From: a virus
DNA: 30,754 nt
Strand: one strand, 5' to 3'
IMG/VR virus record: IMGVR_UViG_3300021961_000399
Coordinates: 1-30,754 of that record
Part shown: in pieces, positions 1 to 30,754 of the stretch
Numbering within the stretch: the stretch's first letter is position 1
How the letters are laid out: every line of letters begins with the position of its first letter
The notes under the pieces: model-generated
Databases searched by the model: none
What the model saw: the letters and a program-made list of their open reading frames with translations, nothing else
Told to the model about the DNA's origin: nothing
Program-made: the position numbers and the translations under genes

Positions 1-136
1 GTAGGTCGTCCTTAGAAATAAATTCCCATTCTTTATCCCAATTTCTATGAGATAAATCCCAATCACTTACTCTTTTAATAAAAGATATAATTTCTTTTAA
101 AAAATAACCTATTAAAAATCCTATTATGAAATCCAT
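1..136 (-). CDS. Partial membrane-anchored small protein (C-terminus off the window)
   Basis: A minus-strand reading frame opens at an ATG at position 136 and stays open for 45 codons to the left edge, so the gene is cut by the window. The first ~20 residues (MDFIIGFLIGYFLKEIISF) are strongly hydrophobic with a GxxxG-like spacing and look like a single N-terminal membrane anchor. They are followed by a charged, tryptophan-rich stretch (positions 25-45: SDWDLSHRNWDKEWEF). It follows the oxygenase gene by 13 bases in the same direction and probably shares its transcript. No Shine-Dalgarno site is clear. I do not recognise the family. A holin or spanin-like role is conceivable from size and topology but is not shown. 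Confidence 0.6.
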   Translation of the reverse strand, partial: MDFIIGFLIGYFLKEIISFIKRVSDWDLSHRNWDKEWEFISKDDL

Positions 137-149
137 AAGCAGGATTATA

Positions 150-725
150 TCATACAAAATTTATATTTAAAGCCATCCTAGTTTTATTTAAAACTGGTGC
201 AGAAGAACTATGATACTGCAATCCATCAAACAAAACTGCTTGATTTTTAACTGGAGTATTCTTAGATTGTACTGTTAATTCCTCATAAATATCATTAACT
301 TTTTCATTAAAAAATATTGTATCTCCATCACTATCATTTAAATATAACAAGCAGGTATTATGTGGTATATCGTAATCAGTATGTGAATAATGTGAGCCTT
401 CTTCTCCTACATTTATATTCATACCTAATCTAAACCTCATTAATTTGTTTATTTTTACTTTAAACATTTCTTCTATTAAATAAGGTATTGAACTAAACAA
501 AGAATAATAGCTACTTATTGGTCCACCTTGTGGGTCATCATACAATATATGTTGTATTCCTATTTGATTATTTAAGTAATTTATTTCTTTGCATACTTCT
601 CTAGTTGGTGCAGAACTTATATCGTGATGTACATACCAAGGAAATCTTACATTGTTAACTACTTGATGTTCAATAGTTTTTAATAATGAGTTAGGTAAAA
701 AATTATTTACTACTTCCATAATCAT
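150..725 (-). CDS. 2-oxoglutarate/Fe(II)-dependent dioxygenase (prolyl-4-hydroxylase-like)
   Basis: A 191-residue protein with the iron and co-substrate ligands of the 2OG-Fe(II) oxygenase fold in the right order: H115-x-D117 (in SHYSHTDYD), distal H172 (in QYHSSSAP) and R183 eleven residues later for 2-oxoglutarate binding. The length fits a minimal double-stranded beta-helix enzyme. The family hydroxylates or otherwise oxidises proteins, nucleobases or small molecules; the substrate cannot be told from sequence. Its start overlaps the stop of the upstream gene as ATGA, which supports this start and translational coupling. It is the last complete gene of the auxiliary cassette with the halogenase-like enzyme. 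Such oxygenases are frequent in marine phages. Fold call is firm, substrate unknown. Confidence 0.85.
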   Translation of the reverse strand: MIMEVVNNFLPNSLLKTIEHQVVNNVRFPWYVHHDISSAPTREVCKEINYLNNQIGIQHILYDDPQGGPISSYYSLFSSIPYLIEEMFKVKINKLMRFRLGMNINVGEEGSHYSHTDYDIPHNTCLLYLNDSDGDTIFFNEKVNDIYEELTVQSKNTPVKNQAVLFDGLQYHSSSAPVLNKTRMALNINFV

Positions 726-1438
726 AATTTAAAATATCCTGACTTATTTATTCTTAATACTCCTTTGTATTTAAATAAATTTTTACTTAATATATTTCTA
801 TACTTTTTATTATCGCCAAGATATATGTTTTCCATTTTTGTTGCCTTTCTTTCGTAAGGTATATGCACAGCTAATGGTTGTCCTTGTTTAATAACAAATT
901 CTCCTTCAGACCTTACAAGTATTTGTATGTTTATATTATGTATGTAATCAGATTTAATAACACCATAAGCTACTTCCCAAGGAGTTGTACTTGAATAAGG
1001 AAAGTGTATTTGCCTTACGCTTACACCTGGTTCAGTAAATACAAACAAAGGTAAATTAATTTTTAATATTCCAAGAATACTTTTATCTTCATAAAACTTT
1101 AACATTTGTTCAGGTGCGTGACTACTTATATTACTATCTTTAGTAATAGGACTAAAGTCGTGGAAACTTTCATACTCGTAAGTGTCTTTAGTAATCTTTA
1201 TTACATAATCTTGTGGAGATAATATAACATATCCTTCTCTCCATATATCAACAAAACTAGGACAAGTTCTAACTGTTTTTCTTTTCATTGTATATTCCAA
1301 TGTATTACCAGGAAGATTGTCAGGTTTAACATTTTTATACCATTCAGGTACAAAATTTGATATAGGTTGTGGATGTAAATCTTTATTATTAAACCAACCT
1401 TCAAATGAGTGACCATAAACTACTTTAAGTTTTGACAT
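722..1438 (-). CDS. Phage protein of unknown function, paralogue of the 2536-3264 product (possibly DUF6065-like)
   Basis: A 238-residue protein that is clearly related to the product of 2536-3264. Shared landmarks in the same order are P-E-W-Y-K near residue 30, a CP-(S/A) block followed by D(I/V)..EGYVI or EGFVI near residues 60-75, a HxPEQ(M/L) motif near 110, a GSILK/KSILGILK-(I/V)..P segment, a central SxxPW or FH.P.YHF segment, and a C-terminal (G)xPL(V/A)H(V/I) motif. I recall similar proteins beside halogenase-like genes in marine phages, annotated as a domain of unknown function; the exact family name is uncertain. It overlaps the halogenase gene by 14 bases and the oxygenase gene by 3, so the three are translationally coupled. 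AGGA lies 8 bases before the ATG. Confidence 0.75.
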   Translation of the reverse strand: MSKLKVVYGHSFEGWFNNKDLHPQPISNFVPEWYKNVKPDNLPGNTLEYTMKRKTVRTCPSFVDIWREGYVILSPQDYVIKITKDTYEYESFHDFSPITKDSNISSHAPEQMLKFYEDKSILGILKINLPLFVFTEPGVSVRQIHFPYSSTTPWEVAYGVIKSDYIHNINIQILVRSEGEFVIKQGQPLAVHIPYERKATKMENIYLGDNKKYRNILSKNLFKYKGVLRINKSGYFKL

Positions 1439-2543
1439 AATTAATTCCTAATCCTTTCATATTTTGTTTAAACCCTGATTGATACCAAGTTCCATACACA
1501 TCATACATCTCATAGTTAGGATTGTCTAAGTTGTTAAGTATATCTAATAATTTATTAGATGGATTAGACCAACAATCTTGTGCAAGATTATGTGCATAAT
1601 TCCAAAACTCTGTATCAAACCTAGGTTTACCTAAGTAATGTAATGTAATAACATCTTGACATTCTTTAAACCAATCTTGATATGCTTTGTTAGAATTATC
1701 TAAAGAAATATTATAAGTAATTATGTCAAATATATTTCTATTAATTCTATCTACTGTTGTTAGACTTGTTGCTTCCATTGGTTCAAGAAAAAAAGAAGCG
1801 TTACCATTATAAAATACTCTATCTGTGTAATTAATTTTACGATAATAATTATCAAACTTAATCACTTTTGCATCTGTATAAGTTGTATATCCTAATTCAT
1901 TTAATAAATTATCCAAATCTTTTTCTATTTCTTCTTTACTATTAATAGAACTTTTAAATAAATATCCAAATGATACTCTGTTTTGTAATGGTATTCCAAA
2001 CACCCAACCATAAGGTCTAGCTTTAGTTAATGTATAATCAAAAGGTTCTTTAACATAACATTGTTTTATAAGTGCAGTATCTACTGGTATGTATTCTGCT
2101 ATATGATAGTCAGTAAAGTCTTTAGGTTTGCCTGTACAATCTATAATATAATCTGCATCAATATCATCATAAGAACTTATTTCTTTTTCTATAAATTGTT
2201 TTGAAAATTTATTAAATATATATTTTTGTAATTCACTAGCATTAAAATGTATGGATAAATTAGGCATATCAAATGTGTGCATATAATCTGTTTTACCAAA
2301 ACCTTCGTATTTAATTGCAGTTTTAAAAGTACTATCAAACAATTCTTTTACATTGTGAAATTCTAAACCAAGTGTTGCATTAAGTTCTTGTGGTAAAGGT
2401 AACTGTGAACCTTCTCCTACGCTTTGTTCTTTTGTATTACTATCGTAATAACAAATAACTTGTGCATCTGTGTAATAATTAAAGTGATTAAAAGTTAATA
2501 CACCTGCTGTACCTTTCCCCACCACTACAATTTTTTTAGTCAT
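1425..2543 (-). CDS. Flavin-dependent halogenase-like protein (tryptophan halogenase family)
   Basis: A 372-residue FAD-dependent enzyme of the tryptophan-halogenase type. The N-terminus has the dinucleotide fold with GKGTAG at residues 9-14 and VGEGS at 42-46. K74 in TFKTAIKY matches the lysine that carries the active chlorinating species in PrnA-type enzymes. FFLEPMEATS has E254 and E257, matching the catalytic-glutamate block FLEPLEST. The diagnostic WxWxIP motif is altered to W180-V-F182-G-I-P. The protein is much shorter than free tryptophan halogenases (about 500 residues or more), mostly by loss of the C-terminal part. It sits between two paralogous unknown proteins and overlaps both. 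The family assignment is solid; whether it halogenates, and what, is open. A separate flavin reductase would normally be needed; none is in this window. Confidence 0.85.
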   Translation of the reverse strand: MTKKIVVVGKGTAGVLTFNHFNYYTDAQVICYYDSNTKEQSVGEGSQLPLPQELNATLGLEFHNVKELFDSTFKTAIKYEGFGKTDYMHTFDMPNLSIHFNASELQKYIFNKFSKQFIEKEISSYDDIDADYIIDCTGKPKDFTDYHIAEYIPVDTALIKQCYVKEPFDYTLTKARPYGWVFGIPLQNRVSFGYLFKSSINSKEEIEKDLDNLLNELGYTTYTDAKVIKFDNYYRKINYTDRVFYNGNASFFLEPMEATSLTTVDRINRNIFDIITYNISLDNSNKAYQDWFKECQDVITLHYLGKPRFDTEFWNYAHNLAQDCWSNPSNKLLDILNNLDNPNYEMYDVYGTWYQSGFKQNMKGLGINYVKT

Positions 2544-3264
2544 CAGGATGAATGTAATTTGTTTTTCTAGTTTTATAATTAGAGTGTTCTAATGTATCTT
2601 GTAAAAATATTAATGCAGCATCTTCGTATTCTTTTTCTGTTCCTGGTCCAATATCTAATTCTAATTTTTCATCATTAAGTTTATAAAGATACACATGAAC
2701 AAGTGGAGTACCTGCATCAATTTCAAATGTGTCTTGTAATATTTCAAAAGGAAAAGTTATAAATCCCCATTCATCAGATTTAACTAAACCAGTTAAACAT
2801 CTTATGTCTTTTCTAAAATGATAAAAGGGGTCGTGAAACATTAAACCATAACCTTTAGGAGGTATAATTCTAAATGGATATTTAACTTTTAATATACTTC
2901 CATCCATTAACCTATTCATATCCATACCTTCTAATTGTTCAGGTCTATGTCGTTGCATCCACCAATGTAAATCTTTATGAGTATGAGCATTTTGAATCCA
3001 CCATCTTTGTTCTTGATTACCATTTACTTCTCTAGTTTTAAAAAACATTTTTCCCCACATAGGAATTACAAAACCTTCATTAAGTACATCTTGTATTGCA
3101 GGACATTTCTTAGCAGTTGGAGAGTTCATAGCTTCTGCATAATCTTCAAAGTATAAATTAATTTTTTTATACCATTCAGGAAGCATTTTGTTTGCAGGTA
3201 CTGGAGGATATAATTTTAGTATGTCTGCTAAATCAGGATGATTAGGATATATTCTAACTTTCAT
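2536..3264 (-). CDS. Phage protein of unknown function, paralogue of the 722-1438 product (possibly DUF6065-like)
   Basis: A 242-residue protein and the better-conserved partner of the 722-1438 product, with PEWYKK near residue 30, KKCPAIQDVLNEGFVIPMW near 55-72, an aromatic block rich in W and H (QRWWIQNAHTHKDLHWW) near 85-103, RPEQLEG, and a C-terminal GTPLVHVYLY. The pattern resembles a small beta-rich domain with many exposed aromatics, but no enzyme motif is seen. I chose the ATG at 3264 because AGGTGG sits just before it; a GTG two codons upstream is also open. Its stop overlaps the halogenase start by 8 bases. Having one copy on each side of the halogenase suggests that they handle or present its substrate, which is inference only. 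Confidence 0.75.
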   Translation of the reverse strand: MKVRIYPNHPDLADILKLYPPVPANKMLPEWYKKINLYFEDYAEAMNSPTAKKCPAIQDVLNEGFVIPMWGKMFFKTREVNGNQEQRWWIQNAHTHKDLHWWMQRHRPEQLEGMDMNRLMDGSILKVKYPFRIIPPKGYGLMFHDPFYHFRKDIRCLTGLVKSDEWGFITFPFEILQDTFEIDAGTPLVHVYLYKLNDEKLELDIGPGTEKEYEDAALIFLQDTLEHSNYKTRKTNYIHPDD

Positions 3265-3279
3265 TTCCACCTTTTATAG

Positions 3280-3729
3280 TTAACCTGGGTAAGGCAACCA
3301 TCCTTTTGTATTATCTGATTGGTAAAGTTCTTCTTTCCAAAAATAATCTTGTACATCACTATCAGCAGGTTTAGCAATAGGTGCTTCCCATTCTCCTGTT
3401 GTAGTATTTAATGTCCAACTACCTTTATCAGTATCTTTCTGTTGATAAAATATTTCGTGTTCTTCTGACCATAATCCACCTACACCTGCAGCATTTCCTC
3501 TGAATGCTTTACTTTGGTCATCAGACACAACAGGAACTCCATCTTCATTTTCTGTATAATGTATTCCAAATCTAGTATTGTAACTGTATCTTTTTACTTT
3601 GTTACCTGTAACATTTGAATAGTATTCTTCCCAACTAGCAAAGCCATCAGGTGTAGCTTCTGTTTCATCTTTACCAGGAAAAACATCTATTACTTTATCG
3701 TTACTATCTATTTCTGCGTAATGTGCCAT
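3280..3729 (-). CDS. Small virion- or fibre-associated protein, marine-phage type
   Basis: A 149-residue protein that begins MAHYAEIDSNDKVIDVF, an opening I recognise from many small tail-region genes of cyanophages and other marine phages, where it is usually adjacent to fibres. The body is rich in W, Y, G and acidic residues (FWKEELYQ, GWLPYPG at the end) with alternating hydrophobic positions, consistent with a beta-rich binding module. No enzyme motif is present. A strong AGGAG lies 7 bases before the ATG. It follows the glycine-rich adhesin gene by 7 bases and is likely made with it. A role in the fibre tip or host attachment is inferred from position and resemblance. Confidence 0.65.
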   Translation of the reverse strand: MAHYAEIDSNDKVIDVFPGKDETEATPDGFASWEEYYSNVTGNKVKRYSYNTRFGIHYTENEDGVPVVSDDQSKAFRGNAAGVGGLWSEEHEIFYQQKDTDKGSWTLNTTTGEWEAPIAKPADSDVQDYFWKEELYQSDNTKGWLPYPG

Positions 3730-3736
3730 TGTTCTC

Positions 3737-4720
3737 CTATACAGTAATTATATCGTTGCCTGATGTAAATGTATAAATTTTATATCCACCTGTAGTGGTA
3801 AGTGTATAAACTAATCCTCCACCAATAGTAGTTATGTCAGGGTATGTATCAGGGTATCTAATAATAACAACACCTGAACCACCATTACCTGAAATATATC
3901 CTGAACCTCCACCACCTCCAGTATTAGCTGAACCATTTTGTGAAGCATTACCTGCACCACCAATACCACCAGTATTGTAAGAAACAGTATTAGAGTTTTG
4001 TCCATAGTTAGCAGCACCTTCTCCACCACCACCTGAATAATAAACATTACCACCTGATATTTCTCCTACATATCCTGTAGCATTTGCTGATGGAAGTATA
4101 TTGCTGTATGCACCTGCAGCACCTCCATTACTTGTGTTATAACCACCTGCACCACCACCACCTTTACCATTAGCATCATAACCTTGATACCAAAAATCAG
4201 GTTCAAAAGATTTTAAGTTAGGATTTGTGTCAGCATCATCTTGTTCTACTTTCATAAGTCCAAAAGCATAGTGTTGATGTAATGTACCTGAACCACCTGC
4301 ACCACCTGCAGAACCTCCAAAACCTGATTGAGAGTTACCTGAATAACCTCCACCACCACCAATAGATACTATTCTACCAAATCTACTTGTACCACCTACT
4401 TGCCTACAGCAACCAACGCCACCACCAATTTTAATTTGATATGATTTACCAGGATATATATATAGTTTATCTTCTACAGTTCCTGCAGCTACGCCACCTT
4501 TGTTATCTACAGATGAACGCATACCTCCACCTCCACCTGCACCACCATTTTGATGACCTGAACCACCACCTGCACCACCTGCTACTACTAAGAAATCAGT
4601 AGGATAACCTGCTGCAAGTTCAAAGTTTTCTCTTAAAGTGTTGTAATCTTTTAAAGAAAATATACCACTATTAGATGTATCAGATTGTGTAGGACCTGTG
4701 CCTATATAACCAAAACTCAT
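3737..4720 (-). CDS. Glycine-rich tail fibre tip / adhesin
   Basis: A 327-residue protein with an N-terminal non-repetitive part (about 1-45) and a long body of short glycine runs (GGAGGGSG, GGAGGGGG, GGGGGYSG, GGAGGAGG, GGGGAGGY, GGGGEGAA, GGGGGSGY), broken by variable loops such as the 160-180 segment. It ends in GGSGVVIIRYP followed by a short beta segment. This glycine-run architecture is known from phage adhesins that pack as a polyglycine-II sandwich, with the loops between runs reading the host surface. GSGVVIIRY is a common ending of marine-phage glycine-rich tail proteins. AGGAG precedes the ATG. It is placed after the nozzle and fibre genes and probably sets host range. Exact attachment is inferred. 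Confidence 0.75.
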   Translation of the reverse strand: MSFGYIGTGPTQSDTSNSGIFSLKDYNTLRENFELAAGYPTDFLVVAGGAGGGSGHQNGGAGGGGGMRSSVDNKGGVAAGTVEDKLYIYPGKSYQIKIGGGVGCCRQVGGTSRFGRIVSIGGGGGYSGNSQSGFGGSAGGAGGSGTLHQHYAFGLMKVEQDDADTNPNLKSFEPDFWYQGYDANGKGGGGAGGYNTSNGGAAGAYSNILPSANATGYVGEISGGNVYYSGGGGEGAANYGQNSNTVSYNTGGIGGAGNASQNGSANTGGGGGSGYISGNGGSGVVIIRYPDTYPDITTIGGGLVYTLTTTGGYKIYTFTSGNDIITV

Positions 4721-4728
4721 TTAATCTC

Positions 4729-5058
4729 CTATGAAATTTCTAAAATACCAAGTGTTAATTCTAAGCTGCTTGTTGCTGAAGCCCAAGCTCTTAACTCATC
4801 AGTAGCTTCAAGTACAAGTTTTCCTCCAATAGGATTAACTGCTGTGTTTGCAGGTACTGATAAAGTAGAAACTACTGCTGCTGCAGTAGTAGCAGAAGTA
4901 TCATATAAATCTATATTTACATCTGCTGCTGTAGAGCCTGTGATATTAGCAACTTGACAATGAATAACAATAGCTGTAGTTGCTGCTGCAGGACTATATA
5001 CTGATACATCAACAGTATTTCCTAAAGCTACAGTTTTGTTTACAAATGTTTCTGCCAT
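4729..5058 (-). CDS. Small beta-rich tail or fibre protein
   Basis: A 109-residue protein rich in A, T, V and S with alternating hydrophobics (VALGNTVDVSVYSP, AIVIHCQVANITG), and no charged helices or enzyme motifs. It resembles the small immunoglobulin- or jelly-roll-like accessory proteins found next to fibres, and is of the same type as the 8836-9189 product. GGAG lies 9 bases before the ATG. A promoter candidate lies 40 bases upstream inside the preceding gene. The gene leads the block that makes the glycine-rich adhesin. Structural role inferred from composition and place; not recognised as a named family. Confidence 0.6.
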   Translation of the reverse strand: MAETFVNKTVALGNTVDVSVYSPAAATTAIVIHCQVANITGSTAADVNIDLYDTSATTAAAVVSTLSVPANTAVNPIGGKLVLEATDELRAWASATSSLELTLGILEIS

Positions 5059-5080
5059 AATTTTATCTCCAATTAATTAA

Positions 5081-5281
5081 TTAATTATCTCCCATCACTA
5101 TAGCACGAACACTTGTCTGTGTCACGCTTGTTACTGAAAGACCTTCGTAACTTAATCTTAGTGCATAACTAAGAGTTCCACCTGCATCAGGTAATAAATC
5201 TATATCTTCATCTATAGGTTTATTTCCTATTGTGTCTATTACTAGACTTCCACCTTCTTTAAGCATAAGAAGCATACTCAT
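5081..5281 (-). CDS. Small conserved tail-region protein
   Basis: A 66-residue protein starting MSMLLMLKEGGSLVIDTIGNKP. It has a short hydrophobic start, a GGTLSYALRLSYEG segment and a beta-like C-terminus (VTSVTQTSVRAIVM). AGGAGG stands a few bases before the ATG, and this ribosome site forms the last codons of the upstream gene (GGAGGATAA), so the two are coupled. No family is recognised. Its size and position among fibre genes suggest a connector or chaperone for the tail tip. Its last 30 codons also contain the 5097-5125 promoter candidate. Confidence 0.6.
   Translation of the reverse strand: MSMLLMLKEGGSLVIDTIGNKPIDEDIDLLPDAGGTLSYALRLSYEGLSVTSVTQTSVRAIVMGDN
5097..5125 (-). promoter_or_regulatory. 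Sigma-70-type promoter candidate ahead of the adhesin block
   Basis: Read on the minus strand: GTGACA (5120-5125), a 17-base spacer, then TATAGT (5097-5102) preceded by TGC, an extended -10. The start would lie near 5090, inside the 3' end of the 5081-5281 gene and about 30 bases before the next start codon. Spacing and both boxes are good, but it lies in coding sequence, so it is a prediction. Confidence 0.45.
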
Positions 5282-5282
5282 A

Positions 5283-5924
5283 TTATCCTCCTAATGCTAA
5301 GACTAATCCTACACTAGCAAAAGGTAACTGTGCTACATTAACTTGTTTAGCTGTGCTATCTGTTGCATCATATACTAAAACTTGGTCTGTTGCTGAAGCT
5401 ACTTGTATAGAAGTTCCATCAGTAGCATTTGCCATCATAGCTGTAGCTGATGAAGCATTAATATTACTTATTGCTGTAGCACCATCACTATTAAATGTTG
5501 ATATTGCTGATGCACTATTAGTATTAAAATTTGATATAGCTGTCGTTAATGATGTAATGTTTGTAGCAACTCTATCGTTTTGGTCATCTATATGTTGTGA
5601 AACAACTGCCATTCTGACAATAGTTCCTGATGTATGTTCAGGTAAAGAAGTAGAAGCATATCTACCTTCAATATCTCTACCCACATTTGTAACAGTACTT
5701 CCTGAACTTTCTTTAATTACTATTACTTCACGAGAACCTGCAGTATCAGGTGCAACTACTAGATAATACCAAGTATCTTCATCTGCTAATGTTGCACTAA
5801 TTGTAGAACTACCATCTGTGGTAGGTGCTTGTGATAATGTTGTTCCTACTCCACTAGCACCAATCAAACTTGATGCTAAAGTACTTTCATAAAAGTTTAC
5901 TATCTGTGTTGCTCTATCTGCCAT
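5283..5924 (-). CDS. Tail fibre-like protein
   Basis: A 213-residue protein. The N-terminal half (1-110) is beta-rich (DTWYYLVVAPDTAGSREVIVIK, GRYAST, TIVRMAVVS) and could dock on the tail. Residues 115-175 form a Ser/Thr/Asn/Ala-rich heptad-like stretch (TSLTTAISNFNTNSASAISTF, then DGATAISNINASSATAM), typical of a trimeric coiled or helical fibre shaft, followed by a short beta end. Its start overlaps the stop of the nozzle gene, so it is translated with it. This position right after a tail nozzle is where many short-tailed phages carry the fibre that attaches to it. No host-binding domain is evident; the tip may come from the small genes downstream. Confidence 0.65.
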   Translation of the reverse strand: MADRATQIVNFYESTLASSLIGASGVGTTLSQAPTTDGSSTISATLADEDTWYYLVVAPDTAGSREVIVIKESSGSTVTNVGRDIEGRYASTSLPEHTSGTIVRMAVVSQHIDDQNDRVATNITSLTTAISNFNTNSASAISTFNSDGATAISNINASSATAMMANATDGTSIQVASATDQVLVYDATDSTAKQVNVAQLPFASVGLVLALGG

Positions 5925-7894
5925 TATGCTCCATATCTCATTATACCAAATGCTGATATACCAGGGGTCATTACTGATGTTATATCAGAGATGACTGGTT
6001 GTCTAGTACCACGCACAGTTATTATAGCATATTGCATGACACTTCCTCTTTCAGTATTAGCAGTTATTGGATAACTTATTCTTTCAACAACACCTTTAAT
6101 AATTTCTCCTGGACTATATATTTCAAGTGTTACAGAAGTACCTTCTAAGTTTCTAAGTGAAGCATACAAAGTATTTCCTAAACCTTTTACTGTTATTGGT
6201 TTTCTCCCTGGTCTATTTACTCTATCAGAAATATTAATAGGTATTTGTGCAACAACAAGTTCAGGTCTTGCTAATGCACGAAATTGTACTGATTTAATCT
6301 TTGGTGTATCTAAACCATCTCCTGATTTTAAAACTACTTTACCAATAATATATCTTGCAACTTCTGCAATTTGTTTTTCTTCATCTCCATAGCCTGAAGA
6401 TTGTGTTAATGCTCTAGTAAAAGAACTATCATTAGGATTATCTAATGCTTCAAACTTTGTTGAATAATATAGTTCTGCTGATACATCATTAGACATAGTG
6501 AATGTAGATATTTCTGCACCAACAAACTGTTTATGTTCTGCAGTAAAGAAATCTGCTGCAGACATAATTACATAACCTTCATTTTCATAAGTAGAAGTTT
6601 CTTTATACACATCAGAACTTGCTACAGATATAACAAACTTTCCATCTGCTTGTGTTATTCCCATTACCAAGCCATTACCACCTGTTTGTAAATCTCTAGC
6701 AAACCCTGCTGTAGGTAAATAATATCTCCATAGATTAGTTTCATTAGTACCTTCATTGACACCCATATAAATGCTATCTCTTGATACAAACATAAAATGT
6801 GGACAAGTATCAATTCCATCTACTATCCATTCTTTTATTAATTGTCTATTAGCTAAAACATATAAGTCATCAGCTACAACTAAATCAGCACGATAAAATC
6901 TTCCAACTGTTCTTGACTTTTCTTGTGTTCCTAAAAATATAATTCCTTCAGAAGCTGCCATTGAATGTACACCTTCAAAAGGTATTTGTGTTTGACCTTT
7001 AAGTTCTAAAGTACCTGCTACATCTTTAAGTGCATAAACATTTTCATTAGTACTACCTACAAGAATAACTGCACCTGCATCTATAACAGATGTAATTTCG
7101 TGTGTAGGTTCTATTGTTAACAAAGCATCTACTACAGCAAATGCTGAAGACCAACTGTCTGCGAATGGGTCGCCTTCCCATAAATATTCTGCATCTCCAT
7201 CATTAGCAGTTACAACTAATCTATCTTTTACAAACCAAACACCTGTAAATATGCCACCAGTAAAACCTGTATTATGTACTGACCAACCATGACCACCTGG
7301 TTCATAGTGTACAAACTGTTTATTAGTTGTTCCTGCAGTTCCAGTTGTAACATAAATTGTATTTCCAAATGCTGCCATACCTGTAATAGCATAAAGTATT
7401 CCAGTAGATGTCATAGCTGTCCAGGTATCTCCATCATCTGTACTTTCATAAATAGTTGTATTGTCAGATACATAAATATTTCCATTGGTTGTTCTAATCA
7501 TATAGTTATTATCAGAACTAAAACTTATGCTTTCTGCTGCAGTTGTGTATAACAAATGAATGTGATAAGAAGTTTCATCATCTCCATGAAATACATCTAC
7601 ACCTTTGCTATCCCAAAATCTTGTTGTGTCTTTTTCTGAACCATTTGCTCTATGTGCAGTATCTAATCCTTGTCCACCCATAAAATTATTTCTTGAATAT
7701 ATACGCCCTAAGTTAGAGGTAAAATCTTCAGGGTTTTGTTTAACATTTATCTGACCATCTTCAACATTAGATGATTGTATAGTCATTTCTCTATTAGGAC
7801 CAACAGCAGTTCTGTATAAATTAAGTCCTAATCTAACATCATATCCCATTCGTTTAGGATTAGAAACACTTAAAGTAGTTGCTACTCTAGGCAC
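5924..7894 (-). CDS. Tail nozzle / tail tubular protein B-like beta-propeller
   Basis: A 656-residue protein with several beta-propeller-like blades. Examples are a BNR-type segment IYESTDDGDTWTAM near residue 130 (the classical S/T-x-D-x-G-x-T-W turn), repeated NTIYVTTG, SIYMGVNEG, IIFLGTQ and VYALKD blades, and a C-terminal beta domain (VTLEIYSPGEIIKGVVERISYP). T7-type nozzle proteins (gp12) are beta-propellers of similar size and follow the adaptor gene, exactly as here. The start is GTG at 7894, inside the last codons of the adaptor gene; no strong ribosome site is seen, so it probably depends on coupling. The call as nozzle rests on order, size and blade pattern; an enzymatic sialidase-like role is unlikely because no catalytic residues are apparent. 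Confidence 0.65.
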   Translation of the reverse strand: MPRVATTLSVSNPKRMGYDVRLGLNLYRTAVGPNREMTIQSSNVEDGQINVKQNPEDFTSNLGRIYSRNNFMGGQGLDTAHRANGSEKDTTRFWDSKGVDVFHGDDETSYHIHLLYTTAAESISFSSDNNYMIRTTNGNIYVSDNTTIYESTDDGDTWTAMTSTGILYAITGMAAFGNTIYVTTGTAGTTNKQFVHYEPGGHGWSVHNTGFTGGIFTGVWFVKDRLVVTANDGDAEYLWEGDPFADSWSSAFAVVDALLTIEPTHEITSVIDAGAVILVGSTNENVYALKDVAGTLELKGQTQIPFEGVHSMAASEGIIFLGTQEKSRTVGRFYRADLVVADDLYVLANRQLIKEWIVDGIDTCPHFMFVSRDSIYMGVNEGTNETNLWRYYLPTAGFARDLQTGGNGLVMGITQADGKFVISVASSDVYKETSTYENEGYVIMSAADFFTAEHKQFVGAEISTFTMSNDVSAELYYSTKFEALDNPNDSSFTRALTQSSGYGDEEKQIAEVARYIIGKVVLKSGDGLDTPKIKSVQFRALARPELVVAQIPINISDRVNRPGRKPITVKGLGNTLYASLRNLEGTSVTLEIYSPGEIIKGVVERISYPITANTERGSVMQYAIITVRGTRQPVISDITSVMTPGISAFGIMRYGA

Positions 7895-8828
7895 TTGGGT
7901 ATACCACGCTGTTCATTTGTACTGGTTCAGGGTATCGTGCTCTTAAATCTTTTCTAGCTTGTTGTATTAATAATTGTTGATACTGCAGTAAAGAATTTCT
8001 TATATTATTAGATGAACCAACAGGATAGTTGCTTACTGCTATTTGTTCTGATATATAATCTGCTGTCATTGCAGGTATATCTTTTCCTGCAATCATTTGT
8101 GCTGCTACACCTGCCATAATAATTGGTTCATATTCTGTTTCTAATCCAACATCAGCTAATGTAGTAGCTTCATTTGTTACAGTTCCAAACTTCTTTTTAA
8201 ATGTTACATGTACTGGAACACCTGTTTGTATGCCACTAAATTGTACAGCTTTACCTGTAGAAGTAACTGATGTAGGCACATCAATTAGTTCTATAGATAC
8301 ACCTCTAAACTGTACAGTTGTTTCATCTCCTGCACCCAAAGTTGTGTACTGTGATATAGCTTTGAGAGGAGCAATAATTCTATTGTCATCTGCTCCTTCT
8401 AGTGCTACCCATCCTGTTGCTGAATTTATTGTCTGTACTTCAACAGCAAATAATGTAGGGTAAAGATTTTCTATTTGGTCTTTGACTGCATTAAAAACAT
8501 TTAATCTAGGAAATGGTGGAGTTATTTTAATTAAAGCACCTGCATTATGTTCTACTGCAGTTGTTCCTCTTGCTCCTCTAGTAACAGTAATACTGTTTGT
8601 AACAGCATTTAGTTCAGTACATATCATAAGTTCTTGGTCTATTTCAATTATCGTACCTGCATCTAAAGCATCTTCTTCTTCAACAGATAATATATCTCCA
8701 TTAAAACCAACTGAAGTAGCACTAGCATCAATATAACCTGATAAAGTAGTATAACTAACTACATCATTCATTGGTTCAAGATATTCTCTAAAAACCCTAT
8801 CTACTAGGTCTCCAATATATACACTCAT
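7887..8828 (-). CDS. Head-tail adaptor / tail tubular protein A-like
   Basis: A 313-residue protein. The N-terminus (SVYIGDLVDRVFREYLEPMN) is a helix, then a beta insertion (20-110) with a VTRGARGTTAVEHNAGALI segment that is common in adaptor and baseplate-like phage proteins, then helices (FNAVKDQIENLYPTLFAV), another beta domain, and a C-terminal helical end (LLQYQQLLIQQARKDLRARYPEP). Helix-beta-helix proteins with a long C-terminal helix in this position, between the capsid gene and the propeller nozzle, are the gatekeeper or tubular A proteins of short-tailed phages. It overlaps the nozzle gene by 8 bases. Function is inferred from order and architecture. Confidence 0.55.
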   Translation of the reverse strand: MSVYIGDLVDRVFREYLEPMNDVVSYTTLSGYIDASATSVGFNGDILSVEEEDALDAGTIIEIDQELMICTELNAVTNSITVTRGARGTTAVEHNAGALIKITPPFPRLNVFNAVKDQIENLYPTLFAVEVQTINSATGWVALEGADDNRIIAPLKAISQYTTLGAGDETTVQFRGVSIELIDVPTSVTSTGKAVQFSGIQTGVPVHVTFKKKFGTVTNEATTLADVGLETEYEPIIMAGVAAQMIAGKDIPAMTADYISEQIAVSNYPVGSSNNIRNSLLQYQQLLIQQARKDLRARYPEPVQMNSVVYPSA

Positions 8829-8835
8829 TGTTTAC

Positions 8836-9189
8836 CTACGAACTATGGAATACTAATTCTATTGTTCTATCTGCAACTTCTGCTGTACCTGATACTACTT
8901 TAATAGCACCAACTCCTGCCCAACCACTAGGGTCAACACGAACATGGCTATTAGCAGTAACTGTATAACTTACATCAGTACCATCAGTTTCTTTTAATGC
9001 TTTAAAAGTTCCTCCAGTATTTGTGGAAGCTACTTGAAAAGTAACAGCAGTACCTGTCATTGATGCAGGAAATATAATTCCTGATAACAATAAACCATCT
9101 GTATCTACTGCTGTAGAAACTGTTGTATTTTCTGATATGTCTATGGTTACAGCTTTTGTCTTAAATAAATTTTTACCTGCTACTGGCAT
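8836..9189 (-). CDS. Small beta-sandwich capsid-associated protein (decoration or head fibre candidate)
   Basis: A 117-residue protein that is almost wholly beta-prone (AVTIDISENTTVSTAV, TAVTFQVASTNTGGTFKAL, GAIKVVSGTAEV). It follows the capsid protein gene and has its own strong AGGAG. Its leader shares a 16-base block with the capsid gene (TTTTTAGGAGAATAAA), pointing to similarly high translation. Small beta-sandwich proteins directly after the capsid gene are often decoration proteins or head fibres. A terminator and an extended -10 lie between the two genes, so its level may be set separately. The family is not recognised with certainty. Confidence 0.55.
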   Translation of the reverse strand: MPVAGKNLFKTKAVTIDISENTTVSTAVDTDGLLLSGIIFPASMTGTAVTFQVASTNTGGTFKALKETDGTDVSYTVTANSHVRVDPSGWAGVGAIKVVSGTAEVADRTIELVFHSS

Positions 9190-9214
9190 TTATTCTCCTA
9201 AAAATCTTTATCTT

Positions 9215-9223
9215 ACTATAGCA
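9215..9223 (-). promoter_or_regulatory. Extended -10 promoter candidate (TGCTATAGT)
   Basis: Directly after the capsid terminator's T-run the minus strand reads TGCTATAGT, an extended -10 box, 26 bases before the next start codon. No -35 box is seen at normal distance. The same nine bases occur at 5097-5105 and 30194-30202. It could restart transcription after the terminator. Confidence 0.35.
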
Positions 9224-9253
9224 GAAGAAAAGGGTGGAGGTGGAGTTCCACCC
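9223..9253 (-). terminator. Intrinsic terminator after the capsid gene
   Basis: On the minus strand GGGTGGA (9247-9253) pairs with TCCACCC (9232-9238) around an 8-base loop and is followed at once by TTTTCTTCT. A tighter alternative pairs GGTGG (9248-9252) with CCACC (9239-9243) with a 4-base loop. It starts about 20 bases after the capsid stop codon. Termination here would make capsid-gene messages more abundant than tail messages. Confidence 0.6.
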
Positions 9254-9273
9254 TAATCTTCAAAGTTTTATCT

Positions 9274-10284
9274 TTAGCTTACGCCATTGATAACTGCGTG
9301 ATATTCAGCAGGTCCTTTATCAAGACCTATTTCCATATAAACACGCTTTGATATTGCTGCTGCATCATCATTATCTGTATCTTCTACGAAGACACCACCT
9401 TTACCTGGGATGTTTAAGAAACAAACATCTAGGTATGCAAGGTCCAAAATGAATGCTTGGTCAGCAGGAACATACTCGTTCACTGCAAGTCCAATGTTTC
9501 CAAATGGAGTAATGATTGTGTCAATGTTAATACCTGCAACATTTCTATCTCTTGGCAATACTGCCATTTGATTAGAACCACTCTTAACAAGGTTTTGGTT
9601 CAAGTCTAATACTGAACCTGGTCTTGCGAAAAGTACAGGGTTATTCATTGGAGCACCTGCATCATACATTAATTTAAGGGTTTCAGCGACTGCATCAAAG
9701 TCAAGACCTTGTGCGTCTCCTAATCCTGTTCCTAATGTGTCATGTGCGTATGCTGATGAGCCATTACCTGATGCAACCCACTCTGCGATTCCACGCATTT
9801 CTCTTGGGTTACCATCTGTGCCATCATTGAAAGTAGCATTAAAGAACTCAAACTCAACTTCTCTTGCGATTTTGCTAAGTAGTTCTTCTAATTGAAATGC
9901 CATTTCATCATTAATTGGGTTAGAACCTTCAAAAGCTGCTGTTCCTGATTCCATTGCTTGAGAGTTCAAATATCCTGTAGATGCCAAAGCTGAATAGGTG
10001 AGTTTAACACCTTGGTTCCAAATTTGTACACAGTCTATTGCAGAACTTCTGCTTCTACCAAAATAAGCAGGTGTTCCACCTTCAGCTACAGTTGTGTAAC
10101 TTGAAACTGCAGGTGTATCTACTTTTTGGGTTTGAAATACAGGAGAGTTAAGAAGTTTACCACCTGTTAAACCACCAACCATTGATAGTAAAGGTGTTCT
10201 TCTTGCACCAACTTTGAATAGTTCGCCTGTAAAATTGTTAATTTCAGATACTGAAATTGGGTCAGGGGAAGCTATTGCTGCCAT
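9274..10284 (-). CDS. Major capsid protein (HK97-type fold)
   Basis: A 336-residue protein downstream of a scaffold gene. The N-terminus (INNFTGELFKVGARRTPLLSMVGGL) matches the opening of many tailed-phage capsid proteins in which the arm is followed by a target-like RTPLLS/RTPFLS segment. Further marks are SAIDCVQIWNQGVKLTYSAL, an E-rich spine-helix region (LEELLSKIAREVEFEFFNA, about residues 132-150), a P-domain with FNDGTDGNPREMRGI, and a C-terminal A-domain ending in MEIGLDKGPAEYHAVI. AGGAG lies 7 bases before the ATG. Cytosine/guanine use in codons is slightly higher than in neighbours, as expected for the most highly expressed gene. No protease gene is seen nearby, so maturation may need none. 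Confidence 0.85.
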   Translation of the reverse strand: MAAIASPDPISVSEINNFTGELFKVGARRTPLLSMVGGLTGGKLLNSPVFQTQKVDTPAVSSYTTVAEGGTPAYFGRSRSSAIDCVQIWNQGVKLTYSALASTGYLNSQAMESGTAAFEGSNPINDEMAFQLEELLSKIAREVEFEFFNATFNDGTDGNPREMRGIAEWVASGNGSSAYAHDTLGTGLGDAQGLDFDAVAETLKLMYDAGAPMNNPVLFARPGSVLDLNQNLVKSGSNQMAVLPRDRNVAGINIDTIITPFGNIGLAVNEYVPADQAFILDLAYLDVCFLNIPGKGGVFVEDTDNDDAAAISKRVYMEIGLDKGPAEYHAVINGVS

Positions 10285-10290
10285 TTTATT

Positions 10291-10325
10291 CTCCTAAAAA
10301 TTCTTGTCTAGGAGCTTTTCTCCTA
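10291..10325 (-). promoter_or_regulatory. Possible RNA switch over the capsid gene's ribosome binding site
   Basis: On the minus strand the leader reads TAGGAG (10320-10325), a 5-base loop, CTCCTA (10309-10314), 12 bases, and TAGGAG (10291-10296), which is the Shine-Dalgarno site of the capsid gene. The single CTCCTA can pair either with the upstream copy, leaving the site free, or with the site itself, hiding it. The sequence is seen directly; regulation is inference. Confidence 0.4.
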
Positions 10326-10330
10326 AACTC

Positions 10331-10780
10331 TTACTTCTTTAGCTCGTTTAGAGCTGATAATTTAGAGGCAATGCTGTCTTTTACTCTGCCACTTTGTTGT
10401 GCTTGAGCAATTTTTTCCTGAACATTAGGAGCTGTGTTAATGGTCTGTGCTGTTTGCTGTAAAGCGTCCAGTCTATTTTGACCTTCATTCATAGTATTAC
10501 GAATACTGTCTTGTTGTCCACTAACAACTTCTTCTCCAAACTCTTCAGATAGAAATGCTTTTAAAGCATTTACTTCTAAATCGCCTTCGTACATCAAGTC
10601 TGCAGCTTTTCCAATACCTTTTGTTCTGTCAAGTCCTATCTGATTGAAAAGATTATCTCTCTCTTGTGTCTGATATTTAACCAGTTCTTCCTTAAGAGCT
10701 TTATTCTCTTCACGAATTGCTTTCCAATTCTTATCTTCACCACTTACTGAACTATCAGTATTATCAAATTCTTCTGACAT
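10331..10780 (-). CDS. Capsid scaffolding protein
   Basis: A 149-residue acidic, helical protein directly upstream of the capsid gene. Residues 20-45 form a coiled coil (WKAIREENKALKEELVKYQ), followed by a Q- and A-rich helical half and a basic, helical C-terminus (VKDSIASKLSALNELKK), the end that usually contacts the capsid protein. This is the standard build of short phage scaffolds. I chose the ATG at 10780 (MSEEFDN) because GGAG lies 6 bases before it; the frame is open further upstream to about 10834 but there lacks a ribosome site. No protease domain is fused. Length is typical of small scaffolds. Confidence 0.75.
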   Translation of the reverse strand: MSEEFDNTDSSVSGEDKNWKAIREENKALKEELVKYQTQERDNLFNQIGLDRTKGIGKAADLMYEGDLEVNALKAFLSEEFGEEVVSGQQDSIRNTMNEGQNRLDALQQTAQTINTAPNVQEKIAQAQQSGRVKDSIASKLSALNELKK

Positions 10781-10868
10781 TGCTGTCTCCATTCTATAAA
10801 TAATATTTTTACAAGTGCCATTTATGTCATGCACTGCGTTTTACTAACTACTTATTATTTATTTCTCA

Positions 10869-10893
10869 TGTCTTGTTAGTAGGCATCAAGACA
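10869..10893 (-). repeat. Inverted repeat in the leader of the capsid operon
   Basis: TGTCTTG (10869-10875) and CAAGACA (10887-10893) form a perfect 7-base stem with an 11-base loop, lying between the promoter at 10949 and the scaffold start. No T-run follows on either strand, so it is not a terminator. It may stabilise the message or be an operator. Confidence 0.5.
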
Positions 10894-10948
10894 GTAATCG
10901 TATATCCTAGTCAAGTTTAACCCCCAGACCAGTGACAGGGTCGTATTA

Positions 10949-10975
10949 ATTATATCATATATTTTTAAAAAGCAA
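10949..10975 (-). promoter_or_regulatory. Promoter of the scaffold-capsid operon
   Basis: In the only sizeable gap of the structural region (10781-10989) the minus strand shows TGATATAAT, a consensus -10 (10949-10954) with the extended TG (10956-10957). A weak -35 TTGCTT (10970-10975) sits at a short 15-base spacing. A start near 10942 gives a leader of about 160 bases before the scaffold gene. A perfect -10 in an AT-rich gap can arise by chance, but position and extension favour a real promoter. Confidence 0.55.
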
Positions 10976-10989
10976 GTTGTTTAAACAAG

Positions 10990-12252
10990 TTATGCTTCTA
11001 TAAGACCTGTTACTTCACCAGTTCTTGTAGTAGCTGCACCTGCTTGTACTGAAGATGCAGATAATAATTGTTGAGTTATCCTACCTAATCTTTGTTGATA
11101 TTCTGCTTGACCAAGTCTTGTAGCTTCTAAATACTGTGCTGCAGTTATATCTTCTCTAGCTTGTGCAGCAGCAGCTCTAGATATTCCAGGCAATACTCCT
11201 GCTGCCTCTTGGAATGCTTCTCTAGCTTGTCTTTGTGTTATACCTTGTTGTGCAAAACCTAAAGCAACTTTAGTAGCTAATGCACTAGCACCTAATGCAG
11301 TTTCAGCTTCAGCTATAATCTGACTTGTTCTTATTTGATTTTCTAAAACCTTTGTAGATAATTGTGGTGATATAAACATACCAAATATAGTTTCTTCATT
11401 TAAATCTAAATTAAATTCTCTTAAATAAACATCACGAACTTGTGGAATGTTATTTACAATACCTTGGTAACCTGCTTCTAATCTATCAGAAAACTCTTGT
11501 ACAGATACATCTCCTGATATAGCTTGTACAATGTCATCATCAAACACTTGTGGGTTAAGATTATAGTTTCTTAGATTTAATTGCATTGCTTCTTTTGCAA
11601 CAGTATATTCTTGTTCTGTCATTCTAAGAGTGCCATCAGTTTTCCTAATTCCTGGGTAGTATTTCTCCATTGCAGGGTCACTTCTCATAGTAAGTAGTGC
11701 TAATGTACTATCTCCAGTATCTACATACGCTTTTGTATAAACATCAATAAGTTCATCTGATAAATAAGGAAATCTTAATTTAGCTTCTGCTCTTGCAGAT
11801 AATCCTTTTTCAGGTGCTTTAGCTGCAGCAGGTGCAGTAACAATATCACTTGCACTCCCTGAATCAAATTCATTTCTTAAATCAACAGAACTTAATGAAT
11901 AACCATTAGCTAACGCAGCATCTAATTGTTGTTGATTAAATACTTCTTCTCCATTAGGACTATCTTTTCTATAAACTCTCTTAGGAAATCCTGGTGGGTA
12001 ATTGTTAGTAGCTGCAACCTCTATGTTTTCATCTTCTTTTTCTTCATCTTTAGATTCATCTTTAGGTGCTAAATATTGGTCAACAGCATCAATAATAGAT
12101 TTATTTAAATTAGATAAACTTTCATCAATTGTATTGGTTTCAGCAAACAAAGCTAATTGTGCTTCTGTTTTAGTACCAAAGTATTGCCCTGATTGTGTAG
12201 CTTCTACTATATCTACTTCTACGACCTGATTGTTTTTAATTATAAAAGGCAT
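10990..12252 (-). CDS. Putative internal virion protein, alanine-rich C-terminus
   Basis: A 420-residue protein. Residues 1-75 contain a helical segment and an acidic linker (ESKDEEKEDENIEVAA). The middle (140-300) is helical with repeated acidic and aromatic residues. The C-terminal 120 residues are strongly helical and rich in A, Q and R (LGASALATKVALGFAQQG, then QAREAFQEAAGV and ISRAAAAQAREDITAAQYL), the pattern of small internal virion proteins that cross membranes during DNA ejection. AGGAG lies 7 bases before the ATG. It is the last of the large-protein block, ahead of the capsid promoter. No domain is recognised; the ejection role is inferred from composition and place. Confidence 0.5.
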   Translation of the reverse strand: MPFIIKNNQVVEVDIVEATQSGQYFGTKTEAQLALFAETNTIDESLSNLNKSIIDAVDQYLAPKDESKDEEKEDENIEVAATNNYPPGFPKRVYRKDSPNGEEVFNQQQLDAALANGYSLSSVDLRNEFDSGSASDIVTAPAAAKAPEKGLSARAEAKLRFPYLSDELIDVYTKAYVDTGDSTLALLTMRSDPAMEKYYPGIRKTDGTLRMTEQEYTVAKEAMQLNLRNYNLNPQVFDDDIVQAISGDVSVQEFSDRLEAGYQGIVNNIPQVRDVYLREFNLDLNEETIFGMFISPQLSTKVLENQIRTSQIIAEAETALGASALATKVALGFAQQGITQRQAREAFQEAAGVLPGISRAAAAQAREDITAAQYLEATRLGQAEYQQRLGRITQQLLSASSVQAGAATTRTGEVTGLIEA

Positions 12253-12260
12253 TTACTCTC

Positions 12261-13424
12261 CTAATAAGCTGCTGACAAATCTTGTTGGAATTGTCTTCCC
12301 ATATTACTAATCATATCATTCTTAACACCAGGGGTATCTATATAATCACCTCTGATTTTTTTACCCATAGCGTTATAATCTCCTTTAAAATCTCTAGCTA
12401 AATTATCAATATATGCTTTATCTTCATTAGATGGAGTAATCTTTGTAATGTTTCCAAAGTATTGATAGAAAGGTCCTGACCAAGTACTGTGTTTAGCACC
12501 TTTAAAGTTTGGAAATAAAGTATCATGTGCAGTTTGTAATTCTTTTATAATTGTATTTTGCATAATGTTAGAGTTATTTTGTGCATCCATCCTAAGCATT
12601 CCTGCATACTTCTCTACTAATCCTGATGTTTTAAAACCTTCTAATGCTTGTTGACCTAAGTATTCTACAATCAATCCTTCAGCAGATAGTTCTCCTGCTT
12701 TTGTAGAATTAATCTGTTCCATATATGGTCTATATGCTTCAGGTACTGCTTCATTACCACCTGATACATTTCTATATACTGGGTCACTAATTAGTCTTAC
12801 AATATTAATAGCTTCATTACTGCTAATTTTTCCTGATGATACATCTAAAGATAATTTGTTAGATAGATTATTTATTCCTGAACCAGTAATACCACTTCCA
12901 AACAGATATGTATTAAAACTTTGTATGTTATCTTCTAATAACTTTTGTGCTTCTGCAGGTGATATAGCGTTAAGCTGAATCCATTTTCTTTCTTCAGGTG
13001 AGGTTGTTAAAAAGTAATTTGTATTTTCTAAATCTTCTGAACTTATAGGTTTACCTGTTAATGCTGACACTGTGTAGAGATTTATAATCTCATCTTCAAA
13101 TATCCATTCACCTAACTTGTTTGCAGTTCTTTGTAATTCTCTTTCTAAAGCTGATTCTAATTCTTCCCATGTTTGGTTATCAGGATTTTTAATTGTGGAG
13201 TAATCCATAATATCTACAAACAATCTATTGTTTGCTTCTTCCCATTCATCTTTAGTTCCTACAAATGATGGTGTAACTCCTGGTAGTAAAGCATTAGTAT
13301 CATCAACAAATACCAATACAGGCATAGCGTAACCTGGTCCTTCCACATTAAACACACCATAATAGTTACCATCTACTTGTATTAAGTCATCAGGTTGTGT
13401 AAATTCAGGTTCAAAATATGCCAT
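12261..13424 (-). CDS. Putative virion protein of unknown function
   Basis: A 387-residue protein, acidic and mixed alpha/beta. The N-terminus is beta-rich (DDLIQVDGNYYGVFNVEGPG, followed by YAMPVLVFVDD); the remainder is helical with Trp-containing amphipathic stretches (WEELESALERELQRTANKLGEW, about 105-127). No signal peptide, membrane segment or enzyme motif. GAGGAG lies 7 bases before the ATG, and the ATG overlaps the stop of the 799-residue gene (TAATG), so both are made together. I do not recognise the family. Its place in the block between portal and capsid genes suggests a minor virion component. Confidence 0.5.
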   Translation of the reverse strand: MAYFEPEFTQPDDLIQVDGNYYGVFNVEGPGYAMPVLVFVDDTNALLPGVTPSFVGTKDEWEEANNRLFVDIMDYSTIKNPDNQTWEELESALERELQRTANKLGEWIFEDEIINLYTVSALTGKPISSEDLENTNYFLTTSPEERKWIQLNAISPAEAQKLLEDNIQSFNTYLFGSGITGSGINNLSNKLSLDVSSGKISSNEAINIVRLISDPVYRNVSGGNEAVPEAYRPYMEQINSTKAGELSAEGLIVEYLGQQALEGFKTSGLVEKYAGMLRMDAQNNSNIMQNTIIKELQTAHDTLFPNFKGAKHSTWSGPFYQYFGNITKITPSNEDKAYIDNLARDFKGDYNAMGKKIRGDYIDTPGVKNDMISNMGRQFQQDLSAAY

Positions 13425-15823
13425 TATTGCTCCTCATTATAGCTGAATATTTTATCAAAAGCCCAGTTTATCATAGGTTCTGATAATTTCCATGACAATG
13501 ACCAAGTATCAGAAACATCACCAAACTCTGACCATGTGTCTTTACCTAATTGTTTCCAATCAACATCTGTATTGTCACCAAATTGTGCAAGTCCTTGTTT
13601 CTCTGCAGCTTTTTCTAATGCAGTTGCTGCATCTACTGCTAGTACTGATAACTCATAAACAACATAAGCTGTTAATGCAGGTCCTGCTATTGCTACTGCA
13701 CCTAATCTAGGAAGTAATGTTTTAAGACCTTGTGTAATTACTATATCACCAGGGTCTAATAATTGAGCTGCTGATAATGCTTTCTTTGGTATCTCACCTG
13801 CAACTCTAACTATTTGTTTAAACTTATCAGGGAATTTAGCAGCAAATTCTTCTATCTTACCTATTGCTTTTGGGTCAATTACCTCTTGTAAGTCTTCTGC
13901 TGTTTCTATTACTCTACTGCTAGTTGTTACACCTAACTCATCTATTTGATTTACTTTGCTTTGATTATTTAAAAACTCTACTTCTGTTGCATCTTGAATA
14001 TTTAATTTACTTCCTATACCTAAATCATCATTAGGGTCTATTAATACAACTTCTCTCCAATCACCTTTTAATTCTACAAATCCTTCTATACCTGATTTTC
14101 TAAATCCTTTTGCTATAGTTCCATCATCTAAACCTAATTGTTTTAATTCATTAATTAAACTATTTACATTTTGTGTTTTTGGATTTTTTATATCTGATAA
14201 TGATATACCAGTTTCTTTAGCAAATATATCCCAATCTACTTTATCAATTTGATTTCCTAAAAACCCATCAGGTTGTGTAATTAAAAGATTATTAGTATTT
14301 ACTTGTACTTTATAATAATTACTAACAGGATTGTCTTGAATTTTAATACCCATAGTTTCAGCAGATACATTACCAACTGGTTCTCCATAAAAACCAGGAA
14401 TAAATTTTTCAGTATCACTTCCTAAGTTAGGATTATATCTAATGTCATTAGCTGACACTTGTGTTCCTTGGTGCTTAATATAAAATTCTACATTTCCATC
14501 TGCTGAATTTAAAGTAGTATCAAATGTAGAAAGTTTATCATCTACTACATTTGTAGGTGTGTCTGCATATTTAATAAATTCTTCTTTAGATATATTTTCA
14601 AATCCTTTTGGATTATCTTTTGCTTGTTTCATATATACATCATTTAAAAAAGTTTCAACTTCTTTAAAGGTATAACCTTTTTTCATTAGTTTATCTGCTA
14701 AATCAATGTGTTCTAATTTTCCATTTTTTAATAATTCACTTGTGTCAAATATTTCTATAGCATCATCATATATATTATTTACTACATTTGTAGGTGTGTC
14801 CACTAGATTTTCTAATCTAATAATGTCAGATTCAGGTTGAGTTTCACCCATTGCTTGATTCAATCTAGATATACCTTCATCAGGCATTACATATCTTTTT
14901 CCTGGTGTAAATATATTTAAATTCAATTCAGGAATATCATTTACTACTCCTGATAATTTTGTTTTAACTGCATTAGATAAATTTTCTACATTGTTAACTA
15001 TTTCTGCAACTATGTCTTTTTTTACATTCCCTGTTGGGTTTTGTATTCCTAATTTATTTAACCAACTTTTATATTCATCACTTAGTTCAAATGTTTTTCT
15101 TCCATTGAAATTATCTTTAAGTACTTCTGCTATTTGTGTAACACTGTACTCATTATCACCAATAGCTATCCAATAATAATAATCACTGAATGGTTCTATT
15201 TCCTCAACTGCTTTTGTTCCATCAATATAATGTCTTATATTTTCAGTAGCTTCTTGTAGCCATGAATCATATAATTCTCTTCTACTATTAAATCCAAGAC
15301 CTAAGCCTTCATCTAAGTATTCACCTGCAGATATAATTCCTTCATCAACAACTACATCATAGAAATCTGCAAACTGGTCACCATAAGCTATCTCCCATCT
15401 AAATGCTGTAGTTTCAGGTATAGCAGCTCTTAATGCAAAACTTTCTTCTCCACCTAAGTTTCTACTAACTGTATTTACTACTTCTTCAAATAATGCTTCA
15501 TTGAAATCTGATGTCATTCCTTCTAATTTTAAAAGTAAATCTTCAGGGTTAGATTTAGTTAAACTAGAAAAAGATGCTCTAACTCCTGTGTCAAGAATAA
15601 CATCTAACATTTCTGTCATTGCTTTTATTGCTTGTTGTGGGTCTAAACTTTTTAGTTTATTTTTTATATGATTATCTACAACACTAGCTATACCATCATG
15701 GGTAAAACCATTTTTAATAATTAAGTTAATTATGTACTCTCTTAGCTTTGGTAAATCAGAACCTATATCAGAAAAGAATTTCTTAAACGCCTGTTCAAAA
15801 TCTAAGAAAGAATCACTATCCAT
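13424..15823 (-). CDS. Large virion protein with a putative ADP-ribosyltransferase-like domain and a membrane segment
   Basis: A 799-residue protein. Residues 1-330 are helical and acidic. The stretch around residues 340-430 contains a repeated DTPTNVV motif. Residues 445-605 resemble the ADP-ribosyltransferase fold seen in MuF-linked and Alt-like phage proteins: H451 in YIKHQGT, Y479 in PGFYGEPVG, a YYKVQVNTNNLLI strand, and a final GIEGFVELKGDWREVVLIDP with E591 before the last strand. This H-Y-E order and spacing fit an H-Y-E class ART. Residues about 707-729 are a hydrophobic segment that could enter a membrane. Neighbours are likely ejected virion proteins, so this domain could be delivered into the host at infection. 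The ART call is by eye and needs structural support. Confidence 0.55.
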   Translation of the reverse strand: MDSDSFLDFEQAFKKFFSDIGSDLPKLREYIINLIIKNGFTHDGIASVVDNHIKNKLKSLDPQQAIKAMTEMLDVILDTGVRASFSSLTKSNPEDLLLKLEGMTSDFNEALFEEVVNTVSRNLGGEESFALRAAIPETTAFRWEIAYGDQFADFYDVVVDEGIISAGEYLDEGLGLGFNSRRELYDSWLQEATENIRHYIDGTKAVEEIEPFSDYYYWIAIGDNEYSVTQIAEVLKDNFNGRKTFELSDEYKSWLNKLGIQNPTGNVKKDIVAEIVNNVENLSNAVKTKLSGVVNDIPELNLNIFTPGKRYVMPDEGISRLNQAMGETQPESDIIRLENLVDTPTNVVNNIYDDAIEIFDTSELLKNGKLEHIDLADKLMKKGYTFKEVETFLNDVYMKQAKDNPKGFENISKEEFIKYADTPTNVVDDKLSTFDTTLNSADGNVEFYIKHQGTQVSANDIRYNPNLGSDTEKFIPGFYGEPVGNVSAETMGIKIQDNPVSNYYKVQVNTNNLLITQPDGFLGNQIDKVDWDIFAKETGISLSDIKNPKTQNVNSLINELKQLGLDDGTIAKGFRKSGIEGFVELKGDWREVVLIDPNDDLGIGSKLNIQDATEVEFLNNQSKVNQIDELGVTTSSRVIETAEDLQEVIDPKAIGKIEEFAAKFPDKFKQIVRVAGEIPKKALSAAQLLDPGDIVITQGLKTLLPRLGAVAIAGPALTAYVVYELSVLAVDAATALEKAAEKQGLAQFGDNTDVDWKQLGKDTWSEFGDVSDTWSLSWKLSEPMINWAFDKIFSYNEEQ
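14543..14800. repeat. Pair of 21-base perfect direct repeats within the 799-residue protein gene
   Basis: Positions 14543-14563 and 14780-14800 are identical over 21 bases and start with TACTACATTTG. Both encode DTPTNVV on the minus strand in the same frame, once before DDKLSTFDT and once before NNIYDDAIEIFDT. Identity at the DNA level as well as the protein level suggests recent duplication or recombination. Confidence 0.7.
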
Positions 15824-15977
15824 TAGTTTGTAATGAATTTAATTCCTGTTCAATACTGTATTGTGCTTGTGCTTTAAAAAAATCTAATAAGTTAATACCT
15901 AATCCTATTGCTTTTTTATTTAACTCAAAAGGTGCTAAACCTTCTTTGTTTTCTAACAGTTCTCTTGGAACTTCCAT
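15816..15977 (-). CDS. Small helical protein of unknown function
   Basis: A 53-residue frame starting MEVPRELLENKEGLAPFELN and continuing KKAIGLGINLLDFFKAQAQYS to a TAG stop. It fills the gap between the lysozyme-like gene and the 799-residue gene and overlaps the start of the latter by 8 bases (ATGGATAG), so it is very likely real and translationally coupled. It is helical, with a hydrophobic face in the middle but no true membrane segment. Its start lies 3 bases after the stop of the preceding gene. No strong ribosome site is seen. Function unknown; possibly a small virion or chaperone protein. Confidence 0.6.
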   Translation of the reverse strand: MEVPRELLENKEGLAPFELNKKAIGLGINLLDFFKAQAQYSIEQELNSLQTNG

Positions 15978-15979
15978 AG

Positions 15980-16843
15980 TTACCTCCCTCTAAGAAATTC
16001 AAATACTTTATTTACTGCTTCGTCTAATTGGAATGTAGCCTCTGCTCCAACTCCTGGAACAACATTTGTTGTAACCTTTTCAGGTTCATCCATTCTTGTA
16101 ATCTTGTCTAGATTAGTTAGGAATTTGTTTGCAAATATTCCACTTACTTTTCTACCACTATGTGGCAAAATTCTTTCTCCTGTAAGTTTACCAGTTTCAG
16201 GATTTACTACTTCACCTGATGGTGTTGTATCAGGCATAGGAACTGTATATTTTGTTTCATTAGGTTGATATTCTTCTGTTTCTTCCATACTCATCTCTAA
16301 TTTCATCTCTTCTTCTATTTGTGATTTCAATGCTTGTGCATCTTCATTAGTTGGGTCATTAAATTTTTCTGTTGTTAAATAATATAATTCATCTAATGAA
16401 TCTTTCCAACTATCAGAACCTTCTATTTCTTTTTGATGTAACATGTGTTTTAACATCAAAGCATGGTCCTTTAATTGTGCATCATTTTGAAACCAATTAA
16501 TAACAAATTCTCTTTGTTCAGGTGTAAATGCTCTTACATCTTCTTCACCTTCTTGTACAATTCCTGAAGATAATTGTTTTTCTTGTTCAGGTGTAACGCC
16601 TGGTATCTGTACTCCTGCTTCTTGTAATGCCATATAAATAGCAGGTGACATACTATCTACATTAGCTTGAGCTAATCCATAGGATGGAGATGTTGGGTCT
16701 TCTGCTGTATTAACAAAAGGAACACCATCTACTCTAGATTCATAAGCAAGTATAGGAACAACATATTCAACTATCTCTTCTGCTATTCCAACACTTTCTA
16801 ATGCTTCAATAACTTCTTGCGTGGTATATGCTTGTTCGTCCAT
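15980..16843 (-). CDS. Virion-associated lysozyme-like / lytic transglycosylase domain protein
   Basis: A 287-residue protein whose first ~100 residues carry the hallmark of the lysozyme-like transglycosylase fold: a glutamate at the end of a helix (E35 in ILAYESRVDG) followed by SYGLAQANV at 54-62, which matches the (S/A)-x-G-L-(F/M/A)-Q motif after the catalytic glutamate. These enzymes cut the glycan strand of peptidoglycan. The rest (100-287) is acidic and helical with a Thr/Pro-rich linker and no second domain. The start overlaps the previous stop as TAATG. In short-tailed phages such a domain is carried in an ejected virion protein and opens the cell wall for the DNA channel. Domain call is good; E35 as catalytic residue is inferred. 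Confidence 0.65.
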   Translation of the reverse strand: MDEQAYTTQEVIEALESVGIAEEIVEYVVPILAYESRVDGVPFVNTAEDPTSPSYGLAQANVDSMSPAIYMALQEAGVQIPGVTPEQEKQLSSGIVQEGEEDVRAFTPEQREFVINWFQNDAQLKDHALMLKHMLHQKEIEGSDSWKDSLDELYYLTTEKFNDPTNEDAQALKSQIEEEMKLEMSMEETEEYQPNETKYTVPMPDTTPSGEVVNPETGKLTGERILPHSGRKVSGIFANKFLTNLDKITRMDEPEKVTTNVVPGVGAEATFQLDEAVNKVFEFLRGR

Positions 16844-18276
16844 TATCCTGCAAATCCTGTTCTAGATAAAGATAAGTAATTATTTGTAAACAATCCTGCA
16901 TTTTCTCTTGCTACTGTTCTATCTTCTACAGCACCAATTCTCTTAGAATATCTTTCTTTTAAATAATCATCCATTGTGCCTGTAATATCAATTGGTTCTT
17001 TAACTCCCATTGTTTGTTTAATTTCAGTAGCAAGTGGAATAACATATACACCTGTTTTATCTTCATAAACTCTACCATCTGCTTTAGCTGCTTCATATTC
17101 GTTAAAGCCTTCTTCACCTGGTTGTGGTGCCTTATCGTATTGTTTAGTTCCAAGTATTAATTCTTTTAAGTAATTAGCATTAGTTTCTATTTCTACTTCT
17201 CTTTGTGCAGCAGTATTAGATAAGTTAACAAAGAAGTCTCCATCTTCTTTATACATTTTTGCAGTAGCTTTAAGACCATAACCACCATATAAATCATCTA
17301 ATGCTTTTTTAACTTCTGATTTACTTGGTGTTGGTTGAGCAATTGTGCTATAACCTGCAATGTTAAGAATTTCTGCTAATTGTGTTCCTGATTCATTTTG
17401 TACAATGTATTCGTTTAATGCAGAGTTCCATTGATTGGCAACATCAGGATAACCATTCTCCATATCATATTCCCAACTTCTTGAATCGTTAGCATAAGCT
17501 AATACATTCTCCATAAATTTAGCTAGGTTAGCATCCCATACACCAAGTGTTTTAGGAGCAGGTCCACCTGCTTTAATTATCATTTGTTGTATTTCAAATA
17601 AGTCATCTCTAAATTGAAATAGTCTTGTTCCATCTCCTCTAAGGTATGGTGCTTTTACATTGTCTTCTAATGCTTTACCATTTCTATCTGCATAAAATCC
17701 ATCTTTATCGTAGTAGTTTCCACCAAGAGTTAGTACATTTGAAGTTGTTGCTTGAGTACCACTATCATCCCAAGAGTATTGTGGTTCACCACCAGGTTGT
17801 ACTCCATCAAAATAGTTTTGTGTATCTTGAGATAAACTTGTTTGGAATGTAGCTAATGCTGCTTGTCTTTCTGAATCAATATTGATATACTCATCATTTT
17901 TTCCTATGACTGCATTTTTAAGTACATTTGCACCTGAAAACCTTACAGTCTTATCATTCCACTGAATATCATCTTTGAGATTTCTTATTTGATTATTTAA
18001 TACAGTAACTAAACCACTTAATTTAGTTAAATCAGTATCTTGAGTATCTCTAAAGTTTTTTATTTCTGCAATGACAGGAAGATACTCTCCAATATCACTT
18101 TCTATTAAATCATTAAGTGATAATGGATATTCTGTTTTATATTCTCTAGTCCATCCTACAAAGCCTTCCTCTGCTCCATAAGCAGGGATAATAGGTCTTG
18201 TAAACGCATCATTTATAAAGTTTTGTAACTGGTCAGGTTGATAACCTCCAACGACTAATTCAGGGTATAAGTCCAT
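16843..18276 (-). CDS. Putative virion protein of unknown function
   Basis: A 477-residue protein with a helical N-terminus (QLQNFINDAFTRPIIP), a coiled-coil-like stretch near 75-95 (TVLNNQIRNLKDDIQW), a Gly/Asp-rich middle (NVLTLGGNYYDKDGFYADRN, about 180-200), and a mixed C-terminal half ending in YLSLSRTGFAG. No membrane segment or enzyme motif is visible. It is joined by one-base overlaps (TAATG) both to the giant gene upstream and to the lysozyme-like gene downstream, so the three are translated together and probably act together in the particle. The family is not recognised. Confidence 0.5.
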   Translation of the reverse strand: MDLYPELVVGGYQPDQLQNFINDAFTRPIIPAYGAEEGFVGWTREYKTEYPLSLNDLIESDIGEYLPVIAEIKNFRDTQDTDLTKLSGLVTVLNNQIRNLKDDIQWNDKTVRFSGANVLKNAVIGKNDEYINIDSERQAALATFQTSLSQDTQNYFDGVQPGGEPQYSWDDSGTQATTSNVLTLGGNYYDKDGFYADRNGKALEDNVKAPYLRGDGTRLFQFRDDLFEIQQMIIKAGGPAPKTLGVWDANLAKFMENVLAYANDSRSWEYDMENGYPDVANQWNSALNEYIVQNESGTQLAEILNIAGYSTIAQPTPSKSEVKKALDDLYGGYGLKATAKMYKEDGDFFVNLSNTAAQREVEIETNANYLKELILGTKQYDKAPQPGEEGFNEYEAAKADGRVYEDKTGVYVIPLATEIKQTMGVKEPIDITGTMDDYLKERYSKRIGAVEDRTVARENAGLFTNNYLSLSRTGFAG

Positions 18277-21200
18277 TATTTATTCATCTTTCTTGTATTG
18301 TCAACTTCATAGAACAGTATACTATAAAATATCTGATTGAAATATGTATCAGAATAATCATTTATCAATTGCATACCAATTTCTTTTAACTGGTCTCTTA
18401 CAAATGCTGCTCTATCTGTAGTGCTATCTAATGGATATATAGTAGGAGTAGTAGCAGAAAATCTACCACCTCTCCATTCACCACCATTAATTAACACATC
18501 TTCTGCTTTTTTTCTTTCTGCAAGATACAAACTCAATGGTTCAAATTCAGGTGAGTTTCTAAGTATATCGTTCTTTTCCCAATCATATAGTTCTTCTATT
18601 GCAAGTTTAGGGTCTGAACGAACCTCACCTATTCCTAAAGATGTAAATGCTAATACGCCTGACTTTTCTTCTAATTCTCTTCTTTTCAAAGCATAGTTAC
18701 CATTTATCCATACAGTTGTTTTCTTGTTTGCTTCTGCATAAGATTGTAATTCTTTTTTATAATTTTGTAATTCTGCTTCTATCAATGTTTGTCTCATAAG
18801 CAAATCCCATTGGTCTTCTGTGTAGTATTCTCTTAAAGCATTAAAGTCATCTGACCAAACCCATTTATCATCTATTGTGTCAGGTCTTATAAAATATGCA
18901 GTTCTTGGATATGCTTTCATTACTTCATTATTTTCAGGTTTTGTCCAAAACTCTACAGCACTTTCTGTATAAGGTGTTTTAACAGATGGTTTATATTTAG
19001 ATGATGTTAATGGAATTGGATTAATACCAAACCTATCTATAAATTCACTTGTTGTAGCTTGATAATCATAATTATTCTCTATAGCCATTCTTTGATATTC
19101 TTTTGCTAGTGTTTGTGTAAACCACCAGTCACCATTTTTATCTTGTAATTCTATTCTTGGTTGTATTGCTGTAGGTAATGACCATTGTGCTAAACCTCTA
19201 ATAAGCCATTGATTATTTGCTGCTTCTGAAAACATATCAAATTGTTCTGCTGCTTTATCTTCATCTAGTGGGTCTATCAATCCTTTTGCATACATAGCAC
19301 CAAGTGTATCAATAACTGAACCTGCGTATGCTTGGTCATACTTCTCTGTGCTGTTATCTGTAAATCTTTCTTGTGTAAAGAATTTTTGTACTGATGGTTG
19401 AATAAACTGTAATACAAATTCTTCAGGGTCTTTAATGTCAGTTCTAAAATCACCTAATAATACTTTTGATATAGTTGCAGGTAATGATTTAACAACTGCA
19501 TCAAAAAACTCTAATGTCCATACAACTTTAGGTCCTACTCCTGGAAGCAATCCATTAGCAGTTACTAAGTTTAAAGCACCAAGAAAACCTGCAGGTCTTA
19601 CTCTTATTCCTTGTTCTTCTAAGTTTTCTCCAAAGAAACCTTTTTGAATTAAACCAAATGGGTCAGGATATGAGAACATTCTCTTACCTGTTACTGGGTC
19701 TTTAAAGAAATAACCTGTATCTGAATCATAAGGTTTTCCACCTTCACCTGCATCAAATGCAATTCTTGCTCTGTTAAATTTAACTGGTTGGTCAGCAAAT
19801 AATTTACCCCAAGTCTTCCATACTTCAGCACCTATTTCAGGAAAAGGAACATAACTAGAAAGCATATCTGAAAATACATGTCTTTGTGATGTAGAGTAAA
19901 GTAAATCAACTACTGATGATGCAGCTTTCTTTTGCATAATGCCCATAGCTTGTTCCATACTTGTAATCTCATTTGCAAATCCATTAATTTGTTTTAATTT
20001 ATCTACTTCATTCAAGTAATCATTAATTAATGTATCACCAAACTTAGAACCTCTTAGTGCTCTTTCTGCACCTCTAATCCATTCCATAGCTGTAGATTCA
20101 TCAAATAGTTTAAGTCCTTCTAAACCATGTTCATATAAACTTATTCTGTACAGTGGGTCACGATTTAATAAATCTGATGGTCCTGTTAAAAATAGTGTAT
20201 ATAGTGATTCCAACATCTTGTCATACTTAGCTTTTATTAAAGCACCACCACTTTCACTCAAAGCATAATCTGCAATGTTATCTAAGAAAGCAAAAGAACC
20301 TGCAATGTCATCTTGCAATATAGCTTTATCAGGTGACAATAAATCCCAAAAATCTGCATAAAACTTTTTAAGTCTTGTTGATTGTGCAATAGCTCCTCCA
20401 CCTCTAGATACTTGTCTAGTTGCTTTAGAGTTATTTACAGCTAGTTGCCAATATTCTGAATAGTCTTTTCCATTATAGAAACCACCACTCTTGTATAGTT
20501 TTTGACCCATCTTAGAACCTGTAGTTAAATCAAATTCATACAAAGGGTACATTTTATTTCCTTGATACCATCTAACTTTTGTAGCCCATTGTTCTGTAAC
20601 TATGTCACCAGTTAAAGGATTTTTAATAACAGCTTTACCACCAATTAATTTTGCCATTCTATAACCTAATGCTTCAACATTGTTTCTTAGCTGAACTGGG
20701 TCAAATAATTCTGCTTTAGCTAAATGTCCACGAGCATCAGATAGTTTTACCATTTGCTCTAACAATGCTCTACCTTCAGGTTTATAAAGTAAATACCTAA
20801 CTGTTTCATCTACACCATTGTTTGCTAAATAAATACTGACTGGATTTTGAAAATGTAATATAAATTGATGAGCTAAACTTCTTTTCCATTCTTCCTGCAA
20901 AACACCATTCACTTCTTTTTTATACATTTTGTATAAACCTTTGTATTGTGTTCTAAATTCAGGATTAACAAAATTCTTTAAAGCCTTTGATGCCATAGCA
21001 CTTAAATAACTTTCTGTAGTTGGTAACCATGAGCCATCAGGTGCTAAGTTAGCAATACCTCTTTTACCTCTTTTAATAACTTTTGCTACATCAAAGTTTG
21101 TATCATACAAAGCATTAAATATTTGTTGTACAATTACATCATCTTTGCTTACATTAGCTAATACATCTTTAGCAAACTTAGGTGATGATGGATTAATAAA

Positions 21201-24200
21201 ATCCATTTGACCCATAGTAATCTTTCCAGTTCTAGGGTCTGTAAATTCTTTGACTGCTTTAAACCAATACTTGAGGTCTGCTTGTTTAAACATCTTAGAG
21301 GAATACATTAATGCAATAGCTTCAGGTGATATATATGCACTCTTTTGTAATCCTTTAATACCAAGCAATGCAGTATTAACTAATGCTTTTTCCAATTCTT
21401 TTACTGTTGCTGTTTTAGATAAAGCAGGAATATTGACTGATACATCTAAAAACAATGCACCACCTTCACTTCTCCAACCTAATGAATGATTTTCTTTTCT
21501 AAGATAGTTTAATCTCATTTGACCTAATTCAGTATCAGGATTTAAATATTCATTAATAACTTTTTGTATTGCTTCTTTTTCAGTTAAATTATTAGTTTCA
21601 GCAATTTGTTTAATTTGTTGCTCATCAAATACATCACCTAATTTTTTATATGGACTTACACTAGAAAATACTTTGCCTGTATCTGTTCCAGTATTAATGT
21701 TGAATGAACCACCTGCTTTATTATTTAATATTGCATCTGAAGCACCATCAACAAATACTTTGCCTTTGTTGCTTTTAAGTGGTGTTAACTTCATATCTCT
21801 ATAATCATTAAAAATAAAATCTCTACCATCTTCATTATTTTTTAATATCCAAGATACAAAATCATCACTAGCCATTCCTTCTTCATTAATACCAACTCTT
21901 AGATTTTTCATAATCTTTTCTATTTGTGGATATTCTGCTGATGCAGCTTGTACAAAATCTTTACCAAGGAAACCTTCTACAAATTCTTTTTCTTTCTTTA
22001 ATATTCTTGTAGCCCATAAAGTATCGTTGTTTACATTTTTGTAATCTAATACTTCTCCACCTGCCCACTTCAAAGCAATGTATTGAAATGGGTGTGCAAG
22101 AGAACCTCTGCTACCACTCATAATTACACGCAATGCTTCTTCAGGTGCAACACGAGTTGTTAAAGCACCTCTTAACATCCATACTGGTTTTAATACTCTT
22201 TGCATTAAATATTCTTGATACAAGTAATCAAATGTTTCACTAGCTCCACCACCACCAATACTTGGTTTACCAGTTCTTACACTTGTTTTAAATCCTGTCT
22301 TTTTTAATCCAAGCCTTCTTAACACTGCGTCACTTATATCAACAGTATCTTGTTTTAAATAATCTCTTAACTTACTTCCTTTTTTACCAATAATTTTTCT
22401 TATAGCAGGAAATGCTTTTTCTAATTCTTGATAATCAATTAAGCTAATATAATTTTCTGCAAACTCTGATAACATTTGTGCAGTAGGTGTAGCTTCATAA
22501 ACTGTTTTACCTTTTTTATCTACATAAGTTCTAAACTTAGTTCCAGGAAACGCTAATGGTTGTCCTGTTTCAGATACAAAATATTTTTTAATATCAATAG
22601 ATTCATCTGCTAAAAATGTCATTACTTCTTTTAAAAATATTTCTTCTTCTTTTAAATCAGGATTTTTCTTTATTATTTCAGGAACTATATCTTGATAAAT
22701 ATTTCTAATTACTTCACCTATATCTTCAGTATTTTGAGCGTCCATAATTTGCTTAAGATATTTACCTCTTTGTTCAAGATTTAATCTACCTGACTTCATA
22801 ATGCCATCTATGTTTCTAGCTGTTTCACCAATTTCTTTCATTGACGCATATTTTCCTGGAGCTAAATCAAAATATTTTCTAATACGATAAGGTAACGCAT
22901 TTCTTAACTCACCATTGATACCAATAATTCCTGAAAACACATCATCTTGTGCTTTAGGGTCAAACGCTGCTCTTAGTTTAGAAATACCTATACGAAGTGG
23001 TGCAATATCTGTGTATTCACCAGTTAACTTCTTTGCAAGTATATTTGCTGTTTCAGGAATTAAATTTGGTTTAATTGGTAATCTTAATCCAGTAGCTTTA
23101 CCTTCAGTAAGAACTTGTACAATCTCATCAGTTATACCAAATCTAATTCTTAATGCGTCATCCATTCCTGCTAAGTTTCCATTATTAAGCAATGAAGTAA
23201 GAACAGTTTTCATATCTTCTGCATTATCAATAGAGTTAAATAGTCTAAGTATTCTTGGGTCTATCTTTCTAAATTCAGGAATATCCATTAGTGCTGCCAT
23301 TCCTGCATCACCTTTAGTATCTGCCATAGCTTGTAATAATTTTTGTCCACGCTTTGTTTCTAATACTTGTGCTGCAGTTCTACCAAACTGTAATCTTCTA
23401 GCTTCTTTAGCTGTAATTGCTTCTACAGTTCCATTAGGCAATGTAATTTTTCCACCTGCAATTGTTTTATATAATCTTGGAAGTAATGGTAAATTATCTG
23501 CTGCTTCAGCTAATGCTTTACCTGTTTTAAACAATGCTTGTTCATCAGCAGTAACCATGCTTCTTAATCCAACTTTTGCACCACTTAACCAGTTAAGACC
23601 ATAGTTAACAGGGTCACCAAATATTCTAAAAGTACCATCAATAACAGCAGAACCTAAAGCATATCCCATATCTTCTTTTGAAAAGAATTGACCTGCAACA
23701 AATCTACCTGGAGATATATCTACATCTCCTGCAACTCTTGTTCTAGCTTTAAATTGATTTTCTTGTTTTTCATAATCTATAGTGATAGGTCTTCCATACT
23801 TCTGTACTGATTGTGCGTATGATGATTCCTCTGAATAACCTTGTCTTCTTAAATCTCTATATCCTTGTGTTTCTTCTATTGGTGTAGAGTTAGCAAAATA
23901 ACCTTGACCTAAGTTAAGTGGTCTTCCTGCTTTTATTTCATCCCATGCTTGATTAAACTCTGTTGGTCCATAAGAATCTTTTGTATCTTTATAAGCATTT
24001 GCAAATTTATCACCATATAAAGTTTTTCTTATTCTGTCAGCAGCTTTATCACCATCTACTCCAGGAATAAATGATGCTACACCTGTTAAACCACCAATAG
24101 CTAAGTTACCTGCAACTGCTTGTGCTACATTCATATCTGTTTTTTGTGCAGCTACAACTGTTGATTTAAAGTTTCTTGATATTGGTTGAAATCCTATGTC

Positions 24201-24530
24201 TAATAACAATGAACCTAATTGTGTAGCTCTTTTTAATTTATTAACATTTTGCGTTTTAGCTACATTTTGTTTTATATAAACTTCATTATTTCTTTTAGCA
24301 AGTTCTAAAGCTAATGGACTATCTGCTTCTACACCAAACATACCTGCATACATTGCAAGTTTTGGATTCATATTTGGATAGTTTCTTGATATATCAGCAA
24401 CACGCTGTGCTACATCAGGAGTAATTGTATTTTTAAAAAACTCTATTTCATTTAAGTTAGCTGTAGTTTGCTTTCCTAAGTACTCTTCTAATTCAGGAGG
24501 AGCTCCAAATAATGCTCTATAGTCTGCCAT
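18276..24530 (-). CDS. Giant putative internal (ejected) virion protein, 2084 residues
   Basis: By far the largest gene of the window, 6.3 kb in one unbroken frame. The product is mostly helical with many basic and aromatic residues. Hydrophobic, glycine-rich patches near 145-165 (NLAIGGLTGVASFIPGV), 290-310 and 1715-1775 (LNLVTANGLLPGVGPK) could insert in membranes. There are no repeats, and no polymerase motif, MuF or lysozyme signature that I can see. Giant proteins between portal and capsid genes in short-tailed phages are usually packaged in the head and injected with the genome (T7 gp16, N4 virion RNA polymerase). Unlike N4, no RNA polymerase motifs were found by eye. The role as an ejected protein is inferred from size, composition and order. 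Confidence 0.6.
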   Translation of the reverse strand: MADYRALFGAPPELEEYLGKQTTANLNEIEFFKNTITPDVAQRVADISRNYPNMNPKLAMYAGMFGVEADSPLALELAKRNNEVYIKQNVAKTQNVNKLKRATQLGSLLLDIGFQPISRNFKSTVVAAQKTDMNVAQAVAGNLAIGGLTGVASFIPGVDGDKAADRIRKTLYGDKFANAYKDTKDSYGPTEFNQAWDEIKAGRPLNLGQGYFANSTPIEETQGYRDLRRQGYSEESSYAQSVQKYGRPITIDYEKQENQFKARTRVAGDVDISPGRFVAGQFFSKEDMGYALGSAVIDGTFRIFGDPVNYGLNWLSGAKVGLRSMVTADEQALFKTGKALAEAADNLPLLPRLYKTIAGGKITLPNGTVEAITAKEARRLQFGRTAAQVLETKRGQKLLQAMADTKGDAGMAALMDIPEFRKIDPRILRLFNSIDNAEDMKTVLTSLLNNGNLAGMDDALRIRFGITDEIVQVLTEGKATGLRLPIKPNLIPETANILAKKLTGEYTDIAPLRIGISKLRAAFDPKAQDDVFSGIIGINGELRNALPYRIRKYFDLAPGKYASMKEIGETARNIDGIMKSGRLNLEQRGKYLKQIMDAQNTEDIGEVIRNIYQDIVPEIIKKNPDLKEEEIFLKEVMTFLADESIDIKKYFVSETGQPLAFPGTKFRTYVDKKGKTVYEATPTAQMLSEFAENYISLIDYQELEKAFPAIRKIIGKKGSKLRDYLKQDTVDISDAVLRRLGLKKTGFKTSVRTGKPSIGGGGASETFDYLYQEYLMQRVLKPVWMLRGALTTRVAPEEALRVIMSGSRGSLAHPFQYIALKWAGGEVLDYKNVNNDTLWATRILKKEKEFVEGFLGKDFVQAASAEYPQIEKIMKNLRVGINEEGMASDDFVSWILKNNEDGRDFIFNDYRDMKLTPLKSNKGKVFVDGASDAILNNKAGGSFNINTGTDTGKVFSSVSPYKKLGDVFDEQQIKQIAETNNLTEKEAIQKVINEYLNPDTELGQMRLNYLRKENHSLGWRSEGGALFLDVSVNIPALSKTATVKELEKALVNTALLGIKGLQKSAYISPEAIALMYSSKMFKQADLKYWFKAVKEFTDPRTGKITMGQMDFINPSSPKFAKDVLANVSKDDVIVQQIFNALYDTNFDVAKVIKRGKRGIANLAPDGSWLPTTESYLSAMASKALKNFVNPEFRTQYKGLYKMYKKEVNGVLQEEWKRSLAHQFILHFQNPVSIYLANNGVDETVRYLLYKPEGRALLEQMVKLSDARGHLAKAELFDPVQLRNNVEALGYRMAKLIGGKAVIKNPLTGDIVTEQWATKVRWYQGNKMYPLYEFDLTTGSKMGQKLYKSGGFYNGKDYSEYWQLAVNNSKATRQVSRGGGAIAQSTRLKKFYADFWDLLSPDKAILQDDIAGSFAFLDNIADYALSESGGALIKAKYDKMLESLYTLFLTGPSDLLNRDPLYRISLYEHGLEGLKLFDESTAMEWIRGAERALRGSKFGDTLINDYLNEVDKLKQINGFANEITSMEQAMGIMQKKAASSVVDLLYSTSQRHVFSDMLSSYVPFPEIGAEVWKTWGKLFADQPVKFNRARIAFDAGEGGKPYDSDTGYFFKDPVTGKRMFSYPDPFGLIQKGFFGENLEEQGIRVRPAGFLGALNLVTANGLLPGVGPKVVWTLEFFDAVVKSLPATISKVLLGDFRTDIKDPEEFVLQFIQPSVQKFFTQERFTDNSTEKYDQAYAGSVIDTLGAMYAKGLIDPLDEDKAAEQFDMFSEAANNQWLIRGLAQWSLPTAIQPRIELQDKNGDWWFTQTLAKEYQRMAIENNYDYQATTSEFIDRFGINPIPLTSSKYKPSVKTPYTESAVEFWTKPENNEVMKAYPRTAYFIRPDTIDDKWVWSDDFNALREYYTEDQWDLLMRQTLIEAELQNYKKELQSYAEANKKTTVWINGNYALKRRELEEKSGVLAFTSLGIGEVRSDPKLAIEELYDWEKNDILRNSPEFEPLSLYLAERKKAEDVLINGGEWRGGRFSATTPTIYPLDSTTDRAAFVRDQLKEIGMQLINDYSDTYFNQIFYSILFYEVDNTRKMNK

Positions 24531-24971
24531 TTATATTCCAAAAAAGTTTTGTGGATTTGCTTCAATTGCATCTTCATCTAAAAAATCTTCTAACATTAAT
24601 TCATCAAATATAGGGTCTTTAGTTATTTGTTTAGCTACTGTTAGAAAATTCATAAGTGTATCTGTAGGTATTCCTTCAGGACCATTAGCTCCTGCTCCTA
24701 TTGGAATGCCACTTGTAATTGGTTCAAATGGTCTATTAGTTGGTGCAGATAAATTAATTGGTCTGCCCATTACTTGAGGTCTTGCTCCTGATGGTGCAGT
24801 AGGTTCACTAGGAACTGGTGTTGCAATAGCTGCTGTTTGTGCTGCTAGTTCAGTACTTTGTCCTGTTGGGTCGCCTTCTTTTCTTGGTGGTACAACAATA
24901 TCTTGATAAGCTCCACCACCAGTTAAATCTGTAGCTTGTGCAAGTTCAGGTCTTTTAGGTTTTCTACCCAT
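24531..24971 (-). CDS. Small proline/alanine-rich protein between portal and giant virion protein
   Basis: A 146-residue protein. It starts with a basic MGRKPKRPE, then a long disordered Pro/Thr/Ala/Gly-rich linker (about 25-90), and ends in an acidic helical part (PIFDELMLEDFLDEDAIEA). I chose the ATG at 24971 because AGGAG lies 5 bases before it; ATG codons a few residues upstream lack such a site. The start lies inside the last codons of the 70-residue gene. This flexible, bipolar build suits a head-assembly cofactor or a linker between portal and internal proteins, which is inference. Confidence 0.55.
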   Translation of the reverse strand: MGRKPKRPELAQATDLTGGGAYQDIVVPPRKEGDPTGQSTELAAQTAAIATPVPSEPTAPSGARPQVMGRPINLSAPTNRPFEPITSGIPIGAGANGPEGIPTDTLMNFLTVAKQITKDPIFDELMLEDFLDEDAIEANPQNFFGI

Positions 24972-25176
24972 AATACTCCTCATCATCATCAGGTGGACTT
25001 ACATCAAATCCCACACTAAAATTTAACCATACTCCTGGTATAGGAGTTGGTATTAACATATTAGCAAATGGAACATCACCTACATCAAACTTACCTCTTT
25101 TTGGGTAATCATCATTGATGTTTTCATCCCAATCTTCTGAATTAATTATATTCCAAAATTTTGTTTCATTCTCCAA
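24964..25176 (-). CDS. Small acidic protein next to the portal
   Basis: A 70-residue acidic protein (WDENINDDYPKRG near 16-28, ending in PPDDDEEYYG) with a short hydrophobic centre (FANMLIPTPIPGVWLNFSVG). It overlaps the portal gene by 11 bases upstream and the next gene by 8 bases downstream, so it is coupled on both sides, and its final codons form the ribosome site of the next gene. No domain is recognised. DNA-like acidity and position suggest a small head-assembly factor. Confidence 0.55.
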   Translation of the reverse strand: MENETKFWNIINSEDWDENINDDYPKRGKFDVGDVPFANMLIPTPIPGVWLNFSVGFDVSPPDDDEEYYG

Positions 25177-26947
25177 CTGGAACTCCTTGTGGTGCAGGTG
25201 CTTGTTGACCTAACGCACCAAGTACTTGTTCTATTCCTACAGGTGCACCACCTCCAAATTGTGGTCCTGCAGGTTGTTGAGCACCTTGTTGTAGTAATGC
25301 CATTTCTTCAGGTGAAACTTCAGGTTCTTCAGGTGTATAAAACTTATCAAGTATAGTAGACATATTCTGTGGATTCTTTCTAATCTCTATAGCTGCCATA
25401 GTTGCCTTCACATCACCTTGTGCTGCTTGAGCCATTAATGATTCAAACAATACAGTTTCTGCTTTTTCAGCATTAACTCTGTTTTGAATTTGTGTTATGT
25501 TATCTAAACCATCAAGATTTTCTTGTAGTGTCTGCATATCTATGACACCTTGTTGTTTTAATTGCAACCCTGTAATAATCTTTTGTGGTTCATCAAATCC
25601 TGCCATAACACCATAAACTCTTCTAGTCTTATAGACTTCTGCTATGTCTGCTCCTGGAGTATAAGTTTCTTTGAATGCAGTTCCATTACGAAAACCTGAT
25701 ATTGGTTTACGCATATTTCCATACATTACTTCATCCCATTCCAATCTCTTTGCATCTAATTCTTCCAATGCGTCTTTAAGCACTGTTTGATATTCTCTAA
25801 CATGTAGAGATGCAGATTGTCCAAGCTCTTCTAATCCTCTACCAGTAACAAACGCATTAGGCGATTGTCCATCATCTGATACTGGATATGCAGAACCTAA
25901 TCTAAGATGTCTTTCAAGTCTATCTATCTGTTGAAACAACTGATAAGGTAAATTATTAGTAGGTTTGCTAACTTGAGACCCTGGAGTCAAGTAGTTAACA
26001 GCGAATCTACCTTTTCTATATTGTCCTGATTCTATCTCACCAATGATGTTGGTTTCTGTAAACACAGCATCTTCCATTGCAATGACAGATAGAACATTGA
26101 TTTTTGCCATATTCGCCATCAATCCAATCACATGATGGAATTGACTTTGCATTTGGTCAAAGCTATATCGTTTTGCCACAACAAATCTTGGACCTGATTT
26201 AAGTGGGTTAGGTACAAAATCAAGAATAATTCTATTTTCAGGTAAGAAAATATAAGTTCCTTCTTTGTCGTAATATTCTGCTACTACTTTTCCAGTTCCA
26301 TTTTGATTAGCCCATGTCTTATCGTATGAAGACATATAAGCCATAGTGTTAAATTCTGAATCTATTTCATCCATAATAACTGTTTTGTATTTTGGATATT
26401 GTTGAGCAAGAGTTGTATGAGGTACTCTATACACAATTGCTAATTCTTGTGGTTGTTGTTCAGGACCAAAGTGTCCAGGGTAACAAGTGTATGGGTCTCT
26501 TATTTCTGCAATAGGATATGGTATTCCATTAGCATCTTTCTTTTCTTTTAATACCCAAACAGCAAAACCATAACCTGGTAACCATCTACCTACTTGTGGT
26601 AATTGTTTATGTAATTTTTGTAATTCATCATAGCTATGTACAATTCTCTCAAGTTTCTCTGCTCTCTTTGTAGCTCTTTCACTATCCTTGTCATTGTAAA
26701 TATCTACTTTTAAATCAGGTGCTCTACCTAATTTCTGTGCAAATCTTTCTAACGCAGACATAAGCAAATTAGGTGCAGGTAATTGTTGATAATCCATATC
26801 ACGCATATCTTTACCAAGTAATGCTTTTAATCCATCAGCACCACCATTCATGATTGCTCTTATGTTGTCTTTTTCAGCTACATATTCAGAATGTAATTGC
26901 CTTAATTCGTAAACTCTGCTGTATAGCTCATCTGCTGTCTTTACCAT
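25166..26947 (-). CDS. Portal protein
   Basis: A 593-residue protein immediately after the terminase gene (GGAGATAAATG: terminase stop, ribosome site and start share bases). N-terminal helical region, then a clip/stem-type core with LPQVGRWLPGYGFAVWVLKE near 105-125, RDPYTCYPGHFGP near 148, repeated beta strands (GTYIFLPENRIILDFVPNP), and a long helix region with many charged residues (LQTVLKDALEELDAKRLEWDE-like, about 385-410). The C-terminal 50 residues are Q/P/G-rich and disordered. Size, order next to TerL, and this strand-helix pattern are those of the dodecameric portal of tailed phages, through which DNA is packaged and released. No fused MuF domain is seen. Confidence 0.8.
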   Translation of the reverse strand: MVKTADELYSRVYELRQLHSEYVAEKDNIRAIMNGGADGLKALLGKDMRDMDYQQLPAPNLLMSALERFAQKLGRAPDLKVDIYNDKDSERATKRAEKLERIVHSYDELQKLHKQLPQVGRWLPGYGFAVWVLKEKKDANGIPYPIAEIRDPYTCYPGHFGPEQQPQELAIVYRVPHTTLAQQYPKYKTVIMDEIDSEFNTMAYMSSYDKTWANQNGTGKVVAEYYDKEGTYIFLPENRIILDFVPNPLKSGPRFVVAKRYSFDQMQSQFHHVIGLMANMAKINVLSVIAMEDAVFTETNIIGEIESGQYRKGRFAVNYLTPGSQVSKPTNNLPYQLFQQIDRLERHLRLGSAYPVSDDGQSPNAFVTGRGLEELGQSASLHVREYQTVLKDALEELDAKRLEWDEVMYGNMRKPISGFRNGTAFKETYTPGADIAEVYKTRRVYGVMAGFDEPQKIITGLQLKQQGVIDMQTLQENLDGLDNITQIQNRVNAEKAETVLFESLMAQAAQGDVKATMAAIEIRKNPQNMSTILDKFYTPEEPEVSPEEMALLQQGAQQPAGPQFGGGAPVGIEQVLGALGQQAPAPQGVPVGE

Positions 26948-28870
26948 TTATCTCCAAGTATCTAAATCTATTTTAATACCACTATAGCCATCAAAACTAG
27001 GACTATAGTCATATCCCATTGTAGCAAGTCTTTCTTTCTGCATACGCCTTATTGATTTCATTGGAAACCAACTTGCCATTACAATATCTGTTTTTGTACC
27101 TACTGTTCTACTCTTATTCTTTGCAGAACTAAAATACACTAACTGACTTCTGTATAAGTTTACCTTTTCTTGTGCTTCAAATCCAAGATAAGGTAAAGAA
27201 ATTAATTGTTCTTCAAACAATGGTCGCATAGCTGTCACACCAAACACAGGGTCAAATTTATTGTTATAAGTTTGATGTCCTTCCAAAAAGATACCATGCT
27301 TACCTGCAAAGTCTCTAATAGACCTATCTTGCCTGATAGCTTTTTGAAAACCATTCTCTTCTATAACCCAATGAGATAAATTATATTTTGTAAACCATCT
27401 CTTTATAATATCTAATGCTTGTGGAATACCACCACCAAGTGAGTTCTCCATATCAATCATGTATAGCTTATTATTGTCTTGATGATAAACCCATAAGAAT
27501 GCTGCTTGATACCCAGTTGATGATGGGTCTAATCCTGCAATTAGTCTTACACCTGAAGGTACATGACCAATATCTCTTTTTTGGTCACGACATGCTTCTA
27601 TTTCTTCAGCATCAAATAATGACATGCCATCAGGCATTGCTACATTAAGATATACCATTTCAAATATTGCTCTACCACCTGTAGTTTCTGCAGCTCTTTT
27701 TCTATCCATTAACCATTTGTAAGTTCTTTTCTTAGCCCACAACATACAATCTTGATGTATGTCATTATCCCAATCAGGTAGAGTACAAGCAGTATCATGT
27801 GCTTCTTCTACAATTGTTTTCCAAGATTCGTTTTCTAGTAAGTGTGAATATAAATCATCATAATGCTGTCTAGAACCAATAACCACCATAGCTGTATGTT
27901 CCTCTTTTCTTGAAGACAAAGTTGTTGTCCACCAGTTTCTAGTATTCTCTCTAGACGCAGGTTGCATTGTTGAACCATGGTCTTCAATGTCGTCTGCAAT
28001 AATAATGTCACAGTCACGAGAAAGTATTTTACCACCACGACCAATTCCAACCATAGTAGGTGATTTAATACCAGTTACTGTTCTTGTTCCTACAGAAAAC
28101 TCTGTTGATGACCATGCTTTACCACTTCTGTTTTGTGGTTTAAATTTTGGTCCAGGTCCACATATCTCTTCAATTAATAATTCATTATTTTCTAGTTGGT
28201 CCATTACAGAGCTAACAGCATTCTTAGCAATGTCCTCATTACCACCTACCCATAAAATTCTGATATTAGGGTTTTTACAAATAAGCCATACAACAAAGTG
28301 AATTAATAAATCTGTTTTACCATGACGAGGTGGACTAAGAATCATTTGTTGTTCTCCACCTTCTATAGCATCCATTATAGAGTTAATCCACTTCTCATGA
28401 AAGTCTGCAGTTTCGTATGGTATTCCTTGTTCTGTTTGAAAATATCTATCTCTAAAATCTGAAAATTCTTTTAATGCAACTTCTGCTACTTGTGGTAGTT
28501 CCCATTTTTCTTGAGCTCTCTTCGTATCAAGGTCCTCCACATAAGCGTTGTAAGCCATAGAGACAGCTCCCACAGAAGTTCCCAAGATTTTTGCAACATC
28601 TGATAAGGTGTTTTTCTTAAGTAAGATTTCTTGTCCAAGACCTGATTCAACCAAATCTTGATAGACCTTACCTCTTCTACTCTGTACATTTTTTTGTTGA
28701 CTTGGGATATTAAGTTCATCATCAACTTGTGTCCACTCTTTACCAATTTTTTTAGCTCTTTTCTTTTGCATTGCAATTCTGTTAGAACATCTATCACTAC
28801 AGAATTTTGACCTACCTTTTGGTAAAGGTCTGTGACATCCACCTGCATAACATAATTTTTTATTTGCCAT
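26948..28870 (-). CDS. terL: Terminase large subunit with N-terminal zinc finger and helix-turn-helix
   Basis: The DNA-packaging motor. Numbering here is from the GTG at 28879. Walker A SPPRHGKT lies at 182-189, Walker B DIIIADD at 291-297, and a coupling motif follows at VVIGSRQHYDD. The C-terminal RNase-H-like nuclease starts with GLDPSSTG near 455, with VIEENGFQ and KTDIVMASW as later acidic segments. Unusually, the first ~115 residues add a C4 zinc finger (C10, C15, C27, C31 in CYAGGC..FCSDRC) and a helix-turn-helix (about 90-112, LSDVAKILGTSVGAVSMAY), features normally in a separate small subunit. No other small-terminase candidate is in the window. I favour the ATG at 28870, which overlaps the previous stop; a GTG at 28879 is also possible. 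Confidence 0.9.
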   Translation of the reverse strand: MANKKLCYAGGCHRPLPKGRSKFCSDRCSNRIAMQKKRAKKIGKEWTQVDDELNIPSQQKNVQSRRGKVYQDLVESGLGQEILLKKNTLSDVAKILGTSVGAVSMAYNAYVEDLDTKRAQEKWELPQVAEVALKEFSDFRDRYFQTEQGIPYETADFHEKWINSIMDAIEGGEQQMILSPPRHGKTDLLIHFVVWLICKNPNIRILWVGGNEDIAKNAVSSVMDQLENNELLIEEICGPGPKFKPQNRSGKAWSSTEFSVGTRTVTGIKSPTMVGIGRGGKILSRDCDIIIADDIEDHGSTMQPASRENTRNWWTTTLSSRKEEHTAMVVIGSRQHYDDLYSHLLENESWKTIVEEAHDTACTLPDWDNDIHQDCMLWAKKRTYKWLMDRKRAAETTGGRAIFEMVYLNVAMPDGMSLFDAEEIEACRDQKRDIGHVPSGVRLIAGLDPSSTGYQAAFLWVYHQDNNKLYMIDMENSLGGGIPQALDIIKRWFTKYNLSHWVIEENGFQKAIRQDRSIRDFAGKHGIFLEGHQTYNNKFDPVFGVTAMRPLFEEQLISLPYLGFEAQEKVNLYRSQLVYFSSAKNKSRTVGTKTDIVMASWFPMKSIRRMQKERLATMGYDYSPSFDGYSGIKIDLDTWR

Positions 28871-28964
28871 ATTTTTCACATTTTTTATTTCTGCACACTA
28901 CATGCCCTTCTTCAATATTGAGAGTTTCTTTACACATAGGACATGGAATGTCGTAAGTACTCAA
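28860..28964 (-). CDS. Tiny zinc-ribbon protein
   Basis: A 34-codon frame, (M)STYDIPCPMCKETLNIEEG then HVVCRNKKCEKYGK, with CPMC and CRNKKC forming a four-cysteine zinc ribbon. It starts with TTG just after the stop of the preceding gene in the same frame and overlaps the terminase start by 11 bases. The TTG start is needed to keep the first cysteine pair, because the next ATG is at residue 10. No clear ribosome site. The cysteine spacing makes it more than a chance frame. Function unknown; possibly a partner of the terminase zinc finger. Confidence 0.45.
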   Translation of the reverse strand: MSTYDIPCPMCKETLNIEEGHVVCRNKKCEKYGK

Positions 28965-28967
28965 AAA

Positions 28968-29108
28968 TTATTTTTTCTTCCAACCACGCTTCATTTGGTT
29001 ATAAGCCTTTTTAGAAATAGTAGATTTCTTTTTTGACCTAGAAGTACCTGCTTGTTGTCTTCTATGTATGTTACCTACTAAACTATTTTTTCCTGAACCA
29101 TGTGCCAT
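28968..29108 (-). CDS. Small basic protein
   Basis: A 46-residue, very basic peptide, MAHGSGKNSLVGNIHRRQQAG then TSRSKKKSTISKKAYNQMKRGWKKK. AAGGAG lies 6 bases before the ATG, a strong site. It is placed between the 85-residue gene and the zinc-ribbon/terminase pair. Such lysine-rich short proteins ahead of terminase are common in marine phages; nucleic-acid binding is likely from charge but no fold is recognised. Confidence 0.6.
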   Translation of the reverse strand: MAHGSGKNSLVGNIHRRQQAGTSRSKKKSTISKKAYNQMKRGWKKK

Positions 29109-29117
29109 TGTAACTCC

Positions 29118-29375
29118 TTACCACATTTTGCAAGACCAGTACCTGGGTGTAGTCTTGTCTTTTGCTGTATCGCATTTATGTCTAGCTCTAAATGATTTTC
29201 TAGCTTCAGGGTTATCTTTTCTAATTTCCATATTTGGGTCACCAAACATAACCTTCTTAACCTTACCACCATCTTGAACATAGACTTTAAACTTCTTACG
29301 ACCATATCCTGGTTCGCCTTTGCTAATCCTAGAAGGACTATTTAACTTAACTGATTTACCTTGGTACTCTGCCAT
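29118..29375 (-). CDS. Conserved small phage protein with Cys/His-containing C-terminus
   Basis: An 85-residue basic protein. The segment SRISKGEPGYGRKKFKVYV and the tail RARHKCDTAKDKTTPRYWSC-KMW are typical of a family I recognise from many marine phages (proteins that read KKFxVYVxDG..KVKKVxFGDPNMEI), always of unknown function. The single HKC...SC arrangement could bind zinc. Its ATG overlaps the previous stop (TAATG). It lies in the small-gene block before terminase, where DNA-packaging or morphogenesis accessory genes usually sit. Confidence 0.65.
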   Translation of the reverse strand: MAEYQGKSVKLNSPSRISKGEPGYGRKKFKVYVQDGGKVKKVMFGDPNMEIRKDNPEARKSFRARHKCDTAKDKTTPRYWSCKMW

Positions 29376-29503
29376 TAAACTTTTTTCCTTCCTGCTTTAC
29401 GCATTGCAATTGCTACAGCTTGTTTATGTGAGTAACCTTCTGTCATAAGTTTCCTTATGTTCCTAGCTACTGTCTTATCTGAACTTCCTGTATATAAAGG
29501 CAT
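29375..29503 (-). CDS. Small conserved phage protein (MPLYTGSSDKT family)
   Basis: A 42-residue helical peptide, MPLYTGSSDKTVARNIRKLM then TEGYSHKQAVAIAMRKAGRKKV. The pattern GSS-x-KT-x-x-x-NI-x-x-LM-x-x-G-x-x-x-KQAVAIA is a widespread signature of short phage proteins in marine phages, of unknown function. I chose the ATG at 29503 because family members start MPLY; the frame is open upstream to 29563, but that extension has no ribosome site and no conserved look. It couples to the next gene through TAATG. The basic C-terminus suggests nucleic-acid contact. Confidence 0.6.
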   Translation of the reverse strand: MPLYTGSSDKTVARNIRKLMTEGYSHKQAVAIAMRKAGRKKV

Positions 29504-29599
29504 AGGGTTATAATAACACAAAACTCCACACATGGTGGAGTCTTGTTCGTACAGTCTGTCCATTTACTGTAATTATGAAAGATATGAAATATCAACTTT

Positions 29600-29671
29600 T
29601 CAGTTCACAACGAACACATTGTGTTTAGACTTCAAGCCTCTTTTTCTATATCTGTCTGTTGTTTTCAACAT
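29600..29671 (-). CDS. Possible 23-residue basic peptide
   Basis: A short frame from ATG 29671, MLKTTDRYRKRGLKSKHNVF plus VVN and a TGA stop, lies in the gap between the zincin gene and the 42-residue gene. It is strongly basic and lies just after a perfect hairpin (29677-29695). There is no good ribosome site, and several codons end in G or C unlike the neighbours. It may be a real micro-protein or chance; I list it because the residue pattern looks selected. Confidence 0.3.
   Translation of the reverse strand: MLKTTDRYRKRGLKSKHNVFVVN
29613..29625. repeat. 13-base inverted repeat (possible operator)
   Basis: AACACA (29613-29618), one base, TGTGTT (29620-29625) form a perfect palindrome in the gap before the 42-residue gene. 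A second small palindrome GATAT-GAA-ATATC lies at 29581-29593. Both could be protein-binding sites; no promoter boxes of good quality are near. Confidence 0.35.
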
Positions 29672-29676
29672 ACAAC

Positions 29677-29695
29677 TCTTAGGACTTTCCTAAGA
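29677..29695. repeat. Perfect hairpin in the gap after the zincin gene
   Basis: TCTTAGGA (29677-29684) and TCCTAAGA (29688-29695) form an 8-base stem with a 3-base loop, 20 bases after the zincin gene. On the minus strand it is not followed by a T-run, so it is a weak terminator at best; it may be a processing or stability hairpin. Confidence 0.5.
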
Positions 29696-29714
29696 TATTT
29701 TCAATATAATATTG

Positions 29715-30101
29715 TTATAAATTTATGTTGTGAAAAAAATTTTTTTTTAATAGACCTTCCATAAGTTCTGCTTCCTTTTCAAAGAGCAACTCTTCTTCTA
29801 GTAAAGGGTCTACTTCAATGTTGTGATGATAGGTTCTGTTGTCTTCTATCTTTACTTCTCCAGTAACAAACTGATAAATGTGCCATAGTTCGTGTAGTAG
29901 TGTTTCTATGTAGAGAGAGTCAGTAATATCTTTATGAATAAGAATTTTAAAACTTCTTGGTTTTTTATAACTATCTTCTATGTATAGTTCTCCATAGTTA
30001 TCTTCTAAGTGTTTATGTTGTACAACAATCTTTAGTTTGTATCTTGGTAAATATTCTTTAAGAAACCATTGAATAATTTTATTTTTTTTCTTTACTGACA
30101 T
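29715..30101 (-). CDS. Zincin-type metallopeptidase (SprT-like, HELWH)
   Basis: A 128-residue protein with a clear HExxH zinc-binding helix (LLHELWHIYQFV) in the middle and an acidic helix downstream (LLFEKEAELMEG) whose glutamate could be the third ligand. A beta sheet precedes the motif (LKIVVQHK..GELYIED..SFKILIHK). This matches the minimal core of SprT/WSS1-type metalloproteases that act on proteins bound to DNA, and similar single-domain zincins occur in marine phages. It starts at ATG 30101, overlapping the stop of the tiny zinc-ribbon gene; an ATG three codons upstream lacks a ribosome site. The C-terminal codons cross a run of 9 A and 7 T on the coding strand. Substrate unknown. Confidence 0.7.
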   Translation of the reverse strand: MSVKKKNKIIQWFLKEYLPRYKLKIVVQHKHLEDNYGELYIEDSYKKPRSFKILIHKDITDSLYIETLLHELWHIYQFVTGEVKIEDNRTYHHNIEVDPLLEEELLFEKEAELMEGLLKKNFFHNINL

Positions 30102-30187
30102 TGAGCACACAACCCATTAATGAGTTCATCTTCCCAATAAGGATTCCAACACTTATCACAATCTTGTACATGGATATATTGTTTCAT
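30092..30187 (-). CDS. Tiny zinc-knuckle protein
   Basis: A 31-residue frame, MKQYIHVQDCDKCWNPYWED then ELINGLCAQCQ, with CDKC and CAQC as two CxxC pairs 14 residues apart, a zinc-ribbon pattern. It overlaps the zincin gene by 10 bases (ATGTCAGTAA), which supports it. It would be the first gene of the leftward late transcript. TGCTATAGT lies 7 bases upstream. No strong ribosome site, so it may be read from a leader starting close by. Function unknown. Confidence 0.5.
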   Translation of the reverse strand: MKQYIHVQDCDKCWNPYWEDELINGLCAQCQ

Positions 30188-30193
30188 ACTGCA

Positions 30194-30202
30194 ACTATAG
30201 CA
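30194..30202 (-). promoter_or_regulatory. Extended -10 candidate TGCTATAGT ahead of the first leftward gene
   Basis: The minus strand reads TGCTATAGT between the GCAA hairpin (30205-30222) and the first small gene. It is the third copy of this nine-base motif in the window. There is no -35 box at normal distance, so activity would rely on the extended -10 or on a phage factor. A start here would leave almost no leader, which argues for caution. Confidence 0.3.
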
Positions 30203-30204
30203 AA

Positions 30205-30222
30205 CCCTCACTTGCGTGAGGG
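30205..30222 (-). repeat. Hairpin with GCAA tetraloop in the leftward leader
   Basis: On the minus strand CCCTCAC, GCAA, GTGAGGG: a perfect 7-base stem closed by a stable GNRA loop. The plus strand has TTGC instead, so the leftward RNA is the likelier functional form. No T-run follows, so it is not a terminator. Confidence 0.65.
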
Positions 30223-30242
30223 TCGTACTATACAAACAAATA

Positions 30243-30259
30243 CAACAGGAGGACTGTTG
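30243..30259. repeat. Hairpin in the leftward leader
   Basis: CAACAG (30243-30248), five bases, CTGTTG (30254-30259): perfect 6-base stem. Second of four hairpins in the region between the divergent promoters and the first late gene. Confidence 0.55.
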
Positions 30260-30261
30260 AA

Positions 30262-30278
30262 GATAGCATGATGCTATC
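30262..30278. repeat. Hairpin in the leftward leader
   Basis: GATAGCA (30262-30268), TGA, TGCTATC (30272-30278): perfect 7-base stem with a 3-base loop, only 2 bases from the previous hairpin. Flanking bases can extend the stem with a G-U pair. Confidence 0.6.
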
Positions 30279-30323
30279 AGTTAAGAGTATAACAGGTTGT
30301 ATATTTAATGGTATTATTTTCTA

Positions 30324-30381
30324 GGGGTATTTTATAAGTAGGAGTTTCCTCCTTTCGCCTACTGACCTATCAGAATACCCC
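30324..30381. repeat. Large two-part hairpin with hidden Shine-Dalgarno-like core
   Basis: GGGGTATT (30324-30331) pairs with AATACCCC (30374-30381) as an 8-base outer stem. Inside, AGTAGG (30337-30342) can pair with CCTACT (30358-30363), or alternatively AGGAG with CTCCT (30342-30353 region) closing a GAAA loop on the minus strand; the two inner pairings exclude each other. On the minus strand the core reads AAAGGAGG, a perfect ribosome-site sequence, with no start codon after it. Confidence 0.6.
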
Positions 30382-30388
30382 CAACTTT

Positions 30389-30416
30389 TTGTCATACTTA
30401 AAATCTATGGTATGCT
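30389..30416 (+). promoter_or_regulatory. Rightward promoter candidate
   Basis: TTGTCA (30389-30394), 16-base spacer, TATGCT (30411-30416), running into TAGAAT. A start near 30423 would produce the plus-strand element that ends at the T-run 30564-30571. It is the only good plus-strand promoter seen and faces away from the late genes, as an early promoter would. Confidence 0.5.
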
Positions 30417-30434
30417 AGAATAGTTTTACGACAA
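30407..30434 (-). promoter_or_regulatory. Leftward promoter candidate facing the rightward one
   Basis: On the minus strand TTGTCG (30429-30434), 16-base spacer, TACCAT (30407-30412). Its -10 abuts or overlaps the -10 of the rightward promoter, and the two -35 boxes form an inverted repeat (TTGTC/GACAA, 30389-30393 and 30430-30434). A start near 30400 gives a leader of about 210 bases holding the four hairpins before the first gene. The -10 is only four of six to consensus. Confidence 0.35.
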
Positions 30435-30571
30435 ACATTTACACCTAGTAAGTGCTTACAGGTAAAGTGGACATCAGGCGTACAAAAGCTGCTGATACGA
30501 TAGAGTATAAAGGCGAAACACAAAGGCAGTACCCAAGGAGTTCAGAAGTAGTGTAAATCAGACTTTTTTTT
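30423..30571 (+). ncRNA. Candidate structured small RNA with closing stem and T-run
   Basis: From the rightward promoter the plus strand holds a self-contained unit: ATTTACAC (30437-30444) pairs perfectly with GTGTAAAT (30551-30558) and so closes about 120 bases. Inside are a hairpin ACCT-a-GTAA/TTAC-AGGT (30443-30463, competing for two bases), TGGAC/GTTCA (30468-30472 and 30540-30544), ATCAG/CTGAT (30473-30477, 30492-30496) and ATAC/GTAT (30495-30508, competing with the last). Eight T (30564-30571) follow 5 bases after the closing stem. This region is visibly richer in G and C than its flanks. I do not recognise any known RNA family, tRNA, tmRNA or riboswitch. A short ORF overlaps it, so the RNA call is tentative. 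Confidence 0.4.
30452..30556 (+). CDS. Possible 34-residue protein on the opposite strand (alternative to the RNA)
   Basis: From GTG 30452 a plus-strand frame reads MLTGKVDIRRTKAADTIEYK then GETQRQYPRSSEVV and a TAA. The residue pattern looks protein-like and charged, and codons such as AGG, ACG and CAG differ from the late genes. Against it: in-frame TAG and TAA stand directly before the GTG, there is no ribosome site, and the whole frame lies inside the candidate RNA, with the stop in its closing stem. A chance frame of this length is quite possible. Confidence 0.25.
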   Translation: MLTGKVDIRRTKAADTIEYKGETQRQYPRSSEVV

Positions 30572-30754
30572 ATGCTTAGCATATATAGCCTGTTATATCC
30601 AAAAAGGCACCCTACCTTACCATAAAATAACTAACCAGTTATCTTTATTGTTCTAATAAGTTATATATACCATATATAGTATGTTTTAGGTACCTTACTA
30701 CATATAGTACCACTATATCTAGTACCCCTTTAACAGCATATTTTTAGAGGATAA
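30572..30754. other. AT-rich non-coding stretch at the right edge, start of the early side
   Basis: No gene is seen. It holds a small palindrome TATGC-TTA-GCATA (30571-30583) and, at 30660-30726, loosely repeated TATAGTA(C/T) units: CATATATAGTATG, CATATAGTACC and CTATATCTAGTACC, with GGTAC/GTACC as an inverted repeat. The last bases, TTAGAGGATAA, look like a ribosome site for a rightward gene beyond the window. Together with 30188-30571 this is the only gap above 300 bases. Confidence 0.45.

What the first reader, a model, noticed from the sequence alone, without database searches (positions are those of the whole stretch)
14005..14500. ADP-ribosyltransferase-like domain in a probable ejected virion protein
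Residues about 445-605 of the 799-residue protein show HQGT (H451), GFYGEPVG (Y479), a YKVQVNTNNLLI strand and GIEGFVELKG..WREVVLIDP (E591), which is the order, spacing and sequence feel of H-Y-E ART folds as in phage MuF-linked toxins. T4 Alt is the known case of an ART injected with DNA to modify host RNA polymerase. A similar use here would be a host-takeover step by this marine phage.
Basis: partly seen in the sequence, partly recalled or inferred. Interest (0 to 1): 0.65.

Follow-up and report, generated by a model that had tools for sequence, protein, structure and literature searches.

The report
Swappable effector cassettes in phage protein
The suspected ADP-ribosyltransferase domain is real by predicted fold, and it is one interchangeable cartridge in a modular protein of an uncultured marine phage group, whose cartridges are joined by a short DNA sequence kept identical to the letter and used as the seam where phages swap them.

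Summary
Y479 and E591 are invariant in relatives; H451 is Q in two of them. AlphaFold plus fold searches point to an ART fold, nearest phage ART-PolyVal proteins. No sequence profile finds it and activity is untested.

The larger finding is the setting. The block lies between copies of a linker, DTPTNVV, inside a modular ORF. A scan that left synonymous codons free found the linker at 81 distinct junctions; 76 carry the identical 21 bases GACACACCTACAAATGTAGTA (about 1 expected from codon usage). The ART cassette is about 97% identical in DNA in two phages whose capsid proteins are 39-45% identical, and identity stops at the linkers. Near-isogenic phages differ by one cassette, with breaks at the linkers. 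Other cassettes hold a second ART fold, GNAT and HPr domains. Many junctions recur in separate assemblies.

Best explanation: an ejected polyvalent protein whose effectors are exchanged by recombination at a conserved in-frame boundary sequence. Ejection, targets and recombinase are inferred.

The parts
13424..15823 (-). 799-aa modular protein (polyvalent-type, probably virion-borne)
   Evidence: ORF; synteny of all linker-bearing homologues
14801..15823 (-). N-terminal module (residues about 1-341), no family match
   Evidence: 24% identity to L005 N-terminus; no Pfam match over cut-off
14780..14800 (-). Linker copy 1, GACACACCTACAAATGTAGTA (DTPTNVV)
   Evidence: exact DNA match to the element shared by 76 of 81 distinct junctions
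14564..14779 (-). 72-aa module NNIYDDAIEIFDTSELL..., gained or lost as a unit between L059 and L065
14543..14563 (-). Linker copy 2, GACACACCTACAAATGTAGTA, upstream edge of the ART cassette
   Evidence: DNA identity to L001 and L003 starts at this linker
13937..14563 (-). ART cassette: about 627 bp, 97-100% identical in most 30-nt windows to cassettes in phages with 39-45% identical capsid proteins
13943..14503 (-). ART-fold domain (about residues 441-627); H451 codon 14471-14473, Y479 codon 14387-14389, E591 codon 14051-14053
13424..13900 (-). C-terminal carrier region with a hydrophobic segment; family shared by 25 of 45 linker ORFs with a complete C-terminus
   Evidence: 54% identity to L005
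15980..16843 (-). Upstream neighbour, lysozyme-like by position and by eye (Phage_lysozyme in the equivalent gene of L098)
12261..13424 (-). Downstream neighbour (387 aa), 67-72% identical in the window's close relatives, which lack the ART cassette

Best explanation
The ORF is a polyvalent-type protein of an uncultured marine tailed-phage group. It has an N-terminal region, a C-terminal carrier region and, between them, a row of effector cassettes; in this phage the row holds a 72-aa module and an ART-fold domain. Cassettes are separated by an in-frame linker whose DNA (about 22-28 bp, core GACACACCTACAAATGTAGTA) is kept identical although the protein code would allow changes. The linker supplies the short homology at which co-infecting phages, and direct repeats within one gene, recombine, so whole effectors are swapped, gained or lost without breaking the reading frame. 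The likely machinery is the phages' own exonuclease, single-strand-annealing protein and Holliday-junction resolvase. The protein is probably packaged and ejected with the DNA, and the ART would then ADP-ribosylate some host target. Shown by sequence: cassettes, linker identity, exchange boundaries at linkers, horizontal spread of this ART cassette. Supported by models: ART fold. Inferred: ejection, enzymatic activity, target, and which recombinase acts.
For: Linker DNA: 76 of 81 distinct junctions carry the same 21-mer, where codon usage in these ORFs predicts about 1% per site; base -1 is A in 72 of 74. At identical residues inside the ART domain, diverged members share the codon only 60-74% of the time. 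The close copies of the element are found only in this gene, sense strand, same frame. ART cassette: window, L001 and L003 are near-identical from the linker on, and at chance level outside; L001 and L003 show degenerate linkers at the 3' edge; capsid proteins are 39% and 45%, portals 61% and 58% identical. The window's close relatives L005 and L018/L048 (giant protein 64%) carry HPr with GNAT-like or other ART-like segments instead. Boundaries: 21 of 33 internal ends of high-identity protein matches lie within 12 aa of a linker in both partners, against 7% of positions; 61 of 71 junction pairs with at least 80% identity on one side have none on the other. Near-isogenic pairs: L021/L066 one cassette replaced, L059/L065 one module gained or lost, L034/L079, L016/L077, L036/L052. 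Not chimeras: 25 of 80 junctions recur in at least two IMG assemblies. Recombination genes: annealing protein E 1.9e-9 (homologue in 7 of 12 records), exonuclease E 4.7e-41, RusA-like resolvase E 1e-7. ART folds: this cassette; second ART type, pTM 0.83. Synteny.
Against: No exchange was observed in an experiment, and no isolate is known. The linker (22-28 bp) is at or just below the roughly 30 bp minimum cited for Red and RecA recombination (PMC2327257). Recombination genes were seen in relatives' records; the window is an incomplete record without the early region. The annealing protein was not found in 5 of 12 records, some of them fragments. Junctions are related by descent, so the counts are not independent. 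The ART model has modest confidence and low Z values; H451 is not invariant. No virion proteomics.
Confidence: 0.72

Rival explanations
1. The linker is the recognition site of a dedicated enzyme: a site-specific recombinase or a homing-type endonuclease that cuts at the linker and drives cassette conversion. The core holds an inverted repeat, CTACA-AA-TGTAG.
For: Invariant 21-mer with a palindromic core; variants that lose the 5' part mostly keep CCTACAAATGTAG. HNH endonuclease genes in both nearly full-length records examined.
Against: No Phage_integrase match in 8 records and no Resolvase match in 12. HNH genes are common in phages. All sites are direct repeats in one frame. One relative (L115) joins an ART cassette of this family to other modules with a different repeated linker, TLRVGDD, which suits plain homology better than one enzyme's site.
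Confidence: 0.17
2. The linker is conserved for a reason at RNA or protein level (protease cleavage site, translation pausing, RNA structure), and exchange boundaries fall there only because it lies between folded domains.
For: The amino-acid sequence is conserved too; linkers between domains tolerate fusion best.
Against: Amino-acid constraint does not explain identical synonymous codons or the A at -1. No RNA structure: z -0.43 and -0.01. Matches between near-isogenic phages end in or at the linker itself.
Confidence: 0.07
3. The ART-like domain is a structural or binding module that has lost transferase activity, and the protein is an ordinary internal virion protein.
For: No profile match to ART families; H451 replaced by Q in L015/L016; best PDB match is a structural ejectosome chain.
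Against: Y and E invariant over diverged members; other cassettes in the same slot are also enzyme-like (a second ART fold, GNAT, HPr); recent transfer of the cassette suggests selection for a function.
Confidence: 0.25
4. The junctions are metagenome assembly chimeras made at a short shared sequence.
For: All loci but one (L098, a MAG contig) are IMG/VR contigs; the shared sequence is near the size of small assembly k-mers.
Against: 25 of 80 distinct junctions recur in at least two assemblies, including both other contexts of this ART cassette (L001/L002; L003/L004/L056), and two recur in a MAG contig. The invariant codons would remain unexplained.
Confidence: 0.02

Closest known systems
Polyvalent proteins of phages and conjugative elements (Iyer et al. 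2017, PMC5512222)
   Same: Several disparate enzymatic domains (ART and ParB-like among them) in one large phage protein thought to be injected with DNA; cassette recombination was raised there as a possibility.
   Different: The words linker and HPr do not occur in that paper's text. Here the domains are separated by a repeated linker with invariant DNA and exchanged at it.
ART-PolyVal-like proteins of phages
   Same: Closest named fold match of the ART cassettes among viral models.
   Different: No sequence-profile match; H replaced by Q in part of the family; lies in an exchangeable cassette.
Phage T4 Alt
   Same: An ART packaged in the head and injected (as described in PMC5512222).
   Different: Sequence relationship not tested; target unknown here; T4 Alt is not described there as a cassette.
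Cyanophage A4 pre-ejectosome (PDB 9k3a)
   Same: Top PDB fold match for both ART cassettes, Z 4.4 and 7.7.
   Different: Different phage; only a fold match; the paper was not available to read.
Short conserved boundary sequences at mosaic joints of lambdoid phages
   Same: Short shared sequences proposed as sites of homologous recombination between modules (PMC3029335, PMC2327257).
   Different: [quoted passage not shown] Here one sequence recurs in-frame inside a single ORF, up to five times counting variants, across many contigs.

Membership tests
H-Y-E ADP-ribosyltransferases (ART fold) | ART fold | tested here: met
   AlphaFold2 pTM 0.67; viral Foldseek top hit PolyVal ADP-ribosyltransferase E 6.9e-4; PDB list dominated by ART folds, Z 2-4.4; moderate strength
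H-Y-E ADP-ribosyltransferases (ART fold) | Conserved H, Y and E | tested here: inconclusive
   Y and E invariant; H in all members except L015/L016, which have Q; cleft geometry not measurable
H-Y-E ADP-ribosyltransferases (ART fold) | NAD+-dependent transferase activity | not testable with these tools
   needs biochemistry
ART-PolyVal sequence family | Match to a curated ART profile | tested here: not met
   no ART family among Pfam matches to E 1 for the whole protein or PHROGs matches to E 0.1; so filed as ART-PolyVal-like by fold only
Polyvalent proteins | Several disparate enzymatic domains in one polypeptide | tested here: met
   in the protein family, not in this member alone: HPr 3.4e-7, GNAT 6.9e-6, two ART folds
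Polyvalent proteins | Transferred with the DNA into the host | not testable with these tools
   only location among virion genes was shown
Mosaic boundary sequences (homologous joints) | Short sequence shared at module joints, with homology ending there | tested here: met
Mosaic boundary sequences (homologous joints) | Recombination shown to occur at the sequence | not testable with these tools
   needs an exchange assay
Site-specific recombination cassettes (integron, shufflon, invertase types) | Tyrosine or serine recombinase encoded by the element | tested here: not met
   0 of 8 records for PF00589 and 0 of 12 for PF00239; records may be incomplete
Polymorphic toxin systems | Variable C-terminal toxin with adjacent immunity gene | not tested
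   cassettes here are internal and serial, with a shared C-terminus in many members; immunity genes were not sought
T4 Alt | Modifies host RNA polymerase after injection | not testable with these tools
   no target information

The most novel reading that the evidence does not exclude
These phages run a dedicated effector-shuffling system: an in-frame DNA element kept under selection as an exchange site, acted on by a specific enzyme, that lets lineages change the cargo of an ejected multi-effector protein within populations, much as integrons exchange gene cassettes but inside one polypeptide.
Probability: 0.2. Interest if true: 0.92.

Novelty: new variant of a known kind. Interest (0 to 1): 0.8.

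Why it matters
How phages swap modules without breaking genes is an old question. Conserved boundary sequences were proposed but cannot be identified at most joints (PMC3029335). Here is a clean natural case: one short sequence, frozen to the letter, at many joints inside one gene, with near-isogenic pairs differing by a single cassette. It makes the boundary-sequence idea directly testable. It also gives a means to find new effectors: whatever lies between two linkers is a candidate host-takeover or counter-defence domain.

Tried and rejected
(1) Sequence search for an ART family (Pfam, PHROGs, PDB): nothing; the profile search against PDB gave only weak chance matches, retroviral integrases at E 0.4. 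(2) Cultured relatives: no match of the 799-aa protein in 50,697 phage records; capsid protein at best 32.5% to actinophages. (3) Integrase or resolvase as swapping enzyme: none found. (4) RNA hairpin at the linker: no. (5) The four linker hits with other codons (L039, L041, L045, L063) were set aside as chance hits, judged by short or otherwise unlike reading frames and flanks; counting them as linkers would give 76 of 85. (6) Second linker type TLRVGDD: one phage only, plus one chance hit, so its codon conservation cannot be tested. (7) Profile comparison of the two ART cassettes: probability 8.7%, no proof of homology by sequence. (8) The weak Pfam matches for the window protein (DASH_Dad4, DUF5388) are below cut-off and taken as chance. 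(9) An ATG-TAG start-stop in the +1 frame of the linker was considered; it cannot start translation of the cassettes because it is out of frame.

Full report
Observation. The 799-residue ORF at 13424-15823 (-) holds the motifs at the residues named. No sequence profile recognises the region. Relatives at 37-96% identity were found in IMG/VR. Tyrosine 479 and glutamate 591 are invariant in the alignments; histidine 451 is kept in all but L015/L016, which have glutamine. The glutamate precedes a V-V-L-x-D-P strand, which by my own knowledge resembles the context of the PARP catalytic glutamate.

Fold. AlphaFold2 on nine family members gave pTM 0.67 and mean pLDDT 65. Against viral models the best match is a 'PolyVal ADP-Ribosyltransferase' (E 6.9e-4, probability 0.99), and many of the following named rows are ART-PolyVal-like or large polyvalent proteins. 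Against the PDB, Foldseek alone is weak, with AcrIF11, MbcT and ParT first at E 0.3-1.5. The VIA second look is almost wholly ART or RES/ART-related folds with Z 2-4.4, led by the cyanophage A4 pre-ejectosome chain. I take the ART fold as likely (about 0.85), activity as open.

The setting changes the story. The syntenic homologue in L005 keeps a related N-terminus (24%) and C-terminus (54%) but carries GNAT-like (by eye) and HPr segments in place of the ART (HPr E 3.4e-7, over cut-off). Conversely L001 and L003 carry the ART block at 94-96% protein identity in otherwise unrelated ORFs. A seven-residue linker, DTPTNVV, stands before the block in these and recurs between other blocks.

The linker at DNA level. 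I scanned IMG/VR with a pattern that fixes the amino acids and leaves synonymous positions free. After setting aside four chance hits, 81 distinct junctions remained, with 74 different upstream and 68 different downstream flanks. Seventy-six carry exactly GACACACCTACAAATGTAGTA; position -1 is A in 72 of 74; GATGAT follows in most. Codon usage in the same ORFs (GAC 0.20, ACA 0.62, CCT 0.53, AAT 0.79, GTA 0.60) predicts this codon series at about 1% per site. As a control within the gene, diverged ART cassettes share the codon at 60-74% of positions with the same amino acid, while their linkers are identical. With up to five mismatches over 23 bases, copies with three or fewer mismatches all lie in this gene and frame; the few hits outside it have four or five.

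Exchange at the linker. Between window, L001 and L003 the cassette DNA is 97-100% identical in most 30-nt windows for about 627 bp from the linker on, and at chance level (about 0.3) on both outer sides. In L001 and L003 the 3' edge is a degenerate linker. The same phages' capsid proteins are 39% and 45% identical to the window's, portals 61% and 58%, giant protein about 26%. So this ART cassette moved recently between diverged phages, into the same slot. The window's nearer relatives (giant protein 64%, downstream neighbour 67-72%) lack it. Across all linker ORFs, 21 of 33 internal ends of high-identity protein matches lie within 12 aa of a linker in both partners, against 7% of positions. 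Of 71 junction pairs with at least 80% identity over 60 nt on one side, 61 have no similarity on the other. Near-isogenic pairs show single steps: L021/L066 (93-94% identical over 12 kb) differ by one middle cassette; L059 and L065 (95%) by one 237-bp module-plus-linker unit, the same 72-aa module that the window has; L034/L079, L016/L077 and L036/L052 resume identity at a linker. Twenty-five of 80 distinct junctions recur in two or more IMG assemblies, so chimeric assembly is not the cause; some assemblies may share a sample.

What the cassettes hold. A second family (LYRATDDPNR...) folds as an ART with pTM 0.83; the 50 PDB rows shown are ART or related folds, led by the A4 ejectosome chain, Z up to 7.7. 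GNAT (E 6.9e-6) and HPr (E 3.4e-7) exceed Pfam cut-offs. ParB-like (GNHRLQA) and a third ART-like (FRGG...SFS...E-K-E) type are readings by eye without a profile match. C-terminal carriers come in at least two families not joined by profile search. All linker ORFs with enough flank sit between the giant protein and the capsid gene.

Mechanism. Relatives encode an exonuclease (E 4.7e-41), a single-strand-annealing protein (E 1.9e-9; homologues in 7 of 12 records) and a RusA-like resolvase (E 1e-7), and no tyrosine or serine recombinase was detected. Annealing-based recombination at the linker is therefore the best account, with the caution that 22-28 bp is at or under the usual minimum of about 30 bp (PMC2327257). 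L115 joins an ART cassette of this family to other modules with another repeated linker, TLRVGDD, as expected if any shared sequence can serve. An enzyme dedicated to the linker remains possible: the core is an inverted repeat and HNH genes are present.

Known and new. Polyvalent proteins with ARTs, ParB-like domains and injection are known, and recombining cassettes were suggested for them (PMC5512222). Short boundary sequences as recombination joints were proposed for phages but cannot be identified at most joints (PMC3029335). Six literature searches on these themes showed no report of a repeated intragenic linker with invariant DNA, in an open-access library only. I rate it a new variant of a known kind. 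Host: one MAG contig labelled Actinomycetota carries the element and the capsid protein is nearest to actinophages; this is a hint only.

Noticed in passing
L005:11546-11720 (about), L048, L031, L092: HPr-like domain (GLHARPSALLV) inside these phage proteins; a phosphocarrier domain as candidate injected effector is unusual. Over Pfam cut-off in L005 and L048 only.
   Followed up: partly
L115:4983-9068: A relative with a different repeated linker (TLRVGDD, ACATTAAGAGTAGGAGATGAT, two exact copies and one degenerate) joining an ART cassette of this family with ParB-like and further modules.
   Followed up: partly
window:1425-2543: Tryptophan halogenase-like gene (Pfam E 2.4e-35) in the phage, with uncharacterised genes on both sides.
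   Followed up: no
L099, L100, L102, L103 (records G003 and G001): Among the non-structural ORFs of the two records taken together: a SET domain, an ArdA antirestriction match and an AAA_5 ATPase; which record holds each was not assigned.
   Followed up: no
L026, L089, L068 C-terminal modules: Weak methyltransferase matches (Methyltransf_23, below cut-off) in the long C-terminal cassettes.
   Followed up: no
L036, L052, L087, L096: Capsid protein 93% identical to the window's while the 387-aa neighbour is about 26%: mosaicism beyond the modular gene.
   Followed up: no
L055, L085: Two linkers directly in tandem (DTPTNVVDTPTNVVP) with different codons in the second copy, perhaps a scar of a lost cassette.
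   Followed up: no
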